In this document: positions 1 to 64,000 of the stretch, one piece after another
How positions within the stretch are numbered: position 1 is the stretch's first letter
Layout: every line of letters starts with the position of its first letter
Origin: a virus
Reading direction: 5' to 3' (one strand)
Virus record (IMG/VR): IMGVR_UViG_3300042330_000854
Location: 1 to 64,000 of that record
Length of the DNA stretch: 64,000 bases
Made by a program: the position numbers and the translations under genes
The notes under the pieces: model-generated
Databases searched by the model: none
What the model saw: only the letters and a program-made list of their open reading frames with translations
What the model was told of the DNA's origin: nothing

Positions 1-166
1 TAGTTGGATATAAACGCCGTAAAAGCTCTTCTAAGGCATCATAATCACTATCTGACATGATTTCTTGTCCTGAATCGTAATAATGCTTTCTAGCCTCTCT
101 AACGAGGTTTGAAAGGGTGTTTTCAGTGGGTATTTCTGTTCCATTAAGATAATTTTTATAATTCAT
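1..166 (-). CDS. NAD+-dependent DNA ligase-like protein, N-terminal part (runs off window)
   Basis: Starts at an ATG at 166 behind AAAGGAT and is still open at base 1 (55 codons visible). The segment HYYDSGQEIMSDSDYD followed by LEELLRRLYP resembles domain Ia at the start of bacterial LigA (YY...D.EYD.L..EL). If the rest is a normal ligase it would seal nicks using NAD+ at the replication fork. The catalytic domains lie outside the window, so a truncated LigA-like protein cannot be excluded. Confidence 0.55.
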   Translation of the reverse strand, partial: MNYKNYLNGTEIPTENTLSNLVREARKHYYDSGQEIMSDSDYDALEELLRRLYPT

Positions 167-188
167 TTTTAAATCCTTTTAACAATTT

Positions 189-458
189 TTAGTAATCGTT
201 TATAATTTTAATTTGATCGGTTACAAGCAATTCTGATAAGCAATTATCACAAATTTCAGTATTATTTTTAAATTTTACAATTGAATTTTTAATAGGTACA
301 AAAGATATCATATCAAATATAGAATTGTATCCACAACTACCTAAAACAATTTCTTTTTTATTATTTTCCCAAACAGAACATGAGCAACCTTCATCATCTT
401 TATAATTATTCCAACTAATAAATTCATCATTACAATAATCACAATTAAAATTAAACAT
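189..458 (-). CDS. small zinc-binding paralogue, copy 1 of a five-gene array
   Basis: 89 residues. An N-terminal CxxC (NCDYC, residues 6-9), a central CSC and a C-terminal ICDNC followed by LSELLVTDQI are shared with the next four genes upstream. Four or more paired cysteines suggest a structural zinc site of zinc-ribbon or treble-clef type. The function is unknown. It overlaps the next gene of the array by 8 nt, so the array is translated as one unit. Confidence 0.8.
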   Translation of the reverse strand: MFNFNCDYCNDEFISWNNYKDDEGCSCSVWENNKKEIVLGSCGYNSIFDMISFVPIKNSIVKFKNNTEICDNCLSELLVTDQIKIINDY

Positions 459-759
459 TATCAGATTTCTTTATTTGATCTGTAACAATTAATTCACCAA
501 TACATTCATCACAAATTTTTGAACCAACAACAAAATTAACTTTAGTTTCAGGAGTAATCCAATAGATTTTATAATCATGTTCTAATATAGAAGATTTTAA
601 GTTTGCATTTGTAAATTTACTTAACATATTTGTTAATATAAATAAAGCGCGATCATTTCCGCGATAGCAAAGTTTGCCACCATAATATAAATCCGCAAAT
701 TCAGCACCAATTAAGTTATTACAATAATTACAATAATTACAATGATGTTTATTTTGCAA
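451..759 (-). CDS. small zinc-binding paralogue, copy 2
   Basis: 102 residues. The N-terminus HCNYCNYCNN has a doubled CxxC, and the C-terminal signature is ICDECIGELIVTDQI. The middle (about residues 25-75) is unrelated in sequence to the neighbours, while both cysteine pairs are kept. It overlaps copy 1 by 8 nt and copy 3 by 11 nt. Confidence 0.8.
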   Translation of the reverse strand: MQNKHHCNYCNYCNNLIGAEFADLYYGGKLCYRGNDRALFILTNMLSKFTNANLKSSILEHDYKIYWITPETKVNFVVGSKICDECIGELIVTDQIKKSDNV

Positions 760-1015
760 ATTTATTTCTCCAAATGTGATCAGTTATAATTAATTCACAT
801 AAACAATCGTCACAAATTCTGGTATTTGGTGTAAATTTAATTTGTGATAATTTATTTTGCCATTTCATGCTTTTATCATAAAAAATGCTATAATAATTAG
901 GATGGAAATATATTTGTTTATGTATTTGCTCTATACCAACATAATTACCATAATGATAAAAGTCATCTTTTACATCAGTTGTTGTATTGCAATATTGACA
1001 ATAAAATTTTTTCAT
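749..1015 (-). CDS. small zinc-binding paralogue, copy 3
   Basis: 88 residues. It begins MKKFYCQYC and ends with ICDDCLCELIITDHI. The central cysteine pair seen in copies 1, 4 and 5 is missing, so the central Cys pair is probably not needed for the fold. Its stop is followed immediately by the next gene. Confidence 0.78.
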   Translation of the reverse strand: MKKFYCQYCNTTTDVKDDFYHYGNYVGIEQIHKQIYFHPNYYSIFYDKSMKWQNKLSQIKFTPNTRICDDCLCELIITDHIWRNKFAK

Positions 1016-1306
1016 TTATGTTATCTGAATAATTTGATCAGTTACAATTAATTCATCAATACAATTATCACAAATAATATCTTCATCTTTAAAAATATTC
1101 AAATGACTGTTTATAGAAAATTTACTCATATCATATTTTGAACCATAACCGCCAATAATTATTAAGTTATCATAATCATATTTTACTTTATAACCATCCA
1201 TATATGAAGGATGTTGAACTTCGCAAGCACATCCATTAGCTTGAAAACTGTCTTCAAAATAACTTTCAAAATCGGTTTTACACAGTGAGCAATTAAAATA
1301 ATTCAT
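1016..1306 (-). CDS. small zinc-binding paralogue, copy 4
   Basis: 96 residues: MNYFNCSLC at the start, CAC in the middle and ICDNCIDELIVTDQI near the end. It shares a single nucleotide with copy 5 (TAATG-type junction), which implies translational coupling. Confidence 0.8.
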   Translation of the reverse strand: MNYFNCSLCKTDFESYFEDSFQANGCACEVQHPSYMDGYKVKYDYDNLIIIGGYGSKYDMSKFSINSHLNIFKDEDIICDNCIDELIVTDQIIQIT

Positions 1307-1554
1307 TAAAATTCTTTCCTAATTTGATCGGTTACTATTAACTCACTCATACAATTATCACAAATTAAACCATTATTAAAAATAACGCAAGAATTATCAT
1401 TAATAGAAAAAGGATGCAGGCCAAAAACTGATCCAAAATCAGATAAAATTAGATTTACATCTTTGTAATATGCACAAGCACAATTGTCAGCGGAACCAAC
1501 ATTATTTATGGAATCACCATATTCATCTTTACAAAATTGACAACTAATTAACAT
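1306..1554 (-). CDS. small zinc-binding paralogue, copy 5 (first of the array)
   Basis: The frame is open further upstream, but homology to the other copies starts at MLISCQFC, so I place the start at the ATG at 1554 (82 residues), 11 nt inside the upstream HNH-like gene. Contains CAC and the signature ICDNCMSELIVTDQI. Confidence 0.75.
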   Translation of the reverse strand: MLISCQFCKDEYGDSINNVGSADNCACAYYKDVNLILSDFGSVFGLHPFSINDNSCVIFNNGLICDNCMSELIVTDQIRKEF

Positions 1555-2083
1555 TGTAAATTTCTTCCCAATTTGCGGTTTTAAAATATTTGTTCCAAAA
1601 ATTAAAAATTTCATTTTCCTGTTCATAGATGTAATCAGGAAATTTACCATCAATCAAATAACTGTCAACAATAATCTTGATAGTTTGTAGAATTTTTTCA
1701 AACAAACTACCATCAAGAATATTTTTACCTGAACAAATTTTATGAAGTTGTTGACGAATTTCCAATTTAACGGGAATTGGAGCATCAGCAATTGCATTAT
1801 TAATATTTCTGCAAGCAGGAACCAAATTGAAACGAGAATTAATATCAGCCCGTTCAACATCGCTCATTTTAACCATATTGGAGTTACAATAAATGTGTTC
1901 CTTGGTTGCAATATTAGGAAACAATTTATAATAAAAATTTTGATACTTCATTTTTTCACCAGTGATACGAACGAGCACAACTGGTAATCCTGTGTACCAG
2001 CAGCGCGTGGTATTTTTCTTCAAAATAAAAGCATTTACGCCTTTCCAAGTCAATTCAGCGGGAACAGTGTAATTTTCGCTCAT
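1544..2083 (-). CDS. HNH-like protein
   Basis: About 179 residues from the ATG at 2083, which follows TTGGAGC; an in-frame ATG at 2149 lies inside the promoter and is not used. Blocks RCWYTGLPVVL, TKEHIYC and NLVPACRNINN followed by ADAPIPVKLE have the layout of small phage HNH proteins (CxxTG, T.EHI, NLVPA...N). The second cysteine pair of a classical HNH zinc site is not obvious, so nuclease activity is uncertain. It heads the operon running through the zinc array. Confidence 0.6.
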   Translation of the reverse strand: MSENYTVPAELTWKGVNAFILKKNTTRCWYTGLPVVLVRITGEKMKYQNFYYKLFPNIATKEHIYCNSNMVKMSDVERADINSRFNLVPACRNINNAIADAPIPVKLEIRQQLHKICSGKNILDGSLFEKILQTIKIIVDSYLIDGKFPDYIYEQENEIFNFWNKYFKTANWEEIYNVN

Positions 2084-2118
2084 TGTTTTTGCTCCAAGTT
2101 GATTAACAACTAAGAACA

Positions 2119-2146
2119 GTATAGAAAATTTTCTATTTATTGTCAA
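2119..2146 (-). promoter_or_regulatory. sigma70-type promoter with GAAAATTTTC spacer
   Basis: Read on the minus strand: TTGACA, 17 bp, TATACT. The spacer ends in the palindrome GAAAATTTTC. It reads into the HNH-like gene and zinc array. Confidence 0.8.
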
Positions 2147-2149
2147 CAA

Positions 2150-2485
2150 TTAATTTTGTAAAAACCATAAAACTCTTTCAGTTTCACTTAACCCAATTGC
2201 GTCAAAATATAAATCTGGATTTGGATGGTCTTTTAGCCATTGAGAAACATTATTATAATAATAAACATTATTTAAATAAAACCCACCTATTTTGTATTTG
2301 TTAATTCTAGCTGGCCCAATTAAACGATGATCAATTTGCCCTTTTAAACACCATCTTTTTTCACCAGTAGATAAATTTTCAAAAGCTGGTGTTTGTTCAT
2401 CTGGTGAAGAAATATGGTTCCAAGGAATTCTATTTTTATTATCGGTTGTGAATTTTTGCCCATCAATATAATATAAATATTTCAT
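2150..2485 (-). CDS. HRLTGPA-family protein (C-terminal type P)
   Basis: 111 residues, the first of 14 genes in the window with the same architecture: a tyrosine-rich start (YLYYIDGQKFTTDN), an acidic SSPDEQTPAFE block, a tryptophan-rich centre ending in HRLIGPARI (usually HRLTGPA), a short FYLN..YY strand, WLKDHPNPD, and one of two C-terminal ends. This copy has the long end, NPDLYFDAIGLSETER then VLWFLQN. The GPA core resembles MORN-like repeats of phage proteins. No enzymatic residues are evident; I infer a small beta-rich binding domain. No function is known to me. Confidence 0.85.
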   Translation of the reverse strand: MKYLYYIDGQKFTTDNKNRIPWNHISSPDEQTPAFENLSTGEKRWCLKGQIDHRLIGPARINKYKIGGFYLNNVYYYNNVSQWLKDHPNPDLYFDAIGLSETERVLWFLQN

Positions 2486-2486
2486 T

Positions 2487-2714
2487 TTAAAAAGAAAATA
2501 ATTTCTTTATTTTTTGATTAATGTTATTAATTTTAACTCTTAATGATGGAAAATATTTGTCTAAAGCCCAAATAAAAACAAATAAAATCCAAAATAAAGA
2601 TAAGAAAATATCACTTAAAATATCTTGTAATGAATTTGACGAATTACATAATTTTCTCATATAAAATAAAAAACCTACTATGCCTAGTAGGTAAATTAAA
2701 GATAATATCCACAT
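2487..2714 (-). CDS. small two-helix membrane protein
   Basis: 75 residues with two hydrophobic segments (about residues 2-18 and 35-52) and a basic tail. It is one nucleotide from the downstream HRLTGPA gene. Probably an inner-membrane protein of unknown role. Confidence 0.7.
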   Translation of the reverse strand: MWILSLIYLLGIVGFLFYMRKLCNSSNSLQDILSDIFLSLFWILFVFIWALDKYFPSLRVKINNINQKIKKLFSF

Positions 2715-2727
2715 ATTGTTTTTACTC

Positions 2728-3360
2728 CTAATTTTTTAACATGTTAAGCGTTATGTTAGTTTTTAATTTTTCAATTTCTTCTTCACTGTTTGGTATTCTT
2801 AATAAATTTTTTGAATCTACTGTTTTTGATTCATTTTCTTCAGTAAAAATTTTAATTCTTGAATTTCTAAATTCACTAACATAAGCAAAACAATTACCAG
2901 GGATGTAAAGAACAATATCACCAATATTTAAAGGATTGTTTTTGGTATCAGTTGAATTTTTTAGTTTCTTTTCTTCAATAAATTCTTTGTGTTTTTCAAA
3001 ACATTCAAGTAATTTATCACTTTGAGATTTTTCATAGTTATAAACTCTGATAAATTTTATATCTTGAACGTTTTTGGTATCAATATAAACTAATGTGTTA
3101 TTAAATCCAGGAAATTGTTTTTCAAAATCTGTAAAATAAACAGAAGGTTTAAAATAAAATTTACCAAAAATAATATTATTATTTTCATCATAACACTCAA
3201 TTGTATAATTTTTATTCTTTCTTAAATAATTATAATATGAATTGCTATATGCTGCATAATTAACATCAGCATAAGGATTAAATAATCCTTCTAAAACAAC
3301 CGGATAAGTATCATCGTATTTTCTTTTAATTTTTAAAACTTTAAAATCTGTATAATTCAT
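2728..3360 (-). CDS. hypothetical protein with C-terminal SH3-like segment
   Basis: 210 residues. The C-terminal third (NPLNIGDIVLYIPGNCFAYV, then RIKIFTEENE) has the pattern of a small beta-barrel (KOW/SH3-like) domain. The N-terminal part is rich in Tyr and Asn and not recognised. Last protein gene before the tRNA-Cys gene on this strand. Confidence 0.75.
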   Translation of the reverse strand: MNYTDFKVLKIKRKYDDTYPVVLEGLFNPYADVNYAAYSNSYYNYLRKNKNYTIECYDENNNIIFGKFYFKPSVYFTDFEKQFPGFNNTLVYIDTKNVQDIKFIRVYNYEKSQSDKLLECFEKHKEFIEEKKLKNSTDTKNNPLNIGDIVLYIPGNCFAYVSEFRNSRIKIFTEENESKTVDSKNLLRIPNSEEEIEKLKTNITLNMLKN

Positions 3361-3380
3361 TTTATTTCCTATTTTTAAAG

Positions 3381-3451
3381 ACTGCTCAGTTGGAATTGAA
3401 CCAACATAACTGATTTTGCAGACCAGGGCATAACCATTCTGCCATGAGCAG
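3381..3451 (-). tRNA. tRNA-Cys (anticodon GCA)
   Basis: 71 nt on the minus strand. Acceptor CTGCTCA/TGAGCAG, anticodon stem CTGGT/ATCAG with loop CTGCAAA, T-arm GTTGG-TTCAATT-CCAAC, discriminator T as expected for Cys. D-loop contains GG. CCA is not encoded. A fully standard tRNA, unlike many in the 31-49 kb region. Confidence 0.93.
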
Positions 3452-3460
3452 AAAAAAAGA

Positions 3461-3517
3461 AAATCATAAACAATTTCCTTTAACCTATCATATCAAATAC
3501 GCGATAGTTTATGATTT
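3461..3517 (-). other. 11-bp inverted repeat around a second stem
   Basis: AAATCATAAAC at 3461-3471 pairs perfectly with GTTTATGATTT at 3507-3517, and CTATC/GATAG pairs inside it. It lies between a 22-codon gene and tRNA-Cys, so it is transcribed with both. It could be a processing hairpin or a tRNA-like element. The rest of 3452-3585 shows no gene. Confidence 0.45.
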
Positions 3518-3585
3518 CCAGAAAAGGAGATAAACCAGAAATTGATAGGTAAACAAGACGGTTTCAGGTCACACCGACAACCATT

Positions 3586-3654
3586 TTAAGCTTTACTAAC
3601 AATCCAAACAAAAACTACAACGCCAACAATTAAAGGTAAGAAAATATCAATCAT
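3586..3654 (-). CDS. 22-residue membrane microprotein
   Basis: Reads MIDIFLPLIVGVVVFVWIVS then KA: one transmembrane helix and almost nothing else. Its ATG overlaps the end of the 53-codon gene by 8 nt, so it can be translated by coupling. Comparable tiny membrane genes occur at 9986, 19147, 40450 and 42931. Confidence 0.5.
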   Translation of the reverse strand: MIDIFLPLIVGVVVFVWIVSKA

Positions 3655-3808
3655 TTGAAATCTTTGCTACATAAGCAACTTCATCTTGGCTGTCACGATA
3701 TTGATCAGATGCAGAAAGTGCTTCTTGATGATTATCAAAAACTTGTTCAATACGGCGTTCAACCGGAGTTTCATCGGTGGTAAACGTCAAAACATAAAGA
3801 CCGTACAT
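3647..3808 (-). CDS. 53-residue acidic protein
   Basis: ATG at 3808 preceded by AGGAG at good spacing. Begins MYGLYVLTFTTDETPVERR and ends YVAKISND. The layout (short beta strand, then an Ala/Glu-rich helix, then a strand) resembles the 56-residue protein at 22264. Function unknown. Transcribed from the promoter at 3841-3869. Confidence 0.75.
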   Translation of the reverse strand: MYGLYVLTFTTDETPVERRIEQVFDNHQEALSASDQYRDSQDEVAYVAKISND

Positions 3809-3840
3809 GTTTTTTCTCCTCATTGCGTTTCAATAAAAGT

Positions 3841-3869
3841 AATTTATCAATTTTCTGTTTGTTTGTCAA
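3841..3869 (-). promoter_or_regulatory. sigma70-type promoter
   Basis: Minus strand: TTGACA, 17 bp, TAAATT. The spacer holds GAAAATTGA, a near match to the palindromic spacer of other promoters here. It feeds the 53-codon gene, the microprotein and probably tRNA-Cys. Confidence 0.75.
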
Positions 3870-3871
3870 CC

Positions 3872-4099
3872 TTAATTTTTAAGCAAATATAAACAAATTT
3901 CAGTTTCATTTAATTTTTTAAATTTATTTGCTAAAACTAATTGATTAAAATTTATAAAAAAATGTACAAAATTTATATTGGAATAATCATAAAAAACATT
4001 ATCCATAACATTCCATTTATTGGTAATCATATTTACTAGCTGAACATAATCATCTCTTTTAACGCTATTACCAAAACTATCAAAAAATTCTTCTCGCAT
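3872..4099 (-). CDS. hypothetical protein with shared C-terminal tail
   Basis: 75 residues; SH3-like start (DSFGNSVKRDDYVQLVNMI). Ends KKLNETEICLYLLKN, a tail recurring at the end of otherwise unrelated small proteins here (for example 10755, 19278, 60850). Confidence 0.7.
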   Translation of the reverse strand: MREEFFDSFGNSVKRDDYVQLVNMITNKWNVMDNVFYDYSNINFVHFFINFNQLVLANKFKKLNETEICLYLLKN

Positions 4100-4116
4100 A
4101 TCATTCCTAATGTAAA

Positions 4117-4614
4117 TTATTGATTTTCTTGTTTAAACTTACTTAAAATATTTTCAACAAATTGATCTACTGAAATATTTTGCAATTCGGCAACTTTGGT
4201 TAAGGTATTAATTTCTTCTTCGGTTAAATCTAACTTAATTAAAATTTTTGGATTATAAGGTTGATCGTTGAAAATACAACTTATTTTTTCAAGAATATCT
4301 TCTTCATGCTCTAAATCATAAATTTTATTTTCAAAAATACTTTCTGAAAAATCATATTCTCTTTTAAGATATTCATCTTTTACTTTTTGAATAAAATCAG
4401 GATTAATCCAACGATATTCAACTTCTCTATTTAAATCTGATAATTGAATTTCATTGACAATAAAATTTTCAGTATCATAAGTTACTGAAACTTCACAATC
4501 TTGTGTTTTTTTAAATTCTAAATTCCAAGAATTTAAACCATAACATTCCCAATAAAATTTACTGCCATCAACAATTTTGCCTTTTGTTGCTGTTAAAACT
4601 TCCATTAAATTCAT
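4117..4614 (-). CDS. hypothetical protein with ribbon-helix-helix-like C-terminus
   Basis: 165 residues. The last 40 (LDLTEEEINTLTKVAELQ then NISVDQFVENIL) follow the CopG/RHH pattern of hydrophobic strand, helix, NxS turn, helix, so it may bind DNA as a dimer. The N-terminal 120 residues are acidic and not recognised. A single-gene unit with its own promoter just upstream. Confidence 0.65.
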   Translation of the reverse strand: MNLMEVLTATKGKIVDGSKFYWECYGLNSWNLEFKKTQDCEVSVTYDTENFIVNEIQLSDLNREVEYRWINPDFIQKVKDEYLKREYDFSESIFENKIYDLEHEEDILEKISCIFNDQPYNPKILIKLDLTEEEINTLTKVAELQNISVDQFVENILSKFKQENQ

Positions 4615-4635
4615 TCTTTTTACTCCATTTTTCTT

Positions 4636-4664
4636 ATGCTAACTTGATTGGTAATTTTAGTCAA
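4636..4664 (-). promoter_or_regulatory. sigma70-type promoter
   Basis: Minus strand: TTGACT, 17 bp, TAGCAT, ending 22 bp before the start of the RHH-like gene. Confidence 0.6.
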
Positions 4665-5282
4665 TTAATAATCTTGTAAATCGATAAACTCTAATTGATA
4701 ATAAATTTTATCACGCTGTTTTTTAATTTCATTTAAAATTTCTTCTGCTTGACGAACTTTTTCATTTTCTAATTTTACAATTTCTAAAATTTTCAAATTA
4801 TCTTCAGTATTGCCAACAAATTTATTACTTTCAAGATAACCTGTGCGATAAAAAATACCAGGAGTATTAACTAATTCAAAAATTGTATAATTTCCCCAAC
4901 CACGTCCACCTTTTGAAATAATTCTAACTAAACTTTTATATTCAATTTCAGTTTTTTCGTTTGAGATTGGCACCAAAGCACTATTAATAAGGGCAAAAAA
5001 TAAATTGTCATTTGTCAATCTTAATTGTTCAAGATCATAATTAAATTTTTCTTGAACATCAAATAAAATTAATTCAGAAATATTAAATTTAACAAAAACA
5101 GCGTGTGCGATTTCTTTTGTTAAATCTGCACCCATAGCTAAAAATTTATTAAAATACTCTTTATCTAAATTAAATTGTTTTAAAAATAAATTTAATTTAT
5201 CTTCATCAAAAGTTAGACTTTCCCCAAATTTATTTTTTAATAATTGACTTGGATGTTCTAAAAATTTTACTTCTTTTTTCAT
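4665..5282 (-). CDS. hypothetical protein with C-terminal coiled coil
   Basis: 205 residues. Predicted helical, with a glycine-rich turn SKGGRGWGNYTIFE at about residue 128 and a heptad-like C-terminal stretch (KVRQAEEILNEIKKQRDKI). ATG at 5282 behind AAGGAG. Not recognised. Confidence 0.75.
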   Translation of the reverse strand: MKKEVKFLEHPSQLLKNKFGESLTFDEDKLNLFLKQFNLDKEYFNKFLAMGADLTKEIAHAVFVKFNISELILFDVQEKFNYDLEQLRLTNDNLFFALINSALVPISNEKTEIEYKSLVRIISKGGRGWGNYTIFELVNTPGIFYRTGYLESNKFVGNTEDNLKILEIVKLENEKVRQAEEILNEIKKQRDKIYYQLEFIDLQDY

Positions 5283-5310
5283 TAAAAAATCTCCTTATTT
5301 TTAATGATAT

Positions 5311-5339
5311 ATTTTATAAGAACTTTCTTTTTATGTCAA
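5311..5339 (-). promoter_or_regulatory. sigma70-type promoter
   Basis: Minus strand: TTGACA, 17 bp, TAAAAT, about 28 bp before the coiled-coil gene. Confidence 0.75.
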
Positions 5340-5351
5340 TAGAAAATTTTT

Positions 5352-5981
5352 TTAATCCCATAAATTTCGATAATATTTTCCAAACAGTTTTAAACCATTA
5401 TTAATTCGTTCTTCGTGTTTTTTATAACCATCTTCATCAAATTTATAATTGGTTTCATCAAATACAATTTGTTTATTATTACTATTTTCGATTTCTTTCA
5501 ATTCCCATTTTAAATCGCCTTTGGTAAATTGCTCCATGCTATCATCTTTTACAAGTTGTTCAAACGCCCAAATTATTTCATCTAAAACATAATGCCATCT
5601 TTTTTCGGCATTATTATCCCAACTACCACAATTTTTTTCTTCATCGGTTAATTCTGGTGCATTAGTTGAACGCAAATGTTCAGGAACATGTTCGTCTTCG
5701 ACAAAAGCAAAACCATTTAGATTGTTTCTTAATTGGATTAAAACAGGTAATATAATTAATGCTAATGTATCATCAGCGCTCCAATGATCATAACGATGAA
5801 TTTTAATTTTTACTTTACGTTCTTTATCATTAAAGAAATCTAAAATTTTTTGTAAAAATGTATTAGATAAAAAATCTGCAATTTTATCTCTGCGATCTTC
5901 TGATACTTTAAAATATTTTAAAAATTCAACTAATTTATAAAATGAATAATGATTTCTATATGGCCCAATATAAACTTTCAT
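5352..5981 (-). CDS. conserved phage protein with YDxW...DxTL motif
   Basis: 209 residues from the ATG at 5981, which has AGGA 8 nt upstream; the in-frame TTG at 5996 would include the ribosome site and is rejected. Blocks KIHRYDHWSADDTLALIILP, DEHVPEHLRS and KRWHYVLDEIIWAFEQ match a family I know only as a widespread uncharacterised protein of T4-like and other large phages. No catalytic assignment. Confidence 0.8.
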   Translation of the reverse strand: MKVYIGPYRNHYSFYKLVEFLKYFKVSEDRRDKIADFLSNTFLQKILDFFNDKERKVKIKIHRYDHWSADDTLALIILPVLIQLRNNLNGFAFVEDEHVPEHLRSTNAPELTDEEKNCGSWDNNAEKRWHYVLDEIIWAFEQLVKDDSMEQFTKGDLKWELKEIENSNNKQIVFDETNYKFDEDGYKKHEERINNGLKLFGKYYRNLWD

Positions 5982-6005
5982 GTTTTTTCCTAACAAATAA
6001 TTTTT

Positions 6006-6034
6006 AATTTAACATACTTGAGTTTAAAAATCAA
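6006..6034 (-). promoter_or_regulatory. sigma70-type promoter
   Basis: Minus strand: TTGATT, 17 bp, TAAATT, ending 25 bp before the start at 5981. Confidence 0.6.
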
Positions 6035-6039
6035 GATGT

Positions 6040-6183
6040 TTATTCTTTATTAGTAACTTTATCAACACCAACGCCCCATTTTGCATTACGAATGGCTTCT
6101 AAAATCTCAGCAGGTATTTCTTTTGTAATGAAACCTTCTTGATAAGGACTTTTTGTACGTTTTGTATTTTTTGCTTTTTTCAT
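6040..6183 (-). CDS. 47-residue basic protein
   Basis: Starts at ATG 6183 with AAGGA upstream. Lys-rich N-terminus (MKKAKNTKRTKSP) followed by a helical stretch (EIPAEILEAIRNAKWGVGV). Likely nucleic-acid binding by composition only. Confidence 0.6.
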   Translation of the reverse strand: MKKAKNTKRTKSPYQEGFITKEIPAEILEAIRNAKWGVGVDKVTNKE

Positions 6184-6185
6184 TA

Positions 6186-6614
6186 TTAATTCCTTATAAA
6201 ACTTCCTTTTGACAAATGTAATCCTTGTAATAAATCAAAAGTAACTCTAGTATTTAATTCTATTACAATTTTTTGAAAATTTTCTTCGGTTGTATTAAAA
6301 AATAATTTTAAATTAGTTATATGACCAATCATCGGTTCTTTTAAAAATTTCAACATATATCCACTTGCATTTTGTTTTGGTGGATATATAAAAAGAGTTG
6401 AATAATGATTGATAATTATGTTTTGTTCTTTTAAAATATCAGATAATCTAATAAGATTGTGATTTTTATTTAAAATGTCGTTAATTATCGGTCTTATATT
6501 ATTGATATTGTATCTATCTTTCTTTTCAAAATAATAAAGACTATAGTTGTTATTTTGATCAAAATAACAACTATTATTGATTAATTCGCCATTATTTTTA
6601 ATGTAAATTTGCAT
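6186..6614 (-). CDS. hypothetical protein
   Basis: 142 residues, Asn/Tyr-rich. Leucine-spaced middle (LIRLSDILKEQNIIIN). The AAGG before the ATG is unusually close (no spacer). No recognised domain. Confidence 0.65.
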   Translation of the reverse strand: MQIYIKNNGELINNSCYFDQNNNYSLYYFEKKDRYNINNIRPIINDILNKNHNLIRLSDILKEQNIIINHYSTLFIYPPKQNASGYMLKFLKEPMIGHITNLKLFFNTTEENFQKIVIELNTRVTFDLLQGLHLSKGSFIRN

Positions 6615-6667
6615 CCTTAATTAAACAACCACGCCAGTATCTTAAATTTATGTCAACAGAAAATTTT

Positions 6668-7318
6668 CTATATTTTAGTTAAAACAAACCTTATATCAGC
6701 TTTGCCATATCTAGCCCAAACTGTTTTATCAAAACTATCTTCTGCTTTACCATGAATTAAAATTTTATTCTTTTCAATAATTTTTAATTGATTAATATCA
6801 ATTATATCAACATTTACTTGATTTGAATCCGATAGTTTAGCCCATAATCTTCTAGCACCAAAATATTGAAGTTTATCACTTAATATTGTATAATTATAAT
6901 TGTTTACTAACCATTTATAAAAATAAGTTGCTAATCCTGCTGCTTGATTTTCTTTATTAATATAAATAGCCATTACTTGATGTAAATTTTTATAAGATAA
7001 TAAATTTCCTATTTCAGAATGATTGTTTAATGTTGCTTGCAGCAATGAAGAAAAAACTTCTTTTTTCTTATTAGTTTTACTATCTGGGCAATCAATTGTA
7101 ATAAATTTTCCAACTAACCATGTTTCGTTTTTATTTTCAGATAATTTAGCAATAATTAATAACTGATCTTGAAATTCAAATTGTTCAATAATATCCCAAT
7201 TTGTTTCAAAAACATCTTTAGTTATTTCTTTTTTAAATAATTCACCATAACCACTCCAATTACCAAACGCAGCATCAGGATTTTCTTTTAATATGTCTTG
7301 TAATTGTTTTAATCTCAT
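6668..7318 (-). CDS. GNAT-like protein with putative capsid-targeting leader (copy 1)
   Basis: 216 residues. Leader MRLKQLQDILKE followed by NPDAAFGNWSGY. The C-terminal half has a GNAT-like layout: YINKENQAAGLATYFYKWLV (motif A position) and LQYFGARRLWAKLSDS (motif B position). GNAT enzymes transfer acyl groups from acyl-CoA; the Q/R-x-x-G-x-A/G loop here is NQAAGLA. The leader ends in LKE, fitting the L/I-x-E cleavage rule of T4-type prohead proteases. Paralogous to 7322 and 48050. Confidence 0.75.
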   Translation of the reverse strand: MRLKQLQDILKENPDAAFGNWSGYGELFKKEITKDVFETNWDIIEQFEFQDQLLIIAKLSENKNETWLVGKFITIDCPDSKTNKKKEVFSSLLQATLNNHSEIGNLLSYKNLHQVMAIYINKENQAAGLATYFYKWLVNNYNYTILSDKLQYFGARRLWAKLSDSNQVNVDIIDINQLKIIEKNKILIHGKAEDSFDKTVWARYGKADIRFVLTKI

Positions 7319-7321
7319 TTT

Positions 7322-7972
7322 TTAATCCTTTATTTTTGTCAAAACAAATCTTATGTTTTCTTTGCTATCGTCTTCCGACCAATATTTTTTATCATATTCG
7401 TTTGGATTACTGAAATTAATATCAATTGATTTTTCAAGAATTTTTACATCTTTTGTGTCAATTATGTCAACTTGTAAATTAACATTTTTTGATAATTTTT
7501 TCCATAACATTCTACCACCATTATATTGTACTCGATCACTTAAAATATTAATACCTAAACGATTAACAAACCAATCATACATTTTAGTTGTTAAACCTAA
7601 ACCTTGATAATCTTTTGCAACTTCTACGCCTCTAACAGAGTATAAATCTTCATAACCTAATTTATTACCTAAATCTTGATGATCTTGGAAGTTTATTTGA
7701 AATACTGTTTTAAAAACATCTTTAGAAACGATACCGTTTTTGGTTTGTTCTTGTATTTCATCATAGTATCCAGTAACCCAAATAGTATCATCGTTTAATT
7801 GAGCAATTAAAAATTCTTGTCCGTTTATATTAATAGGTTCTGCAACTGTCCATAATAAATCAAAAACAGATTTTGAAATATTTTTCTGAAAATCATCTTT
7901 AAATCCTTGCCAATCTCCTAAACTGGCAACTGGATTTTCATTAATTTTTTGTAATAATTCTTTTAATCTCAT
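7322..7972 (-). CDS. GNAT-like protein with putative capsid-targeting leader (copy 2)
   Basis: 216 residues, tandem paralogue of 6668. Leader MRLKELLQKINE then NPVASLGDWQGF (INE is the candidate cleavage site). GNAT motif A: VAKDYQGLGLTTKMYDWFV; motif B region: LQYNGGRMLWKKLSKN. The loop QGLGL is closer to the consensus than in copy 1, so this copy may be the more active acetyltransferase. Confidence 0.78.
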   Translation of the reverse strand: MRLKELLQKINENPVASLGDWQGFKDDFQKNISKSVFDLLWTVAEPININGQEFLIAQLNDDTIWVTGYYDEIQEQTKNGIVSKDVFKTVFQINFQDHQDLGNKLGYEDLYSVRGVEVAKDYQGLGLTTKMYDWFVNRLGINILSDRVQYNGGRMLWKKLSKNVNLQVDIIDTKDVKILEKSIDINFSNPNEYDKKYWSEDDSKENIRFVLTKIKD

Positions 7973-7974
7973 TT

Positions 7975-8163
7975 TTAACCATTTTGAATATCAATAATTT
8001 TATTCATATCATTTTCATCAACAAAAATTCTAATTCTATCTAAACGCAAATCAGCAGTTGCAAAATCTGTGTTTCTTAATATATGAATATTTTCTCTTTT
8101 AAATCCTTTAGAAATATAATATTCAATTTCTTCTTCAATTGTACGATAGTTTTTATTATTCAT
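7975..8163 (-). CDS. hypothetical 62-residue protein
   Basis: Starts MNNKNYRTIEEEIEYYISK. Two nucleotides before the GNAT gene, hence co-translated. Not recognised. Confidence 0.65.
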   Translation of the reverse strand: MNNKNYRTIEEEIEYYISKGFKRENIHILRNTDFATADLRLDRIRIFVDENDMNKIIDIQNG

Positions 8164-8164
8164 T

Positions 8165-8455
8165 TTAATTTATAAACTCAACTTCATAATTAAATTTTTT
8201 TAAATGCTGTTGAAAAAATTCTTCAGTATATTCAATATTTTCAGGAATATCTAAATTTGGTATTTTAAGATATTCAATAATTTTATCAAAAATATCTTCA
8301 TCAAAATAATTAATACTATCATAACAATAAGCAGAAGGTTTTAAATTTAAAATTTCTTTATCATTAAGATAAACAATAGCACCATCAGCATAACTTATTC
8401 CGCAAGTTTCACAATCATGATAATCTTCACAAAATTCTATTTTTATAATATTCAT
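8165..8455 (-). CDS. hypothetical acidic protein
   Basis: 96 residues with a CETCGISY segment (two Cys near residue 17) and a strongly acidic middle. The single CxxC suggests a metal or redox site, but no second pair is seen. Confidence 0.65.
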   Translation of the reverse strand: MNIIKIEFCEDYHDCETCGISYADGAIVYLNDKEILNLKPSAYCYDSINYFDEDIFDKIIEYLKIPNLDIPENIEYTEEFFQQHLKKFNYEVEFIN

Positions 8456-8468
8456 AATAACTCCTATA

Positions 8469-8651
8469 TTAATGTTGTAATTCTAATAAAATTATTTGAG
8501 TATTATCGTTTACTTTAATAGCTTCTCTTATATTTGGATGGTTAATAAAAATACTTTCACCATTATAAAAGTAATAAAAAGATTGCCCAATATATTTTAT
8601 TTTATAATACGTATTTTGATAATAAATCCAATCATTTTCTTTAAATTTCAT
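8469..8651 (-). CDS. hypothetical SH3-like small protein with shared C-terminal tail
   Basis: 60 residues from ATG 8651, preceded by AGGA; starts MKFKENDWIYYQNTYYKI, a barrel-like pattern. Ends NDNTQIILLELQH, matching the tail of 3872 and others. Overlaps the upstream membrane gene by 4 nt (ATGA). Confidence 0.7.
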   Translation of the reverse strand: MKFKENDWIYYQNTYYKIKYIGQSFYYFYNGESIFINHPNIREAIKVNDNTQIILLELQH

Positions 8652-8866
8652 AATAGAAATCCTAAGAAAAAACCTATAATTAATAATACAGGAAACCATA
8701 CAAACGCAGTTAACGCATGTATGGTTAAAAATGTTCCATTATTTCTACCAAAATATAAAGTGCTTCCACCAATTAATACAGAAAATAAAATACTTACAAT
8801 CGCATTAATTGGATAAAATATAAACAACAAAAATATTAAAGCAATTGGTAAAAATAATAATTGCAT
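8648..8866 (-). CDS. small membrane protein
   Basis: 72 residues, three hydrophobic stretches (about 3-20, 22-40, 50-70), with essentially no soluble domain. Overlaps the next gene by 4 nt. Confidence 0.7.
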   Translation of the reverse strand: MQLLFLPIALIFLLFIFYPINAIVSILFSVLIGGSTLYFGRNNGTFLTIHALTAFVWFPVLLIIGFFLGFLL

Positions 8867-8867
8867 A

Positions 8868-9242
8868 TTAAAATAAATCTTTGTCTGATTTATAAATTAC
8901 TGTATTAGGCGTAATTACAAAATATTCATCTGGATTTCCTTCGATATTTAATTTAAAAACCAATTTTCCAGTTTTTAAATGTTTAGAAATAATTTCTGCC
9001 TCATCGTGAAATCCACCATAATATCGAGTATAATTTTGATAACCTTCAAAATAACCATCCATATTACATGCTAATTTTAATTCATTGTTAATTAATTTAA
9101 AATAATCTTCATTATTATACTTTTGTGCATCTTCAAATAAATCATTAAAATCAGAATTATTTTTTAATTCGTTATTTAATGATACTATATCTAATGTCAA
9201 ATCTTCTTGTTTTAAAATTTTTAAAGTAATATAAAGTCCCAT
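8868..9242 (-). CDS. hypothetical protein
   Basis: 124 residues with a motif-like GYFEGYQNYTRYYGGFHDE region near residue 62. Acidic overall. Not recognised. Confidence 0.7.
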   Translation of the reverse strand: MGLYITLKILKQEDLTLDIVSLNNELKNNSDFNDLFEDAQKYNNEDYFKLINNELKLACNMDGYFEGYQNYTRYYGGFHDEAEIISKHLKTGKLVFKLNIEGNPDEYFVITPNTVIYKSDKDLF

Positions 9243-9282
9243 AGTTTATTATCCTTTCTTATAATTGGTTTATTCAAACGAT

Positions 9283-9642
9283 TTAATAATTTATTATTCC
9301 AGTACCAGTTTGTAATGATTTAATATCATCAACAATTGTTGGTGATGCTTCAAAAATGTTTTTACTTTTTTCGGTTCCAAAATGATATTCTAACATATCT
9401 CGTAGAATATTATAATAGCCACGATGAAGATAATAAAAATTAGAATTTTCTAACACGCACATTAATTTAATATAAGCGTCAAATAATTTTTCATCCAAAT
9501 CAAAATGTTTATTAAAAATTATTTTTAAATTTTCGATAATTTTACTAACTTCAATATTTTCTAATTGATTTTCATAAAATTTTAATTTATCACGATGTTC
9601 TTTTATTTTTTCTAAAATCTCTGTTTTAGTTAAATCGCACAT
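9283..9642 (-). CDS. hypothetical helical protein
   Basis: 119 residues, almost all predicted helix; N-terminal heptads (EILEKIKEHRDKLKFYENQL). No recognised family. Confidence 0.7.
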   Translation of the reverse strand: MCDLTKTEILEKIKEHRDKLKFYENQLENIEVSKIIENLKIIFNKHFDLDEKLFDAYIKLMCVLENSNFYYLHRGYYNILRDMLEYHFGTEKSKNIFEASPTIVDDIKSLQTGTGIINY

Positions 9643-9644
9643 TA

Positions 9645-9989
9645 TTACTCTTTCTTTAATTGTATTAAAGTTAATATCATATTAAAATATTTTTGTAATT
9701 CCTCGATGTTCTCATTGTCACTGCCAAAGAAAACACTATATTCTAAAATACCAACCGGACCATCTAAAGGAATATCTTTTAATTTTTTACTGAGTTCTTT
9801 ATCACGAATTACATTATAACTGTATTGAAATTTTATTAATTTGCTTTCTTGATTAAATAATTCAATATCGAAATTATAATCATACGTTAAAATTTCTATG
9901 ATAAATGGCATAATCCCACCATTTAATTCTTCATTAAACAAAAACTCTTCTTTTTGTAATTGAAGAGTTTTATTTAAATAATATCTCAT
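9645..9989 (-). CDS. hypothetical protein
   Basis: 114 residues. Its hydrophobic C-terminus (FNMILTLIQLKKE) loosely fits the shared tail. Overlaps 9986 by 4 nt. Confidence 0.68.
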   Translation of the reverse strand: MRYYLNKTLQLQKEEFLFNEELNGGIMPFIIEILTYDYNFDIELFNQESKLIKFQYSYNVIRDKELSKKLKDIPLDGPVGILEYSVFFGSDNENIEELQKYFNMILTLIQLKKE

Positions 9990-10102
9990 TGAAATTTACT
10001 GAATAAAAATTCTTTAAATTTACGCGAAAAATTACTTAGTTTTTCGCCAGCAATATAAAAACCAGCAATAACGCCAAAAACAAAACCAATTAATGTAAAC
10101 AT
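9986..10102 (-). CDS. 38-residue membrane protein
   Basis: MFTLIGFVFGVIAGFYIAGE then a basic helix. One transmembrane segment with a glycine zipper pattern. Its stop overlaps the next start in ATGA. Directly downstream of tRNA-Arg. Confidence 0.6.
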   Translation of the reverse strand: MFTLIGFVFGVIAGFYIAGEKLSNFSRKFKEFLFSKFQ

Positions 10103-10124
10103 ATTCTTTCTCCATAATGTTTAG

Positions 10125-10197
10125 AGGTTCCAGAAGAACTCGAATCTTCATTTTAACTTTCGTAGAGTTACGTCCTATCCAGTTGGACGATGGAACC
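10125..10197 (-). tRNA. tRNA-Arg (anticodon ACG)
   Basis: 73 nt. Acceptor GGTTCCA/TGGAACC, D-arm GTCC..GGAC with GG in the loop, anticodon stem TAACT/AGTTA with loop CTACGAA, T-arm GAAGA-TTCGAGT-TCTTC. Standard loops. No encoded CCA. Confidence 0.93.
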
Positions 10198-10343
10198 AAA
10201 AAAAGGTAAAGCCTTAGTTTTTTCGTAGTTTATTAAACATACTCGGATGAAAATTCTTGATTATCTTCTTTATCATAAAAGTCCTAAATTAAATTTAGGA
10301 GAGGCAGGCTCTTTCATCATCAAATGTCCTACTTTTATAGTTT

Positions 10344-10372
10344 ATAATACAATATTATTTAAGCGTTGTCAA
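10344..10372 (-). promoter_or_regulatory. sigma70-type promoter for tRNA-Arg unit
   Basis: Minus strand: TTGACA, 17 bp, TATTAT. The 146 nt between it and tRNA-Arg hold a 7-bp hairpin (CCTAAAT/ATTTAGG) and two overlapping mini-frames of 15 and 20 codons with weak ribosome sites; I do not call those genes. Confidence 0.75.
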
Positions 10373-10750
10373 CTAAAATAATTCAATTTCCGTAAAATCT
10401 AATGCAATGCCTATAGCGGAATAATCATCAATATTAATTTCTTCAGGTTTAGGTAAATTGTAAAAATCTCTATTTCTGTTATTATGAATAACTTTATGTG
10501 GAGAATCTTCATTCCAACCCATCATATGTCGCCAAGCTCTAACTCTTTTTAAATGTTGTAATTTTAATTGTGGCTCAATATCATAAATTAAATGATAAGC
10601 GTAATCACCTGTATCATCAAATATGTTATATGATATATGAAAATAATAATATTTTCCATTAGTTCGTAACCAACCTGTTAAGGGCTGGTCATACCAATCT
10701 GATATATGAATATGATCGATTTTATGTTTCATTATTTTTGTTTTAAACAT
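10373..10750 (-). CDS. hypothetical protein
   Basis: 125 residues; aromatic, with HISDWYDQPLTGWLRTNGKY near the start and a His/Arg-rich centre. Four nucleotides downstream of the next gene on this strand. Not recognised. Confidence 0.7.
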   Translation of the reverse strand: MFKTKIMKHKIDHIHISDWYDQPLTGWLRTNGKYYYFHISYNIFDDTGDYAYHLIYDIEPQLKLQHLKRVRAWRHMMGWNEDSPHKVIHNNRNRDFYNLPKPEEINIDDYSAIGIALDFTEIELF

Positions 10751-10754
10751 GTTT

Positions 10755-11441
10755 TTATAATTTTAACAATTCAATTACTACTTCTGTTTCATTTAATATT
10801 TTAAACTTATATTTGCTATTTTTAAACTGCAAATATCTCCAATTATTAGAAGGCTCTAAATGATAACTATTACTATAACATTTACAAATTAATACTTTTT
10901 CTTTATTAAAATACCATTGATGGAATATTTCACTTCCATATTTAAACGCTGCTTGATTTTTTAAAATTTCTCTATTTATATCTTTAATTTTGAATAAATT
11001 TTGTTGTGACATTTCCAATGATGTTTTTAAGTTTATTAAATCAAGCTTAGATATATTCAATATTAAATTATTATGACCATAAAATATATCAAAATTTTCT
11101 AAATTATCATAATAAATCAATAAATCAGTATGAATTTGTTGAACACGGTCTGTAAAAATATATATATTTGGTAATGTATTAATAAGATTTTTATTTGTGT
11201 TATAAATATTATAATTTTTATGATAGAAACGTAATCTACTTTTAAAATAATTAAAATTTTTATCAATTAAATTATGATTTTTATCAATTTCTAATAATTC
11301 TTTATGAATTTTTTCTAAATTTTGATTACAATCTTCATTTAACTCAATATAAAAAAAATTTTGACCATTTACATCACATTTAAAAACATTTATTAAATGG
11401 TCAGAATTTGTAATTACTTTTATATTATTAAAATTTAACAT
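10755..11441 (-). CDS. hypothetical protein with shared C-terminal tail
   Basis: 228 residues, extremely Asn/Leu/Ile-rich. The end, FKILNETEVVIELLKL, is nearly identical in pattern to the end of 3872 although the rest of the protein is different. Start taken at the ATG at 11441, not the in-frame TTG before it. Confidence 0.7.
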   Translation of the reverse strand: MLNFNNIKVITNSDHLINVFKCDVNGQNFFYIELNEDCNQNLEKIHKELLEIDKNHNLIDKNFNYFKSRLRFYHKNYNIYNTNKNLINTLPNIYIFTDRVQQIHTDLLIYYDNLENFDIFYGHNNLILNISKLDLINLKTSLEMSQQNLFKIKDINREILKNQAAFKYGSEIFHQWYFNKEKVLICKCYSNSYHLEPSNNWRYLQFKNSKYKFKILNETEVVIELLKL

Positions 11442-11463
11442 CAATTAAATTACCTTTTTAACA

Positions 11464-11769
11464 TTATTTTTTATTAATAGCATCATTTACAAGATGAAAA
11501 ACATCTTTATTACTAATAAAATCATCAATTGGGATAAATGCGCGTTCCTTAGAACGATCATAGCCACCATAATTCCATGTTGTTTCAACCAAATAAGTAA
11601 TATCAATTTCTGTAGAATCAGGTACAAATTCTAAAATACCACTATTTTGTTCAACCAAATCTTGAATACGAGATAATAACCATTGATTATATCGATTTAA
11701 ATTTTCTTTTTCTTCTTCAGTTAAAGATGATAAATCTAATTGTCCCTGATCATTAATTAATTTTTTCAT
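11464..11769 (-). CDS. hypothetical protein
   Basis: 101 residues, acidic, ATG behind AGGAG-like sequence. Segment STEIDITYLVETTWNYGGYD in the middle. No recognised domain. Confidence 0.7.
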   Translation of the reverse strand: MKKLINDQGQLDLSSLTEEEKENLNRYNQWLLSRIQDLVEQNSGILEFVPDSTEIDITYLVETTWNYGGYDRSKERAFIPIDDFISNKDVFHLVNDAINKK

Positions 11770-11807
11770 AATATTTCTCCTTTATACGAAATTGATTAAC
11801 ATAAAAT

Positions 11808-12059
11808 TTATTTATAATCATCACTATGTCTTGAATCATAAATTTGTAAATTTAAATGTAATCCAAAAACACCAATACATAATGAAATACCGCTATGATC
11901 CATAGATTTTGGCGTTATAGTTAATTCGATTTGAAATAAACTACTTAAACTATAATATAGTTGACATTCAAAAAATTTATATTTTGATAATTTTTTAGTA
12001 ATACAAAATATATTTTTGAAATAATTAAAAAAAGGTTGATAAATGTGAATATTAATCAT
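11808..12059 (-). CDS. hypothetical protein
   Basis: 83 residues. C-terminal GLHLNLQIYDSRHSDD and several short strands; no strong ribosome site. Sits directly downstream of the TROVE/vWA gene and its terminator. Confidence 0.55.
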   Translation of the reverse strand: MINIHIYQPFFNYFKNIFCITKKLSKYKFFECQLYYSLSSLFQIELTITPKSMDHSGISLCIGVFGLHLNLQIYDSRHSDDYK

Positions 12060-12075
12060 TTTATCTTTAAAAGAA

Positions 12076-12098
12076 TTAAGGGAGAATTTCTCCCTTAA
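12076..12098. terminator. hairpin terminator, GGGAGA stem
   Basis: TTAAGGGAGA pairs with TCTCCCTTAA; the stem overlaps the last codons of the TROVE/vWA gene. Confidence 0.7.
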
Positions 12099-13477
12099 TA
12101 ATCATACCGATCTTGCACAATAGTTTTTAACATAACTTTTTCAGGAGATAAATCACCACCAAGTAAGGATTTTAAAATTGTTGGACTAAAACCAGAAACC
12201 AATGCAGTTCCACTACTATGAATGGTAACAGGAACATTACCAACACGACCACTTAAATTCCAAAATACAATTTGTGGTAATTTATAACCAGATTGAGCAT
12301 ATTTTTCTTTAACCATTTCATACATGGATAAATCTTTTGAATCTTCTGAACAAGCATCAAATTCCATATCGGAAAGAATAAGAATTTTTGTTGGCATTTG
12401 ATCTTCTTTGACCGAAGATTTTTTAGCAGAATTAAGAACAAGGTCAAATACTTTTTGAATATTAGTATTATAACCCCAATCAGATTTACTCATTGATTGA
12501 TAACGTTGTGATAAATCTCCAACTAATTTTACAAAATTTGGACGTTCACTAAAAGTAATAAATTGGTCTTTAAAAACACCAACATTGCGTTCTGAAATAT
12601 AAAGCCCAAGTGAAATAGCGGCATCCATTGCTGTAACTTGCCCAGAAATTGGTTGATCCATGCTTCCACTTACATCAACTACGGGAAGAATACGTTCATT
12701 TGAACCTTCCATATAATTTGGTAATGCGTTCCATTGTGCAACGCTTACAACTTTATCGCCATTATTCAATGAACGAATAACATCATAAGGATAAACAGCA
12801 CCAGCATTAACTTTAGCTTCACCTTTGGTTAAAGCAGTTTTATAGCTTTCATAACGATCAGCATCATGCTTTTTAAAGGCTTTCTGATAACGACCAGCAG
12901 CAACCGAAGGAACATGGTTGTATTCAATTTTATCCCATTCTTTAGCACACATTTGTTGTTCAACGGTTGCAGAAAGATTAACCAATAATTTACGATAATC
13001 TTTTGGAGTTAAACGAAGATAAGCACGAAGTTTATTTGCATCATCGCCTTTTCGTGGTGCCCATTTAGCTGCCAAGCCATTTTTATCGCGCAAAGAATTT
13101 GCGTAAAGCTTTAAAGCATTGCGTTCAATTTCAGTATTGAATGCAACAAAAATATCATCAAATCTTCCCAATTCAGGAAGACGATTTAAAACTTTAACAG
13201 CTAATTCTTTGTTTTGTTCAACAAGAACTTTAAAAAGTTTACGGAAAGTTTCGCGTTCACCAGCACCATTGCGAACATCGCGTGCCCAAAGCAAATTACG
13301 AATTGCTAAATCTTGATTTTCAGCTAATGCTTGGATAAATAACGCGGAAATATCTTTCTTACGACTTGCGCCGATTTGAAAAAATAAATCAACATTGTTG
13401 TTTAATGATGAAAAATTTGTAACAGCACCATTTTCAGTTAATGCAGTTGTATTGATCGCTTGAAATAAAGAAGTCAT
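12095..13477 (-). CDS. TROVE/vWA (DUF2828-like) RNA-binding protein
   Basis: 460 residues. The N-terminal half is a helical repeat region like the TROVE/DUF2828 module (NLLWARDVRNGAGERETFRK, GRFDDIFVAF). The C-terminal half is a von Willebrand A domain with the MIDAS motif DVSGSMD at about residue 268 and later TKILILSDMEFD. In Ro60-type proteins this combination holds misfolded or Y-type RNAs in a ring and the vWA domain binds a metal. Base composition is less AT-biased than its neighbours, which suggests later acquisition. A role with the phage's odd tRNAs is possible but unproven. Confidence 0.85.
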   Translation of the reverse strand: MTSLFQAINTTALTENGAVTNFSSLNNNVDLFFQIGASRKKDISALFIQALAENQDLAIRNLLWARDVRNGAGERETFRKLFKVLVEQNKELAVKVLNRLPELGRFDDIFVAFNTEIERNALKLYANSLRDKNGLAAKWAPRKGDDANKLRAYLRLTPKDYRKLLVNLSATVEQQMCAKEWDKIEYNHVPSVAAGRYQKAFKKHDADRYESYKTALTKGEAKVNAGAVYPYDVIRSLNNGDKVVSVAQWNALPNYMEGSNERILPVVDVSGSMDQPISGQVTAMDAAISLGLYISERNVGVFKDQFITFSERPNFVKLVGDLSQRYQSMSKSDWGYNTNIQKVFDLVLNSAKKSSVKEDQMPTKILILSDMEFDACSEDSKDLSMYEMVKEKYAQSGYKLPQIVFWNLSGRVGNVPVTIHSSGTALVSGFSPTILKSLLGGDLSPEKVMLKTIVQDRYDY

Positions 13478-13534
13478 TGGTTTTTTCCTTTCAGATTAAA
13501 ATTAAAATTTATTTGCTGTAATTAATCTTTGTAA

Positions 13535-13792
13535 TTAAGCTACGCGCCAAACGCGCAAACTTTTGCCTTGTTCAATTGTACGAATTGTAAATTTTTGAGT
13601 AGATAAATGTTTGGTTAAATAATTTCTAACTTTTGTTTGAGTAGTTGTAAAGCGTTCATTTGATTGACGATTAACTAAAATAGAATCACCAATTTCCATT
13701 TCGGAAAATGATCGAAAACGTTTTTTTAATTTTACTGTTTTAATATTTTCACGGCGCGGTAACGGAATACCTGATTGAATTTCATAAGTCAT
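13535..13792 (-). CDS. RVWR-family phage protein
   Basis: 85 residues: MEIGDSILV, a basic helix (TTQTKVRNYLTKHL), and the end KSLRVWRVA. The same MxIGDS...RVWR pattern is present at 43889 and twice at 43356. This is a common small protein family of large phages with no assigned function. The charge pattern suggests nucleic-acid binding. Confidence 0.75.
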   Translation of the reverse strand: MTYEIQSGIPLPRRENIKTVKLKKRFRSFSEMEIGDSILVNRQSNERFTTTQTKVRNYLTKHLSTQKFTIRTIEQGKSLRVWRVA

Positions 13793-13864
13793 TTTATATC
13801 CTTGATTAAATGTAAATTGTTTATACTAAAAATTAGTATGTAGTTCAATAACTAAATTTTTAAA

Positions 13865-14275
13865 TTATTTGTTTAAATCTTGATATCTAGGGAAATTATT
13901 ATGTCGCATAAACGAAACGATTTCACGTACATTTTTATACCGCATATCTTCAATATAAACTGATGGTGATAAATTAGAATTTGTTTTCATAAAAGCGATT
14001 AATTTTTTCATATAACCGTTTTTTCTATGAGATTCTTTTGTATAATAACTCCAAACATAAGAACTAGAATAATAATCATAAGAAATTAAAATAAAAGAAA
14101 TTGGTATTTTGTTATAAAATAACATAGCAGAATGATAATCTGTAATATATTTTCGTTTAATATCTTTAATAGTCAAACAAATTCCAGATTGGTCTTCTTC
14201 ATTAAAATGTAAACGATGTTTTTTAGCAATATTTATTAAATTTGTTTTATTTTTTGTATACTTCATAGAAATCAT
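13865..14275 (-). CDS. GNAT-like acetyltransferase
   Basis: 136 residues. Strand-helix pattern with VWSYYTKESHRKNGYMKKLI fitting GNAT motif A (R-x-x-G-x-x-x-x-L). Only moderately supported. It lacks the MRL leader of the other GNAT-like proteins here. Confidence 0.6.
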   Translation of the reverse strand: MISMKYTKNKTNLINIAKKHRLHFNEEDQSGICLTIKDIKRKYITDYHSAMLFYNKIPISFILISYDYYSSSYVWSYYTKESHRKNGYMKKLIAFMKTNSNLSPSVYIEDMRYKNVREIVSFMRHNNFPRYQDLNK

Positions 14276-14292
14276 TTATAGCTCCATAATAA

Positions 14293-14320
14293 ATTAAGAG
14301 GATAATATTATCCTCTTAAT
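14293..14320. terminator. bidirectional hairpin terminator
   Basis: ATTAAGAGGATAAT pairs perfectly with ATTATCCTCTTAAT, followed by AT-rich sequence on both sides. Confidence 0.75.
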
Positions 14321-14350
14321 TTACCGGATAATTTCTTTTAGTCAAGAGAA

Positions 14351-14641
14351 TTATCGCAAGTATGAAAAACCATAAGGACCAGCATTGATCCAAGTTTCTT
14401 TATTAAACAAATTACCACGAGAATGTTTAGCAGGCGCTTTCCAACTAGCGCTTTTTAGAAAATCACCGTTGGTTTTATCAATAAAACCATAAGCGCTGCG
14501 ATTACCATAAGAAATGCGAACAATACGAATGTATTTTGAACCAAATTCAAGTTCAAAACCAACTTGATTATTATCTTTATTTTGTTCTTGAACATAATCA
14601 AGAAAATTTTTCAGTTCAATAGAAAGATCAGTTGTGCTCAT
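14351..14641 (-). CDS. conserved phage protein (SWKAPAK motif)
   Basis: 96 residues; FIDKTNGDFLKSASWKAPAK followed by HSRGNLFN is a signature I recognise from uncharacterised proteins of many large phages. Likely a compact beta fold. ATG behind AAGGAG. Confidence 0.8.
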   Translation of the reverse strand: MSTTDLSIELKNFLDYVQEQNKDNNQVGFELEFGSKYIRIVRISYGNRSAYGFIDKTNGDFLKSASWKAPAKHSRGNLFNKETWINAGPYGFSYLR

Positions 14642-14673
14642 TTCGTATCTCCTTAATGCGTTTCAATAAAGAT

Positions 14674-14702
14674 AACATAACTTAAAAAGTATTTTTTGTC
14701 AA
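14674..14702 (-). promoter_or_regulatory. sigma70-type promoter
   Basis: Minus strand: TTGACA, 17 bp, TATGTT. The sequence just upstream (14703-14730) encodes QLAILLQD-stop, almost the same tail as the gene at 15659, so stop codon plus promoter look duplicated. Confidence 0.75.
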
Positions 14703-14762
14703 TGATTAATCTTGTAATAAAATAGCCAATTGATTTGGAATAAAATCATATTCATTCTACAA

Positions 14763-15536
14763 TTATATAGCAGATATAGTTTCCGTCTTTACAATCTTCC
14801 AATTAGGATTGTTTGTTTTTAATATTTCAAAAACACCTTTAAAATGACCTAAACCATATGTAATTATCACATTATCATATTGATTAATTTTTTCAATTAA
14901 AATCTTATTTCTATCATTTACCAAAATTGATTTAATACTATTTTCGTTAATATCATCTTTATAAACTTTAGTAATTTTTACTAGTATTCTGAAAAATACT
15001 CTTAATACATGTTTATTAATTTTAGAAATTAAAGCAAAAGCTTCAATTAAATTAATACCATTTAATTTATTATTAGGCAAAGCAAGCTGTTCAATTTTTT
15101 TAAGAATTAAATCTCCATCCATATCAGCATTAACATTAATACCTGGAATATTGATATATGGAATATTGTTTTGCATTTGCAAACCAGTCAATAATGCAAT
15201 TTTTTTATAAATCTCATGTAACCCGCCAGGATAAGTAAGATTTAGTTTTTCAGCGATAACAGTTGAAAAATATAACTTTTCTTCATCTGATTTAGTTTTT
15301 TCTGGATTGTCTCTATTAGCCCCTTCATACAAATAAACATATTGGGAAGTAGTTTTATACTTAACTAATAGACTATAAATTGTGTTATAATAAGACGGTT
15401 TGGCGATATGAATCATACCAATAAAAACAATGTTTTTGTTGCCATCGGTTAAATGATAAATTGGCATTGTTGCTGGATGAAACAAACTAACCCCAACAAT
15501 AATTGATACAACAAGAACAAACATAGTTAAAAACAT
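14763..15536 (-). CDS. TIKI/TraB (GumN-like) family protein, membrane-anchored
   Basis: 257 residues. N-terminal hydrophobic helix (about 1-20, signal anchor). Then the family blocks NIVFIGMIHIAKPSYY, LYEGANRD, DRNKILIEKI and NVIITYGLGHFKGVFEIL, which correspond to the conserved G/H, E, R and GxxH positions of TraB/TIKI proteins, some of which are metalloproteases outside the cytoplasm. I infer an envelope-located protein acting after infection. It is transcribed from its own promoter with a roughly 90-nt leader. Confidence 0.75.
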   Translation of the reverse strand: MFLTMFVLVVSIIVGVSLFHPATMPIYHLTDGNKNIVFIGMIHIAKPSYYNTIYSLLVKYKTTSQYVYLYEGANRDNPEKTKSDEEKLYFSTVIAEKLNLTYPGGLHEIYKKIALLTGLQMQNNIPYINIPGINVNADMDGDLILKKIEQLALPNNKLNGINLIEAFALISKINKHVLRVFFRILVKITKVYKDDINENSIKSILVNDRNKILIEKINQYDNVIITYGLGHFKGVFEILKTNNPNWKIVKTETISAI

Positions 15537-15626
15537 TTATATTACCTTTCTATATTTTTTAATATAAGAAATATTGCCGCGAACATTTTTACATATCATA
15601 TATTCTTGTTATACTTTAATAATAAG

Positions 15627-15655
15627 AAGTTAATATGTAAAATATTTTTTGTCAA
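15627..15655 (-). promoter_or_regulatory. sigma70-type promoter
   Basis: Minus strand: TTGACA, 17 bp, TAACTT; the start of the box is shared with the promoter at 14674 (ATTGACAAAAAATA). Confidence 0.65.
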
Positions 15656-15658
15656 TGA

Positions 15659-16069
15659 TTAATCTTGTTGTAAAATCGCTAAAGTTCGGGCGGTTTCCAA
15701 ACTATCAGTTGAGCTATAAAATAATAAAACTGTTAAATCATAACGAGTTTTCATTTCATCCAACTCTTCATAACTTTTTTTGTATTGTTCAGCTAAAATA
15801 GTTGATAAAAATTTATCAACTATTTTATGTTGTAATATTTTATTTTTATAAAAATCAATATTAGTTAATTGAATTAAATTATTTTCTAATTCTACTATAT
15901 CATTTCTAAGTGCTTTAAGATATTGTTTAATCATATGTTTCATGTCGTCATTAGTACATGGAATAATATCAAAAGTATATGGATCGGATTTATTTAAAGA
16001 AATCCCATAATAGCGATTATGTATTTTACCTTTATTCAATTCATAAATTAATTTATATTTTTCTTGCAT
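15659..16069 (-). CDS. hypothetical helical protein with shared C-terminal tail
   Basis: 136 residues, mainly helical with a coiled-coil-like middle. Ends DSLETARTLAILQQD, a variant of the shared tail. Confidence 0.7.
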   Translation of the reverse strand: MQEKYKLIYELNKGKIHNRYYGISLNKSDPYTFDIIPCTNDDMKHMIKQYLKALRNDIVELENNLIQLTNIDFYKNKILQHKIVDKFLSTILAEQYKKSYEELDEMKTRYDLTVLLFYSSTDSLETARTLAILQQD

Positions 16070-16080
16070 ATTTTATTTCC

Positions 16081-16542
16081 TTAATCATAATTATTTTTCA
16101 TTTTACAATCATTAGAACTTTCAACCCTAGTTTTAAATGGTCCTGAATTTGGATATTGTTCTAATGTTTTTAAACTTGGGCATAATGTAGAAGTCCATCG
16201 TGAACCTAAATTAACTGACCACCAACCAGCAGCATAAATTTTATTTTTACCTACAAGATAAACTGGATAAGTAGCAGATTCTTGTTCTGAATATTTTTCA
16301 TGTTTTACAGGATAACCTTTAATTTCATAGATTATTTCTTCTACACGATTTAATGCATTCTCAACTGAAAATTTATTATTTTCACTTAATGAAATGATAG
16401 CATCTTCCCAAGTATCAAATTGTTTTTTTTCAAAATATGTTAGAGAAAAAATTTTATTATTTTCTTCAATTAATAAAGATAAACAAGCACCATCTCTTTG
16501 ATAAATTTTTGTTGTAGATGTTAATTCAATTATTTTATCCAT
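16081..16542 (-). CDS. hypothetical protein
   Basis: 153 residues with a Trp/Ser-rich stretch (AAGWWSVNLGSRWTSTLCPS). ATG behind GGAG. Not recognised. Confidence 0.72.
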   Translation of the reverse strand: MDKIIELTSTTKIYQRDGACLSLLIEENNKIFSLTYFEKKQFDTWEDAIISLSENNKFSVENALNRVEEIIYEIKGYPVKHEKYSEQESATYPVYLVGKNKIYAAGWWSVNLGSRWTSTLCPSLKTLEQYPNSGPFKTRVESSNDCKMKNNYD

Positions 16543-16554
16543 TTTAACTCCATT

Positions 16555-16857
16555 TTAACTCCATTTTAAAAGCATTTCAACTTGGAAGGTATTATCTTGA
16601 TTTGGATGTTCTTTAAACCAATCATTTATATTTGCATATTTTTTATCATTTAAACAAAACCATTTATCATCTGTAAAAATTATTGCGGGTCCAGTTAAGC
16701 GATGCCATTTTCTTTCTTTTTTCATCCAAATTTTATTTCCTGTACCTAAATTTTCAAAAGCAGGAATATCATCATTTGGTGATGAAATAATAGCGTAAGG
16801 AATATCTCGATAATTATCAGTTATATATTTTTTACCATCAATATAATAAACAAACAT
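16555..16857 (-). CDS. HRLTGPA-family protein (C-terminal type Q)
   Basis: 100 residues. Core KWHRLTGPAIIF; short end HPNQDNTFQVEMLLKWS. Shares one nucleotide with the upstream nuclease gene, so it is co-translated with it. Confidence 0.85.
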   Translation of the reverse strand: MFVYYIDGKKYITDNYRDIPYAIISSPNDDIPAFENLGTGNKIWMKKERKWHRLTGPAIIFTDDKWFCLNDKKYANINDWFKEHPNQDNTFQVEMLLKWS

Positions 16858-17855
16858 TAATTTAATTTCCTATTTAAAAAATCTAAATAACTTTCTTTAT
16901 AATCTAAAACTCGTTGCAATTGATATTTGGCACAAAAACGAATAAAATCAAAACCAATATTTTTATTATGTGGTTTGTTTAATTGAACGTCAATTTCTTC
17001 ATTTATAATTGTTGTAATTTCATTTGGTAAACAATTTAAATCAATTAATTCAACATTTCTTTTATACAATTCAGCAACAGTTGATTGATTTTTATTATGA
17101 TCAACAACCGTTTGTGTCATAAAATTAACCCATGAAAAACTTTTATCATGTCGATTATTAAAACATTCTAAAATTTTCTTTTCTCTTGCGCCAGGATAAG
17201 CAGCAGGAATATTATCGCCAGCATCGCCGCGAACACATTTTAAAAATAATGCTTTTTCTGCCCAATTGTGTTCTGGAATAAAATTTTTATTAAGATTGAG
17301 AATTTTTAATTTTCCTTGAGAATTAATTTTAAATTCTCTAATATCGCCATCTTTATCAATGATACCATTTAATTGAATGTGAATATCACGAATTCCATCA
17401 TACACACTTACGTTATGTTTTACTAATTGAACAAAATCAGAATCAGAACTTACAATAATATGTTCATCTTCTGGAAATCGATTAATCCAAGTTGCGATAA
17501 TATCATCAGCTTCACAACTGAGTTTTTTTAATACAACACAATTAGCGGATTTTGATAAAAATTGAATAAAATCATCAAAAGCTAATAAAGCTTCTTTTAA
17601 ATCTTCTTGTACATCGATTGGTTGATTTAATGCTGCAATTTTTCTATGGGCTTTATAAGATGGGAAAATCTTTTTTCGCCAACTTGAGGAATCCATAATA
17701 AAAACAATATTTGCTGGATAGAATTTTTTATAAAGCATCCTAGCACTGTTAAAAATCATATGTAAAGCTAATGCAGATTTAGCATAACTATCGCCTCTTG
17801 CCGTATGACGGCAACGATGAAATAAATTACTTGTATCAATTAATAAATGTTTCAT
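16857..17855 (-). CDS. rnh: RNase H / 5'-3' exonuclease (FEN/T4 RNase H type)
   Basis: 332 residues, near the length of T4 RNase H. Metal-binding acidic motifs in order: LLIDTSNL (Asp7), IVFIMDSSSWRK, SCEADDIIATW, VSSDSDF, then the H2TH-like KCVRGDAGDNIP. Such enzymes remove RNA primers from Okazaki fragments and flap DNA 5' to 3'. In T4 the gene works with gp32 and the fork helicase. The helicase and primase are encoded about 40 kb away on the same strand. Confidence 0.88.
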   Translation of the reverse strand: MKHLLIDTSNLFHRCRHTARGDSYAKSALALHMIFNSARMLYKKFYPANIVFIMDSSSWRKKIFPSYKAHRKIAALNQPIDVQEDLKEALLAFDDFIQFLSKSANCVVLKKLSCEADDIIATWINRFPEDEHIIVSSDSDFVQLVKHNVSVYDGIRDIHIQLNGIIDKDGDIREFKINSQGKLKILNLNKNFIPEHNWAEKALFLKCVRGDAGDNIPAAYPGAREKKILECFNNRHDKSFSWVNFMTQTVVDHNKNQSTVAELYKRNVELIDLNCLPNEITTIINEEIDVQLNKPHNKNIGFDFIRFCAKYQLQRVLDYKESYLDFLNRKLN

Positions 17856-17912
17856 TTGTTAAATTCCAATATTTCTTTTAAAATACTTGAAATTTAAACA
17901 ATAAGCAAATAA

Positions 17913-17938
17913 AAAGAGGAAAATTAATTTTCCTCTTT
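17913..17938. terminator. bidirectional hairpin terminator
   Basis: AAAGAGGAAAATT pairs perfectly with AATTTTCCTCTTT, and the first bases of the downstream arm include the stop of 17937. Confidence 0.8.
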
Positions 17939-18242
17939 ATGTGTATTTTAAAAGCATTTCTACTTGGAAGGCATTTGTTTGATTTGGATGGTCTTTCAAC
18001 CAATCATGAATGTTGTCATATTCTTTATCGTTTAACCAAAAACGATAAAATTCATCATTATCAATATAAGCTGGTCCCATTAATCTATGCCAAATAAAAC
18101 CTTTTTCACACCAAACTTTTTCTTTTTCTGCTTGATTTTCTAAAGCAGGTGTTTCTTCATCAGGTGAAGAAAAATCATCCCAAGGAATATCGTCATAATT
18201 CTCAGTTGTAAATTTTTGACCATCGATGTAATAAATATACAT
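17937..18242 (-). CDS. HRLTGPA-family protein (type Q)
   Basis: 101 residues. Core IWHRLMGPAYI (Met in place of Thr); end HPNQTNAFQVEMLLKYT. Isolated between two terminator hairpins, so it is a monocistronic cassette. Confidence 0.85.
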   Translation of the reverse strand: MYIYYIDGQKFTTENYDDIPWDDFSSPDEETPALENQAEKEKVWCEKGFIWHRLMGPAYIDNDEFYRFWLNDKEYDNIHDWLKDHPNQTNAFQVEMLLKYT

Positions 18243-18260
18243 AAATGTTTTCTTTAATTT

Positions 18261-18288
18261 AAAAAGAAGGGAATATTCCCTTCTTTTT
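18261..18288. terminator. bidirectional hairpin terminator
   Basis: AAAAAGAAGGGAAT pairs with ATTCCCTTCTTTTT; strong stem flanked by A and T runs. Confidence 0.85.
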
Positions 18289-18685
18289 ATGGCTTATTGA
18301 AAAACTTAGTAACTGTTACTTTTTTTGGATAAACTTCTGTCCAGTCATCATCCCAAGTAGTGCCATCATAACTTGCATAATAACCTGTAATTTGAGCATA
18401 ACGAATGGTATTATCATCAACTTTTAATGAAAATACTTTTTCAGAATGTTCGCCACCACCTTCAGAATCACCCACTTCATGTTCTAAAGTAATTTCAAAA
18501 TTTTCATTTTCGACAAATCCATTTGGAATTTCTTCTTCAGTTAATGAATAAACAAAATCGGAAATTCCACTAGAATAAGAATCTTCATATTCATCTTCCG
18601 GTTGTGCGCTATTCATAAAATTATGTAATTTTTTCATTACTTGTTGAATTGGTAATGTTGTAAATTCTTCTTTTGTAATTGACAT
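18287..18685 (-). CDS. acidic tandem paralogue 1 (MSITKEEF family)
   Basis: 132 residues, strongly acidic. N-terminus MSITKEEFTTLPIQQVMKKL is shared with 18689. Strand-rich C-terminal half (GGGEHSEKVFSLKVDDNTIR). Unknown function; possibly a DNA-mimic-like acidic protein, by charge only. Confidence 0.75.
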   Translation of the reverse strand: MSITKEEFTTLPIQQVMKKLHNFMNSAQPEDEYEDSYSSGISDFVYSLTEEEIPNGFVENENFEITLEHEVGDSEGGGEHSEKVFSLKVDDNTIRYAQITGYYASYDGTTWDDDWTEVYPKKVTVTKFFNKP

Positions 18686-18688
18686 GTT

Positions 18689-19099
18689 TTAAATCCCTTC
18701 ATAAATAATAGTGTTTTTCATTGTTGGCTTAACTTCCAACCAAGTTTCCCATTCAATTGCATCATTGTTTTCATAACCTTTGATTTGTAAAATACGAATG
18801 TCGTTATCGCATTTAAATTCAATAATTGCTTCTTGTGGTGAATGTTGATCATATGAAAATTCATGTTTAATAATGTTAATTTTAAATGTGGAGCCAGAGA
18901 CAAAATTAGTTTCTTTTCCATTAATTTCAGGATAATCAGTGTTATCTTCTTCTAAAAAACAATTTACCAATTCTTCTATTTTATCATCTGAATAGTATGA
19001 TTCATCTCGGTCATCCCAATCACCAAAAATATAATAATGCAATTTATTGAAAATTTCTTTAATTGTCAACGTATTAAATTCTTCTTTTGTAATTGACAT
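18689..19099 (-). CDS. acidic tandem paralogue 2 (MSITKEEF family)
   Basis: 136 residues. Starts MSITKEEFNTLTIKEIFNKL and keeps the QIKGYENNDAIEWETWLEV block, so it is a diverged duplicate of 18287, three nucleotides away. 19100-19146 holds only its leader. Confidence 0.75.
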   Translation of the reverse strand: MSITKEEFNTLTIKEIFNKLHYYIFGDWDDRDESYYSDDKIEELVNCFLEEDNTDYPEINGKETNFVSGSTFKINIIKHEFSYDQHSPQEAIIEFKCDNDIRILQIKGYENNDAIEWETWLEVKPTMKNTIIYEGI

Positions 19100-19146
19100 G
19101 TTTTTTCCTTTGCAAAAATGTTTAATTTTAATAGTTTAAGGTACTA

Positions 19147-19281
19147 TTAAACCTTTTCTAATATTTTTTCAATAAAAATTTCAATTGGAATATCTTGAAG
19201 ATATGATAAAGCCCCAATAGACATTGTTGTTATAAATATTGAGAATAATAATACAATAAAAAATGATATGATAATTTTCAT
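19147..19281 (-). CDS. 44-residue membrane protein
   Basis: MKIIISFFIVLLFSIFITTM followed by a short amphipathic helix. Its ATG overlaps the upstream stop in ATGA. One N-terminal helix; no cleavage site expected. Confidence 0.6.
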   Translation of the reverse strand: MKIIISFFIVLLFSIFITTMSIGALSYLQDIPIEIFIEKILEKV

Positions 19282-19571
19282 GATTGTAAAACCAATAAAG
19301 TTGATTCGGTATTATTAATTTTAATTAACTCATCCAATGATATTTCAACAATCATCATATGATTGTCTTCATCGTTTTCCCAATAAACTTTATAATCTCG
19401 ATAAATTTCTTTTAATACATTTAAGTATGTTTCGGAACTTACTTTAAAATGATATAAATTGTCTTTTTCGGAATAATTGTAAAAATACATTCCTAATTCT
19501 TTTAAACTAGAAGATACAATTGATTTTTTCTCAAAATTACTTTGGTCTTCTGGGATCATAATAAATTTCAT
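19278..19571 (-). CDS. hypothetical protein with shared C-terminal tail
   Basis: 97 residues; two-strand/helix repeat, ending LIKINNTESTLLVLQS. ATG behind AAAGGAAA. Not recognised. Confidence 0.72.
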   Translation of the reverse strand: MKFIMIPEDQSNFEKKSIVSSSLKELGMYFYNYSEKDNLYHFKVSSETYLNVLKEIYRDYKVYWENDEDNHMMIVEISLDELIKINNTESTLLVLQS

Positions 19572-19598
19572 AAAATTTTTCCTTTAAACATAAATAGT

Positions 19599-19626
19599 AT
19601 ATTAGACTATTTTTTGCATTTGTCAA
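19599..19626 (-). promoter_or_regulatory. sigma70-type promoter
   Basis: Minus strand: TTGACA, 16 bp, TAATAT, about 28 bp upstream of 19571. It lies back to back with the plus-strand gene at 19637. Confidence 0.65.
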
Positions 19627-19636
19627 GAGGATAATT

Positions 19637-20461
19637 ATGCGTTTAAAAACTTTATTAGAAAAAATTGAAATGAATGAAATGCCTATTCAGAATTTTCAAT
19701 CTATTGGCAATCCTTTAGATAAAGGTGGAAGCTTTGATAAAACAGATCGAGCTATTTTGTCAAGTGAAAAAGGCATTGAAAAAATTAAAAGAATTTTTTC
19801 AAATTCAGAATTTTATTGGAATTTATATTTTATTAACAGTGGGCGTTTACGCAGCAAAGGCGAAATGGGTGTTTATTCATTTAATGATTTTCAAAAATTT
19901 ATGGATAATGAAAATGTTGATGTTAGCGAATTAAAAGAAACTGATCCAAGCGCAATTAATGTAGTTTTTGTTTCTAATAGTGCAGCAAATAAAAATCAAT
20001 TATCGGCTTGGATTTTAGCTCACAGAATTGGTCATGCAATAAGACGTAATAATCCTTATTGGGATCAATTAATGAAAGATACACAACGCGAACTTTCTTA
20101 TGCAGTTAGAAGTGTTTATACAAATCAATATGATACCTTAGCTAATTATCGCTGGGATTGGTATGATAGTAATACTTATACCAAATCACCACAATTACAA
20201 ATGCTTTGCAGTTTAGGTAAATTTAAATCTGCACGTGAAAAGAAAATTAGAAATTGTTATGAAGCAAATTATGAATTTTTTGCCCAATATGTGATTAATA
20301 ATCAAATTAAAATGAACCCAATGCCTGAAGTTTTTAGCAGAGTTAGATCAGAATATGATTTAGATGACCGTCAAGATTATGCTGATAATTTAGCAAGTAT
20401 GTTTGAAGCTAATTTTCATAATGTTTGTTCATTTGCTAAAGGCAAATGGTTAATTATGTAG
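19637..20461 (+). CDS. HRIGH zincin-like protein with putative capsid-targeting leader
   Basis: 274 residues. Leader MRLKTLLEKIE (LLE is an L-x-E site) as in five other proteins here. The centre SAWILAHRIGHAIRR looks like the HExxH helix of zinc peptidases, but the catalytic Glu is Arg (HRIGH); the downstream CYEANYEFFAQY supplies a plausible third ligand. It may bind metal without cleaving peptide bonds, or use a different residue. Sits 19 nt upstream of terL on the same strand. Confidence 0.75.
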   Translation: MRLKTLLEKIEMNEMPIQNFQSIGNPLDKGGSFDKTDRAILSSEKGIEKIKRIFSNSEFYWNLYFINSGRLRSKGEMGVYSFNDFQKFMDNENVDVSELKETDPSAINVVFVSNSAANKNQLSAWILAHRIGHAIRRNNPYWDQLMKDTQRELSYAVRSVYTNQYDTLANYRWDWYDSNTYTKSPQLQMLCSLGKFKSAREKKIRNCYEANYEFFAQYVINNQIKMNPMPEVFSRVRSEYDLDDRQDYADNLASMFEANFHNVCSFAKGKWLIM

Positions 20462-20480
20462 TTTATGTAAAGGAAATTTA

Positions 20481-22253
20481 ATGTTCAATTGGTTTAAAAA
20501 GCGTTTACTTTATTGGTTATTAGATGTTAAACAAATAAAAATAGGAGAATTATTTGAAAGCTCTAATCCACAATCACAAAAAACATATAATGAAGAAAAC
20601 CTTCTTTTTATTAATGAAGGTAAAACTGATTATTGGATAATAACACCCAATGGTCCAGAAAGAATAAAAAGAACTTTAAAAACAATTCCATTAAAAATTA
20701 TAGAATTAAAAACTGAAAATAATTCAATACGTTGTTCGGAAGATCATTTGCTTAAAATAGATAATATTTTTAAAAAAGCAAAAGAATATAAAATTAATGA
20801 TAAAATTACAACAATCAATGGTAATGAAAAAATAATTTCAATAAAACATTATGGTTATGATAATTGTTATGATTTAGAAATTGATAGTAAAGAACACGAA
20901 TATTATTCTGATAATTTTATTTCTCATAATTCTACTTGCATGGTTAGTTACATTCTTTGGTATAGTCAATTTCATAGAAATAAAACTATTTTAATTTCAG
21001 GTAATAAATTTTCTGCTGCCATTGAAAATATGGATCGTATTAGAGATAGTTATGAAGCATTGGATATGTGGATTAAACGAGGAGTTACTGAATACAACAA
21101 AGCAACAATAAGATTTGATAATGGTACAAAAATAATTGCATCAGCTACCACACCCAATGCTGGTCGTGGTCGCTCAGTTAATTTATTATTTTTAGATGAG
21201 TTGGCGTTCGTTAATGAGCGGTTTGCTCGTGAATATTGGAGTGCTATTCAACCAACATTAGGACAAACCAAAGGTAAATGTATTATTGCAAGTACGCCAA
21301 GAGCCGATACTGATCTTTTTTATGAACTTTGGGAAGGCGCAAATGATCTTTTTGATGAAAATGGCGAACCAAACCCAAGAGGTATTGGAAGAAATGGGTT
21401 TAAGCCACTTTTTTATCCTTGGTATGTTCATCCAGAACGCGGGCCTGAATGGGAAAAAGAATGGCGGGCTAAATTAGGCAAAAATTTCTTAGCAGAAATG
21501 GAATGTTTATTCGTATCAGATGAAGAAACTTTAGTTGATTCTATGGTTTTAAAAGATATAAAACCAAAAAATCCATTATTTGATATGGGCACAAGTCGTT
21601 GGTGGAAAGAACCTGAACCTAATAAAGTTTATATTTGTTCGTTAGACCCTTGTGTCGGAACTGGTAGAGATTATTCTGTAATTCAAATTTTTTCATTAAA
21701 TCCCTTTGAACAAATTGCAGAATGGAGAAATAATACTACTGATTTAAAAGGTCAATGTAGAATGTTGATTAATATGATGGGATATATTTGGGATAATTTA
21801 ATTGAAAACCCAAATCAAAGAGGTGATCCTGAATTATATTGGACCTTTGAAAATAATTCTATTGGTACTGCAATTGTTGAAGTGGTAAAAGATAATGGAG
21901 AAGAAGCATTTCCTGGTCAATTAATAAATGTAACATCAAGTGGTTCAGTAAAATATGGCTATTTTACGGGAAAACATAATAAATTAAAAAATTGTATTAA
22001 AATGAAATCATTGATTGAAACTAAAAAAATGACAATTAATAGCAGTTATTTATTAAATGAATTGAAAAATTATTTATCATCTGGTGGAAGTTATGCTGCT
22101 AAACCCGGTTATCATGATGATGCTGTAAGTGCTGTATTATTAATTATTGGGATATTAAATAAAGTTATGAATTGGAGTGAACAGGAAATTGAAGATTTAA
22201 AAGAAACCTTAGATGATAATTATGAAGAGGATGTTCCTGCTGTAATATTTTAA
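20481..22253 (+). CDS. terL: large terminase, C-terminal part, fused to the C-terminal part of an intein
   Basis: 590 residues. Residues 1-150 are intein-like: IKIGELFE, block-B-like RCSEDHLLK (84-92), block F around NCYDLEID and block G ending FISHN150, followed by Ser151 as the first extein residue. The extein then reads STCMVSYILW, the sequence that follows Walker A (GK) in TerL. Walker B LLFLDE is at 235-240, coupling motif ASTPR near 270, and the nuclease acids D389 (SLDP), E457 (TFEN) and D546/D547 (YHDD). The N-extein and intein residue Cys1 are absent; the product starts MFNWFKKRLL. So this is half of a fractured TerL needing trans-splicing with an N-half encoded elsewhere. TerL pumps DNA into the prohead and cuts it. 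Confidence 0.9.
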   Translation: MFNWFKKRLLYWLLDVKQIKIGELFESSNPQSQKTYNEENLLFINEGKTDYWIITPNGPERIKRTLKTIPLKIIELKTENNSIRCSEDHLLKIDNIFKKAKEYKINDKITTINGNEKIISIKHYGYDNCYDLEIDSKEHEYYSDNFISHNSTCMVSYILWYSQFHRNKTILISGNKFSAAIENMDRIRDSYEALDMWIKRGVTEYNKATIRFDNGTKIIASATTPNAGRGRSVNLLFLDELAFVNERFAREYWSAIQPTLGQTKGKCIIASTPRADTDLFYELWEGANDLFDENGEPNPRGIGRNGFKPLFYPWYVHPERGPEWEKEWRAKLGKNFLAEMECLFVSDEETLVDSMVLKDIKPKNPLFDMGTSRWWKEPEPNKVYICSLDPCVGTGRDYSVIQIFSLNPFEQIAEWRNNTTDLKGQCRMLINMMGYIWDNLIENPNQRGDPELYWTFENNSIGTAIVEVVKDNGEEAFPGQLINVTSSGSVKYGYFTGKHNKLKNCIKMKSLIETKKMTINSSYLLNELKNYLSSGGSYAAKPGYHDDAVSAVLLIIGILNKVMNWSEQEIEDLKETLDDNYEEDVPAVIF

Positions 22254-22263
22254 TTTAAAAATA

Positions 22264-22434
22264 TTATGTAATGCTATTATAAACATTCATTGATTTAATA
22301 TATAATGTATTTTCAACATAATTTTTATTTTTAACCAAATCTTTAATATATTGTTTTGCAGCTAATTCATTTGAAAAAGCATTCAAAAGATTAGTTGTAT
22401 CATAAAAACAATAAACAATATAAACTCTATTCAC
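22264..22434 (-). CDS. 56-residue protein, GTG start
   Basis: Starts GTG at 22434 behind AAAGGA; the ATG 6 nt upstream is followed in frame by a stop. Sequence begins MNRVYIVYCFYDTTNLLNAF and ends SMNVYNSIT. Strand, helix and strand layout like 3647. Convergent with terL. Confidence 0.65.
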   Translation of the reverse strand: MNRVYIVYCFYDTTNLLNAFSNELAAKQYIKDLVKNKNYVENTLYIKSMNVYNSIT

Positions 22435-22468
22435 TTCATTATTCCTTTATTTGATATTTGATAGGTTT

Positions 22469-22497
22469 AGTATAATAAAAATAAAAATTTATGTCAA
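22469..22497 (-). promoter_or_regulatory. sigma70-type promoter
   Basis: Minus strand: TTGACA, 17 bp, TATACT, 35 bp upstream of the GTG start at 22434. Confidence 0.75.
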
Positions 22498-22572
22498 GTG
22501 TTTTTATAAGTTTCTCAATTTCCAAAGGGCTTTTTGCGTTTTATTCATATTTTGTACAGTTTTGTTGATACC

Positions 22573-22617
22573 GATTATAAGATTTATGAAGATGATGTTC
22601 CTGTTGTAATAATTTAA
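22573..22617 (+). pseudogene. relic of a second terL 3' end
   Basis: The frame ending at 22617 reads DYKIYEDDVPVVII-stop. The true terL 320 bp upstream ends DDNYEEDVPAVIF-stop. DNA similarity covers about 40 bp and ends at the stop codon. No open frame leads into it. It looks like the tail of another terL allele left behind by recombination. Confidence 0.6.
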
Positions 22618-22618
22618 A

Positions 22619-22642
22619 AGAGGGAGAATTAATTCTCCCTCT
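22619..22642. terminator. bidirectional hairpin terminator
   Basis: AGAGGGAGAATT pairs perfectly with AATTCTCCCTCT and is followed by a T run. It lies between the terL relic and the minus-strand gene at 22648. Confidence 0.88.
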
Positions 22643-22647
22643 CTTTT

Positions 22648-23058
22648 TTAAGAATTAAGAAAATCTTTAAGAATTAAATTCTTTTTAATTTCTTGTTCTT
22701 GTTCCTTTTTTTCTCGTAAATTATTTTGTTCTTCTTCTTTTTTAATGTTTTCACGAATTTCAATATTTAAAATAGGAACAATTTTATTTAAAATATCAAA
22801 AAATATATTTTCTTCAACAAATAAATCTAGTGTATTGTATGAAGATTTAAAATAGAAAATTCCTTGGTTAGCAACGTAAAACGTATAATCAACAGAAGTA
22901 TTAATATGTTTAGTAATGCATAATTCAAAATTATTAATAGTTGTATAATAATTTTCAATAAAGCTTTTGCTATTTTTAACATAATAATACTTTAAATAGT
23001 GAATATTATCAAAAAAGAAAAGCATTTCTTTTGTAAAACGGGTATCAGTTAAATTCAT
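22648..23058 (-). CDS. hypothetical protein with charged C-terminal helix
   Basis: 136 residues; C-terminal 30 are Lys/Glu-rich (NIKKEEEQNNLREKKEQEQE). ATG behind AAAGGAG. Not recognised. Confidence 0.75.
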   Translation of the reverse strand: MNLTDTRFTKEMLFFFDNIHYLKYYYVKNSKSFIENYYTTINNFELCITKHINTSVDYTFYVANQGIFYFKSSYNTLDLFVEENIFFDILNKIVPILNIEIRENIKKEEEQNNLREKKEQEQEIKKNLILKDFLNS

Positions 23059-23105
23059 AATTTTTCTCCTTTGATTGGTTGCGACGTTTCTGTTTTGATA
23101 AAACC

Positions 23106-23134
23106 AATATAGAAAATTTTCTGGTCTTTGTCAA
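23106..23134 (-). promoter_or_regulatory. sigma70-type promoter with GAAAATTTTC spacer
   Basis: Minus strand: TTGACA, 17 bp ending GAAAATTTTC, TATATT. Same architecture as 24586 and 30024. Confidence 0.88.
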
Positions 23135-23137
23135 GGA

Positions 23138-23479
23138 TTAATTTTGTAAAAACCATAACACTTTATCGGTTTCTGTAAAAACTCCAATTATTTGAAAATA
23201 AAGATCGGAATTTGGATGATCGTTAATCCAATCCCTGACGCTTTTATAATAGTTTTCGTTTAGATAAAAATCTTTTACATTGTTTGCGTTAGGCCAAATA
23301 ACTGCTGGTCCAGTTAATCTATGCCTTATTCTTCCTTTTAAGCACCATTCTTTATAACCATCAGATAAATCTTCAAGCGCAGGTGTTTCTTCATTGAAAG
23401 AAGAAATTTCATCCCAAGGAACATTCCTAATAAGATTGGTGATAAATTTTTCACCATCAACATAATAAACATAACTCAT
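23138..23479 (-). CDS. HRLTGPA-family protein (type P)
   Basis: 113 residues, core IRHRLTGPAVIW, end FTETDKVLWFLQN. Overlaps the upstream membrane gene by 4 nt. Confidence 0.85.
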   Translation of the reverse strand: MSYVYYVDGEKFITNLIRNVPWDEISSFNEETPALEDLSDGYKEWCLKGRIRHRLTGPAVIWPNANNVKDFYLNENYYKSVRDWINDHPNSDLYFQIIGVFTETDKVLWFLQN

Positions 23480-24072
23480 GACTTTAATAACTCCAATGTT
23501 AATAATTTATTAAATTCTAATTTATCTTCTAAAGTTTTAAATTTAATAGTAATTATTTTTATATCACCAAAGGAACACTGATCTGATAATATATAATCAT
23601 TTTTAATGTCTTCTAAAATTGGTTTAAATTTAAAATATAAATCTTCATCTGTAAAAATCATGTAATGATAATTTTTATCTCTATTATCTTTTTTTAAATA
23701 AAAATGCAAAAATGAACTCAATTTATTTTCTTTATAAGAAGCATAAATTGAACAATTTTTAGAAAAATTGGCTAAGCTTTGTATTATTGGTATAATATTT
23801 TCTATAGATATTATTAATTCGTGCTTTGAAAAAAGAATACCATTGATTTTGTTATTTTCTGTTAAAAAACTATAAATTGGGTAAAAATAACAAAATGTTG
23901 AAGGTAATAAATATATTAACCCAATAAATCCAAATAAAAAATAAAATAAAATATAAGAAGATAAAAGGAATACTGTTGATAAAACATACATTACAGGATT
24001 TGTTTTATATAATTTTTGAAAAGGTACAATCAAATAATACCATAACTTATTTGTAATTATTTTATCGATCAC
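23476..24072 (-). CDS. two-helix membrane protein, GTG start
   Basis: 198 residues from GTG 24072 (behind AGGAAGAAAGC). The open frame extends further upstream, but that part overlaps the basic 42-codon gene in another frame. Two transmembrane segments near residues 23-66, then a soluble domain ending KLEFNKLLTLELLKS (tail-like). Confidence 0.65.
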   Translation of the reverse strand: MIDKIITNKLWYYLIVPFQKLYKTNPVMYVLSTVFLLSSYILFYFLFGFIGLIYLLPSTFCYFYPIYSFLTENNKINGILFSKHELIISIENIIPIIQSLANFSKNCSIYASYKENKLSSFLHFYLKKDNRDKNYHYMIFTDEDLYFKFKPILEDIKNDYILSDQCSFGDIKIITIKFKTLEDKLEFNKLLTLELLKS

Positions 24073-24190
24073 GCTTTCTTCCTTTTCTTGAATATGCTCC
24101 TTTGCCGCGTTTTGCTTTAACAACTTTTTGTCGAGTTGTGTGAATCATTGCAGCAACAATAGGATTGCGACGAACAACTTTCTTTTTCAT
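24062..24190 (-). CDS. 42-residue highly basic phage protein
   Basis: MKKKVVRRNPIVAAMIHTTR followed by KAKRGKGAYSRKGRK. ATG behind AAAGGAG. The KRGKG.Y.RK pattern is familiar from small basic proteins of T4-like phages; probably binds nucleic acid. Confidence 0.78.
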   Translation of the reverse strand: MKKKVVRRNPIVAAMIHTTRQKVVKAKRGKGAYSRKGRKRDR

Positions 24191-24268
24191 AATAAAATCT
24201 CCTTTCGGTTAAAAAAGGAGATTATCATTAATTGTTTATTTTTTCAAGCTATTTTTGCTTTAATTTAT

Positions 24269-24520
24269 TTATTTTACCATTTCTAAAATATCTTCAACTT
24301 TTTGTGTTTCTTCTTTCATATCTTGTAAATTATCTTTAAATTTGGCCGCAATTGCTTTGTTAATTTCTTTTGCTTTCATACCAGTTTTATCAGCAAAATC
24401 TTTTACTAAATCTTTTAAAGATTCTTGACGATCTTTTACTTCTTGTTTAATCATAACACCTTCATCAATGATTTTTTTAAGTTGTTGTTGTTCTTCTGGG
24501 CTTAATTGTTGTACATCCAT
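24269..24520 (-). CDS. DsbA-like double-stranded DNA-binding protein
   Basis: 83 residues, all helical. KDRQESLKDLVKDFADKTGM then KAKEINKAIAAKFKDN matches the pattern of T4 DsbA (helix-turn-helix-like, K-x-x-N-K-A-I). DsbA binds DNA near late promoters in T4. Short length fits. The assignment rests on pattern only. Confidence 0.65.
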   Translation of the reverse strand: MDVQQLSPEEQQQLKKIIDEGVMIKQEVKDRQESLKDLVKDFADKTGMKAKEINKAIAAKFKDNLQDMKEETQKVEDILEMVK

Positions 24521-24585
24521 TTTTTATATCCTCTGTAAATGTAAACTTACTTTAACAAATTAAATTTTAAAATGCAAAATTCTTC

Positions 24586-24614
24586 TTGACAAAATAAGGA
24601 AAATTTTCTATATT
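24586..24614 (+). promoter_or_regulatory. sigma70-type promoter with GAAAATTTTC spacer
   Basis: TTGACA, 17 bp ending GGAAAATTTTC, TATATT; 24 bp before the start of the HD-domain gene. Confidence 0.88.
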
Positions 24615-24637
24615 AAAACATCAAAGGAGAAAACATC

Positions 24638-25252
24638 ATGACCAATTATTCTAAACTTCGGCTAGTGCTTGTTGAACGGCTTTCAGGTATGAATATGTTT
24701 AAAGCTGTAGAAGCTTTGAATTATGCTGAAAGTTTGCATGATGGCTTTCGCAAAGATAAAGTTACGCCAGAATTTCAACATCAATTGGAAATTGCAGCGT
24801 ATATTCTTACCTTGCATAGTTCAATTGAAAATGTAGAAACTACAATGGCTGCTGCATTTCTTCATGATACCATTGAAGATATTTCGCATGTTAATCAACA
24901 AACAATTGAAAACCTGTTTGGTAAAGAAATTGCAGAAGTAACATTTAAATTGGCTAAGAAGGGTAATGGCTTTGTAAAAACTACTGAAAGTTATTATGCT
25001 GAATTAGCCAATGATTCAATTGCTGCTATTGTAAAAGGGGCAGATCGTAGTCATAATCTCAGTACAATGCTTGGTGTTTTTTCTAATGAGAAAATCGGCC
25101 AATACATTGAAGAAACTAGGAGTTTTGTTCTACCAATGCTTAAACAAGCTAGGAAACAATTTCCCAAACAACGTATGGTTTTTGAAAACATTAAATTTGT
25201 TATTGAAAGCCATATTCGCCCTGTAGAATTTTTTCTAAATCAAAAACAATGA
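24638..25252 (+). CDS. HD-domain (p)ppGpp hydrolase-like protein (SpoT/MESH1 type)
   Basis: 204 residues. FQHQLEIAAYIL, FLHDTIEDISHV and VKGADRSHNLSTM correspond to the H, HDxxED and K-x-AD-R-x-HN motifs of the RelA/SpoT hydrolase domain. No synthetase domain. This fold removes pyrophosphate from alarmones such as (p)ppGpp, so the phage could blunt a host stringent or toxin-alarmone response. Other HD substrates cannot be excluded. Strong upstream promoter and AAAGGAG suggest early high expression. Confidence 0.8.
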   Translation: MTNYSKLRLVLVERLSGMNMFKAVEALNYAESLHDGFRKDKVTPEFQHQLEIAAYILTLHSSIENVETTMAAAFLHDTIEDISHVNQQTIENLFGKEIAEVTFKLAKKGNGFVKTTESYYAELANDSIAAIVKGADRSHNLSTMLGVFSNEKIGQYIEETRSFVLPMLKQARKQFPKQRMVFENIKFVIESHIRPVEFFLNQKQ

Positions 25253-25644
25253 CAAACTTTAAAAAAAGGGGGAAATATTTCCCCCTTCCTATTTTTATTA
25301 AAAATTTATTTAAAAATAGATATATTTATTATATCTATGGTAAAAAATATACAACTAATGAATATTTTAATATTCCATTTGATGTTATCTTATCTCCTGA
25401 TGAAAATACACCCGCATTTGAAGATATTTATTATTGGGAGAAAATTTGGTGTGAAAAAGGTTATTTTCATCGATTAACTGGTCCAGCATGTATTTCTCAT
25501 ACAGGCGAGGAAAATTATTGGTTAAATGGTGATCCATATGACAATGTTAATGATTGGTTAACAGCGCATCCAAATCCCGATCTTTATTTTGATACAATTG
25601 GTTTAAGTGAAACCGTTAGAGTTTTGTATTTTCTTAAAAATTAA
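25249..25644 (+). CDS. HRLTGPA-family protein (type P) with basic N-terminal extension
   Basis: 131 residues; start overlaps the HD gene by 4 nt. Residues 1-27 are an added basic/hydrophobic segment (IFIKNLFKNRYIYYIYGKK at the junction). Core FHRLTGPACI, end SETVRVLYFLKN. A GGGGGAAAT/ATTTCCCCC hairpin lies within codons 7-12. Confidence 0.82.
   Translation: MTNFKKRGKYFPLPIFIKNLFKNRYIYYIYGKKYTTNEYFNIPFDVILSPDENTPAFEDIYYWEKIWCEKGYFHRLTGPACISHTGEENYWLNGDPYDNVNDWLTAHPNPDLYFDTIGLSETVRVLYFLKN
25268..25285. terminator. hairpin inside a coding start (possible attenuator)
   Basis: GGGGGAAAT directly followed by ATTTCCCCC, preceded by seven A and followed by TTCCTATTTTT. It resembles the terminators of this genome but lies in codons 7-12 of the HRLTGPA gene. 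It may limit read-through from the HD gene unless ribosomes cover it. Confidence 0.5.
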
Positions 25645-25671
25645 TTAAATACTAAAAATTAGGAAATTTTT

Positions 25672-26076
25672 ATGTTGCAAAAATTATTAAATTTATTTGA
25701 AAATAAAATTTTAAAACAAACTGCTTGGATTATCGTAATTTACCAAGGAAAAATTTTATTAGGAAAAAGAAGTAAATTTTGTAATAACCCCGGACAATGG
25801 AATTTTCCAGGTGGCACAATTGATCCAAATGAAAATCCAAAACAAGCGGCACAACGTGAAACAAAAGAAGAAACTAATTTGGACGTTTTAAATTTACAAT
25901 TTTTACAAAAAATACAAAATTCATATTATTTTGTAGCTTATGTTAATGATTTATCAAGATTAAAAATAACAAAAGAAACTGAAAAATATAAATTAGTTGA
26001 TCCAAATAAATTACCTAAAAATTTACATTATTCAGTTAAATTATTTTTAACAAAAAATTCATTGGATAATTTATAA
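25672..26076 (+). CDS. Nudix hydrolase
   Basis: 134 residues. Nudix box GGTIDPNENPKQAAQRETKE then ETN fits G-x5-E-x7-REUxEE. Nudix enzymes hydrolyse nucleoside diphosphates linked to another group (dNTPs, NAD, capped RNA, alarmones). Adjacent to the HD hydrolase, so a nucleotide-clearing pair is plausible. The substrate cannot be told from sequence. Confidence 0.88.
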   Translation: MLQKLLNLFENKILKQTAWIIVIYQGKILLGKRSKFCNNPGQWNFPGGTIDPNENPKQAAQRETKEETNLDVLNLQFLQKIQNSYYFVAYVNDLSRLKITKETEKYKLVDPNKLPKNLHYSVKLFLTKNSLDNL

Positions 26077-26086
26077 AATTTATTGC

Positions 26087-26114
26087 TTGATTTTTGTTTA
26101 ATATATTTTATAAT
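26087..26114 (+). promoter_or_regulatory. sigma70-type promoter
   Basis: TTGATT, 16 bp, TATAAT; 23 bp before the ATG at 26138. Confidence 0.65.
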
Positions 26115-26137
26115 AATCTTTTAATAAGGAGATTATT

Positions 26138-26651
26138 ATGCTTAAACATTATCAAAATATTGCATTTGATTTAGATGAAACTTTAATCAATGGTCCACAT
26201 AGTTATCAATTACAATATTTTGTAAAACATTATAATAAAGAAAAAAACCTTTCATATTGTTACATTTAGAACAAACGATGAATTTTCTACAATTTTAACT
26301 GATTTACAAAATAATAATATCGATATAAATCATTTTAATTCAATACAAACTGCGCCTAATGATATATTTGAAAATCATATTGTTTGGCTTAAATATGTTG
26401 ATATTTTTAATCGCGCAAATCCAAATAAACAAACGAGAATTAAACAAAAAAATTCTAATCATGATTATTATTTTGAAAAATATAATAATCTAATTAAATG
26501 GAAAGCTGAAATTTGTAAACAAATAAATGCAGAAATATTAATTGATGATTTAGATCGATTAACAAAAGATCATTGTGAAAAATTAAATGTTGATTTTATT
26601 ATTTCTCATAAATCTAAATTTATAAAAAACAAATATCTTTTTCAAATTTAA
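26138..26651 (+). pseudogene. HAD-like phosphatase with a single-base frameshift
   Basis: ATG at 26138 behind AAGGAG. Frame 0 gives NIAFDLDETLIN (HAD motif I, DxDxT) and stops at a TAG near 26266. The reading resumes one frame on (HIVTFRTNDEFST ... EILIDDLDRLTKDH, motif IV-like) to the stop at 26651. Removing one A from the A7 run around 26245 joins both parts into about 170 residues. Either a real mutation, slippage at A7, or a sequencing error. Confidence 0.72.
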
Positions 26652-26717
26652 AAAAATTTTACATTTGACAATTTTTCAATTATATGAAAAAATCATCTTT
26701 TAATAAAGGATTATTTT

Positions 26718-27038
26718 ATGAAACATGTTATTGGTTATGTTATTGGTTATATTATTTGTTTAACTATTATTTTTATTATGATGGCAATTAGTCCCATTTT
26801 ATATAAATGGTTTGTATTTGTATTTTATGGAATTAGTATTCTTGGCTTAACGATTATGATTTTTCAAAAAATGGATAATAAAAAACATGTAGATGTTGTT
26901 AATGTATTTCCAATTTTACATGTTTTTATTTTTAAATATTTGGGTTTTTCAATTGAAATACAAATCGTTCATGCAATTTTTGTAATTGTTTATTATCTAT
27001 TACTTGGAATAAAAACATACAAATATAATAAAAAATAA
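26718..27038 (+). CDS. small polytopic membrane protein
   Basis: 106 residues with three to four hydrophobic helices. ATG behind AAAGGA. Convergent with the amidoligase gene, two nucleotides apart. Unknown. Confidence 0.75.
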   Translation: MKHVIGYVIGYIICLTIIFIMMAISPILYKWFVFVFYGISILGLTIMIFQKMDNKKHVDVVNVFPILHVFIFKYLGFSIEIQIVHAIFVIVYYLLLGIKTYKYNKK

Positions 27039-27040
27039 TA

Positions 27041-28474
27041 TTATTTTTTAGAAACTATCTTTATTAATAATTGTATATATTTTTCTAATTTTAAATTCTC
27101 TTCAAATTCAAACCATCTAGATAATCGTTCATTAACTAATTCTAAATCATCTAAAGATATTGGATAAAATTTTTCTTTAAAATTTAAAGCAATCTTTTTT
27201 AAATTTTCCGCTGTTGGATTGTTATACGCAAAATAATTCTTTATTACTATAAGTGCATGTATTATATCAGAATTAAAATTTAATGATTTTTCATCATCAT
27301 CTAAATCTATTAATTTACTTAATTTTTTACCATATTCATTTGCATAAGCATTTGGATCACTGGCTATTGTTAATGCTTGTGCAATTCTTCCCATAACCAT
27401 TTTAATTTTATCTAAATCTTTATGATAATCAACATTTCCTGGCGCTCGTATTTCTAAATATCCTAATTCTTTGAATTTATTAAAATTTACAGTTTGATAC
27501 TTATCATTTAATTGTCTTATTAAAGCATCATTTAAATTTGCATTGAATAAAGTTGTTGTATTATCTTGGCGAAATTTCTTTATTTTATTAGTTAAAGTTT
27601 CTGCATAATTTTTATCATTAAATGTTAAACGATTGAAAATTTTTGCAACATAAACATCATTGAAAAATAATAAAAATTTTAATAAATCAATTTTATTTTG
27701 TTCTTCACCTTTCCAAGTACCAACATTAATATGTAATCCAGTTGAACTATTGGTTTCTAATTCTTGATTATTATGAATAAAATCAAAAACATTTTCTAAA
27801 GCAGCAATTGCATTATCGTATTTTAACACAGGAGTAACAATTTCTGCACCTGTTGGTCTTATAGAACTGTCACTAACAACATTCCAATTTCTATAAACAG
27901 GTAAATCTTCTTGAAATAATTCTCTTATTATTTCAACCGCATTATTAGTGATTTCTTCAGATTCGGCAACTCTTTGTTCATCTAACCATTCAATATAATA
28001 ATCATTTTCATTGTCCATATAATATTCATCTTTTTTAAATAAATCTACAATATCAATTTCATTACAATCAACATATTCAAATAATTCTTTTAAAGAATTA
28101 CAATTATATAAATCATATCTATCAATTTCATTATCATCTTCATCGTATTTTACTATTTCAGAAAATGTAGTTTTATCATATTCCCAATCGTTTTTTAATG
28201 AACAATTTTTTAAAATGTTCTTTAATTTAGTGCGATCACCATTAATAAATTTATTAAAATAAGATTTAACAATGTCTTTTATTTGTTTAGGTCTAATATT
28301 TACATACCAATAATCACTGGCCTCGTCATAAGTTTCAAAATCAAAATAATTATCATTGATTTCATCAGTATAAGCAATTTCAAACTCAAACCCCCAAGTA
28401 AAATTATTTGATAATTTACTTAATGTTTTATTTGCCATATTAGCATTTCGTTCTTGTAATTGTTGTAATCTCAT
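27041..28474 (-). CDS. amidoligase-like protein with putative capsid-targeting leader (copy 1)
   Basis: 477 residues. Leader MRLQQLQE then RNANM (LQE site). The family blocks are FTWGFEFEIAY, STGLHINVGTW and YLEIRAPGNVDYH, which match the GxExE, LHxxxG and ExR elements of Amidoligase_2-type ATP-grasp-related enzymes, known or predicted to form peptide or gamma-glutamyl bonds. A long acidic insertion (about residues 95-165) separates the first strands. Paralogue at 52106. Confidence 0.75.
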   Translation of the reverse strand: MRLQQLQERNANMANKTLSKLSNNFTWGFEFEIAYTDEINDNYFDFETYDEASDYWYVNIRPKQIKDIVKSYFNKFINGDRTKLKNILKNCSLKNDWEYDKTTFSEIVKYDEDDNEIDRYDLYNCNSLKELFEYVDCNEIDIVDLFKKDEYYMDNENDYYIEWLDEQRVAESEEITNNAVEIIRELFQEDLPVYRNWNVVSDSSIRPTGAEIVTPVLKYDNAIAALENVFDFIHNNQELETNSSTGLHINVGTWKGEEQNKIDLLKFLLFFNDVYVAKIFNRLTFNDKNYAETLTNKIKKFRQDNTTTLFNANLNDALIRQLNDKYQTVNFNKFKELGYLEIRAPGNVDYHKDLDKIKMVMGRIAQALTIASDPNAYANEYGKKLSKLIDLDDDEKSLNFNSDIIHALIVIKNYFAYNNPTAENLKKIALNFKEKFYPISLDDLELVNERLSRWFEFEENLKLEKYIQLLIKIVSKK

Positions 28475-28499
28475 ATACTTATTTATTAAAAATATTCTA

Positions 28500-28527
28500 T
28501 TGACAAAAAAACTTATAATAATACAAT
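28500..28527 (+). promoter_or_regulatory. sigma70-type promoter
   Basis: TTGACA, 16 bp, TACAAT, 20 bp before the nucleotidyltransferase gene. Confidence 0.7.
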
Positions 28528-28547
28528 AAAATCAAAAGGAGATGAAA

Positions 28548-29114
28548 ATGATTGAAGAATTAGAAAATATCTTAAAAAACAATCTTTATTTTTTAAGAGG
28601 ATCAAGAATTTATCAAACCAATCATGAAAACTCTGATTGGGATTTTTGTGTTATTGGAGATTTAAACGATAATCAAAAAATTAAAATAAACTCTTTGCTA
28701 AATTGTAATTTTGAATTTTTTACCAAAGAAGAATTTCAAAATGAAATTTACAATCATGAAATTTCAGCACTAGAATGCTTATGGACAAAAGAAAACAATT
28801 TTCTTTTCAATCTTGATTTAAAAATTTTGAGAAAATCAATCGCCCAAAAAGCAAGCAATTCTTATGTTAAAGCAAAAAAGAAACTAATCGATAATGAAAT
28901 CGAAATAGCACAAAAATCTCTTTTTCATAGCTTTCGTATTTTAGATTTTGGAACGCAAATTGCAACTAATGGTAAAATACAAAATTATTCTTCTATGAAT
29001 TTTATCTTAAATGAAATTAAAAATTTAGAACCAAATTGGAATTTATGGGAAGAAAAATTTAAAAAATTACATAATCAATTTCATAGTGAATTTAAAACAA
29101 AGGCGCCAAAATGA
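28548..29114 (+). CDS. nucleotidyltransferase-fold protein
   Basis: 188 residues from the ATG at 28548 (AGGAG 7 nt upstream; the ATG at 28542 is too close). LRGSRIYQTNHENSDWDFCV is the GS...DxD signature of the Pol-beta/MNT nucleotidyltransferase fold, with a helical C-terminus. Such proteins transfer NMPs to nucleic acids, proteins or small molecules. Given the tRNA-rich genome, tRNA end addition is possible, but the protein is much shorter than CCA-adding enzymes. Confidence 0.75.
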   Translation: MIEELENILKNNLYFLRGSRIYQTNHENSDWDFCVIGDLNDNQKIKINSLLNCNFEFFTKEEFQNEIYNHEISALECLWTKENNFLFNLDLKILRKSIAQKASNSYVKAKKKLIDNEIEIAQKSLFHSFRILDFGTQIATNGKIQNYSSMNFILNEIKNLEPNWNLWEEKFKKLHNQFHSEFKTKAPK

Positions 29115-29488
29115 ATAAATTTATACAAAAAATAAAATCAATTTTTATTAGACAAAAAAAGTATGTTTATTTTATTGATGGTAAAAAATTTACAACTAAC
29201 AATTATGATGATATTCCATTATATGATATTTCGTCACCAGACGAAAATACACCCGCTTATGAAAATTTATCAAATGGATTTAAAGTTTGGTGTAAAAAAG
29301 GTTTTTTTCGGCAACGATTAACCGGGCCTGCTATTATTTGGTCTCATGGAAGAGAAGAATTTTATTTAAATGATAGCTATTATGAAAATATTCATGCTTG
29401 GTTAAAAGATCATCCAAATCCCGATCTTTATTTTGATGCTTTAGGAATGACGGAAACCGATAAAATTCTTTGGTTTTTACAAAATTAG
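29111..29488 (+). CDS. HRLTGPA-family protein (type P) with basic N-terminal extension
   Basis: 125 residues. Residues 1-17 (MNKFIQKIKSIFIRQKK) form a basic amphipathic helix like that of 25249. Core RQRLTGPAII; end MTETDKILWFLQN. Starts 4 nt inside the nucleotidyltransferase gene. 29489-29603 is a C/A-patterned non-coding spacer. Confidence 0.83.
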   Translation: MNKFIQKIKSIFIRQKKYVYFIDGKKFTTNNYDDIPLYDISSPDENTPAYENLSNGFKVWCKKGFFRQRLTGPAIIWSHGREEFYLNDSYYENIHAWLKDHPNPDLYFDALGMTETDKILWFLQN

Positions 29489-29603
29489 TTTTAAGGCGAT
29501 TTAACGCCCATTAAATCAATTAACTAACCCAATTACCTAAATCAAGTTAAAACCCCTGTAACCTATCTTAAAACTCGATTAAACACCTATTTGAAAGAAA
29601 GAA

Positions 29604-29915
29604 ATGAAATATATTTATTATGTTGATGGTGAAAAATTTACTTCTGATAATTTAGATGAAATTCCTCATTATGATATATCCTCACCAAATGAAAATACGC
29701 CTGGTTTTGAGAACTTAGAAATAGGTAGAAAAATTTGGTGTAAAAAGAAATGGATTATTCATAGATTATCAGGACCAGCTATTATCGATAAAGATGGTAA
29801 TGAAAGATTTTATCTAAATGGAGAATTTTATATTGATAATGTTATTCTTTGGCTTAAACATCATCCAAATCAAGACAATACCTTTCAGATTGAAATGTTG
29901 TTAAAATACACATAA
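29604..29915 (+). CDS. HRLTGPA-family protein (type Q)
   Basis: 103 residues, core IIHRLSGPAII, end HPNQDNTFQIEMLLKYT. Lies 115 bp after 29111, so the two C-terminal types occur side by side. Confidence 0.85.
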   Translation: MKYIYYVDGEKFTSDNLDEIPHYDISSPNENTPGFENLEIGRKIWCKKKWIIHRLSGPAIIDKDGNERFYLNGEFYIDNVILWLKHHPNQDNTFQIEMLLKYT

Positions 29916-30023
29916 TTTTTCTTTTTTAATAAATTTTCTATTCATGAAGAGCCGCAGAAAATATAGAGATTTTGAATGTGTTCGTACAACTGCAACGTAA
30001 CAAAAATTAAATTTAAAAAATGC

Positions 30024-30052
30024 TTGACAAAGAACAGAAAATTTTCTATATT
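30024..30052 (+). promoter_or_regulatory. sigma70-type promoter with GAAAATTTTC spacer
   Basis: TTGACA, 17 bp ending GAAAATTTTC, TATATT, followed by AGGAG and the gene at 30082. 29916-30023 upstream holds no gene. Confidence 0.88.
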
Positions 30053-30081
30053 ATATTCATCAAAACAAATAGGAGATTATT

Positions 30082-30360
30082 ATGCAAAAGAAAATTCAAC
30101 TTACAAAAGAAGAACTTGAATCTTTTATAAATTATCCTCAAAGTTTTGAAAATTTTTTTCAAAGAATCTTTATTGTTGATGTTATTCGAGAACATGATGA
30201 ATGTGAAAACAATGAAGGTGTTTTAGTTATTTTTGATAATGATGATTATCGTTATGAAATTGAATTTACTTATAATAATATTGGTGATTATGTTTTTAAA
30301 AATATTTTTGATTTTATTGAAATTGTAGATGTTTCAGTATTAATTGATAAAAACTCCTAA
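30082..30360 (+). CDS. hypothetical acidic protein
   Basis: 92 residues; pattern of alternating strands with DVIREHDECENNEGVLVIFD in the middle. Likely highly expressed from the promoter just upstream. Not recognised. Confidence 0.78.
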   Translation: MQKKIQLTKEELESFINYPQSFENFFQRIFIVDVIREHDECENNEGVLVIFDNDDYRYEIEFTYNNIGDYVFKNIFDFIEIVDVSVLIDKNS

Positions 30361-30372
30361 ATAAAAAATCTC

Positions 30373-30401
30373 TTGACAAGCTATCAACCATTTTATATAT
30401 T
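30373..30401 (+). promoter_or_regulatory. sigma70-type promoter, duplicated unit 1
   Basis: TTGACA, 17 bp, TATATT. The sequence CTTGACAAGCTATCAAC and the leader after it are repeated almost exactly at 30716. Confidence 0.85.
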
Positions 30402-30435
30402 GGGTCTATCGAAACGAAAACAGGAGTAATTTAAA

Positions 30436-30693
30436 ATGTTGATTAATGCAAAAGATGCTCGTGAACAATTTAATAACTATGGTATCGTTGAAAAATTTAA
30501 CGATCAAATTCAAAAAACTATTGAAAAAGGGCAAACTACTTTTGAATTTTCTGGACGTTATTTTGGTGACACACAGGAACATAATACAACATGTCGCATT
30601 CGTAATTTTATTAACGAATTAAAGGCCAATGGTTATAAATGTGAACGTAAACGTGAAAATGGGTTGGTAGTTGGTATTATCGTAAGTTTTTAA
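30436..30693 (+). CDS. small phage protein, tandem paralogue 1
   Basis: 85 residues. MLINAKDAREQFNNYG at the start and GLVVGIIVSF at the end are shared with 30779. The A-x-x-A-R-E-x...I...I-x-x-G pattern followed by a GYKC-like strand is common in small uncharacterised phage proteins. Confidence 0.8.
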   Translation: MLINAKDAREQFNNYGIVEKFNDQIQKTIEKGQTTFEFSGRYFGDTQEHNTTCRIRNFINELKANGYKCERKRENGLVVGIIVSF

Positions 30694-30715
30694 GATTTTT
30701 TCATTAATAAATCTC

Positions 30716-30744
30716 TTGACAAGCTATCAACGCTTTTATATATT
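30716..30744 (+). promoter_or_regulatory. sigma70-type promoter, duplicated unit 2
   Basis: TTGACA, 17 bp, TATATT; differs from the unit at 30373 at only a few bases. Confidence 0.85.
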
Positions 30745-30778
30745 GGGTTTATCAAAACGAAAACAGGAGTAATTAAAA

Positions 30779-31024
30779 ATGTTGATTAGTGCAAAAATTG
30801 CCAGTGAACAAATTGAAAAATTATCTCGTGAAGAGCGTTTTAATAATAAAGTTGAACATGCTATTAAAATGGGTGAACGTGAATTTTCTTTTGATACAAG
30901 ATTTACTAAAGAAAATAGAGATAAATATAATCTTTTTTGTGATGAACTTGAAACTGCTGGTTATTTTATTAATTCTGTTCCAAACTTTGAAAGTAATAAA
31001 CTTTTAATTATTGTAAGTTTTTAA
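30779..31024 (+). CDS. small phage protein, tandem paralogue 2
   Basis: 81 residues. MLISAKIASEQIEKLS ... KLLIIVSF. The promoter, leader and start codon context are copied from 30373-30438, whereas the middle of the protein has diverged. Last protein gene before the RNA field. Confidence 0.8.
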   Translation: MLISAKIASEQIEKLSREERFNNKVEHAIKMGEREFSFDTRFTKENRDKYNLFCDELETAGYFINSVPNFESNKLLIIVSF

Positions 31025-31044
31025 AATTACCCAATAAAAAGTTC

Positions 31045-31073
31045 TTGACAAAAAATACTAAATAGATTACAGT
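31045..31073 (+). promoter_or_regulatory. sigma70-type promoter
   Basis: TTGACA, 17 bp, TACAGT. First promoter of the RNA field. Confidence 0.6.
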
Positions 31074-31151
31074 CTTTTAATAAATTAAAGAAAATAATCT
31101 ATTTTGTTAAATACTAAACAGTTATTTTTCTAATTTTTAACAAAATAGATG

Positions 31152-31180
31152 TTGACAACAAAAACAAGATAAAGTATCGT
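31152..31180 (+). promoter_or_regulatory. sigma70-type promoter before interrupted tRNA-Leu
   Basis: TTGACA, 17 bp ending AAGATAAAG, TATCGT. The same AAGATAAAGTA context recurs at 31615 before another tRNA-like gene. Confidence 0.6.
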
Positions 31181-31197
31181 AAGAATATAACAAATAT

Positions 31198-31341
31198 GCG
31201 GGCATGGGGGAACTTGGCAGACCCGACGTTCTCATTTCCAAGAAATAGGCAAGTATTATTTTAATACTTTCAGTGCAATTCTGATAGGAAAAACAAAAAA
31301 CGTTTCCAATAGGAGTGCGAGTTCAAGTCTCGCTGCCCGTA
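31198..31341 (+). tRNA. interrupted tRNA-Leu (inferred anticodon CAA) with 61-nt insert
   Basis: Acceptor GCGGGCA/TGCCCGT, D-arm GGGG..CCC with GG in the loop, long variable arm TTCCAATAGGA, T-arm GCGAG-TTCAAGT-CTCGC. Anticodon stem ACGTT (31226-31230) pairs with AACGT (31299-31303), but 68 nt lie between. If an insert 31233-31293 is removed after U33 the loop becomes CTCAAAA, anticodon CAA, which fits the class II variable arm. The insert folds as TTTCC/GGAAA enclosing hairpins AAGTATTA/TAATACTT and TCAG-TGCAATT-CTGA. It is far too small for a group I intron. The same insert type is in 35451. Confidence 0.75.
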
Positions 31342-31406
31342 CAATAAATTATAAGAGCAATCTTATAATTTAGTTCTTTTAAATTGTTAAACTAAAGTAA
31401 TTTAGT

Positions 31407-31460
31407 ACCTTAGACATAATTTAGCAACTGCTTGATTATGCATAGAACAGGTTCTAAGGT
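31407..31460 (+). ncRNA. compact tRNA-like stem element
   Basis: ACCTTAGA pairs with TCTAAGGT (8 bp). Inside, CATAAT/ATTATG encloses AGCA/TGCT. About 54 nt, too short for a tRNA. Followed by a perfect CAATTAAC/GTTAATTG hairpin. Confidence 0.45.
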
Positions 31461-31491
31461 GACAATTAACTTTCTATGGTTAATTGATAAT

Positions 31492-31578
31492 GGGGAGATT
31501 TTTCTGACCCTGACTGTAAATCAGGTGGCGTTAAATATCAGAATGGATGCCGAAGAGGTTCGATTCCTCGTTTCCCCA
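31492..31578 (+). tRNA. tRNA-Tyr (GTA) without a normal D-arm
   Basis: Acceptor GGGGAGA/TTTCCCC, anticodon stem CCTGA/TCAGG with loop CTGTAAA, T-loop TTCGATT. Only about 10 nt separate acceptor and anticodon stems, so no D hairpin fits. Instead TTCTGA (31502-31507) can pair with TCAGAA (31538-31543) inside an enlarged variable region that also has GGC/GCC and a GG-containing TGGAT. Total length is normal for a class II tRNA-Tyr. The same plan occurs at 31955. Confidence 0.75.
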
Positions 31579-31614
31579 CAATAAAAAAAGATTAAGTTAT
31601 TAACAAAAAAATTG

Positions 31615-31643
31615 TTGACAAACAAATCAAGATAAAGTAACGT
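31615..31643 (+). promoter_or_regulatory. sigma70-type promoter
   Basis: TTGACA, 17 bp ending AAGATAAAG, TAACGT; reads into the tRNA-like gene at 31669. Confidence 0.6.
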
Positions 31644-31668
31644 AAGAATGTAAACGAGATAAGAAACT

Positions 31669-31770
31669 TTGATAGTAACCAGTTGGTAGAAGTGCTTTAC
31701 GGTAAAACATATCAAGTAGGAAATGACTTGAGTGCGTAAAGAAGCGGTGGTTCGATCCCATCCTATCAAA
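31669..31770 (+). tRNA. tRNA-like gene with enlarged anticodon region
   Basis: Acceptor TTGATAG/CTATCAA and T-arm GGTGG-TTCGATC-CCATC are good, and a D-loop-like AGTTGGTAGAA follows the acceptor. In the middle CTTTACG pairs with CGTAAAG around a 31-nt loop that contains TCAAGT/ACTTGA. This could be an insert-bearing tRNA like 31198; the anticodon cannot be assigned. Confidence 0.55.
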
Positions 31771-31787
31771 ATTTCTTAAATTGTTAC

Positions 31788-31816
31788 TTGACTAAGTAAA
31801 TTAAATATAGTAAGTT
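31788..31816 (+). promoter_or_regulatory. sigma70-type promoter
   Basis: TTGACT, 17 bp, TAAGTT; 30 bp before the 32-codon gene. Confidence 0.6.
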
Positions 31817-31845
31817 TTATCATCAAATAACAAGGAGAAATAAAA

Positions 31846-31944
31846 ATGGACATTTTTGGTTTTTACATGACACTTTGGCCCTTTTTTATTGAACTTAATT
31901 CAATGGGTCAAACGTATATTGACTTTTATCGTCAATTGCATTAA
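31846..31944 (+). CDS. 32-residue protein inside the tRNA field
   Basis: ATG behind AAGGAG. Sequence begins MDIFGFYMTLWPFFIELNSM and ends DFYRQLH. Aromatic and hydrophobic, perhaps membrane-associated. One of only a few protein genes between 31 and 36.5 kb. Confidence 0.55.
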   Translation: MDIFGFYMTLWPFFIELNSMGQTYIDFYRQLH

Positions 31945-31954
31945 TTTTAAACTT

Positions 31955-32039
31955 GGCCTCTGTCCCTCTCACGGTCTTCTAAACCGTCGTCATTAAAATG
32001 GAGGATGGATGACAATGGGTTCGATGCCCTCAGAGGTCG
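31955..32039 (+). tRNA. tRNA-Arg (TCT) without a normal D-arm
   Basis: Acceptor GGCCTCT/AGAGGTC, anticodon stem ACGGT/ACCGT with loop CTTCTAA. Only nine nucleotides separate acceptor and anticodon stem. CCTCT there can pair with GGAGG in the variable region, which is closed by GTCAT/ATGAC and carries ATGGAT. This matches the tRNA-Tyr plan with different bases in the pairing. The T-loop is TTCGATG but the T-stem is weak beyond three pairs. Confidence 0.65.
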
Positions 32040-32061
32040 CGTTAATATAGTAAAATTATAA

Positions 32062-32083
32062 AGAATAGATTTAAATCTATTCT
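32062..32083. terminator. perfect 22-nt palindrome hairpin
   Basis: AGAATAGATTT followed directly by AAATCTATTCT. Located after the tRNA-Arg; no clear T run follows, so it may be a processing hairpin rather than a terminator. Confidence 0.5.
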
Positions 32084-32086
32084 CAC

Positions 32087-32139
32087 AATTCGGGGATAAA
32101 AACAGCAGCCTCTTTTTGTAGTAACGATTTCCCTGAATT
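32087..32139 (+). ncRNA. compact tRNA-like stem element
   Basis: AATTCGGGG pairs with CCCTGAATT (9 bp, one G-U). The interior holds CAGCAGCC and TAGTAACG, the latter resembling the D-loop-like TAGTAGCA of other elements here. Confidence 0.45.
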
Positions 32140-32145
32140 TTAATT

Positions 32146-32174
32146 TTGACAATTAAAGAAAATTATGATAAATT
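32146..32174 (+). promoter_or_regulatory. sigma70-type promoter
   Basis: TTGACA, 17 bp, TAAATT. The 160 nt downstream contain GCTCTGGTAGTTTAATGG, like the 5' end of a tRNA, but I find no matching 3' acceptor strand. Confidence 0.65.
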
Positions 32175-32330
32175 ATACTTTATAGTATAATTCTTATGCT
32201 CTGGTAGTTTAATGGTTTAAAACTTTTACTACTATCATATCTTTGGACCTGTAATTCAACAGTAGAAATAATAAATATATAAATAAAATATTTCTTGTTA
32301 ATTTAAAAGTAAAATTGACAAACATATATT

Positions 32331-32401
32331 GCTTCCATGTTGTAATAGTAGCAAAAATTCCTCATAAGAATTTAGATTTGGGGCAGAACCAAATGGAAGT
32401 A
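32331..32401 (+). tRNA. tRNA-Met (CAT) with T-loop GGCAGAA
   Basis: Acceptor GCTTCCA/TGGAAGT, D-arm TTGT-AATAGTA-GCAA, anticodon stem AATTC/GAATT with loop CTCATAA, T-arm TTTGG-GGCAGAA-CCAAA. All stems are sound and spacing is normal, but the D-loop lacks GG and the T-loop is GGCAGAA instead of TTCRANN. The same T-loop appears in tRNA-Glu at 42833 with a similar D-loop. Confidence 0.8.
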
Positions 32402-32426
32402 CACGTTATACATAAACAAAAAAGAT

Positions 32427-32576
32427 TTATACAAGTCTCTTTTTCATACCTCTTCTAAATCCATCTGGTATTGGATCAGTTTTTAAAATACGTATATTAA
32501 TAATTTCATCAGTAATATACCAATATTTTGAATTAGTTTCAGATATTTTTTGTTTGGTTAATAATCCAAAATTAGA
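32427..32576 (-). pseudogene. relic of a homing endonuclease C-terminus
   Basis: A 49-codon open frame without a start reads KYWYITDEIINIRILKTDPI then PDGFRRGMKKR. The W.ITD.I.N.RI...PIP.GF.RG pattern is typical of the NUMOD-like tail of phage GIY-YIG and HNH homing endonucleases. A stop lies immediately upstream, so the catalytic part is gone. Confidence 0.7.
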
Positions 32577-32604
32577 TTATTAAATTTAATTAGTAAAAAA
32601 GTTC

Positions 32605-32633
32605 TTGACAAAGAATATAAGTTGTAGTAATTT
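32605..32633 (+). promoter_or_regulatory. sigma70-type promoter
   Basis: TTGACA, 17 bp, TAATTT. The stretch to about 32815 has no gene but several hairpins, including a 14-bp stem with one bulge (ATGCGGTT TTAGTT with its complement) near 32717-32757. Confidence 0.6.
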
Positions 32634-32823
32634 AATATATAAAAAATATACCTTATCCGGTAATAAGTTTTAAAGATAATTTTGATATTTTATAATCTTT
32701 AAAAGTAGTTACATCAATGCGGTTTTAGTTAATAGTAAAAAAAACTAACAACTGCATTCGGCAAATACATTTGTATTTCGCGGTATTAAAAAATATCAAG
32801 TTTTTTATATACCTAAAATTCTT

Positions 32824-32853
32824 TTGACAAAAGAATATAAGTTGTAGTAAATT
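32824..32853 (+). promoter_or_regulatory. sigma70-type promoter
   Basis: TTGACA, 18 bp, TAAATT; the spacer AGAATATAAGTTGTAG is shared with the promoter at 32605, indicating a duplication. Confidence 0.6.
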
Positions 32854-32860
32854 AAGATAA

Positions 32861-32924
32861 GAATTAAAACCTGAGGTCAGGCAACTTGGCAAAGTTGAAT
32901 TAGGTTCGAGTCCTCTTTAATTCT
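32861..32924 (+). tRNA. compact tRNA (possibly Ala, GGC)
   Basis: 64 nt. Acceptor GAATTAA/TTAATTC, D-arm CCTG-AGGT-CAGG with only four loop bases, anticodon-type hairpin CAACT/AGTTG around TGGCAA, T-loop TTCGAGT on a short stem. The anticodon loop is six or eight bases depending on the pairing, so GGC (Ala) is tentative. The four-base AGGT D-loop recurs at 49214. Confidence 0.5.
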
Positions 32925-32930
32925 TATTAT

Positions 32931-33001
32931 GCGGGATTAGCATAAAATTAATGTGCTTGGCTTCCACCCAAGATAAATCGGAGAGTTACCGATATTCCGC
33001 T
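32931..33001 (+). tRNA. tRNA-Gly (TCC) with T-loop AGAGTTA
   Basis: Acceptor GCGGGAT/ATTCCGC, D-stem GCA/TGC around TAAAATTAATG, anticodon stem CTTGG/CCAAG with loop CTTCCAC, T-arm ATCGG-AGAGTTA-CCGAT. The D-loop has no GG and the T-loop no TTC. Related T-loops (AGCGTTA) occur in tRNA-His and a CAT tRNA. Potential substrate of the GlyRS-like protein at 40866. Confidence 0.8.
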
Positions 33002-33062
33002 CTTTAAAATAATAGTTGGTTTGATGATTTATCCTAATTTAAAATCATCGTTTATTTGGTGT

Positions 33063-33158
33063 GACGATTAACCACTTTGCAAAAAAGTTCATCTGCTGAA
33101 GAATAAGATAATGATCTTGGTAGTGCTTGATTAGTAGCAATTATCAAAAATAATCGTC
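33063..33158 (+). ncRNA. structured RNA, family Y copy 1
   Basis: GACGATTA pairs with TAATCGTC (8 bp). Inside are ACTT-TGCAAAA-AAGT (a hairpin with the T-loop of the Pro/Trp tRNAs) and GATAAT/ATTATC enclosing GATCTTGGTAGTGCTTGATT and AGTAGCA. The inner module is repeated at 39892. Confidence 0.55.
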
Positions 33159-33293
33159 CTCTGGTGGGGTGTATATTTATTAAAAATATTTATTTTTGTT
33201 GTCTTACATTGTGTTTTATGTAAAATTTGATAAATATATTTATGAAATTATCCGATTGGGTAAGAAAAGAAACCAATGATCAATTTTTTTAAT

Positions 33294-33356
33294 TGGGATT
33301 TGGTAGAGGATTATTCCATGACAACTCGCAAAGTTTAAGTGCGCCGTTAATCCCAT
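33294..33356 (+). ncRNA. tRNA-like element
   Basis: TGGGATT pairs with AATCCCA (7 bp); inside is TGGTAGAGGATTATTCC and a CGC/GCG hairpin. Size is close to a short tRNA but I cannot assign an anticodon. Confidence 0.4.
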
Positions 33357-33431
33357 TAAAGAAATTTCTTTAATAAAGACAAGTAATAAAAATATATATT
33401 ACTTGTAACGGTGTATAGCAATATCCCTGGT

Positions 33432-33617
33432 TGATTAGAACCAAAATCTAATCACCATTATGGTTAGTAAATAAACCACTCGTAAGAGTTTTTCGTAAGA
33501 AAAATAAGATTATGACGAATTTTCAACTCGTTAGTAACAATAATCCTAAAAAATATTTACTGGCGGATGGTAGAGTTTACTCTACGATCTAGGTTGCTTA
33601 GAACCTTAATCTAAGCA
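33432..33617 (+). ncRNA. pair of matching hairpins with seven-base loops (C at position 33)
   Basis: TGATTAGA-ACCAAAA-TCTAATCA (33432-33454) and TGCTTAGA-ACCTTAA-TCTAAGCA (33595-33617) are the same hairpin with a compensatory A-T to C-G change. Between them lie GNRA-like hairpins CTC-GTAA-GAG and TTTTTC-GTAA-GAAAAA. The loops look like anticodon loops (CAA, CTT) but with C in place of the universal U33. Confidence 0.5.
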
Positions 33618-33679
33618 CTTTTCTTACAGAAGATTATGAAAAATTGTAAAAAAACATATCCTCTGTAAAAAAATAGTTC

Positions 33680-33708
33680 TTGACAAAAAGAACTATAATT
33701 AATAATAT
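33680..33708 (+). promoter_or_regulatory. sigma70-type promoter
   Basis: TTGACA, 17 bp, TAATAT, just before the tRNA-like gene at 33714. A short TTACAGA/TCTGTAA stem element precedes it. Confidence 0.65.
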
Positions 33709-33713
33709 ATTTT

Positions 33714-33801
33714 TATGCTTGGAGAGTAGAATACAGGGAAACTGGCCTTGGTGTTCCAAGGAACGCAAATCACAATTGGTTCAAATCCAATCACAAGCAT
33801 A
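33714..33801 (+). tRNA. tRNA-like gene, family GAGAGTAGAATAC copy 1
   Basis: TATGCTTG/CAAGCATA acceptor, then GAGAGTAGAATAC, and a standard T-arm ATTGG-TTCAAAT-CCAAT. The copy at 47740 has acceptor TTTGTTTG/CAAACAAA (compensatory changes) and the same two blocks. The anticodon arm is unclear (CCTTGG-TGTT-CCAAGG is the best hairpin), so the amino acid is not assigned. Confidence 0.55.
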
Positions 33802-33807
33802 ATTTAT

Positions 33808-33890
33808 GGACACAGTGATATCAGTGGTCAATATCAACGTACTTTTAATACGTCGCGTAAGCTTTCTTGGTTCAATTCCAAGTGTGTCCT
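33808..33890 (+). tRNA. tRNA-Lys (TTT)
   Basis: Acceptor GGACACA/TGTGTCC, D-arm GATAT-CAGTGGTCA-ATATC, anticodon stem ACGTA/TACGT with loop CTTTTAA, T-arm CTTGG-TTCAATT-CCAAG. Standard loops; the variable region is 12 nt with a GC-GTAA-GC mini hairpin. Confidence 0.88.
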
Positions 33891-33903
33891 CTACAAAAAA
33901 TAC

Positions 33904-33932
33904 TTGACAATAAATAAATATAATAGTAAAGT
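33904..33932 (+). promoter_or_regulatory. sigma70-type promoter
   Basis: TTGACA, 17 bp, TAAAGT, ten bases before the tRNA at 33942. Confidence 0.65.
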
Positions 33933-33941
33933 AAGTTTTAT

Positions 33942-34015
33942 TGCGGAGTAGAGAAAAAGACATCTCGCAGGCTTCATGCGCCTGAAATAGTTGGAGCGTT
34001 ACCAACCTCTCGCAT
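33942..34015 (+). tRNA. tRNA with CAT anticodon (Met or Ile2), T-loop AGCGTTA
   Basis: D-arm GAGA-AAAAGACA-TCTC, anticodon stem CAGGC/GCCTG with loop TTCATGC, T-arm GTTGG-AGCGTTA-CCAAC. The acceptor TGCGGAG pairs with the 3' strand only if one T is bulged. The T-loop is identical to that of tRNA-His at 40042, and both D-loops contain AAAAG and no GG. Confidence 0.72.
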
Positions 34016-34021
34016 CTTTAA

Positions 34022-34111
34022 TGGCGCGTACTCTAATGGTAAGAGACAAGATTGTTAATCTTGCGTATTCCGATTTTCGGTATGTTGGTTCGATCCCAAC
34101 CGTGCTAGCCA
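34022..34111 (+). tRNA. tRNA-Asn (GTT) with extended variable arm and encoded CCA
   Basis: Acceptor TGGCGCG/CGTGCTA, D-arm CTC..GAG with TGG, anticodon stem CAAGA/TCTTG with loop TTGTTAA, T-arm GTTGG-TTCGATC-CCAAC, discriminator G followed by CCA. Its variable region is 20 nt and holds CCGA-TTT-TCGG, where five would be normal. Confidence 0.88.
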
Positions 34112-34155
34112 ATATGTTAAAATAAAGTATATTCAATTACGATATATTTTAAATT

Positions 34156-34230
34156 ATCCTTGTGGTGTAGAAGTTAACATGTCAGTCTCCAAAACTGAAG
34201 TCCAGATTGCAAAATTCTGCAAGGATGCCA
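34156..34230 (+). tRNA. tRNA-Trp (CCA) with T-loop TGCAAAA
   Basis: Acceptor ATCCTTG/CAAGGAT, D-stem GTG/CAT around TAGAAGTTAA, anticodon stem TCAGT/ACTGA with loop CTCCAAA, T-arm CAGAT/TTCTG around TGCAAAA, discriminator G, CCA encoded. D-loop and T-loop are both of the type seen in tRNA-Pro at 36223. Confidence 0.82.
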
Positions 34231-34267
34231 TAAAAATTATTAATATAATTCAATATAGGAGATTAAT

Positions 34268-34384
34268 ATGACTGATAATACAAATGATTACAAAGATGAC
34301 ATTTCAGAAGAATATATTAATTTTTTAGAAAATAAATCATCCTATTTAGATGATGAAGAATGGGAATTAGTAGATTCAATGTAA
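34268..34384 (+). CDS. 38-residue acidic protein
   Basis: ATG behind AGGAG. MTDNTNDYKDDISEEYINFL then a second acidic helix ending ELVDSM. Lies between tRNA-Trp and the Z elements. Function unknown. Confidence 0.6.
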   Translation: MTDNTNDYKDDISEEYINFLENKSSYLDDEEWELVDSM

Positions 34385-34392
34385 TTTAGTTA

Positions 34393-34421
34393 TTGACATA
34401 ATTCAATAATTGAGTTATAAT
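34393..34421 (+). promoter_or_regulatory. consensus sigma70-type promoter before the Z elements
   Basis: TTGACA, 17 bp, TATAAT: the only perfect consensus seen in the window. It drives a stretch with four Z elements and tRNA-Gln. Confidence 0.85.
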
Positions 34422-34428
34422 AATTTAA

Positions 34429-34484
34429 AGATTAGTTTCAGCAAAAATAATTATTTTTTTTTGATAAAAAACAAACACTAATCT
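34429..34484 (+). ncRNA. Z element 1
   Basis: Preceded by TTTAA; AGATTAGT pairs with ACTAATCT. After the 5' strand comes TTCAGCAAAAA; before the 3' strand ATAAAAAACA. Shared plan of five elements: TTTAAAG, 6-8-bp stem, TTCnGCAAA, A-rich AAAAAACA, closing strand, usually then G. Confidence 0.6.
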
Positions 34485-34503
34485 GAAATATTTTAAAGTT
34501 TAA

Positions 34504-34604
34504 AGAATAGGTTCTGCAAAATTTCAAATTAGCAAAATCAGATTAATCCTCTGATACCGAGGTTTTATATTTCCTCATTAATATAAAATGTAAAAAACTA
34601 TTCT
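34504..34604 (+). ncRNA. Z element 2
   Basis: AGAATAG/CTATTCT stem, GTTCTGCAAAA after the first strand, GTAAAAAACTA at the end. It carries an extra roughly 50-nt insert with CCTC...GAGG pairing relative to the other Z elements. Confidence 0.58.
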
Positions 34605-34631
34605 GTACTAATTTTCTTTTTAGTTGTTTAA

Positions 34632-34680
34632 AGAATGATTTCAGCAAAATTTAGCTTGGAAATGCAAAAAACATCATTCT
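34632..34680 (+). ncRNA. Z element 3
   Basis: AGAATGAT/ATCATTCT stem; inside TTTCAGC-AAAATTTA-GCT plus GAAA forms a hairpin, followed by TGCAAAAAAC. Nearly identical to the element at 44504, which has TCC/GGA where this has TTC/GAA. Confidence 0.62.
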
Positions 34681-34723
34681 GATTTATTTCCTTATATTAT
34701 ACTTTCTTATTTTATAGTTTAAA

Positions 34724-34780
34724 GGATGAGTTCCGCAAATTTTAAAATTTCAATTTTTGGTTTGAAAAACAAAATCATCC
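34724..34780 (+). ncRNA. Z element 4
   Basis: GGATGA/TCATCC stem with GTTCCGCAAA after the first strand and GAAAAACA near the end; a palindrome AAATTTTAAAATTT lies inside. Confidence 0.58.
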
Positions 34781-34839
34781 TGATTATCTCTTTATAGTTT
34801 AATAGTTTAAAATACTAGAGGGAACATTTTTAGTTTTAT

Positions 34840-34912
34840 TCCAGAATCTTCTAACTGATAAGAAACAAGAATTTGAGTCTTGGCAATGTAGGTTTAAATC
34901 CTACTTCTGGAT
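34840..34912 (+). tRNA. tRNA-Gln (TTG)
   Basis: Acceptor TCCAGAA/TTCTGGA, D-stem TTC/GAA, anticodon stem CAAGA/TCTTG with loop ATTTGAG, T-arm GTAGG-TTTAAAT-CCTAC. The D-loop TAACTGATAA lacks GG and the T-loop has TTT in place of TTC, a milder deviation than its neighbours. The 60 nt upstream contain a tRNA-5'-end-like ATAGTTTAATAG without a partner. Confidence 0.8.
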
Positions 34913-34926
34913 CACATAAAAAATAG

Positions 34927-34955
34927 TTGACATGTACCTAAATCCATAGTAAATT
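34927..34955 (+). promoter_or_regulatory. sigma70-type promoter
   Basis: TTGACA, 17 bp, TAAATT, nine bases before tRNA-Phe. Confidence 0.7.
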
Positions 34956-34964
34956 ATTTTTATT

Positions 34965-35038
34965 GCCGTTTAAGCTAACTTTAGTAGAAGCGCTTGCATG
35001 AAGAGCAAGAGGACTTGGCGCGAAACCAAGAAGCGGCA
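34965..35038 (+). tRNA. tRNA-Phe (GAA) with T-loop CGCGAAA
   Basis: Acceptor GCCGTTT/AAGCGGC, D-stem GCT/AGC around AACTTTAGTAGA, anticodon stem CTTGC/GCAAG with loop ATGAAGA, T-arm CTTGG-CGCGAAA-CCAAG. 74 nt. Another D-loop without GG combined with a T-loop without TTC. Confidence 0.75.
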
Positions 35039-35040
35039 CT

Positions 35041-35170
35041 TTAATCACAGCACAAATTAATATTTTGGGCAAATATTTATAAAATATTATATTAATTTGT
35101 TAAAACGCTCTTATTATCTAGGGCAATGTAGATGTAACAATGATGGTTAAAATCTTCTACCTGTGATTAA
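35041..35170 (+). ncRNA. structured RNA, family X copy 1
   Basis: Outer stem TTAATCACAG/CTGTGATTAA (10 bp). Three internal hairpins: CAAATTAATAT/ATATTAATTTG, GCTC/GGGC, and GTAGA/TCTAC whose loop starts TGTAACAA and ends AAATC. Copy 2 follows 43 nt downstream with different bases in every stem. Confidence 0.68.
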
Positions 35171-35175
35171 AACTC

Positions 35176-35204
35176 TTGACAAGAATGAAAATCAATGATA
35201 AATT
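35176..35204 (+). promoter_or_regulatory. sigma70-type promoter
   Basis: TTGACA, 17 bp, TAAATT, between the two X elements. Confidence 0.7.
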
Positions 35205-35213
35205 ATAATCATT

Positions 35214-35327
35214 AATTACTACAAAATTCAATGTTTTCGATTTTAGCTTAAATATTGAATTGTTAATAGCGTGAAGCAAAACGCAATGCAGATGTAACAA
35301 AGCAAACAAAATCTTCTGCTAGTAATT
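35214..35327 (+). ncRNA. structured RNA, family X copy 2
   Basis: Outer stem AATTACTA/TAGTAATT, hairpins AATTCAAT/ATTGAATT, GCGT/ACGC and GCAGA/TCTGC. The third hairpin keeps the loop start TGTAACAA and the AAATC before its 3' strand. Pairing is preserved with changed bases compared with copy 1. Confidence 0.68.
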
Positions 35328-35392
35328 GATAATTCAAATCAGATAGTGATTTGAAAGTTTATGGTGATAGTTTTCACGCGATAAACAAATAT

Positions 35393-35421
35393 GCGGGCAT
35401 GGCGAAATAGCAGCCGCGACA
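35393..35421 (+). pseudogene. 5' half of a tRNA-Leu
   Basis: ACAAATATGCGGGCATGG is the same as the start of the tRNA-Leu at 31198 with its flank. A D-arm (GCG..CGC) follows, then the sequence leaves the tRNA. No 3' half matches. Confidence 0.6.
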
Positions 35422-35450
35422 AGTAAAAAATATATTTAAAATTATATTTT

Positions 35451-35592
35451 GCTCACGTATCCCAATCGGAAGAGGAAAACGACTCAATCCTGAGAAAAAG
35501 ACAAGTATTATTTAATACTTTCGGTGCAATTCCGATAAGGAAAAAAACAGAAAATCGTTTAGTTGTCGGTTCGAATCCGACCGTGAGTACCA
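35451..35592 (+). tRNA. interrupted tRNA (inferred Phe, GAA) with 65-nt insert and encoded CCA
   Basis: Acceptor GCTCACG/CGTGAGT, short D-arm TCC..GGA, T-arm GTCGG-TTCGAAT-CCGAC, discriminator A and CCA. Anticodon stem AACGA pairs with TCGTT across 72 nt. Removing 35485-35549 after U33 gives loop CTGAAAA (Phe). The insert repeats the architecture of 31198: (A)TCCT/AGGA, AAGTATTA/TAATACTT, and TCGG-TGCAATT-CCGA where the other copy has TCAG/CTGA, a compensatory change. If the cut is one or two bases later the anticodon would be CAA instead. Confidence 0.72.
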
Positions 35593-35604
35593 TTAGAGGA
35601 AAAA

Positions 35605-36087
35605 ATGACAAATAATAATGAAAAAACAATAGTTTCATCAAAAGTTTATAAAGATAAAAAATCTAAAAGATTAATACAACATATAAGATATTCAGATGGA
35701 ACAAGAAAAACACGTTCTTATCCAAGAACAATTATGGAAGAATATTTAGGAAGACCATTATTAGACGACGAAACAGTAGATCATATTGATGGTAATGTAG
35801 AAAATAATGATATTAGTAATTTACAATTATTGTCACGAGAAGAAAATGCCCGTAAAGGCGCTTTGGGAAATAAACATACATTAGGTCGTAAACAATCTGA
35901 AGAACATAAACGAAATGGTGCTAAAAACGGCCAAGCAAAATTAACAAATGAACAAGTAATTTATTATAGAAAATCTTATGAAGATAAATCTCTTACTAAA
36001 AATCAAATAATAGAATTAACAAACATGAGTAGGCCCGCTATTGAAAATATTTTAAATTACAAATCATATGTAAATACTAAAAACTAA
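35605..36087 (+). CDS. HNH homing endonuclease
   Basis: 160 residues. EETVDHIDG-type core here is DETVDHIDGNVENNDISNLQ then LLSREENARKG, the classical HNH with His-Ile-Asp, Asn and His/Asn positions. The C-terminal helix-turn-helix (TKNQIIELTNMSRPAIENIL) probably recognises the target site. It starts 13 nt after the CCA of the interrupted tRNA, typical of a free-standing homing gene exploiting a conserved tRNA. 36088-36222 downstream has hairpins but no gene. Confidence 0.88.
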   Translation: MTNNNEKTIVSSKVYKDKKSKRLIQHIRYSDGTRKTRSYPRTIMEEYLGRPLLDDETVDHIDGNVENNDISNLQLLSREENARKGALGNKHTLGRKQSEEHKRNGAKNGQAKLTNEQVIYYRKSYEDKSLTKNQIIELTNMSRPAIENILNYKSYVNTKN

Positions 36088-36222
36088 TTTAACCTAGGGC
36101 CAATGAAAGATTAATAATCTAAGGTTAAACATGCATTATGATAAATAATGTTGATCTGTGATCACGTAAGATGGTTTGGTGCGTAATGTAAATTACAAAG
36201 ATAATCTTTTCGGAGATTATTT

Positions 36223-36296
36223 TCGGGGTATAGCTCAGAAGTAGAGTGTTCGCTTTGGAAGCGAAAGGCCGAAATTGCAAAATTTTCTACCCCGAC
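36223..36296 (+). tRNA. tRNA-Pro (TGG) with T-loop TGCAAAA
   Basis: Acceptor TCGGGGT/ACCCCGA, D-arm GCTC-AGAAGTA-GAGT, anticodon stem TTCGC/GCGAA with loop TTTGGAA, T-arm GAAAT/TTTTC around TGCAAAA. D-loop AGAAGTA and T-loop TGCAAAA form the same combination as tRNA-Trp at 34156. Confidence 0.82.
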
Positions 36297-36297
36297 T

Positions 36298-36396
36298 TTA
36301 GCAGTATCATGATTTCATGATAAAGAAATTAACCAACTTTTAGCAACGTCCTTTGGTCCCATCTGGTAAGTGCTAATCTCTTTAAGAGTCTGCTAA
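36298..36396 (+). ncRNA. three-hairpin RNA element
   Basis: TTAGCAG pairs with CTGCTAA around three hairpins: TATCATGA/TCATGATA, TTAGCA/TGCTAA and CTCTT/AAGAG. Overall plan similar to family X but no shared loop sequence. Confidence 0.5.
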
Positions 36397-36406
36397 TAAT
36401 TTTTTA

Positions 36407-36471
36407 TTCCTACGAGCAAACATAGTGACTGCAATCGGCTGTTAACCGATTATTACGTGGAACGTAGGAAG
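36407..36471 (+). tRNA. tRNA-Asn-like (GTT) without a T-arm
   Basis: Acceptor TTCCTACG/CGTAGGAA, D-stem GCA/TGC around AACATAGTGAC, anticodon stem ATCGG/CCGAT with loop CTGTTAA. Only 12 nt (TATTACGTGGAA) separate anticodon and acceptor stems, the size of the TV-replacement loop of truncated mitochondrial tRNAs. A standard tRNA-Asn is also present at 34022. Confidence 0.65.
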
Positions 36472-36513
36472 CTTTTATAAAGATTTAAAATGTATAATTA
36501 AAGGAATAATTTA

Positions 36514-36801
36514 ATGCAACTAGAAAAATGTTTACCGATTAAACAAAGAGATTGGAAAAATTGGCGGGCAAAAAATGAAAAACTTAATGCTGATATTGTT
36601 TTAAAAATTGGTATGAAAGTTCGTGATTGTTTTGGAACTGTTGGGATTATTCAACGTATTGAGGAAGGTTACGATATAGAAGAACATGGCACTATAGAAG
36701 TTTTTCGTTTAGATACAACTGACTATGGCCTTAATAATTGTGAACATTTTTGTTTTTATGATTGGCAAAAACATTTAAGAATTTTAGATATGAATGAATA
36801 A
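36514..36801 (+). CDS. hypothetical protein with SH3-like centre
   Basis: 95 residues; KIGMKVRDCFGTVGIIQRIE suggests a small barrel (KOW-like) domain. ATG behind AAAGGAAT. First gene after the RNA field. Confidence 0.75.
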   Translation: MQLEKCLPIKQRDWKNWRAKNEKLNADIVLKIGMKVRDCFGTVGIIQRIEEGYDIEEHGTIEVFRLDTTDYGLNNCEHFCFYDWQKHLRILDMNE

Positions 36802-36854
36802 TATTTGTTATTCTAACTTAAATACTCAATTAATAAAACTTCTAGGAAAATTAA

Positions 36855-37145
36855 ATGCTCGTATATTATCATAATACTAATCATGCTAGTTTATCTAGCC
36901 TAGTGCTATTAAGTATTCATAAAATAATACAAAAATATAGAGATAACCTTGATCATACGTATATTATTCTTAACAATAATACTTTTGAATTTATAACAAT
37001 AAATTGCCCAAGTGTATTTGGACTTACAAATTTATTAAAAGATCGAATATTTGTTCAAATAAAAATAAATTCTAATATAGAAGACAATGTTATAGAAATA
37101 CATTATGGAGAACATGTATTATTTGACACAATAACTATTCAATAA
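36855..37145 (+). CDS. hypothetical protein
   Basis: 96 residues; helix then strands, no recognised motif. ATG 36855 has only a weak ribosome site (AGGAAAATTAA). Confidence 0.65.
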   Translation: MLVYYHNTNHASLSSLVLLSIHKIIQKYRDNLDHTYIILNNNTFEFITINCPSVFGLTNLLKDRIFVQIKINSNIEDNVIEIHYGEHVLFDTITIQ

Positions 37146-37178
37146 TTTTATAGTTGTCAATTTTATAAAGGTTTTATT

Positions 37179-37544
37179 ATGTATTATTATAAATTAAACG
37201 ATGAAATAAAAAGTTGTAAAAAATATTCTGAAATACCATTTGAACAATTAATTGTTGAAAATGAATCAACTCATTGGAAAGTAACTGCGGATGATGGTAC
37301 TTTTTATTATAATAAAAATAAAATTCATAGAAAAAATTTACCAGCAAGAATAGATGATTTATTTGTTTGTTATTATGAAAATAACCAACCACATAAAGAA
37401 GATGGTCCTGCATTAATTTTTAATAACGGTTATTATTCTTTTTGGTTATATGGAAAAAACTATCTTAATGTAAAAGATTGGTTGACCTATCATCCAAATC
37501 AAGATAAAGTATTTGAAGTTGAAATGTTATTGCGTTATAGTTAA
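37179..37544 (+). CDS. HRLTGPA-family protein (type Q), divergent with two GPA blocks
   Basis: 121 residues. Unlike most copies it has two repeats: HRKNLPARIDD and HKEDGPALIFNNG, then WLTYHPNQDKVFEVEMLLRY. The second repeat is closer to the MORN-like H.E.GPA form, which links the family to that repeat class. Confidence 0.8.
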   Translation: MYYYKLNDEIKSCKKYSEIPFEQLIVENESTHWKVTADDGTFYYNKNKIHRKNLPARIDDLFVCYYENNQPHKEDGPALIFNNGYYSFWLYGKNYLNVKDWLTYHPNQDKVFEVEMLLRYS

Positions 37545-37566
37545 AATTCATAGAAAGGAATTAAAA

Positions 37567-38070
37567 ATGTCATCAGATGAAATTAAAACAGTATTATTAA
37601 GTTATGCTCGTGCATTTAAAGATCATACTGAAAAGCAAATTAAACGAATTTCTAAGAAGAAAGTTGATCAAAATGTAATTCGTATTTTTAAATCAACTAT
37701 TACTGATGAAAAATGGCTAGTTATTTCATATGATGGCGACGATGAAGATTATTCTATGTTTCCTTTTGCTGAAACCGCAAACGAGTGGACAGCATATGTT
37801 CAACATTCACAAGACAATATTGATTCAGACGAAGAAGCTGTAGTAATTATGTTTGCACCTAATTGGTGGAAAGTAAAAGAAAGATATTTTTATGATCAAC
37901 ATTTAGAATTTGTTTTTGGTGATATTTTAAAAGCATTTATTCAAGATGAATATGAAGAAATACAAGAAAATACTTTTATATCCAATATTGGGAATTTAGA
38001 AGAAACTATTGCTGATTTAAAAAATCGCGGATTTAATGTTGAAATGTTTGATGAAAATACATTGCCTTAA
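37567..38070 (+). CDS. hypothetical protein
   Basis: 167 residues from ATG 37567 behind AAAGGA; earlier in-frame codons overlap the previous gene. KKKVDQNVIRIFKSTITDEK then WLVISYDGDDEDYS; acidic C-terminus. Not recognised. Confidence 0.78.
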   Translation: MSSDEIKTVLLSYARAFKDHTEKQIKRISKKKVDQNVIRIFKSTITDEKWLVISYDGDDEDYSMFPFAETANEWTAYVQHSQDNIDSDEEAVVIMFAPNWWKVKERYFYDQHLEFVFGDILKAFIQDEYEEIQENTFISNIGNLEETIADLKNRGFNVEMFDENTLP

Positions 38071-38102
38071 AAATTTTCAAAATAAAAAAAGGATAATTAA
38101 TA

Positions 38103-38327
38103 ATGAATATTAAAGAAATGGTATCAGATAATAAAAAAGTTACATTTGAATATTTTCGTGATAATGAATTATGGTATAAAACAGAAAACGATTTCTTATT
38201 TCCTGTTCCAACTGATGATGTTGGTAATGCTGTTTTTATGAAAGAAGATAAAGCTTTATTGTTTATGCGATGGATTCGTAAACATATTCAAAAATTAGAA
38301 GATGCAAGAAAAAATCAAAATTTATGA
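38103..38327 (+). CDS. hypothetical protein
   Basis: 74 residues, ATG behind AAAGGATAA. Helical end (KALLFMRWIRKHIQKLEDAR). Overlaps the next gene by 4 nt. Confidence 0.75.
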   Translation: MNIKEMVSDNKKVTFEYFRDNELWYKTENDFLFPVPTDDVGNAVFMKEDKALLFMRWIRKHIQKLEDARKNQNL

Positions 38328-39001
38328 TTAATTTATCATTAAATTCTTTTTCTAATATTGATATAGATCAATTATTAAAATTAATTAAAAATTATGCAGT
38401 TGATAATTTAGAGTTATCAACTGCACTTTCTTTAAAACATATTGATGGGTTTGAAAGATTTGCTTCTGTTGATTTTATTAATTTGTTTAATAAAAAATTA
38501 AAAGAAAATAATATAAAAACCTCAATACACGTATTTGGTGAATTAGCTAAACAATTAGGAAACGACAGAATAAATAATATTCCAAAAATCAATTGGGAGC
38601 TATTAGAACGAGTACAATTGAATAGATTTTCAGTTGATATTAATATTGCTTTAGAAAATCTTGAAAATTTAGGCTTTAATGGGCGGTTGATTTTACCAGC
38701 CAATAAAAAAGATTTGGTTATATCTGAATTGCCAATTGACGATAGAATTGATTGGTTATATGATTGTTCTCATGGTAAAGGAATTGAAATAAACTCATAT
38801 CCAATTGATCCTTTGATTAATCGACAAGGTAAAATTGGATTTGCTGGTGGAATTAATAAAAATAATATTTTAAAAATAAATAATAAAATTTTAACATTAG
38901 GTTTTAAAAATTATTATTTGGATATTGAAAGTGGCATACGTGAAAATGATCGAATATCATTTGAAAAAATAAAAAATATATTAGAAATAATAAACAAATA
39001 A
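38324..39001 (+). CDS. TIM-barrel protein similar to phosphoribosylanthranilate isomerase (TrpF-like)
   Basis: 225 residues. WLYDCSHGKGIEIN, KIGFAGGINKNNI and YYLDIESGIRENDRIS correspond to the phosphate-binding GGI..NN and D..SGIR elements of TrpF. Phages carry such TrpF-like proteins without tryptophan-pathway context; the real substrate is unknown. Confidence 0.72.
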   Translation: MINLSLNSFSNIDIDQLLKLIKNYAVDNLELSTALSLKHIDGFERFASVDFINLFNKKLKENNIKTSIHVFGELAKQLGNDRINNIPKINWELLERVQLNRFSVDINIALENLENLGFNGRLILPANKKDLVISELPIDDRIDWLYDCSHGKGIEINSYPIDPLINRQGKIGFAGGINKNNILKINNKILTLGFKNYYLDIESGIRENDRISFEKIKNILEIINK

Positions 39002-39004
39002 TTG

Positions 39005-39032
39005 TTGACATAAATTTTTATTATGTTATCCT
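39005..39032 (+). promoter_or_regulatory. sigma70-type promoter
   Basis: TTGACA, 16 bp, TATCCT, 24 bp before the ATG at 39056. Confidence 0.6.
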
Positions 39033-39055
39033 TTTTTAAACAAAGGAGAAAAAAT

Positions 39056-39460
39056 ATGCTAGAAAATGTTTATTTAGAATTTAATGATAATTTTAGCGGT
39101 TATCATGAACCTGATTATAAGAAAAATAATGAATTATTAACTAAATTAGAAAATTATAAGTTAATTAATAATTTTAATTTATTTTCTAATTTAGTTAATT
39201 TACTTCCAAATTGTATTATATTTGTTTGGTCTGAAACACCTTCTGATGATTTTGATTTATTTGATGTACAATTTGACGAAGATGAATGGGAAACTTATGA
39301 AGATTATTTATTGGCGTGTAGCAACAATAAATATGCTTCTATTTTGTTTTATGTTAACCCAAATTGTTTTATGACATTTTGTGGCAGTAATGCTGATATT
39401 GCTTTCTCATTACTATTAAAACAATTGAAAAAAATTAATGAAATTAGATTTATTGACTAA
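39056..39460 (+). CDS. hypothetical acidic protein
   Basis: 134 residues from the ATG behind AAAGGAG. Very acidic segment (SDDFDLFDVQFDEDEWETYE) then a hydrophobic half. Not recognised. Confidence 0.75.
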   Translation: MLENVYLEFNDNFSGYHEPDYKKNNELLTKLENYKLINNFNLFSNLVNLLPNCIIFVWSETPSDDFDLFDVQFDEDEWETYEDYLLACSNNKYASILFYVNPNCFMTFCGSNADIAFSLLLKQLKKINEIRFID

Positions 39461-39467
39461 TTAATTG

Positions 39468-39496
39468 TTGACATGATTAAGAAATTTTGGTATAAA
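39468..39496 (+). promoter_or_regulatory. sigma70-type promoter for tRNA cluster 2
   Basis: TTGACA, 17 bp, TATAAA. Confidence 0.75.
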
Positions 39497-39502
39497 TAAT
39501 TT

Positions 39503-39604
39503 AAGTTAATTAGAAGTGGGCTTCCGTAGCGACGGCTATAGATTTTTGTTCGATTCAAAATTAAATCATGGATGATTAACGTGGTTCGATTCCACAATTA
39601 ACTT
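39503..39604 (+). tRNA. tRNA-like gene with two TTCGATT hairpins
   Basis: Acceptor AAGTTAATT/AATTAACTT (9 bp). Two hairpins carry the loop TTCGATT: TTTTG/CAAAA and the T-arm GTGG/CCAC. Between them lies AATCAT-GG-ATGATT. The first TTCGATT hairpin occupies the anticodon position of a class II tRNA (would read CGA), but it looks like a T-arm, so I leave the identity open. Confidence 0.45.
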
Positions 39605-39701
39605 AATTTGGTCCTGTAGTTTACTCTTATCAGGACTACTTTGTTAAATAAAATGTTATGATTTGTCACATATTTTTAATATGCAAAAAGACAAATCCTT
39701 T

Positions 39702-39773
39702 GGGCCTAAAGTGTTGTTGGGGGCATAACAGATTTGCATTCTGTAGGGCGGGTTTCGAATACCCGTGGGTCCA
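39702..39773 (+). tRNA. tRNA-Ala (TGC)
   Basis: Acceptor GGGCCTA/TGGGTCC, D-stem GTG/CAT with GGGG in the loop, anticodon stem ACAGA/TCTGT with loop TTTGCAT, T-arm CGGGT-TTCGAAT-ACCCG, discriminator A. Standard. A GTCCTG/CAGGAC hairpin lies about 70 nt upstream. Confidence 0.9.
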
Positions 39774-39807
39774 CTATCGTAATATGGCGAGGGTTACAAT
39801 AAAATCG

Positions 39808-39836
39808 TTGACAAACGTTATCATTTATAGTAAAAA
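39808..39836 (+). promoter_or_regulatory. sigma70-type promoter
   Basis: TTGACA, 17 bp, TAAAAA; reads into the family Y element and tRNA-His. Confidence 0.6.
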
Positions 39837-39891
39837 AGAATAAGGACTGCCCATCGTTCTCCTAGCAATAGGTTTGGTAAATACCGAATAA

Positions 39892-39930
39892 AATTATGAT
39901 CTTAGTGGCGTTAGATTAGTAGCAATAATT
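39892..39930 (+). ncRNA. structured RNA, family Y copy 2 (core)
   Basis: AATTAT/ATAATT encloses GATCTTAGTGGCGTTAGATT and AGTAGCA, matching the core at 33110-33145. The flanks (CCTA-GCAA-TAGG, TTTGGT-AAAT-ACCGAA) differ from copy 1. Confidence 0.5.
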
Positions 39931-40041
39931 AAAATAGAAGAGAGGCATGTATGGTGAGCTATTGGAAGAGATAGACTAGGTGATGGCATTACCAAATAAT
40001 TATGCTAAAAGTTTTGATAGTTTCTTTAAAAAACTATCTAT

Positions 40042-40114
40042 GGTAGTTGTGGCAGAAAAGTTATGCGACAGATTGTGAGTCTGTAATAAGCGAGAGCGTT
40101 ACTCGTCAACTACC
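40042..40114 (+). tRNA. tRNA-His (GTG) with T-loop AGCGTTA
   Basis: G(-1) faces C73; acceptor GTAGTTG/CAACTAC, D-stem GCA/TGC around GAAAAGTTA, anticodon stem ACAGA/TCTGT with loop TTGTGAG, T-arm GCGAG-AGCGTTA-CTCGT. The extra G(-1), the hallmark of tRNA-His, argues that the gene is functional despite its missing GG and TTC. Confidence 0.85.
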
Positions 40115-40137
40115 CGAAATTTATTGGGGATTTATCA

Positions 40138-40422
40138 ATGCTAATTTGGTCTAATGAAAGCCGTGAACTTTTTAAAAATGTTGTAATTGAAAATAATATT
40201 GGTACTTTATCTTTACCAAGCGAAAACCCATTCAATATTGAATGGTCTAACCAATGTAAAATATTAGATAATAATCAAAGTACACCAGCTAATGAATATA
40301 AACAATATAATTTACAATTAAATAATGGTAAAATAGCTACTGGTGTTTTTATAAAACAAATTGAATTTTTTGGTGATAAAGATAAGAAAATTTTTACATT
40401 TGTAATTGATACTATTTCTTAA
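40138..40422 (+). CDS. hypothetical protein
   Basis: 94 residues, predominantly beta strands. ATG behind GGGG at 10 nt. Starts 23 nt after tRNA-His. Unknown. Confidence 0.7.
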   Translation: MLIWSNESRELFKNVVIENNIGTLSLPSENPFNIEWSNQCKILDNNQSTPANEYKQYNLQLNNGKIATGVFIKQIEFFGDKDKKIFTFVIDTIS

Positions 40423-40449
40423 TAAAAATATATTATAGAAAGAAAAACA

Positions 40450-40608
40450 ATGTTTCCATTATTTTTATTACTATTAAATTTTATATTGTTTAGTGGAATA
40501 ATTTATATGATGATTAAAATAGGTTTTTGGTTGTCTGTTTTTTGTATTTTACTTAGTTCTATAGTATGGATACCAGTTATTGTACTTCTTTACATGCATC
40601 GCAAATAA
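40450..40608 (+). CDS. 52-residue membrane protein
   Basis: MFPLFLLLLNFILFSGIIYM then a second hydrophobic helix and a basic end (HRK). ATG behind AGAAAG. Two transmembrane helices. Confidence 0.65.
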   Translation: MFPLFLLLLNFILFSGIIYMMIKIGFWLSVFCILLSSIVWIPVIVLLYMHRK

Positions 40609-40613
40609 TCTAA

Positions 40614-40853
40614 ATGTTAAGTGATATTAAATTTTCACATCAATTAGAACAAAGTTTACATTTTATTGTTGAAAATTTAGAAGATAAATCTTCAAATAAT
40701 ATTATGATAAATTTTAATATTTTCTTTAAATTGTTAATTAATTGTAAAGATGTAAAAAATGTGTATTTGAATTTTATTGATAATATTTTTGTTATAAATT
40801 ATACATATAATAAACAAAATTTTTGTATTAACTTTTTCTATAAAACAACTTAA
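40614..40853 (+). CDS. hypothetical protein
   Basis: 79 residues with strand-rich end (NVYLNFIDNIFVINYTYNK). No clear ribosome site; translation may be coupled to the previous gene 6 nt away. Confidence 0.6.
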   Translation: MLSDIKFSHQLEQSLHFIVENLEDKSSNNIMINFNIFFKLLINCKDVKNVYLNFIDNIFVINYTYNKQNFCINFFYKTT

Positions 40854-40865
40854 AAAGGAAATAAA

Positions 40866-41600
40866 ATGAGTTTAGCTTTATTTGATACAGAGGGGTTGCG
40901 TTTTCGACGCCAAACTGAATTACGATTACGTGAACAAATTAAAAATGAATTAGTAGAAAATATTCAACAAATTTTATTAGATATGAATCAAATGTGGCGT
41001 TTTGAAGAAGTTGAAACGCCATTAATTATGCCTAAAGAATTAATGAATGCAAGTTATGATCTTGATGATATTTTTGTTTTACAAAATAAAATAGCCAATA
41101 AAGATTATGCTTTACGTGCAGAAACAACATTAGGTTCTTATTTAATGGCTGTTGAATTACTTAAAACAACTTCAATTCGTGCTCCTTTGTGTGTTTATAC
41201 ACATGGGCCAAGTTTTCGAGTTGAAAATTCAGATGGGGCAACTGCTGCTAAATTACGGTTTAATCAATTTTATCAATTGGAATTTCAATTAATTTATGGT
41301 GCTGATACCAAAGCGCCGATTATTGAAACAATGATTGAAAAATTACCTACGGTAGTAAATAAAATTCTTAATAAATCTGTTAGAACAATTGAAAGTGATC
41401 GTTTGCCTTCTTATTCGATAGAAACAATTGATATTGAAGTTGAATGGTATTCTGAAACAGCAAAAAAGATGGAATTTAAAGAAATTGCCAGTATGAGTTT
41501 ACGCAAAGATTTTCCTTTAATTCCAGGCCATAAACCGTATCGTGTTTTTGAAATTGCTTTTGGAACTGATCGATTATTGGCTATGAAAAATGGCATTTGA
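40866..41600 (+). CDS. class II aminoacyl-tRNA synthetase core, GlyRS-like
   Basis: 244 residues. YALRAETTLGSY (residues 81-92) matches the LRPETAQG block of GlyRS. Class II motif 2 is FRVE (117-120) with RFNQFYQLEFQLIYG, and motif 3 is FEIAFGTDRLLAM near the C-terminus. The anticodon-binding domain is absent. It could aminoacylate a minimal or unusual tRNA, act on another amino-acid acceptor, or make dinucleotides. Its neighbours are tRNA-His and the RNase P-like RNA, and the phage tRNA-Gly is atypical. Confidence 0.8.
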   Translation: MSLALFDTEGLRFRRQTELRLREQIKNELVENIQQILLDMNQMWRFEEVETPLIMPKELMNASYDLDDIFVLQNKIANKDYALRAETTLGSYLMAVELLKTTSIRAPLCVYTHGPSFRVENSDGATAAKLRFNQFYQLEFQLIYGADTKAPIIETMIEKLPTVVNKILNKSVRTIESDRLPSYSIETIDIEVEWYSETAKKMEFKEIASMSLRKDFPLIPGHKPYRVFEIAFGTDRLLAMKNGI

Positions 41601-41880
41601 TTTACATGAATTGAATCAATTAAAATTTGATTTAAAAAATCTAAATGTAAATATTAAAATATGTTCTCCTGATAATAAATTGGGAGAACATTTTATTGAT
41701 TTTTATATTGATGATAAAAGAATTTTAACTATTGTTTATAAATTAAAATTTGGTTTCGGATTTTTTAGTGAAGATGCAATAATGTTTGAAGGCCCAAGTG
41801 AAATTTTAAATTATGAAAATGCATTAATAAAAATTCGAGAATTTTTAGCTGATAAAAATTTGTTAAATAAATCTACATAG
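41590..41880 (+). CDS. hypothetical protein
   Basis: 96 residues; begins 11 nt inside the synthetase gene. Strands plus a C-terminal helix (YENALIKIREFLADK). Possibly a partner of the synthetase-like protein because of coupling. Confidence 0.68.
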   Translation: MAFDLHELNQLKFDLKNLNVNIKICSPDNKLGEHFIDFYIDDKRILTIVYKLKFGFGFFSEDAIMFEGPSEILNYENALIKIREFLADKNLLNKST

Positions 41881-41883
41881 TTT

Positions 41884-42350
41884 CAGAGTTAGAAAAAGGG
41901 AATCGCTCTTCCCAAAAACATTTTCAGAATACAGGACTGAGGAAATGAGTTAGAAACAAACGAACGGTTACGATTAACCGGAATAGAAAAAATTCTATTC
42001 ACTAATCCGTCTATCGAGTAGAATTGGTAGGCGAAAAGATTCTAGCAATGTTTGTTCATTAACAACTAGAAGTTATCATAATTTTAATACATGAGAATTA
42101 TGATAATCCCGTTTTGAGAAATTTAAAATCAATTTCTGAAGATTTATCACGAGTAGGTACAGCAAAACCGCCTGCGCTTTATTTTATAATGTAGTGAGTC
42201 ATGTATGAAATTTACGCCGATGCTTTTATACGTAAGGTGCAAAATTTGATCTTCCCTATGTCATTATTATTTTATTAGTTTTGGCATGGGGAAGAATGAA
42301 ATATGTCCTCAGCAATTGCCGTATGGGCTTTAGAAATAAAGAAAAAAATC
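41884..42350 (+). ncRNA. large structured RNA resembling bacterial RNase P RNA
   Basis: About 470 nt with no open frame. Long-range CTGAGGA (41937) pairs with TCCTCAG (42306). Local hairpins: GGGAA/TTCCC, CGGTTA/TAACCG, GAATAGAA/TTCTATTC, TTATCATAATT/AATTATGATAA, TCTTCCC/GGGGAAGA. Sequence blocks in RNase P order: GAGGAAATGAG (CR I-like), ACAGCAAAACCGCC (like ACAG..GCAAACCGCC), ACGTAAGG, AGAATGAAATATGTCC (like AGATGAATGACTGTCC). RNase P trims tRNA 5' ends. The canonical P4 helix is not convincing by eye, so the identity is provisional. Confidence 0.5.
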
Positions 42351-42472
42351 AAGTAAAAAACAAAAAAAATAAAATTTTTCTTCTAATAAGATTTATAGCA
42401 GAAATTCTTTTTTTATTGAAAATTTTTTTACATGATATTATATTAACTTTTTAATGAAAGAAAAAATAAAAA

Positions 42473-42676
42473 ATGACAAAACCTTATACTTGTGAAATCA
42501 CTCAACAAACTTTTGAAAATGTTGAAGCCGCTAATTTTTATTTTACTCAACAAAATAAAATGGTTTCTATTCTTCCAGTTGGTTCAATAGTAACTATGGA
42601 ATTTAGACCTAATCGAGTTAGAATTTATCATGATTTAGAAGATAAAAATATCATCATAGATATTACTTTTGGTTAA
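42473..42676 (+). CDS. hypothetical protein
   Basis: 67 residues. YTCEITQQTFENVEAANFYF at the start, then a small beta part. ATG behind GAAAGAAAAA. Unknown. Confidence 0.7.
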   Translation: MTKPYTCEITQQTFENVEAANFYFTQQNKMVSILPVGSIVTMEFRPNRVRIYHDLEDKNIIIDITFG

Positions 42677-42696
42677 AATTAATTGATAAAAACATG

Positions 42697-42725
42697 TTGA
42701 CAAGCTAATAAAAACATAGTAAGTT
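42697..42725 (+). promoter_or_regulatory. sigma70-type promoter
   Basis: TTGACA, 17 bp, TAAGTT, before the tRNA-like gene at 42732 and tRNA-Glu. Confidence 0.65.
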
Positions 42726-42731
42726 ATATAC

Positions 42732-42832
42732 ATAAGCATGGGATATGAAAAGAAGGTTCGAGTCCTTCGCCGCAACGTTGACAACAACGGGGTGGATGTT
42801 GTTCGCCGGAAAGAAGCTTTTCTGTGCTTATA
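42732..42832 (+). tRNA. tRNA-like RNA with internal T-arm-like hairpin
   Basis: ATAAGCA/TGCTTAT acceptor, nested GAAAAG/CTTTTC, a GAAGG-TTCGAGT-CCTTC hairpin near the 5' side, and AACAAC-GGGGTGGAT-GTTGTT. The TGGAT loop resembles that of tRNA-Tyr and tRNA-Arg (TCT). The arm order looks permuted but I find no consistent permuted tRNA. Confidence 0.45.
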
Positions 42833-42907
42833 TCACGCATTCGAATAATCAGTTAATTCAACAGACTTTCAATCTGTAAACGAGAGGGCAGAACTCTCAT
42901 GCGTGAC
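42833..42907 (+). tRNA. tRNA-Glu (TTC) with T-loop GGCAGAA
   Basis: Acceptor TCACGCA/TGCGTGA, D-arm GAAT-AATCAGTTA-ATTC, anticodon stem ACAGA/TCTGT with loop CTTTCAA, T-arm GAGAG-GGCAGAA-CTCTC. D-loop and T-loop match the pattern of tRNA-Met at 32331 although all stems differ. Confidence 0.83.
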
Positions 42908-42930
42908 TTTTTAAAATATAGGAATAAAAT

Positions 42931-43107
42931 ATGGAAAATGTATTAATTCTTCTGTTATTACCAATTATTGTAATATTAATTGGGTTAATTTTATTTGTTT
43001 ATATTTACTTACCATTATCTATTCCATTTTTACTACCAAGTTTAACTGTAATTATAATTTCTATTCTAATTTTTATTGTTATACATTATATTGGAAAAAT
43101 AATTTAA
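42931..43107 (+). CDS. 58-residue membrane protein
   Basis: MENVLILLLLPIIVILIGLI then two further hydrophobic helices. ATG behind AGGAAT. Confidence 0.65.
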   Translation: MENVLILLLLPIIVILIGLILFVYIYLPLSIPFLLPSLTVIIISILIFIVIHYIGKII

Positions 43108-43191
43108 AAATTAAATAAAATGCTTTAATTAATGTAGTTGTGATAGATAAATAATGTACAAATTTATGCCGATTTAATAAGAGAAAATAAT

Positions 43192-43341
43192 ATGAATAAT
43201 AATTTTAATTTAGAACATGTTGGAAGTTCTTTTGAAGATTGGCTTGAATACGAAGGATTTGCTGAAGAAGTTTATGCAAGTGCTTTAAAAGAATTACAAT
43301 TTGAACAAATTGAAAAAACATTAAAGAAATTACAAAAATAA
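43192..43341 (+). CDS. 49-residue phage protein (GSSFEDWL motif)
   Basis: HVGSSFEDWLEYEGFAEEVY resembles the G-S-x-F-x-D-F/W-L-x-E-E-G signature of small phage and antitoxin-like proteins. All helical. The ribosome site is weak (GAGAAAA). Confidence 0.65.
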   Translation: MNNNFNLEHVGSSFEDWLEYEGFAEEVYASALKELQFEQIEKTLKKLQK

Positions 43342-43355
43342 TTAGAAAGTTTTTT

Positions 43356-43892
43356 ATGATATTTAAAATAGAAAAAAATGTTAATTTAAATAATAGTTTT
43401 ATTCCAAGAAAATACGAAGAACTATATAAAATTGTAGATGGTATGAAAATAGGAGATAATATAAAGTTATCTTCTACAATGTTTAATAAAAATAATTTGA
43501 GAAAATATCAAATTACAATTCAAAATTGTCTTAAAAATAAATATCCAGAAAAAAAGTTTATAACTTCTATTATCAACGACGATATTTATTTATGGTATGC
43601 TAATAAAGAAAACACCAACGACATTAAAAAATTAATTCATCAGGTTAAAAAACAAATTTATTTAAATAAAAAAAATTCTAATTGGTTTATTGTTAATGAT
43701 ATTTTAATAGAAAAAGATATACTTATTGATGATATTGAACATAAAATATTACAAATCGGCGATAGTTTTATGGTTGACACTGAATTAAAAAGACAATGTT
43801 GTCTTGATAAGTTAAGACGTATGTACCCATCATATAAATTTAAAAGTAAAAAAATAACAATTAATGAGTATAGAATTTGGAGAATATCATGA
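43356..43892 (+). CDS. duplicated RVWR-family protein
   Basis: 178 residues with two copies of the family unit: GMKIGDNIKL...YLWYANKE and LQIGDSFMVD...YRIWRIS. Single-unit relatives are at 13535 and directly downstream. Overlaps the next gene by 4 nt. Confidence 0.75.
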   Translation: MIFKIEKNVNLNNSFIPRKYEELYKIVDGMKIGDNIKLSSTMFNKNNLRKYQITIQNCLKNKYPEKKFITSIINDDIYLWYANKENTNDIKKLIHQVKKQIYLNKKNSNWFIVNDILIEKDILIDDIEHKILQIGDSFMVDTELKRQCCLDKLRRMYPSYKFKSKKITINEYRIWRIS

Positions 43893-44179
43893 AAATTGAT
43901 AAAAATATTCCATTACTAAATAACAATCAAAATACACCTAGTAAATATATTTTACCAGAAATGGAAATCGGTGATAGTATTTTGTTTACTGTTCCAGAAA
44001 ATGAAAGGTTTAATGCGTTTAAACAAAGAACTATTGCTGGATTAAAACATCATAATCCAGACTATGTTTTGTCTTTAAGAAATGAAGGTAAAAATAGTTT
44101 CAGAGTTTGGCGCGTAGCAGAAAAACCTAAAAATGTATTTGTTGTTATTAATAAAGAAATGATAGAAAAAATTAATTAA
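43889..44179 (+). CDS. RVWR-family phage protein
   Basis: 96 residues from the ATG at 43889 (GGAG 8 nt upstream), not the earlier in-frame ATG at 43877. Core MEIGDSILFTVPENERFNAF and SFRVWRVAEKP are very close to 13535. Confidence 0.78.
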   Translation: MKIDKNIPLLNNNQNTPSKYILPEMEIGDSILFTVPENERFNAFKQRTIAGLKHHNPDYVLSLRNEGKNSFRVWRVAEKPKNVFVVINKEMIEKIN

Positions 44180-44330
44180 ATGTTTGAAACAAAAATGCGA
44201 TTATAAAGATTTATACTGAATTAAATCATTATTTATAATTCCCATTGTTTCACTTATTTTATGCTATATTCAGACATTATTTAGTTTAAGGTTGTAAGAT
44301 AATGGGTATATAAGTCAGCAACCTTTTTAC

Positions 44331-44400
44331 GCGGGATAGTGAAGTGGTTATCACACAGGATTCATGCTCCTGTATCCTAGGTTCAAATCCTAGTTCCGCT
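44331..44400 (+). tRNA. tRNA with CAT anticodon (Met or Ile2), standard loops
   Basis: Acceptor GCGGGAT/GTTCCGC, D-arm GTG..CAC with TGG, anticodon stem CAGGA/TCCTG with loop TTCATGC, T-arm CTAGG-TTCAAAT-CCTAG. The anticodon loop matches that of 33942, but here the D- and T-loops are standard. 44180-44330 and 44401-44503 hold no gene. Confidence 0.88.
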
Positions 44401-44503
44401 ACAATTAAATTTTATAATACCATAAGTCTGTTTAAGTGATTATGACGATTAACAAATAGTTAATTCATCTATGTACAAAATCCTTTTCAGCAGGTTATTT
44501 TAA

Positions 44504-44552
44504 AGAATGATTTCCGCAAAATTTAGCTTGGATATGCAAAAAACATCATTCT
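44504..44552 (+). ncRNA. Z element 5
   Basis: AGAATGAT/ATCATTCT with TTTCCGCAAAA and TGCAAAAAAC inside; 10 kb from the other four but almost identical to element 3. The inner helix changes TTC/GAA to TCC/GGA, keeping pairing. Confidence 0.6.
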
Positions 44553-44583
44553 GTTTTAAACATTTTATATGAAGGAAAAAATA

Positions 44584-44778
44584 ATGCACAAATATACAAA
44601 TTTAATTATTAAAAAAACATACGACGAAACAACAAATACTTATACTGAAGTACCATTTACTGTCGTTGAAGATCAAAACGATGTTTGGACTTTACTAAAT
44701 TATTTTGCTAGAGATAATAATGATCCAAAAATTACATTTATAATTAAACCTATTACTGTTTCTGATGTTCCAAAATAA
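44584..44778 (+). CDS. hypothetical protein
   Basis: 64 residues from ATG 44584 behind AAGGA. KKTYDETTNTYTEVPFTVVE: short beta hairpins. Convergent with 44780. Confidence 0.68.
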   Translation: MHKYTNLIIKKTYDETTNTYTEVPFTVVEDQNDVWTLLNYFARDNNDPKITFIIKPITVSDVPK

Positions 44779-44779
44779 T

Positions 44780-45013
44780 TTAATCTTTTAAATCAGGATT
44801 CATTATTAACATGATTTTATTAGCTATTTCTAATGAAATAGCATCTTTTTCTTTTTGTTTAATTTGTTGAAACGCTTGAATTTCCCATTTCATTAACCCT
44901 AAATTATCAAAATTATCATAAGAATTTATATTTTCTAAAATTTCTTTTATTTTGAAATTAGTTTGTGATTTTTTAAGTAAAATTTTATATTGATTGTTTT
45001 CTGTGTATCTCAT
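44780..45013 (-). CDS. hypothetical helical protein, lone minus-strand gene
   Basis: 77 residues, helical (EIQAFQQIKQKEKDAISLEI). The only minus-strand gene between 36 and 50 kb. No ribosome site stands out, so moderate support. Confidence 0.5.
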   Translation of the reverse strand: MRYTENNQYKILLKKSQTNFKIKEILENINSYDNFDNLGLMKWEIQAFQQIKQKEKDAISLEIANKIMLIMNPDLKD

Positions 45014-45034
45014 CGATTATTTAAAGGTTATAAA

Positions 45035-45352
45035 ATGAATTTATTAAAAAATTCTAAATTTAAAAAATTAATTAATAATTCTAATATTTATTGGATTGAT
45101 TTGCCGATTATTGATGGGAATTTAGATTATACATACTCAGTTTTAAACTCAGAAGATTTTCTAAAAAAATTTGAAAATGGTTATTATAAATATACCTATT
45201 TTACAAATGATGGTAGAGATTATAATGAAATACAAACCGATTTACCATCACTTAGAACTAAATTACAACAATTTTTTATTGATGATAATTATCATTTAAT
45301 TTATGTTGAATTAAACAATACTGATTATTTATTATATATATTAGGAAAATAA
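45035..45352 (+). CDS. hypothetical protein with tail-like end
   Basis: 105 residues from ATG 45035 behind AAAGG. Ends YVELNNTDYLLYILGK, again N-N-T-acidic-x-x-L-x-x-L. Two nucleotides before the next gene. Confidence 0.7.
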   Translation: MNLLKNSKFKKLINNSNIYWIDLPIIDGNLDYTYSVLNSEDFLKKFENGYYKYTYFTNDGRDYNEIQTDLPSLRTKLQQFFIDDNYHLIYVELNNTDYLLYILGK

Positions 45353-45353
45353 A

Positions 45354-45734
45354 ATGAACTTTGAAGATTTTAAAAAATTAGTTAAAGAAATTAAAAATGA
45401 TGATGAAGATTATTTTTATATTGAAAAAAATATATTTGATAAAGATGCTAATTTTTATTCATTTGATGATTGCTTAACTTATGAAGGCAATTATATGGGC
45501 GATAGTTGGGATTATCCAGACAGTTCAAAATACCCAACAGAAATTAAAAAAATTGATTTATTTTTAGAAAAATATGTTCAAAATATTTCTTTTATTCAAT
45601 ATAAAAAACTAACAAACAAATATCGACATATTAGTCATGAAACTCGTGATATTTATTCTAATACAGTTTATAAGATAACATATATTTCAATAAAAGAATT
45701 TTATGATTTTCTTCTTGAAAATAAATTAATTTAG
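45354..45734 (+). CDS. hypothetical acidic protein
   Basis: 126 residues. Central MGDSWDYPDSSKYPTEIKK; Asp/Tyr-rich. Not recognised. Confidence 0.72.
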   Translation: MNFEDFKKLVKEIKNDDEDYFYIEKNIFDKDANFYSFDDCLTYEGNYMGDSWDYPDSSKYPTEIKKIDLFLEKYVQNISFIQYKKLTNKYRHISHETRDIYSNTVYKITYISIKEFYDFLLENKLI

Positions 45735-45789
45735 GTTGCTAAGATTATAATTGTTTAGTATATTATAATCTTAATAAAGGAGATATTAA

Positions 45790-45933
45790 ATGAAAATTTA
45801 TTTTGATGTAAAATATAATGATAATGTAATTGCCACAAAAGATAAATTTATTTTTCTGCATGAAAAATTAAAGCATAAAATTCTTTATTCCAAAGAATCT
45901 ATTTTGCGTTTAGTTGAGAAAACCAATGAATAA
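45790..45933 (+). CDS. 47-residue protein
   Basis: MKIYFDVKYNDNVIATKDKF at the start. ATG behind AAAGGAG. Overlaps the next gene by 8 nt. Confidence 0.65.
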   Translation: MKIYFDVKYNDNVIATKDKFIFLHEKLKHKILYSKESILRLVEKTNE

Positions 45934-46312
45934 ATTATCAATAAAAGAATTAGAATTTTTATATAATATTTTAAATATTGAATATCATAATATGGTTAAT
46001 CAAAACAAAGATGATTTTGATGATAGATTTTATAATATTTGTATGGAAAAAATTTTACAATATCATGACAATAATAAAACATGTTTGAAATTATTAAAAG
46101 AAAAACATCAACAAATCAATTATTTTAATTCCAATATTAGAGTTATAAATCATAATTTTAACTTTAATAATTTTAATTCAATTGATGAAAATGAACTAAA
46201 TTACATCGTTATTTTAGAGCATAAAATATTAATTGTTGATTTACTATTGATTAATCCAGGATGTTATGATAAAATGAACATGAACCAAATTGTTGATATT
46301 TTACAAAATTGA
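45926..46312 (+). CDS. hypothetical protein
   Basis: 128 residues from ATG 45926; the upstream in-frame TTG is unlikely. Ends NMNQIVDILQN. Asn-rich helical protein. Overlaps the kinase-like gene by 4 nt. Confidence 0.68.
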   Translation: MNKLSIKELEFLYNILNIEYHNMVNQNKDDFDDRFYNICMEKILQYHDNNKTCLKLLKEKHQQINYFNSNIRVINHNFNFNNFNSIDENELNYIVILEHKILIVDLLLINPGCYDKMNMNQIVDILQN

Positions 46313-46665
46313 AAATAATATTATTAATTGGGCTGCCTGGAAGTGGCCAATCAACATATGGAAAAAGTTTAATCAAAGAAAATGTTTATTTCTTTGATGA
46401 AGATTTATTTAAAATTAATAATATTCCTGAAAATACAAAACTTTTAATTTTTGCCCATCCGTTGTTTTGTATAAAAGAAAAATTAAATCAATTTAAAGAA
46501 AAAATATTTTGTGAAATTGAAGAAGTTTATTTTGAAAACAATCCAGAACAATGTTTAAAAAATACAAAAAATAGAGATGGTAAACCATGTTATTCGAGCA
46601 TAAATTATTTGACTAAACAATATGTTATACCAAATAATGCTTATATTAAAAAATGTTATGAATAA
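46309..46665 (+). CDS. P-loop kinase-like protein with altered Walker A, TTG start
   Basis: 118 residues. MKIILLIGLPGSGQSTYGKS matches the N-terminus of small polynucleotide/AAA_33 kinases, but the P-loop Lys is Gln (GSGQST). TTG must be the start because the P-loop begins at residue 8 and no ATG is near. The Lys loss suggests a weak or non-catalytic nucleotide binder. A kinase-like NRDGKPCYSS block follows. Confidence 0.7.
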   Translation: MKIILLIGLPGSGQSTYGKSLIKENVYFFDEDLFKINNIPENTKLLIFAHPLFCIKEKLNQFKEKIFCEIEEVYFENNPEQCLKNTKNRDGKPCYSSINYLTKQYVIPNNAYIKKCYE

Positions 46666-46675
46666 AATATTAAAT

Positions 46676-46762
46676 GGATAGTTAGTAGAGTGGTCGATTG
46701 CGCTACATTGGAAATGTAGAGAACCTGTAAAGGTTCCAGGGGTTCAAATCCTCTACTATCCG
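46676..46762 (+). tRNA. tRNA-Ser (GGA)
   Basis: Acceptor GGATAGT/ACTATCC, anticodon stem CTACA/TGTAG with loop TTGGAAA, long variable arm GAACC/GGTTC, T-arm AGGGG-TTCAAAT-CCTCT, discriminator G. Standard class II tRNA. Confidence 0.92.
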
Positions 46763-46773
46763 CAAAATTATTG

Positions 46774-46802
46774 TTGACATGTAAATAAAATAATAGTATA
46801 GT
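46774..46802 (+). promoter_or_regulatory. sigma70-type promoter
   Basis: TTGACA, 17 bp, TATAGT; ten bases before the split tRNA. Confidence 0.7.
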
Positions 46803-46811
46803 AAAATTATT

Positions 46812-47640
46812 GGTGTGTTGGCCGAGAGTATTATAGTTATTAAATTAATAGAGAGATTATAAATGTTTATATGTGAGTTTGGTTGTGGCAAGATTGCTAT
46901 TCATCAGTTTAAATCTAGTCATAAATGGTGTTGTTCAACAAACGTGAATACTTGTGTCGGTCATAGAGAAAAAATATCTAAATCAAAAAAGGGTATAAAT
47001 CCTTTTCTTGGAAGAGAACACCCAAGAGGCATGAAAGGGAAAATTCATATATTCAAGGGAAAAACTTATGAAGAAATTTTTGGAGATAGGGCTTCTATTA
47101 TTAAATCTAAAATTTCTAATAGTTTAAAAGGAAATACTAATTGGTCAAATGTCGATGAAATAATTAAAATTTTACATGCAGAACGTGCTCGTGAACGTAT
47201 ATTGAAACGATATGAAGCTGGGTGGCAACCTAAAGCTGGACGCTGCACCAAATATACATATGAGAGTAAGATAGCAGGAAAAATATTAGTAGATGGTACT
47301 TGGGAATTAGAAGTAGCAAAATGGTTAGATAGCAAATGTTTAAATTGGAAACGAAACACGAAAAGATTTCCTTATACTAATATAGAAGAAAAAATAAGTC
47401 ATTATACACCTGATTTTTGGATTGAAGAATGGGATTCATATTTAGAAATTAAGGGATACGAAACAGATTTAGATCGTTGTAAATGGGCGCAATTTAAAGA
47501 AAATTTAATAGTATGGTATAAAAAAGATATAGACAAAATTATTAAAGATAATAAACTTTTATCTAGCTACATATGCATATAGTTTTAGACGTTGAAGGTA
47601 GTAACCCTGTCTTCCAAAAGTTCAAATCTTTTACACACCG
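46812..47640 (+). tRNA. class II tRNA interrupted by a homing endonuclease gene
   Basis: 5' part GGTGTGTTGGCCGAGAG (46812 onward) has the acceptor strand and D-arm start of a Ser/Leu-type tRNA; 3' part ends AAAAG-TTCAAAT-CTTTT then ACACACC (47633-47639), which pairs with GGTGTGT. The endonuclease gene lies between. A GTTGAAG loop near 47591 would give TGA (Ser), but its stem is weak. Either an intron-like insertion or a broken tRNA. Confidence 0.6.
46863..47582 (+). CDS. homing endonuclease of the Vsr-like (EDxHD) type
   Basis: 239 residues. N-terminal Cys-rich finger (CEFGCGK...WCCSTNVNTC), a NUMOD3-like SKSKKGINPFLGREHP segment, and a C-terminal PD-(D/E)xK-like core: DGTWELEVAKWLD, RFPY, HYTPDFWIEE and YLEIKGYETD. 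This layout fits the EDxHD/I-Bth0305I-type family of phage homing enzymes. It cuts a target allele so that the gene is copied in. Confidence 0.82.
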   Translation: MFICEFGCGKIAIHQFKSSHKWCCSTNVNTCVGHREKISKSKKGINPFLGREHPRGMKGKIHIFKGKTYEEIFGDRASIIKSKISNSLKGNTNWSNVDEIIKILHAERARERILKRYEAGWQPKAGRCTKYTYESKIAGKILVDGTWELEVAKWLDSKCLNWKRNTKRFPYTNIEEKISHYTPDFWIEEWDSYLEIKGYETDLDRCKWAQFKENLIVWYKKDIDKIIKDNKLLSSYICI

Positions 47641-47644
47641 CTTT

Positions 47645-47731
47645 GGATAATTAACTTACAGGGCTGTAAGCGCTGCCTCGAAAGCAGATGGAACGATAAT
47701 ATCGTTTGGGGATCGAGACCTCAGTTATCCG
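47645..47731 (+). tRNA. tRNA-Ser (CGA) with T-loop ATCGAGA
   Basis: Acceptor GGATAAT/GTTATCC, D-region CTTACA-GGGC-TGTAAG (a six-pair stem with four-base loop), anticodon loop CTCGAAA, variable arm AACGAT-AAT-ATCGTT, T-arm TGGGG-ATCGAGA-CCTCA. The D- and T-loops again differ together from the standard. Confidence 0.78.
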
Positions 47732-47739
47732 CAATTAGT

Positions 47740-47822
47740 TTTGTTTGGAGAGTAGAATACCGTAAACTTGCGACATAGTGTCTGTTAAAGAGATAATTGG
47801 TTCAAATCCAATCACAAACAAA
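47740..47822 (+). tRNA. tRNA-like gene, family GAGAGTAGAATAC copy 2
   Basis: TTTGTTTG/CAAACAAA acceptor, GAGAGTAGAATAC block and T-arm ATTGG-TTCAAAT-CCAAT as at 33714. The middle differs (GACA-TAG-TGTC instead of CCTTGG-TGTT-CCAAGG). Amino acid not assigned. Confidence 0.55.
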
Positions 47823-47959
47823 ATTAATAACATTTCTATAAAATATTTGAACTATAATCAGAAATTAGCATAACTGATTATATCAAATTATTAGTTGACT
47901 TTTGTTGATTCTTGGTCAAAGTCCTTTTAATTTGTGAAATATTTTTATAGAGCTAATTT

Positions 47960-48030
47960 CCGCTATAACTCAATGAGAGAGTAGCAGTTTTGTAAACTGA
48001 AAGCTGGGAGTTCAAATCTCTCTAGCGGCG
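47960..48030 (+). tRNA. tRNA-Thr (TGT)
   Basis: Acceptor CCGCTA/TAGCGG, D-arm ACTC-AATGAGA-GAGT, anticodon loop TTTGTAA on CAGT/ACTG, T-arm GGGAG-TTCAAAT-CTCTC. Standard T-loop. 20 nt before the next gene. Confidence 0.85.
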
Positions 48031-48049
48031 CTTTTTGTGGAGGCTTAAC

Positions 48050-48703
48050 ATGAGATTAGAAGATTTAAAGCGTATATTAAAAGAAAGTCCAGCGGCGGCA
48101 TATGGTAATATGTTAGCTAGTCCAAGTTATTTTTATACTGAAATTAGCGCTCAATTTTTTCGTGAAAATTGGAATATTGTTGGTGAAATTACTATAAATA
48201 ATGATATATTAACAATAGGTCATATGAAAAATAATGATTTAGATGTTTATGTTGCCGGGTATTTTGACGAAAAAATAGAAGACTTTGGAAGTTATAAAGA
48301 AACTAAAGAAATATTTTTTGTTTTATTACAAGCATATTTAAAAAAAGATAATTATGTTGAACAACATTTTCCTTATAAAAATGTTTATTCTATGGCAGCA
48401 ATTAAAGTTAGCTCCGATGCACAAACTCAAGGAATTGCATCAGGATTTTATACTTGGTTATTAAACCAAGGAATTATTTTACGCTCAGATCAATTACAAT
48501 ATAATGGTGCTAGAAGATTATGGGCGAAATTATCAAAATACGATCATTTGGTTGTTGATGTTTTAGATATTAAAAATAATAAAATCGTAGCTAAAAATGA
48601 ACAATTATATCATGGTTTTAAAGAAGACGATTTTGATAAACGTTACTGGTCGAGAAACGATGATAAAAAAGATATTGTTTTTATTTTAACAAAAGTAGTT
48701 TAA
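48050..48703 (+). CDS. GNAT-like protein with putative capsid-targeting leader (copy 3)
   Basis: 217 residues from ATG 48050 behind GGAGG. Leader MRLEDLKRILKE then SPAAAYGNMLAS (LKE site). GNAT motif A position: VSSDAQTQGIASGFYTWLL; B position: LQYNGARRLWAKLSKY. About as close to 6668 as 7322 is, but on the opposite strand 40 kb away. Confidence 0.78.
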   Translation: MRLEDLKRILKESPAAAYGNMLASPSYFYTEISAQFFRENWNIVGEITINNDILTIGHMKNNDLDVYVAGYFDEKIEDFGSYKETKEIFFVLLQAYLKKDNYVEQHFPYKNVYSMAAIKVSSDAQTQGIASGFYTWLLNQGIILRSDQLQYNGARRLWAKLSKYDHLVVDVLDIKNNKIVAKNEQLYHGFKEDDFDKRYWSRNDDKKDIVFILTKVV

Positions 48704-48706
48704 AAA

Positions 48707-48889
48707 ATGAATAATTTAGAATTATGTTTTAATCAATTTGTTGATTTGATTGATTATTGTTTTAATAACGATAAAACTTTATTAAAACAAAAAATTGATA
48801 ATTATACAAAAAATTATAAAAATTTAGGATTTGAACATCAAGGCGAATTAAGTTTGTTAATCAACGATTATTATAAATTTGACAAATAA
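48707..48889 (+). CDS. hypothetical 60-residue protein
   Basis: Starts MNNLELCFNQFVDLIDYCFN, three nucleotides after the GNAT gene. Its last codons contain the -35 box of the next promoter. Confidence 0.65.
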   Translation: MNNLELCFNQFVDLIDYCFNNDKTLLKQKIDNYTKNYKNLGFEHQGELSLLINDYYKFDK

Positions 48890-48906
48890 ATTAATTATGG
48901 TAATAT
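48879..48906 (+). promoter_or_regulatory. sigma70-type promoter
   Basis: TTGACA, 16 bp, TAATAT; 27 bp before ATG 48933. Confidence 0.65.
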
Positions 48907-48932
48907 CGTATTATCAACAATAGGAGATTATC

Positions 48933-49205
48933 ATGACCATTGAAAATATGTTTAATGAAATTTATCGTTTTGTTCGCAAAGACGAAAATTTTATTCCTCG
49001 TAATTATCAAACTATTGGTGGTGGTTGGACGGTTGATACTTGGAAATTGAATGATGTAACGGTTCAATTGATGGATGAAGGTTATACAATTGTTATTTTT
49101 AATGATAATGTGCATGTTCATCAAACTTGTACTAATCCTTTGGTTTTTACCAAAGGCGATGAAGAAAATATTAAAAATATTTATATTGAACTGTTTCAAG
49201 AATAA
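48933..49205 (+). CDS. hypothetical protein
   Basis: 90 residues, ATG behind AGGAG. Strand-rich centre (GGGWTVDTWKLNDVTVQLMD). Nine nucleotides upstream of a tRNA. Unknown. Confidence 0.75.
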   Translation: MTIENMFNEIYRFVRKDENFIPRNYQTIGGGWTVDTWKLNDVTVQLMDEGYTIVIFNDNVHVHQTCTNPLVFTKGDEENIKNIYIELFQE

Positions 49206-49213
49206 GTTATTAT

Positions 49214-49281
49214 GGCAAAAGATCAGGTGATCAAACAGTTTTCATACGACTGTTAGCGTGGTTCGATTCCACGTTTTGCTA
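49214..49281 (+). tRNA. compact tRNA-Met (CAT)
   Basis: 68 nt. Acceptor GGCAAAA/TTTTGCT, D-arm GATC-AGGT-GATC (four-base loop), anticodon stem AACAGT/ACTGTT around TTTCATACG, T-arm CGTGG-TTCGATT-CCACG. The anticodon loop is nine bases unless a T-G pair closes it to TTCATAC. D-arm like 32861. Confidence 0.72.
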
Positions 49282-49302
49282 CTATTGTTTAAAGGATAAA
49301 AT

Positions 49303-49629
49303 ATGTCAACATTAGTAATTTTTAGTAGAGATTGGGCCGACGAATTCCAATGCGAAGAATTTATCATTACTGAATTATCAAAAGATGATGCAGAAAAACT
49401 AATTTTCAATAAACTTGAAAAATCATATGAATATTATTTTGGAACCAATGAAGGTTTTGAAACAAATGATTTAAGTATTCAAGATTTTGAAATTAAAGAA
49501 ATTTCTGATCAAGAAAAAGAAACCTTAACCAAATTAATTGGTGAGCGATTTGGTACAGGTATTCTTTATACTATGTTTAATGATGAAGAAGAGTATGAAG
49601 AAGAAGATGAGGATGAAAATGAATATTAA
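49303..49629 (+). CDS. hypothetical acidic protein
   Basis: 108 residues ending in a nearly pure Glu/Asp stretch (DEEEYEEEDEDENEY). ATG behind AAAGGA. The acidic tail could mimic nucleic acid. Confidence 0.75.
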   Translation: MSTLVIFSRDWADEFQCEEFIITELSKDDAEKLIFNKLEKSYEYYFGTNEGFETNDLSIQDFEIKEISDQEKETLTKLIGERFGTGILYTMFNDEEEYEEEDEDENEY

Positions 49630-50239
49630 TAAAAATGAAGTGCAATTTATAATGGCATTAGCTAGAATTTTAGAACATGAAGAAATTGATACGGTTGATG
49701 AAATTTCTGATGATACGATACAACAATTATTAGAAGATTATAATATTTCTGAAAAAAAATTTACACAAATAAAAAAATTAATGACGGAAGACGTTGATAA
49801 TGATGAAGAAAAAACATTCATTGTTAACTACAAAGACACTTTTATTACAATTAAAGAATATTCAGTTACTCGAATATATTTACACAACTTAGCTAATAGC
49901 ATTAGTGATTTTAAAGAAAATACCCCAATTAAAATTTTAGATTCTAAAACTAATGAATTGCTTGAAGAATATTTTTATAATTTAGATAAAACAAGATATA
50001 TTTGGAAAAAATATAAAAATAATAAATTATTTTCTGAACAATATTACTTTATAAAAGAATGGTATGATAGTTTAGATCGTAATGATGGTCCTGCGGAAAT
50101 TATTTATACAAATAAAAAAAATATATATAAATTTTATTGTCAAGATGCAGAATATTCATTAAAACAATGGTTAAATGTACATGAAAACCAAGATGAGAAT
50201 TTCAAAAAAGAAATGTTAGAAAAATATAAGGGAGAATAA
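49619..50239 (+). CDS. protein with C-terminal HRLTGPA-like domain
   Basis: 206 residues from ATG 49619, 11 nt inside the previous gene. Residues 1-60 are an acidic helical domain; the C-terminal part is a family-related unit (DRNDGPAEIIY, WLNVHENQDENFKKEMLEKY) with Arg-Asn-Asp in place of His-Arg-Leu-Thr. Shows the unit can be fused to other domains. Confidence 0.72.
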   Translation: MNINKNEVQFIMALARILEHEEIDTVDEISDDTIQQLLEDYNISEKKFTQIKKLMTEDVDNDEEKTFIVNYKDTFITIKEYSVTRIYLHNLANSISDFKENTPIKILDSKTNELLEEYFYNLDKTRYIWKKYKNNKLFSEQYYFIKEWYDSLDRNDGPAEIIYTNKKNIYKFYCQDAEYSLKQWLNVHENQDENFKKEMLEKYKGE

Positions 50240-50247
50240 TCTCCCTT
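50228..50247. terminator. bidirectional hairpin terminator
   Basis: AAGGGAGA-ATAA-TCTCCCTT between convergent genes, overlapping both stop codon regions. Confidence 0.8.
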
Positions 50248-50956
50248 ATTTTATTGCCTTATTTAATTTTTCCATCATTGTTTCATCAAATTTAAATGAA
50301 CAAATAATATAGCGTTTATTTGGTTCTGGCGCATCTGTCATTTGGATATGAGAAAAATCACTTAAATTTAATTTTTCTGTTTCAACAATATACTTAAATT
50401 CAGACTCTTGAATAAACATATAATCAGCACGCCCAAGTAAAATTTGTTTTACTCTTGCAGTGTTTTCTTCAGTTGATTCAACCATTTTTGTATTATTTGT
50501 TTTTAATAAATTATCCAAATAATTACCATAAGATAATTCTACTTTACGAGCAAATCGCAAATTTTCATCTTTTGTTAAATCAGCAAAAGTTTTATGTGCT
50601 TTTATTTTTTCATTTGAGTTACTCAATAACACCCCAATTGGGTTATCAGTTAAAACAGGTTCGGAAAACTTACCAATTTTTTCACGCTCTGCACGTTTAA
50701 AATAATTCAATGCACAAACTGGTTCGACATTTTCTTCTAAAGCAATTAATTGGCGAGCTAATGGTAATTCTACAAATACAGGTTTAAATCCAGCTTTAAT
50801 AAAAGCATCAGAAGATGCTTGACCAACCGAACCTGTAATTCCTGTTTCAGTTTTCATAATTAATGGCGCACGTTGAGAATAAACAACTTTTATTTCTTGT
50901 GCAAACACGGGAAAAGCAAATAATAAAGTAAGTAAAAATGTGGTTAATAATTTCAT
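50246..50956 (-). CDS. exported periplasmic solute-binding protein (family 3-like)
   Basis: 236 residues from ATG 50956 behind AAGGA. Sec signal peptide MKLLTTFLLTLLFAFPVFAQ, then EIKVVYSQRAPLIMKTETGI, PIGVLLSNS and FADLTKDENLRFARKVE, the fold pattern of SBP_bac_3/PheC-like binding proteins. Such proteins capture small molecules in the periplasm of Gram-negative bacteria. Rare in phages: it could scavenge a nutrient, or bind a signal. It stands alone, facing a terminator. Confidence 0.8.
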   Translation of the reverse strand: MKLLTTFLLTLLFAFPVFAQEIKVVYSQRAPLIMKTETGITGSVGQASSDAFIKAGFKPVFVELPLARQLIALEENVEPVCALNYFKRAEREKIGKFSEPVLTDNPIGVLLSNSNEKIKAHKTFADLTKDENLRFARKVELSYGNYLDNLLKTNNTKMVESTEENTARVKQILLGRADYMFIQESEFKYIVETEKLNLSDFSHIQMTDAPEPNKRYIICSFKFDETMMEKLNKAIK

Positions 50957-51003
50957 GTTTTTGTTCCTTAAAAAAGTATTTATCAATTTTAGAAAGAGTT
51001 AAA

Positions 51004-51339
51004 ATGAGATTTATTTATTATATTGATGGTGAAAAATTTACAACTAACAATTATGATGAAGTTCCGATTTATGAAATTTCATTTTTAGATGAAAATACAC
51101 CTGCTTTAGAGGATTTAAAAACTGGTCATAAACGTTGGTGTTTTAAAGGAAGAATTTTACATCGATTAACTGGTCCTGCACATATTGCAGATAATGGAGT
51201 AGAAGATTTTTGGTTAAATGGAATTTATTACCGAAGAATAAAAGAATGGATTAAGGTTCATCCAAATCCTGATCTTTATTTTGATGCAATCGGGATAAAA
51301 ACAGAAACCGATAAAGTTATTTGGTACTTACAAAATTAA
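51004..51339 (+). CDS. HRLTGPA-family protein (type P)
   Basis: 111 residues from ATG 51004 behind AGAAAGAG. Core LHRLTGPAHI, end KTETDKVIWYLQN. Divergent from the solute-binding protein. Confidence 0.85.
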   Translation: MRFIYYIDGEKFTTNNYDEVPIYEISFLDENTPALEDLKTGHKRWCFKGRILHRLTGPAHIADNGVEDFWLNGIYYRRIKEWIKVHPNPDLYFDAIGIKTETDKVIWYLQN

Positions 51340-51342
51340 TCC

Positions 51343-51371
51343 TTGACAAAAAACAGAATATTTTCTATATT
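51343..51371 (+). promoter_or_regulatory. sigma70-type promoter with GAATATTTTC spacer
   Basis: TTGACA, 17 bp ending GAATATTTTC, TATATT; variant of the palindromic spacer. Drives 51402. Confidence 0.85.
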
Positions 51372-51401
51372 AAATTTATCAACTAATTAACGGAGAATGA
51401 T

Positions 51402-51593
51402 ATGTCCTATTTTACTGAAGAAAATATGGTTGGCCTCTCTAAAGAAGACCTTGAAATTCTAAATAAAACTTTTTCTAAAGAACTGAAAAAATATTATGAA
51501 GAGCATCGTGAAGTTGATACCGTGATTATTGATTCAATTGCTACAAAAGTTTTTGATGATTTTTGTGAAAAGTATGATGCAATTTGTCAATAA
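51402..51593 (+). CDS. hypothetical 63-residue protein
   Basis: MSYFTEENMVGLSKEDLEIL..., helical and charged. Monocistronic between promoter and terminator, hence probably strongly expressed. Confidence 0.75.
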   Translation: MSYFTEENMVGLSKEDLEILNKTFSKELKKYYEEHREVDTVIIDSIATKVFDDFCEKYDAICQ

Positions 51594-51625
51594 AAAAGGG
51601 GGGAGAAACAATTCTCCCCCTTTTT
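51593..51625. terminator. strong bidirectional hairpin terminator
   Basis: GGGGGAGAA and TTCTCCCCC with A and T runs on the outside, directly after the stop at 51593. Confidence 0.88.
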
Positions 51626-51642
51626 GTTTAATTAATTAACGA

Positions 51643-52062
51643 TTAAACTAATGAATCATTAATTGTTACGCTTACATTGTTGCCAGTTGTTACATCTGGT
51701 GCTAATTTGTAAACAAAACCGTTTTGGCCGTCTAAGCTTTTAGCTAAACCAGGAGTTGCAGTTGACCATGAAGCTTTATGTTCTACAATAAATTTCACAA
51801 CATAAACTGTATTGCCTGTTGACGCAGCAGGAAGATCAGTATCACCAGCGGCATAAAGCGCAGTTTCAACATCACCTAATACTACTGGTTGACCACGAAG
51901 AGAAACAGTACGCATTAAGGCATCAAATGCTAATTGTGTTGTTGCACCAAACGCAGCAGGAGTAATATTTACAAGTGTACGAACAGTGTAATAATCAACA
52001 TTACCTGTTAAGTTTTGTCCTGGGATTGCTTTACCAGCATATTTTAAACCATTATCAATCAT
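51643..52062 (-). CDS. probable virion structural protein
   Basis: 139 residues, Ala/Thr/Val/Gly-rich and not Lys/Asn-rich like its neighbours, with richer codon usage, which is typical of abundant capsid or decoration proteins. Starts MIDNGLKYAGKAIPGQNLTG. Strong AGAGGAT ribosome site. Exact role unknown. Confidence 0.68.
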   Translation of the reverse strand: MIDNGLKYAGKAIPGQNLTGNVDYYTVRTLVNITPAAFGATTQLAFDALMRTVSLRGQPVVLGDVETALYAAGDTDLPAASTGNTVYVVKFIVEHKASWSTATPGLAKSLDGQNGFVYKLAPDVTTGNNVSVTINDSLV

Positions 52063-52105
52063 TTTATATATCCTCTATTTTTAGGAATAATTTATTCCAT
52101 TATAT

Positions 52106-53539
52106 TTATTTAATGTTTTTCTTAAATTTTGGTCTTTTATATATTGAATTTTCTGGATAAGGATTTGTATTACTTCCAAATGGAATAGCAGATGATGCTA
52201 CACTTGATGCGGTAGTTGATTCTTTTATTATTATATTATTTTTTTCAATAAAATTTAAAATTTCATCTTTAATTTTCTTTATTTGTGGATTCTCATCAAA
52301 ATATTTTGATTGATTTATTGCTGTAAAACCAACCAAATCATTTTTATTTTTTATAATAAATTTTTTAAAATCAAAGATGAAATTTTTATCTAATTTAGAA
52401 TAATCTAATTCATTTTTAATGTTTAATAAAATATAATATAAATTTGTTATTTTATTAATATATGGATTATTTTTCATTTCATTAATTATATTGGTAAATG
52501 AAACAACTTCTTCATTATTTTCTTTATCAATATATTTTGATATTTTTTTCAAATATTCACTACGATAAGCATTTGGATCAATGGCAACTGTTAATGCTCT
52601 TTGAACTCGTTCCATTAATTTTAAAACAACATCTAATTTTTCTTCGTAACCTATGCCACCAGGGGCGCGGATTTCTAAATAACCCAAATCTTTAAATTTT
52701 CTAAAATTTACAGCTTGATATTTTTTTCCCATATTATCTAAAACCCATTGATTAGTAAATGAATTATCTTTTGTTATTTCATCGTTTTTATTTTGTCCAT
52801 TTAAATAACCATCCAAATCAGAAATTTTATTTGAAATTATTTTTGCATAACCATTACTTTCTCTATTAAATAATTTTACAACAAAAACATCATCAAAAAA
52901 TACTAAAAATTTTAATAAATCAATTTTATCAAATTCAAATGTTCCAACATTTAAATGTAAACCTGTTGTTGAATTAGTTGATAAATTATCATCATCTTGA
53001 ATCATAAAAAATATTTGTTCTAATGCAACTTTGGCTTCATTATAATTTAAAACAGGTGTGACAATTTCTCTGCCTTGTGGATTAATACTATCATCGGTAA
53101 CAATTTGCCATTCATTTTGTTTTGGAAGTTCTAATTCTTCTAATTTATTTGTAAAATAAGTTTGTAAATTATGTTTGTTTTTGAATAAACTTAATTGTTC
53201 ATAAAATAAATCATCAATTATTTCTTTTAAGTTATAATATTCATTAACATCATAAAAACCCCAATTAAGCATATTATGCTCGCCATTATCCCAGGGAATC
53301 ATATAACTTATACTTTTACTAATTAATGGCGTATCGGAATATTCAGCATACATTTTTTTAAATTTATCTTTTTGACCACGAATATAAATGTCATAAAAAT
53401 GTTCATATAAATCATCATCATCATCTACTTCATCTAAATCACAAGCTATTTCAAATTCAAACCCCCAAGTTAAATCTAAACTTGATTGATTTTTTCTGTT
53501 TTGTGCCATATTTCTTTCTTGTAATTGTATTAAACGCAT
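52106..53539 (-). CDS. amidoligase-like protein with putative capsid-targeting leader (copy 2)
   Basis: 477 residues, the same length as the paralogue at 27041. Leader MRLIQLQE then RNMAQNRK. Blocks LTWGFEFEIAC, STTGLHLNVGTF and YLEIRAPGGIGY; NPYPENSIYKRPKFKKNIK at the C-terminus. It shares one nucleotide with the upstream gene, placing it at the end of a probable virion-protein operon (55250 to 52106). Confidence 0.75.
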   Translation of the reverse strand: MRLIQLQERNMAQNRKNQSSLDLTWGFEFEIACDLDEVDDDDDLYEHFYDIYIRGQKDKFKKMYAEYSDTPLISKSISYMIPWDNGEHNMLNWGFYDVNEYYNLKEIIDDLFYEQLSLFKNKHNLQTYFTNKLEELELPKQNEWQIVTDDSINPQGREIVTPVLNYNEAKVALEQIFFMIQDDDNLSTNSTTGLHLNVGTFEFDKIDLLKFLVFFDDVFVVKLFNRESNGYAKIISNKISDLDGYLNGQNKNDEITKDNSFTNQWVLDNMGKKYQAVNFRKFKDLGYLEIRAPGGIGYEEKLDVVLKLMERVQRALTVAIDPNAYRSEYLKKISKYIDKENNEEVVSFTNIINEMKNNPYINKITNLYYILLNIKNELDYSKLDKNFIFDFKKFIIKNKNDLVGFTAINQSKYFDENPQIKKIKDEILNFIEKNNIIIKESTTASSVASSAIPFGSNTNPYPENSIYKRPKFKKNIK

Positions 53540-54204
53540 TAACGGTTCCTCCTCAAATAAGTTGCACCAATTGCAGCTAACAATGCTTGTGTTTCTGGAT
53601 TTTTATGATTTTTCAGCCATGTTTCTAAATTACCACTGCGACGAATGTTCTTTTTTAAATAATCAACTTCTGTTTGATCGATCCCCATATTTTTTAATAA
53701 ACGATAAATTTCATTACTATCCATATTTTTAGGTTGGGGATTTACATGTTTATCTCTAAAATTATCAGTTGAGTTTTGGCGAGTATTTTGTTTTGATGAA
53801 TTATCACTTAATTCATCTTTTGCTGCAACTTTAGCGGCTCCTGTTTCAAAAGCTTTTTTAGCAATTTGTAATAATAACTTTCTTAAATTATTATCAGAAA
53901 TTTGATGTTGTTCAAACAAAACACTTTCGCGTAAATTTGATGTAATATATTTTAAAATTTTTTCTTGATCAGCATTAGTTCCAAGTTTTTTTAAAGCCTT
54001 ATGAACCCAAGAATTAGCTTGGCGACGATCCATATCATAATGTTTTAATAAAAAATCAGCAGAAGCTTTTGCATCATACGTAAAAGATTGTCCAGTATCA
54101 GTTGTATCAACGCCCAAATAATCTAAAATATCATTTATTTTTTTCTCATCATGCGAAAGTTTATTATAAATTTCTTCGGCTATTTTTAATGCATTAAATT
54201 CCAT
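53539..54204 (-). CDS. putative internal head protein with IAE leader
   Basis: 221 residues. MEFNALKIAE is ten residues ending IAE, like the T4 IPIII leader MKTYQEFIAE. The rest is helical with a QN-rich linker (SSKQNTRQNSTDNFRDK). Coupled to neighbours by one-nucleotide overlaps. Function inferred from leader and context only. Confidence 0.6.
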   Translation of the reverse strand: MEFNALKIAEEIYNKLSHDEKKINDILDYLGVDTTDTGQSFTYDAKASADFLLKHYDMDRRQANSWVHKALKKLGTNADQEKILKYITSNLRESVLFEQHQISDNNLRKLLLQIAKKAFETGAAKVAAKDELSDNSSKQNTRQNSTDNFRDKHVNPQPKNMDSNEIYRLLKNMGIDQTEVDYLKKNIRRSGNLETWLKNHKNPETQALLAAIGATYLRRNR

Positions 54205-54722
54205 TATTTTTTACCTTTTAACATAAGTTCTTGTAATTCGCGCGCAATTAACATTTTTTGTTTGTCAGTGTAATTTTGTTTTTTTAAATGCTCTAATGTA
54301 GAATAATTTCTTTCTTGTGGACCTTTATCTGGTTGTTTTACTTGATTATCTGTAAATTTAGGTTCTGTTTTTTTAATTTCTTCTGAAGGTTTATTTTCTG
54401 AATTATCAGGTTTATTTTCTAATTCATTATCGTCATTAGTTTTTGTGTTATTTTCTTTTTCAGATGAATTATTTTTAATTGCATTTATAACAAATTTTTT
54501 ATCAAACCCAATTTCATTAACTAAAAAATTAGCTAAAGTTTGATAATCTTTATATCCGCCAGTTTGACCTAAATATTTTTTATATTTGTCGTACATTGTA
54601 GTTGCTAACATTTGAGCATCTAATTTACCTTCTGCATTTTTACTACCTAATTTACTCATGGCACTTAAGCCACGAGTTTTTAAATTTGTCATTAATGCAT
54701 CCCAAAACCCTTCGTTTAGCAT
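54204..54722 (-). CDS. putative virion-associated protein
   Basis: 172 residues. MLNEGFWDALMTNLKTRGL start, helical domain (LANFLVNEIGFDKKFVINAI), then a long Lys/Asn/Pro-rich low-complexity stretch (about 85-140) and a short helical end. Same helical motif (yy-sleF-L-x..FDKKxV) occurs in the downstream protein (SADFLLKHYDMDRRQANSW), suggesting a related fold. Confidence 0.62.
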   Translation of the reverse strand: MLNEGFWDALMTNLKTRGLSAMSKLGSKNAEGKLDAQMLATTMYDKYKKYLGQTGGYKDYQTLANFLVNEIGFDKKFVINAIKNNSSEKENNTKTNDDNELENKPDNSENKPSEEIKKTEPKFTDNQVKQPDKGPQERNYSTLEHLKKQNYTDKQKMLIARELQELMLKGKK

Positions 54723-54994
54723 TTTTTCTTTCCTTTTATTAATTTAGCTTCATCTATTTTTACCTGTTGTAATTTTCTTACAACTTTATCAACATCATTT
54801 TGATCGATTGCGCGAATTAATCTTCCTAAAATATCTTGACTATCTTCGCTATTATAATTTTCTTGTATGTAGGTTTTTAAGTTTTGATAAGCAGCAATCA
54901 AATTAATTGATTTTTGTTCAATAAAAACATCTTTATCGCAAAAATTTTGTCTGCGATCTAATTCTGCTAAAATACTCTCAAATTTATTCGCCAT
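54716..54994 (-). CDS. hypothetical helical protein with LAE leader
   Basis: 92 residues. MANKFESILAE then LDRRQNFCDK; LAE at residues 9-11 fits the L-x-E rule. Basic C-terminus (KLIKGKKKC). Operon member. Confidence 0.62.
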   Translation of the reverse strand: MANKFESILAELDRRQNFCDKDVFIEQKSINLIAAYQNLKTYIQENYNSEDSQDILGRLIRAIDQNDVDKVVRKLQQVKIDEAKLIKGKKKC

Positions 54995-55250
54995 TTTTTA
55001 AATCCTGTAAAGCATTATCAATAATTTCATTTAATAAAACAACAGCTTTAATAAAACCTTGTTGTTCTTCTAATGTCATAGTTTCGTCGTAAAATGAATT
55101 CATTTTATCTTTTATCATCTCTAATTTTTCATACTCAGGATTTATTTTTGTTTCAATGGGTTTTTCATGTTCATGATGCACAAACAAATAATCATCCCAA
55201 TCTTCGTAAAATAATTCCTCAATTATTTGATTTACATTTATATCAGTCAT
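54984..55250 (-). CDS. hypothetical acidic protein
   Basis: 88 residues, helical and acidic, with HHEHEKPIETK near residue 25. Head of the small operon downstream of the helicase gene. Confidence 0.68.
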   Translation of the reverse strand: MTDINVNQIIEELFYEDWDDYLFVHHEHEKPIETKINPEYEKLEMIKDKMNSFYDETMTLEEQQGFIKAVVLLNEIIDNALQDLKNGE

Positions 55251-55271
55251 ATTTATTATTTAAAATATTTT

Positions 55272-56594
55272 TTATGTTCTTGCTAATTTAATCTTATCCA
55301 AGATACTAGATGATTGATTATTTTGTAATATTGGTTGATTATTAGAATTTTGATTGTTTGGATCAGTAATAGTTTCATCTACATTTAAAATTCTCATTGT
55401 ATTTGGATCATAACCAAAAGTTAAACGATCACCTGTGCAACCACTACTGCGAACTTTTAAAAATTCTAATTGCATTTTACCATTAATTTTCATAACTTGA
55501 GTAGCATGAATACCAAATAAATTATCAGCAGTATTCACTTTGCTCATACCACCTGCGATATCACTATGAGAAAAACTATCACCTTGTTTTTCAACACTTC
55601 CACGATTAAATTGACTTGCTGTAACTAATGGAATATCTAATTCACCTGCTAAAGCACGTAACTCTTCACAAACAAATTTATCTTTAATAAACAAATTGCC
55701 ACTATCAATTTTTTTATCATTTGGATACATTAAGTCCAAATAATCAACTACTAAAACATCTGGTCGAACATTATTTTGTATTTCAAATTCTTTTACTAAA
55801 CTTCTTAATGTATTAGTTGTTGTTCCTGCTTCTGGCATTTTAACAACTTGAATTCTACCAGCTTGTTTACCTTGTAATGCAACTTTTAATGCAACTGAAT
55901 TTAAATTTTTGAAAATTTCTTTTGTTGGAGTTTCTGTAAACATTGTATCTAAACGTAAAGCAATTAATTCTTCAGATAATTCCAAACTAATATAAATTAC
56001 ATTCAATCCATTTAATGCCCAATTTAAAGTTAGGTTTTGTAACCATAAACTTTTACCTACACCTGAGTTAGCTGCAAAGATGTTTAAAGAGCCTTTAGAG
56101 AAGCCACCATAGAGTTTAGTGTCTAAGGCGTCATAATATGTAGGAACCATGTTATCGCGCTGTAACATGCCTTCAAGGCGGTTTAAAGGGCTATCCCAAT
56201 AATTAATACCCATAGTTCGTTGTAAGGAAATTGAAATTGCTTCTTTTATTCTTTTTTCAATTTCAGAATATTTTTCTTCATCTAATAAATCAACGCTATC
56301 AAGAATAACTTCTTTCATTGCTTGATAACGAGAAAATTTTTCAATATTATCCAAATACCATTCTCGATTTAATACACCTGAATTAGTTGGAATCTGGGTA
56401 TTAGTTTCAGCATAAATTTGTTCTCTTGAAGGTAATGATTTATATTGTTCAGTATAAGTTAAAATATATTTTAATGAATTTTTTACTTGTTGATCCCAAT
56501 GTTTAAAATTTAAAATACTTTGACTTCTTAGAAATAATTCTGGATCATCTAACATATAAGATAAAAATATTTTTTGTGTTTCTAAATTAGCCAT
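55272..56594 (-). CDS. 41: replicative DNA helicase (T4 gp41/DnaB type)
   Basis: 440 residues, near the T4 gp41 length. Walker A AANSGVGKS at 174-182, Walker B LVVDYLDL at 281-288, and TASQFNRG followed by GDSFSHSDIAGG matching the RecA-fold arginine region. Hexameric 5'-3' helicase that unwinds the lagging-strand template and binds the primase. It overlaps the primase gene by 8 nt. Unlike the terminase, no intein is present. The linker end is Asn-rich. Confidence 0.93.
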   Translation of the reverse strand: MANLETQKIFLSYMLDDPELFLRSQSILNFKHWDQQVKNSLKYILTYTEQYKSLPSREQIYAETNTQIPTNSGVLNREWYLDNIEKFSRYQAMKEVILDSVDLLDEEKYSEIEKRIKEAISISLQRTMGINYWDSPLNRLEGMLQRDNMVPTYYDALDTKLYGGFSKGSLNIFAANSGVGKSLWLQNLTLNWALNGLNVIYISLELSEELIALRLDTMFTETPTKEIFKNLNSVALKVALQGKQAGRIQVVKMPEAGTTTNTLRSLVKEFEIQNNVRPDVLVVDYLDLMYPNDKKIDSGNLFIKDKFVCEELRALAGELDIPLVTASQFNRGSVEKQGDSFSHSDIAGGMSKVNTADNLFGIHATQVMKINGKMQLEFLKVRSSGCTGDRLTFGYDPNTMRILNVDETITDPNNQNSNNQPILQNNQSSSILDKIKLART

Positions 56595-57585
56595 CTTTTT
56601 TCTCCAAATATTTTATTATGTTTTTTATTGTTACTTTGTTCATTGTTGCATGTTGTAATAAAGAATAAACTGTATATATTCTTCCCATTGTTGTTGCTGC
56701 TTGATTTGCGTCTTTTATATTATCTTCCCAATAACAATTTTGTTTTGGATTTAAACCCGGATAACTTATACCAAAATTATATTTTAATGCTTGCTCACAT
56801 AATGGAATTCCTGATTTTTCTGCATCGGGAACAATAATAATTCTCTTATTTGAATTTTTTAATTGTTCAATTTGGTTTTCATTCATTTGATTACCCATTA
56901 TTGCAACACCATTAATACTCATTGCATCAAACACGCCTTCAGTTACAAAAATTGTTTTTATTGGGGATTTAAGTATATCTTGATTGAATAAATTCTTATC
57001 TTCATAATTTGCAAAATATTTTGGTGTTTTGTTTAAAACTGTTCTACCAATCCAACCAACAGTATCCATATCTTTTATTATAGGGATGATTAATAAATCA
57101 GGATAAGTTTTGCTCCAATAAAGTTTTGTATTGTCCCAATCGGGGATTCTATTTAACCAACTTTCTACTACTTTTTCTGATTCTAAAACTTCATTTTGAA
57201 TACAATTGAAAATTGATACTGAATCTTCTGGTAATTTAAAAATTTTATTTGATTGCTTTTCTTGATTGAATATGCTAGTTTGAGGTAATAAAGTTTTTAA
57301 ATTGAGAAATTTTATTTCTTGATCTGAAATACCCAAAGCACTCATAAATTGTTTTAATTTTGTTCCTAAACGACTTCCAGGTTCATAACCTGTTACAAAA
57401 CCACAATTAAAACAATGTATGCGTAAAGAACCAGCTTGATGTTTAATTCCACAACGAAATCTTTTATCTGGTTTCTTTTGTCCACCTAAAGTAGTACAAA
57501 CCGGACAACAAATATTATAACCATAAGATTTTCTTTGTTTTGCTATTGGTAAATGTTGTTCAATTGTTTGATATAATGAAGTCAT
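56587..57585 (-). CDS. 61: DNA primase (T4 gp61/DnaG type)
   Basis: 332 residues. Zinc domain with C26-x3-C30 and C58-x2-C61 (CPVC...CFNC) plus basic GIKHQAGSLRIH. TOPRIM core FVTEGVFDAMS and RIIIVPDAEKSG supplies the acidic metal-binding residues. Makes RNA primers for the lagging strand together with gp41. Confidence 0.92.
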   Translation of the reverse strand: MTSLYQTIEQHLPIAKQRKSYGYNICCPVCTTLGGQKKPDKRFRCGIKHQAGSLRIHCFNCGFVTGYEPGSRLGTKLKQFMSALGISDQEIKFLNLKTLLPQTSIFNQEKQSNKIFKLPEDSVSIFNCIQNEVLESEKVVESWLNRIPDWDNTKLYWSKTYPDLLIIPIIKDMDTVGWIGRTVLNKTPKYFANYEDKNLFNQDILKSPIKTIFVTEGVFDAMSINGVAIMGNQMNENQIEQLKNSNKRIIIVPDAEKSGIPLCEQALKYNFGISYPGLNPKQNCYWEDNIKDANQAATTMGRIYTVYSLLQHATMNKVTIKNIIKYLEKKDG

Positions 57586-57651
57586 AAAAATAATATATAT
57601 AAAAATTTAAATTAAACCAATATGAATTTTAAAAATATTTGAGAGGTAAAA

Positions 57652-57981
57652 ATGACATACGTTTACTATGTTGATGGTGAAAAATTTACAACCGATAATT
57701 ATGATGATATTCCTTGGGATGATATTTCTTCACCCAATGAAAATACACCAGCGTTTGAAGATTTATCAACAGGTGAAAAAATTTGGTGTGAAAAAGGGTA
57801 TCGTTGGCATCGATTAACTGGACCGGCGTACTTTGATAATGATAGATTTTGTTTTTGGCTAAATGATAAAGAATATGAAAATATTGAAGAATGGATAAAA
57901 GATCATCCAAATCCCGATCTATACTTTGATGTATTAGGTTTAAATGAAACCGAAAGAGTTTTGTGGTTTTTACAAAATTAA
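57652..57981 (+). CDS. HRLTGPA-family protein (type P)
   Basis: 109 residues; the most consensus-like copy: FTTDNYDDIPWDDISSPNE, WHRLTGPAYF, LNETERVLWFLQN. ATG behind GAGAGG. Divergent from the primase gene. Confidence 0.87.
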   Translation: MTYVYYVDGEKFTTDNYDDIPWDDISSPNENTPAFEDLSTGEKIWCEKGYRWHRLTGPAYFDNDRFCFWLNDKEYENIEEWIKDHPNPDLYFDVLGLNETERVLWFLQN

Positions 57982-57995
57982 ATTTAAAAAACTGC

Positions 57996-58024
57996 TTGAC
58001 AAGAATTAAAAAATTTTCTATGTT
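57996..58024 (+). promoter_or_regulatory. sigma70-type promoter with AAAATTTTC spacer
   Basis: TTGACA, 17 bp ending AAAATTTTC, TATGTT; reads into a relic and the two-domain gene at 58145. Confidence 0.8.
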
Positions 58025-58044
58025 GGTTTTATCAAGTAAGAATT

Positions 58045-58152
58045 AATTCAAATGGACAATATTATGGGATGTTAGAAGATTTTTTGAAAGATAATCCAAA
58101 TAAAAATAGAATTTTTAAAATAATAATGAGATTGAAATATAAAAATGTATAA
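58045..58152 (+). pseudogene. 3' remnant of an HRLTGPA-family gene
   Basis: The open frame encodes NGQYYGMLEDFLKDNPNKNR then IFKIIMRLKYK, matching the WLKDHPNQDNTFQVEMLLKY end of type Q. The N-terminal two thirds and the GPA core are missing. Sits between promoter and gene, so a deletion probably fused the promoter to 58145. Confidence 0.7.
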
Positions 58153-58771
58153 TATTACTAATGAAGAATTATCAACTGCAACATATGTAAGTTTAGATCA
58201 ATCGTATGTTTATTGGATGTTGAACAATGAATTTTTTCATAGAGAAAATGGACCAGCAGAAATTATTACTATAGAAAAAACAAATAGTAGACAATTTTTA
58301 TTTTATCTGTATGGTCAACATTATGTCACTATTGACGAAAATAATCCTATTAATGATCAAACTTTACATAATTTTAATCGTTATCTAAAAAATATTCCCA
58401 ATCAAAATAAAAAATTTCAAAAAGAAATGATTGAAAAATTTGTATATAATTTTTCAAATAACAAAATGGATATTATTTATTGGACTAAAAAAGGAAGATT
58501 TGAAACTAATGATGTAGATAATATTCCTTGGAATGAATTACACTCACCAAATGATCTTCTGCCTGCTTATGTTTATTATCCTAATAATTATAAAGAATGG
58601 CGTTCAAACGCCAAAAAACATCGATTAACTGGACCAGCAATAATTAACCCAAATGGAAAGATCATATTTTATCTTGACGGTATAAAATATGATTCTTTAG
58701 AAGAATGGCTATCAATTCATCCAAATCAAAGTGAAATTTTTAAAAAAGAAATGATTAAACGATGGAGTTAA
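58145..58771 (+). CDS. HRLTGPA-family protein, two domains
   Basis: 208 residues. Unit 1 (about 1-95): FFHRENGPAEI and IPNQNKKFQKEMIEKF. Unit 2 (about 104-208): KKHRLTGPAII, IHPNQSEIFKKEMIKRWS. Tandem duplication within one gene, both ends of type Q. Confidence 0.83.
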   Translation: MYNITNEELSTATYVSLDQSYVYWMLNNEFFHRENGPAEIITIEKTNSRQFLFYLYGQHYVTIDENNPINDQTLHNFNRYLKNIPNQNKKFQKEMIEKFVYNFSNNKMDIIYWTKKGRFETNDVDNIPWNELHSPNDLLPAYVYYPNNYKEWRSNAKKHRLTGPAIINPNGKIIFYLDGIKYDSLEEWLSIHPNQSEIFKKEMIKRWS

Positions 58772-58773
58772 AC

Positions 58774-58799
58774 AAAAGAGGGTAATTTCCCCTCTTTTT
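58774..58799. terminator. bidirectional hairpin terminator
   Basis: AAAAGAGGG/CCCTCTTTT between convergent genes. Confidence 0.8.
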
Positions 58800-59590
58800 T
58801 AATATGTTAATAATTTTATTTCTGGAACAGTATTTCCATGATATTTAAATCGAACAAATTCAAAACTACCAGAAATTTCATAGCCTGTTGTTCCAGTTGA
58901 ACTTTCATTTATTACTAAATCATCATTATCATCAAATGGATTTATGTCTAAATCAAACCAATCACTGTTACCCATCGGGTCTAATGTTGCTTGCATTGTA
59001 ATTGTACCAATAAAATTATCCAATGTTATTTGAACTGATTGAACAGTTTTATCATACCATGCTTTAGCAGCCCCAGGTAATTTATCGCTCGTCCAAACAA
59101 TTGTACTCATTTCAAGCACATCGGATGAAATCCAATTAAATGTTTTGGGGAATAATGTTTTAGGTGCTGGATTTTTAATTAATTCTAACCATCCGCTTGT
59201 ATTGTTATTTTGATCAGTATAAAGATAAGTTTCAATACCATCGTTTATTAATGAAACATGATAAGAAAGATAACCTAATTCCCAATTTACAGTATCTGAA
59301 TTATCGATAATAATTGAAACTTTGCCTTCGTAATCGTTTTCAACTGTCATAGGTTTTTCAAATATAACATAATTTAATTTTGGTTGAACTATCTTAAAAA
59401 TAGGAGTTTGACCTAATAAATTAACAGACTTTCTATCTGAATTTTTAACAAAAAATGTTAATTTATTATGTTGGTTTTGCAAGAGTTGAAAATCAACTCT
59501 GTTTAAGGGAGAGTTATAAAGCATATTTGTTGTTTCTAATAAAAATAAAAACCCCACTTTTGGTTTTTGATAAATAGTTTGAATTATCAC
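58799..59590 (-). CDS. virion (baseplate or neck) structural protein
   Basis: 263 residues, apparently from a GTG at 59590; no strong ribosome site. N-terminal block HNKLTFFVKNSDRKSVNLLG then PIFKIVQPKLNYVIF and EGKVSIIIDNSDTVNW has the beta-sandwich pattern of BppU-type baseplate domains. The C-terminal half is a second beta domain (TLDNFIGTITMQATLDPMGN). Possibly a tail or neck decoration. Confidence 0.7.
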   Translation of the reverse strand: MIIQTIYQKPKVGFLFLLETTNMLYNSPLNRVDFQLLQNQHNKLTFFVKNSDRKSVNLLGQTPIFKIVQPKLNYVIFEKPMTVENDYEGKVSIIIDNSDTVNWELGYLSYHVSLINDGIETYLYTDQNNNTSGWLELIKNPAPKTLFPKTFNWISSDVLEMSTIVWTSDKLPGAAKAWYDKTVQSVQITLDNFIGTITMQATLDPMGNSDWFDLDINPFDDNDDLVINESSTGTTGYEISGSFEFVRFKYHGNTVPEIKLLTY

Positions 59591-59612
59591 TAATTATTTA
59601 TAGGTTTTTACA

Positions 59613-59996
59613 ATGAACATAGACAAAATTTTAGAACAACATCCGTTTTTATCTTATGGAATATATGCAGAACAAGAAATCTTGGGAATTATCCAAGATT
59701 CAAGTGCTTTAATTATAAGCATTTACGATATTTCTAAAATCAAAGATGAAGAATCAAGATTAAGATTTTTAGAATTAGGAAATATATGGTGGTGGGAAAG
59801 TAATCGCTTAGACCCAATCGATATATTTGTTAAAAAACAATTTGAAGAATTTTATTATTGTTTAATTCATTTAAATCAAAAAGAATTTAATTTAATAAAA
59901 GGACATGTTGTTAGTTTAACAGATGTTTGTTATAATCGTAAAAAAAGAAAAACATACATTAGTTTATCTGGTTCAACTCATCAAAAGAAAAATTAA
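59613..59996 (+). CDS. hypothetical protein
   Basis: 127 residues. ELGNIWWWESNRLDPIDIFV and a basic end (YNRKKRKTYISLSG). Convergent with 59959; the two genes overlap by 38 nt at their 3' ends. Confidence 0.7.
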   Translation: MNIDKILEQHPFLSYGIYAEQEILGIIQDSSALIISIYDISKIKDEESRLRFLELGNIWWWESNRLDPIDIFVKKQFEEFYYCLIHLNQKEFNLIKGHVVSLTDVCYNRKKRKTYISLSGSTHQKKN

Positions 59997-60546
59997 TTTT
60001 ATATTTATTACAAAAATAATAAATTTCTTTTTTATTTTTAAAATACTCAATATGTGGAATATTAATATTTTTTATATTAAACGTATTCTTTGGTATTGTT
60101 AAATTTTCATAGATAAATTCTTTTTTAAAATAATTTAAAAAAGAATTATAAAATAGTCTTCTTTTAAAAAAACTTCTAAATCTTTGTTCAGGAATAATAA
60201 GAGAGTTTAAATCAGGTTTTATTATTTTGTTATTAACTGTATTTGCCCATTGATTTAAAGAAAATGATATTTCTCTACTTAAAATAGAATTTAATTCGTT
60301 TTGTCTTTTAAGACCAAATACATCAAATTGTTTTAATAACAAATTTGTTTCATTATAATTTAAATTTTTACTATGTAACTTAGCAACAAATGTATTTTTT
60401 ATTTCTTTTAATTTTAACAAAATATTACTATAAGAATCATTAAAAAATTCTTCTTTATTTTCAATATTAAGATTATTTGATAATATTTCACATAATATTG
60501 ATGAACCAGAACGAGGATAAATTGTAAAAATTAATATATTTTTCAT
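59959..60546 (-). CDS. sulfotransferase-like protein
   Basis: 195 residues. LIFTIYPRSGSSILCEIL is the 5'-PSB loop of PAPS-dependent sulfotransferases (PRSGSS), and VFGLKRQNELNSILSREISF fits the 3'-phosphate-binding R...S helix. Would move sulfate from PAPS to an unknown, perhaps surface, acceptor. Shorter than cellular enzymes. Confidence 0.72.
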   Translation of the reverse strand: MKNILIFTIYPRSGSSILCEILSNNLNIENKEEFFNDSYSNILLKLKEIKNTFVAKLHSKNLNYNETNLLLKQFDVFGLKRQNELNSILSREISFSLNQWANTVNNKIIKPDLNSLIIPEQRFRSFFKRRLFYNSFLNYFKKEFIYENLTIPKNTFNIKNINIPHIEYFKNKKEIYYFCNKYKINFSFDELNQIN

Positions 60547-60547
60547 A

Positions 60548-60853
60548 TTAGCTGTATTTTAAAAGCATTTCAACTTGGAATGTATTGTCTTGATTAGGGT
60601 GGTCTTTTAACCAAGAATGAATATTATTAAAATAATACCCAGATAACCAAAATTGTACTCTGTCGTCAGTATAAATAACCGCTGGGCCAGTTAATCGATG
60701 ATAAATTCTTCCTTTTTTACACCAAAATTTAAATCTTGATTCTTTTTCATAAGCAGGTGTACTTTCATCAGGTGATGATATTTGATAAATAATAATTTCA
60801 CTGGGATAATTTGTTGTAAATTTTTCACCATCAATATAATAAATATATTTCAT
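60548..60853 (-). CDS. HRLTGPA-family protein (type Q)
   Basis: 101 residues. Core IYHRLTGPAVIY; end HPNQDNTFQVEMLLKYS. Overlaps the upstream gene by 4 nt. Confidence 0.85.
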   Translation of the reverse strand: MKYIYYIDGEKFTTNYPSEIIIYQISSPDESTPAYEKESRFKFWCKKGRIYHRLTGPAVIYTDDRVQFWLSGYYFNNIHSWLKDHPNQDNTFQVEMLLKYS

Positions 60854-61263
60854 TGTTTAAGAGCCAACAAAACAGGCATTGTATCATCTTTAAAATAAAA
60901 TCTATAAATTGTTTTAACTGTAACATAAGCATGAGGGTCTTTATCTAAATCTAAAGCTTTATCGATTTTGAATCCCCATTTATTACAATCTTTAACATCA
61001 TCAATGATAAAAATTTCACTATCATAATAATAAGGAGATATAAAATCTTTATCAAAATTTTTAAATCTTCCATCGTTTAAATTTAGTTCATTTAGGTTTA
61101 ATGAAATAATGGTAATATCATTGATGGTTTTATTAGTAATTTCTTTTTCTTTAATTTTATATTTTAATATTGATTTATCAACATAACGGTCAATATACAT
61201 TGTATGTTCAAATTTTTTAAAATCTAATAATCCAAAACTTCCAAATGTAAAATACTTGCTCAT
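60850..61263 (-). CDS. hypothetical protein with shared C-terminal tail
   Basis: 137 residues; beta-rich, ending YFKDDTMPVLLALKQ. Overlaps both neighbours by 4 nt. Confidence 0.7.
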   Translation of the reverse strand: MSKYFTFGSFGLLDFKKFEHTMYIDRYVDKSILKYKIKEKEITNKTINDITIISLNLNELNLNDGRFKNFDKDFISPYYYDSEIFIIDDVKDCNKWGFKIDKALDLDKDPHAYVTVKTIYRFYFKDDTMPVLLALKQ

Positions 61264-61838
61264 TGTTGTTCCTTTAATGTTGAAAGTTGTATTATAATTG
61301 CAGCAGCATATGCAAACGCATGTGATTTTTTAAATCCAACATATCCTTCTTCTACTTCCCAAATTTTATTTGAAAATTCTTCATTAGTTAAATTACTGTT
61401 AATTAATTTTTGTCCCCAAGGTCGAATTATAGCTAAAACTAACGCTAAATCATCAATTGATTTTGGTTTAAATTCTTTTAATAAATTAGCATGTTCATGA
61501 ATATGAAATAATTGTTCTACAATTTCTGGATATTCAAACAATTCCCATTCATCGAAGGTTTCCAATAAAAGTCTTTTATTTTTATTTTTTAAATTTTCAT
61601 ACGGAACGGGATTATTAAGAATATCTAATTTCCAATAACCTCGTTGTTTGGCTTCTTGATAATCAAAAGAACATAAATTTGTTTTAAAATCAGCAGAAAT
61701 TCTTTGAACATGAATGCCAGGGCCATGTTCAATTAAAATGTCATCTTTTTTTCTACTTGCATTTACATGTGGTATTAAAGATAACAAATGCTTACGATCT
61801 AAAACATCTATGTCAATATCTGGTAAATTACAAGTCAT
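61260..61838 (-). CDS. mini DnaE-like (DNA polymerase III alpha-like) protein
   Basis: 192 residues. NLPDIDIDVLDRKHLLSLI, PKSIDDLALVLAIIRPWG and FKKSHAFAYAAAIIIQLSTL resemble, in the same order, the PDIDxDF, S.EDiaA..AL.RPG and KSHA.AYA blocks of bacterial DnaE. The intervening fingers and palm are mostly missing, so it cannot be a whole polymerase. It may be an evolutionary remnant repurposed at the fork or a regulator. Surrounded by other replication genes. Confidence 0.7.
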   Translation of the reverse strand: MTCNLPDIDIDVLDRKHLLSLIPHVNASRKKDDILIEHGPGIHVQRISADFKTNLCSFDYQEAKQRGYWKLDILNNPVPYENLKNKNKRLLLETFDEWELFEYPEIVEQLFHIHEHANLLKEFKPKSIDDLALVLAIIRPWGQKLINSNLTNEEFSNKIWEVEEGYVGFKKSHAFAYAAAIIIQLSTLKEQQ

Positions 61839-62274
61839 TATCTACTACCAATTTTGGTGAGAATTTTTTTGGTGTTTTAGGCCATTGAACATGTAAAGAA
61901 ACATTAGCGTTAAAAATAACATCAGTTTCTTTTAAACGTTGAATGTTTAAACAATCAATATTTACATTTGTATGTTCTTTTAAAATACAAACATAACTTG
62001 TACAACAAAATAGAAAATCATCTAAGTGTTCTTTTGAAGTTTTATTTTTTAAAAATTCTAATGTGGAAAATACTAATATTCCAGTATGATTTTTGGGTGT
62101 TATATCAGACCATTTTTTAACATTTTGATAATTAATATTTCTTTTTGCTAAATCAATAAGAAAAAAATCATCAATATCTTTTCTGGTATGCCAAAAATCA
62201 ATTAAATTTTGTTGAACATGAAAATTTGATTTTTGATTTATTTCGTGATCTTGTAATGTAATAAAAAAACTCAT
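61828..62274 (-). CDS. hypothetical protein
   Basis: 148 residues, alpha/beta pattern (TGILVFSTLEFLKNKTSKE; FLFCCTSYVCILKEHTNV). Overlaps the DnaE-like gene by 11 nt, so probably a functional partner. Confidence 0.7.
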   Translation of the reverse strand: MSFFITLQDHEINQKSNFHVQQNLIDFWHTRKDIDDFFLIDLAKRNINYQNVKKWSDITPKNHTGILVFSTLEFLKNKTSKEHLDDFLFCCTSYVCILKEHTNVNIDCLNIQRLKETDVIFNANVSLHVQWPKTPKKFSPKLVVDNDL

Positions 62275-62283
62275 TGTTTATCC

Positions 62284-62592
62284 TTAACTATATTTTAATA
62301 ACATTTCTACTTGAAAAGCATTATCTTGATTTGGATGTTCTTCTAACCAATCCTTAACATTATTATATCTTTTATTGTTTAAATCAAAATATTCTATTCC
62401 GTCACCCGCAATAACTGCTGGTCCCGTTAATCGATGACAACGCCAACCTTTTAAACACCAAAATTTAAACCCATTTGATAAATTTTCATAAGCAGGCGTA
62501 CTTTCATCTGGGGAAGAAATATCATCTAAAGGAATTTCATAATAATTATCGGTTGTATATTTTTCATCATCAACGTAATAAATAAAATTCAT
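62284..62592 (-). CDS. HRLTGPA-family protein (type Q)
   Basis: 102 residues. Core RCHRLTGPAVIA; end HPNQDNAFQVEMLLKYS. Starts 4 nt inside the upstream gene. Confidence 0.85.
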   Translation of the reverse strand: MNFIYYVDDEKYTTDNYYEIPLDDISSPDESTPAYENLSNGFKFWCLKGWRCHRLTGPAVIAGDGIEYFDLNNKRYNNVKDWLEEHPNQDNAFQVEMLLKYS

Positions 62593-62837
62593 CTAAACGT
62601 CTTTCTTTGATTTTGTAAATCGTTAATCTTTCGTTCCAAATCATCCAAACGATTTAATCTTAAAATTTTCTGTTCTAAAAAAGCAATTCTTGTTTCTAAA
62701 TTTTTTATTGTTAATTCTAAATTATTAACAACAATTCCCTGAGTAACAATTAATTTTTTATTATCATCTAAAGGTTCTTTTTGCTTTACTTTTTTTCTAG
62801 GAAACTTTTTATCTAATTTTGAATATATGCCGCTCAT
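62589..62837 (-). CDS. coiled-coil protein
   Basis: 82 residues. Basic N-terminus (KKFPRKKVKQKEP) then uninterrupted heptads (ELTIKNLETRIAFLEQKILR). Likely oligomer or adaptor. Unknown partner. Confidence 0.72.
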   Translation of the reverse strand: MSGIYSKLDKKFPRKKVKQKEPLDDNKKLIVTQGIVVNNLELTIKNLETRIAFLEQKILRLNRLDDLERKINDLQNQRKTFR

Positions 62838-63511
62838 TATAAACCTTCTTCTAATAATAAATTATGAATTAAATCGAATTCAGCTTTTTTTAAATTAAAC
62901 ATTTGAAACCAATACTCAGAATCCATTGTATTTTTAATATATGCTTTTTGTTCTTCTGCCATATTAGCGATTTTTTGTAATCCATTTTCGCTACCATAAA
63001 CTACCCAAGGACTTATCATCCCTTGGTTTAATAATAAAGCTAGATAACTATCACCAATTTTATTAAAAAAATCTTTTAATTCTACTTGATTAGTATAACA
63101 CCAGTTTAAGATAAATTCAATACTTCTTTTAGCTGCGTCTAAATAATTTTCATTTCTTACAAAATGTTTTATAAAACTATTCCAAGTTTCAGGACGTTTC
63201 CATTTTGTTGTTGGTATATTTTTTTCAATGATATAATCAAAAAATTCTCGATAAGAATGCGAATAATTTTTCAATACAAAATCAGAAAATTCATAAAACA
63301 CATTGTAAAAACGATTGTTAATAAAAGTTTCAAATAATGGATTTTTTAAATTTTGATTTTTCTTCATCCAAATTGACCAAAAATCAAACGCAATTTTAGA
63401 AACTTCTAAATCTTTTTTTTCAAATCGCTCTTTTTGTAAGCAATGATGAGAATTTAATGTGGTTTCTTTTTTAAATTCTTTTTGGCAATAATTACATTTG
63501 TACACTTTCAA
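62837..63511 (-). CDS. C2H2 zinc-finger protein
   Basis: 224 residues. One finger at the N-terminus: YKCNYCQKEFKKETTLNSHH then C. The rest is helical (IAFDFWSIWMKKNQN, RPETWNSFIKHFVR). Related uncharacterised proteins occur near replication genes of T4-like cyanophages. Probably DNA-associated. Confidence 0.75.
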   Translation of the reverse strand: MKVYKCNYCQKEFKKETTLNSHHCLQKERFEKKDLEVSKIAFDFWSIWMKKNQNLKNPLFETFINNRFYNVFYEFSDFVLKNYSHSYREFFDYIIEKNIPTTKWKRPETWNSFIKHFVRNENYLDAAKRSIEFILNWCYTNQVELKDFFNKIGDSYLALLLNQGMISPWVVYGSENGLQKIANMAEEQKAYIKNTMDSEYWFQMFNLKKAEFDLIHNLLLEEGL

Positions 63512-63977
63512 ATTCCTTTAAAATCTTTTTAATTAAATCATCATCAATGGCATTTCTTTGTAAAAAATCTTCTAATTGATCTTTTGTTATAATTTTAATC
63601 ATCATATCAATTTCTTGATCTTTAGCATGAGGATAAACATTATACATAAAATTGTATAAATTAGAACTTGATTTATTTTTTGATATTGGATTAATCCAAT
63701 GATGGCGTTGTTTTCTACCAATACCAATTGCGCTCATTAATTTCCAAAATAATTCTGGATGTTTTGTTAATAATTGATTATCTACATTTAATAATTCATT
63801 TACGCTTGTTAGATAATATTCGCTTAAATGCCCATCTATTCCAGAAAACCATCTCATGATTTGAAATGGCGAAAATTGTTTTTTTTCTTCATCTGTTAAA
63901 TTATTATAATAATTTTTATTATTTAAATCTGCTTTTTCAAGCAATTCAAAAATATTTATTTTGTATTCTTTGCTCAT
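63492..63977 (-). CDS. clamp-loader small subunit, T4 gp62-like
   Basis: 161 residues. FSPFQIMRWFSGIDGHLSEY, VNELL..., and ELFWKLMSAIGIGRKQRHHW follow the pattern of phage gp62 (S/N.R.LS, N.VN, LFYK...I...R). gp62 with gp44 loads the sliding clamp. The assignment rests on pattern and on nearby primase and helicase genes. Overlaps the zinc-finger gene by 20 nt. Confidence 0.65.
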   Translation of the reverse strand: MSKEYKINIFELLEKADLNNKNYYNNLTDEEKKQFSPFQIMRWFSGIDGHLSEYYLTSVNELLNVDNQLLTKHPELFWKLMSAIGIGRKQRHHWINPISKNKSSSNLYNFMYNVYPHAKDQEIDMMIKIITKDQLEDFLQRNAIDDDLIKKILKEFESVQM

Positions 63978-64000
63978 AAATTTACCTCTAATCTAATTCT

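What the first reader, a model, noticed from the sequence alone, without database searches (positions are those of the whole stretch)
40866..41600. GlyRS-like class II synthetase core without an anticodon domain
All three class II motifs are recognisable, yet the protein stops after motif 3. It lies between tRNA-His and the RNase P-like RNA, and the phage's tRNA-Gly has altered D/T loops. It might charge non-standard tRNAs or make non-translational aminoacyl or adenylyl products.
Basis: partly seen in the sequence, partly recalled or inferred. Interest (0 to 1): 0.65.

Follow-up and report, generated by a model that had tools for sequence, protein, structure and literature searches.

The report
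Stripped-down glycine-type tRNA-charging enzyme in phages
The phage gene encodes only the catalytic core of a glycine-type tRNA-charging enzyme, and it belongs to a conserved family, not described in the papers I could search, found in many giant phages and on Rhizobium chromosomes; in one phage group it sits beside a well-kept stop-codon-reading tRNA, which hints at a natural enzyme-tRNA pair.

Summary
ORF 40866-41600(+) encodes a 244-aa class II synthetase core with motifs 1, 2 and 3 and nothing after motif 3. It is not a truncated gene: 19 phage records, 79 IMG/VR loci and 61 of 120 sampled Rhizobium genomes carry the same stand-alone core. Nearest kin are alpha2 glycyl-tRNA synthetases (GlyRS): PDB profile 7.5e-17, 55/55 members hit the GlyRS HMM, the AlphaFold model (pLDDT 94) finds GlyRS first, and the tree places the family as sister to GlyRS, not inside it. 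The four positions I recall as the glycine-binding pit are invariant. No anticodon-binding domain is encoded in four complete relatives or the 108-kb record. Best reading: a catalytically competent minimal GlyRS-type enzyme that charges tRNA acceptor ends without reading the anticodon. In one clade (9 loci) it lies near a CUA-anticodon tRNA with compensatory changes and invariant G73; other CUA tRNAs examined have A73. This resembles PylRS/tRNA-Pyl, but the linkage lies within conserved synteny, no in-frame TAG was found in conserved genes, and the window's record shows no CUA tRNA. Substrate and amino acid remain unproven. The neighbouring 'RNase P-like' RNA is structured but unsupported by Rfam.

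The parts
40866..41600 (+). Gene of the stand-alone GlyRS-type class II core (244 aa, stop TGA at 41598-41600)
   Evidence: ORF; homologs over the full length; AlphaFold model pLDDT 94.3, pTM 0.91
40852..40859 (+). Shine-Dalgarno-like AAAAAGGA, six bases before the ATG
   Evidence: read from sequence
40956..41033 (+). Motif 1 (residues 31-56: helix end, strand 45-48, P52), the dimer-interface element of class II enzymes
   Evidence: P52 nearly invariant; helix 16-40 and strand 45-48 in model
41112..41129 (+). L83-R-A-E86-T-T88 loop, equivalent of GlyRS LRPETA
   Evidence: E86 aligns with T. thermophilus GlyRS E188 by profile alignment; invariant in family and GlyRS, Thr in SerRS
41187..41300 (+). 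Motif 2 (residues 108-145) with R118, E120, R131, F135, Q137, E139, Q141
   Evidence: all invariant; R118 and E139 align with T. thermophilus GlyRS R220 and E239 (residues counted by me)
41394..41408 (+). SDRLP signature (residues 177-181), characteristic of this family compared with GlyRS
   Evidence: P181 invariant, S177-L180 at least 90% in 55 members; R179 not found in the GlyRS or SerRS compared
41481..41513 (+). E206-x-x-S209-x-S211-x-R213-x-D215-F (residues 206-216), equivalent of GlyRS ELxGIAxRTDF
   Evidence: S209/S211 replace GlyRS G/A and match SerRS S/S
41538..41588 (+). Motif 3 (residues 225-241), E229-I-A231-F-G233-T-D235-R236
   Evidence: E229, G233, R236 invariant; E229 is Glu in GlyRS, Gly/Asn in SerRS, Gly in HisRS
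41590..41880 (+). 96-aa ORF overlapping the 3' end by 11 bases, possibly translationally coupled; no Pfam family
40043..40115 (+). tRNA-His(GTG) upstream, T-loop AGCGTTA
   Evidence: ARAGORN
41890..42260 (+).
   Evidence: z-score -4.7 against shuffles; no Rfam RNase P match at E<=5

Best explanation
The gene encodes a catalytically competent, minimal GlyRS-type aminoacyl-tRNA synthetase. Like other class II cores it probably dimerises through motif 1, binds ATP through the motif 2 and motif 3 arginines, forms an aminoacyl-adenylate (most likely glycyl, because the recalled glycine-binding pit is intact) and transfers the amino acid to the 3' end of a tRNA. With no anticodon-binding domain it would recognise only the acceptor end (discriminator and first pairs), so it could serve tRNAs whatever their anticodon. 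In the phage this would add charging capacity or alter the identity of particular phage or host tRNAs during infection. Shown: family, conserved residues, absence of the anticodon domain; the fold is a confident prediction. Inferred: catalysis, glycine, tRNA as acceptor, dimer, role in infection.
For: Every one of 55 members matches the GlyRS HMM (best 1.2e-17); profile to PDB GlyRS 7.5e-17; top Foldseek hit GlyRS, E 2e-13; family plus GlyRS form a clade, 76/89. E86, R118, E139, E229, G233 and R236 are invariant across strongly diverged members and match GlyRS; SerRS and HisRS differ at E229 and at E86 or E139. The gene tends to lie near tRNA genes: 32 of 68 phage rows have a tRNA within 2 kb (my count), against 10-12% of positions in three test genomes. 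Four complete phages and the own record have no HGTP anticodon domain anywhere. PylRS is a precedent for charging without anticodon determinants, with G73 and G1-C72 as major identity elements (PMC9976931).
Against: No biochemistry. Near the active site T88, S209 and S211 replace GlyRS Ala, Gly, Ala, so the amino acid may not be glycine. No tRNA partner is common to the family: the complete Domovoi and XbC2 genomes show no clear tRNA-Gly by pattern, and 22 bacterial loci have no convincing tRNA beside the gene. Tree support for the GlyRS grouping is moderate and only three other synthetase classes were sampled. Placement among tRNAs may only reflect tRNA-rich translation islands.
Confidence: 0.5

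Rival explanations
1. Dedicated amber-tRNA synthetase: at least in the clade of Phosso and L036-L050, the enzyme is the cognate synthetase of the neighbouring CUA-anticodon tRNA, reading G73, and together they insert an amino acid at UAG. It works like PylRS/tRNA-Pyl but arose from GlyRS stock.
For: Nine of nine loci with an upstream CTA tRNA in this clade have G73, whereas CTA tRNAs elsewhere in two of these genomes and those near L021 and L080 have A73. The nine tRNAs keep 100% pairing with changes on both sides in all seven acceptor pairs, while the loop CTCTAAA and G73 never vary. It is the only tRNA in each locus. TAG ends only 3-6% of codon-usage-selected genes in three such phages.
Against: The whole neighbourhood, including CysRS, an RNA ligase and a peptidyl-tRNA hydrolase, is syntenic, so the linkage is not specific to the pair, and the nine loci share ancestry. 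No in-frame TAG was seen in conserved genes. The window's 108-kb record and the Caulobacter, Brevundimonas and XbC2 phages show no CTA tRNA by pattern, nor, as far as the cut listing shows, do bacterial genomes carrying the gene. G73 is also an identity element of host tRNAs, so a host enzyme could charge it.
Confidence: 0.2
2. Aminoacyl ligase for a non-tRNA acceptor: the core makes an aminoacyl-adenylate and passes it to a carrier protein, protein or small molecule, as known for SerRS-like amino acid:carrier-protein ligases.
For: No anticodon domain; lone chromosomal gene in half of the sampled Rhizobium genomes without a tRNA beside it; no tRNA partner common to the family.
Against: No carrier protein or recurrent acceptor gene was recognised beside it; nearest relatives are GlyRS, not SerRS; phage copies lean towards tRNA islands.
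Confidence: 0.2
3. Catalytically dead paralog used as a binding or regulatory protein, like HisZ or the DNA polymerase gamma accessory subunit.
For: Small, domain-stripped paralogs of class II enzymes often lose catalysis (general knowledge); weak HisZ HMM hits.
Against: ATP- and amino-acid-site residues are invariant in members only 32-61% identical to the window protein.
Confidence: 0.08

Closest known systems
alpha2 glycyl-tRNA synthetase (NCBIfam PRK04173 / TIGR00389; PDB 8t5n, 1ati, 5z5e)
   Same: Catalytic fold, RPET-type loop, motif 2 FRxE...RxxxFxQxE, Glu before motif 3, recalled glycine-pit residues
   Different: No C-terminal anticodon-binding domain; shorter; 39.6 bits against a cut-off of 312; separate sister clade; T88/S209/S211 replace A/G/A; SDRLP signature
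Pyrrolysyl-tRNA synthetase core (PylSc / deltaN PylRS) with tRNA-Pyl
   Same: Class II core of similar size without a classical anticodon domain; in one clade a neighbouring CUA tRNA with G73
   Different: Sequence is nearer GlyRS; no CUA tRNA found in the window's record; acceptor pair 1-72 is C-G in two of nine tRNAs; no Pyl biosynthesis genes noticed among the annotated neighbours
SerRS-like amino acid:[carrier protein] ligases of rhizobia (from memory)
   Same: Stand-alone class II core lacking a tRNA-binding domain, present in rhizobia
   Different: Those derive from SerRS; this family has Glu at the E86 and E229 positions where SerRS has Thr and Gly/Asn
Synthetases of huge phages (Al-Shayeb 2020, PMC7162821)
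   Same: Translation gene in jumbo phages with many tRNAs
   Different: Those were identified by annotation and TIGRFAM models; this family scores far below those cut-offs, so it would probably be missed

Membership tests
alpha2 GlyRS | Class II motifs 1-3 with catalytic Arg of motifs 2 and 3 | tested here: met
   R118, R236, E120 invariant; P52 nearly so
alpha2 GlyRS | Glycine-pit residues (T. thermophilus E188, R220, E239, E359; numbering and role from memory) | tested here: met
   E86, R118, E139, E229 invariant and equal to nine GlyRS sequences
alpha2 GlyRS | C-terminal anticodon-binding domain (HGTP_anticodon) | tested here: not met
   Protein ends 8 residues after motif 3 Arg; none elsewhere in own record or four complete phages
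alpha2 GlyRS | Score above the equivalog cut-off | tested here: not met
   39.6 bits against 312
alpha2 GlyRS | Nests among GlyRS in a tree | tested here: not met
   Family monophyletic 88/95, GlyRS monophyletic 77/87, sisters 76/89
alpha2 GlyRS | Glycylates tRNA-Gly | not testable with these tools
   Needs a charging assay
PylRS | Closest relative is PylRS | tested here: not met
   PylRS hits at best 1.3e-5 against GlyRS 7.5e-17
PylRS | Cognate CUA tRNA with G73 and G1-C72 beside the gene | tested here: inconclusive
   Present in one clade with G73 9/9 and G1-C72 7/9; absent from the window's record
SerRS or SerRS-like carrier-protein ligase | SerRS active-site residues (Thr at E86, Gly/Asn at E229) | tested here: not met
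   Glu at both positions
HisZ-type dead paralog | Loss of catalytic residues | tested here: not met
   Invariant

The most novel reading that the evidence does not exclude
A GlyRS-derived, anticodon-blind synthetase family of giant phages that in at least one clade forms a natural orthogonal pair with its own amber tRNA (CUA, G73), i.e. a second natural route to UAG suppression with a dedicated synthetase, evolved independently of PylRS and also kept on rhizobial chromosomes.
Probability: 0.18. Interest if true: 0.88.

Novelty: new variant of a known kind. Interest (0 to 1): 0.58.

Why it matters
A single-domain GlyRS-type enzyme conserved in giant phages and in half of the sampled Rhizobium genomes would be a natural test of how little a synthetase needs. 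If it charges tRNAs regardless of anticodon, it could redirect decoding in infected cells and supply a compact new enzyme for genetic-code engineering, especially if the amber tRNA beside it is its partner.

Tried and rejected
1) RNase P RNA next door: not supported by Rfam at E<=5. 2) Altered tRNA-Gly as a special partner: altered T-loops occur in six other tRNAs of the window. 3) Global TAG reassignment in phages with the CUA tRNA: my first stop count and tblastn screen was contaminated by antisense ORFs; with codon-usage gene selection TAG remains a rare stop (3-6%), and no conserved gene carries a convincing in-frame TAG (one weak hit in a poor alignment). 4) CUA tRNA as partner of the whole family: not found by pattern in the own record, Caulobacter, Brevundimonas, XbC2 or two 635-kb uncultured phages, nor, as far as the cut listing shows, in bacterial genomes; the CUA tRNAs near L021 and L080 have A73 and look coincidental. 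5) tRNA-Gly as an obligatory partner: pattern search is inconclusive, not universal. 6) Functional context in bacteria: lone gene with variable neighbours. 7) Defence association: no PADLOC hit. 8) Literature: I found no paper describing the family; only open-access papers are held, so this is weak evidence.

Full report
What is there. The ORF at 40866-41600(+) encodes 244 residues, starts at an ATG six bases after AAAAAGGA, and carries the three class II motifs. It ends 8 residues after the motif 3 arginine. The record that holds the window is a 108,076-base virus fragment with one copy of the gene. Single-sequence searches already point to a class II core: Pfam tRNA-synt_2b 7.6e-06, just under its cut-off, and NCBIfam GlyRS 3e-10, 39.6 bits against a cut-off of 312.

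A family, not a fragment. tblastn finds 19 phage records at 36-51% identity, from Caulobacter and Brevundimonas jumbo phages to Sinorhizobium phage Phosso, Xanthomonas phage XbC2 and two 635-kb uncultured phages. A scan of IMG/VR found 86 encoding stretches, 79 loci kept, and GTDB contigs gave 79 loci, mainly Rhizobium, with Devosia, Phenylobacterium, Mesorhizobium and Paraburkholderia. In the genus of one Rhizobium host, 61 of 120 sampled genomes match, nearly all as one intact copy; at least four of the 61 (G132, G138, G077, G142) hold fragments or an internal stop. Most members end just after motif 3, some with short tails. Absence of the anticodon domain is therefore a family trait. No HGTP anticodon domain occurs anywhere in the own record or in the CcrBL9, Domovoi, XbC2 and LR745206 genomes; the hits in Phosso and LR756504 lie elsewhere, in other open frames of 665 and 395 aa.

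What it resembles. The profile of 55 members scores GlyRS best among solved structures (7.5e-17), ahead of SerRS (7.6e-07) and PylRS (1.3e-05). All 55 members hit the GlyRS HMM. The AlphaFold model is confident (mean pLDDT 94.3, pTM 0.91) and Foldseek returns mycobacterial GlyRS first (2e-13), with ProRS, PheRS, SerRS and PylRS close behind, as expected for this fold. I aligned the family with nine GlyRS, eight SerRS and two HisRS sequences taken from bacterial genomes. E86, R118, E139 and E229 are invariant here and in GlyRS. SerRS has Thr and Gly/Asn at the E86 and E229 positions; HisRS has Asp/Asn and Gly at E139 and E229. By the printed alignment to T. thermophilus GlyRS, E86, R118 and E139 fall on residues 188, 220 and 239 (residue counting by me). 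That these residues and E359 bind glycine is from memory. In the tree the family is monophyletic (88/95) and sister to GlyRS (76/89), not nested in it. ProRS, ThrRS and PylRS were not included, so the placement is moderately supported.

How it may work. The conserved ATP and amino-acid sites make adenylate formation likely. Without an anticodon domain, any tRNA recognition should rest on the acceptor end. This is the logic of PylRS, whose major identity elements are G73 and G1-C72 and which ignores the anticodon (PMC9976931). The gene leans towards tRNA surroundings: by my count, 32 of 68 phage rows have a tRNA within 2 kb, against 10-12% of positions in three test genomes. These genomes are not a matched control for all rows.

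The amber tRNA lead. In one clade of the family tree, nine loci have a CUA-anticodon tRNA 49 to 1685 nt upstream of the open frame. The nine tRNAs pair perfectly; all seven acceptor pairs show changes on both sides, while the anticodon loop and G73 never vary. CUA tRNAs elsewhere in two of these phages, and those near L021 and L080, have A73. This would suit an enzyme that reads G73. Against it: the whole neighbourhood is syntenic, including CysRS, RNA ligase, ATP-grasp and peptidyl-tRNA hydrolase; TAG is a rare stop but not reassigned, and no convincing in-frame TAG was found in conserved genes of three phages; the window's record and other complete phages lack such a tRNA by pattern. The nine loci share ancestry, so they are not nine independent events. 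I give this rival 0.2.

The core claim and the refutation test come out in its favour. The RNase P link is not supported: the RNA at 41890-42260 is structured (z -4.7) but matches no Rfam RNase P model. The odd tRNA-Gly loops are part of a wider oddity of the window's tRNAs.

Novelty. I found no description of the family in the papers held. GenBank names vary (hypothetical protein, serine-tRNA synthetase, aminoacyl-tRNA synthetase, RNA synthetase class II), and a Devosia plasmid copy is called aminoacyl--tRNA ligase-related. The survey of huge phages that reported up to 15 synthetases per genome relied on annotation and TIGRFAM models (PMC7162821), which this family would probably fail. I rate it a new variant of a known kind.

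Noticed in passing
window 32931-33002, 33942-34016, 34156-34227, 34965-35038, 36224-36295, 40043-40115, 42834-42906: Seven tRNAs have T-loops other than the TTCRANY type (AGCGTTA, AGAGTTA, CGCGAAA, TTGCAAA, GGCAGAA-type) in one phage; whether they are functional or under another modification regime is unknown.
   Followed up: partly
window about 31110-31260 and 35455-35600: tRNA-like sequences that seem interrupted by insertions of roughly 70-100 nt; an HNH endonuclease ORF lies next to the second (35605-36087).
   Followed up: no
window 41890-42260: Structured RNA (z -4.7) of no known Rfam family between two protein genes; carries GAGGAAA and ACAGCAAAACCGCC stretches reminiscent of RNase P RNA.
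   Followed up: partly
L002, L036, L037, L039, L040, L046, L047, L048, L050: Syntenic translation island in giant phages: RNA ligase, ATP-grasp, CysRS, amber tRNA with G73, class II core, tyrosine-phosphatase-like, peptidyl-tRNA hydrolase, metallophosphatase.
   Followed up: partly
window 2150-2485, 16555-16857, 17937-18242, 23138-23479, 29111-29488, 29604-29915, 50938-51339, 57652-57981, 60548-60853, 62284-62592: At least ten paralogs of a roughly 100-aa protein (YYIDGEKFTT...ISSPDENTPAFE...WCxKG...HRLTGPA) scattered through the window.
   Followed up: no
window 20481-22253: Terminase-like ORF whose first 150 residues look like an intein ending ...FISHN|S (reading by eye).
   Followed up: no
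window 12095-13477: Protein with DUF2828/DUF7788 and a weak von Willebrand-type match, possibly TROVE/Ro60-like, in a tRNA-rich phage.
   Followed up: no
BFVD hits A0A141HRQ2, A0A2I7SAH4, A0A292GIB7, K7QJG2 (no window coordinates): Other phage proteins of 185-217 aa with class II synthetase-like predicted folds, perhaps further stand-alone families.
   Followed up: no
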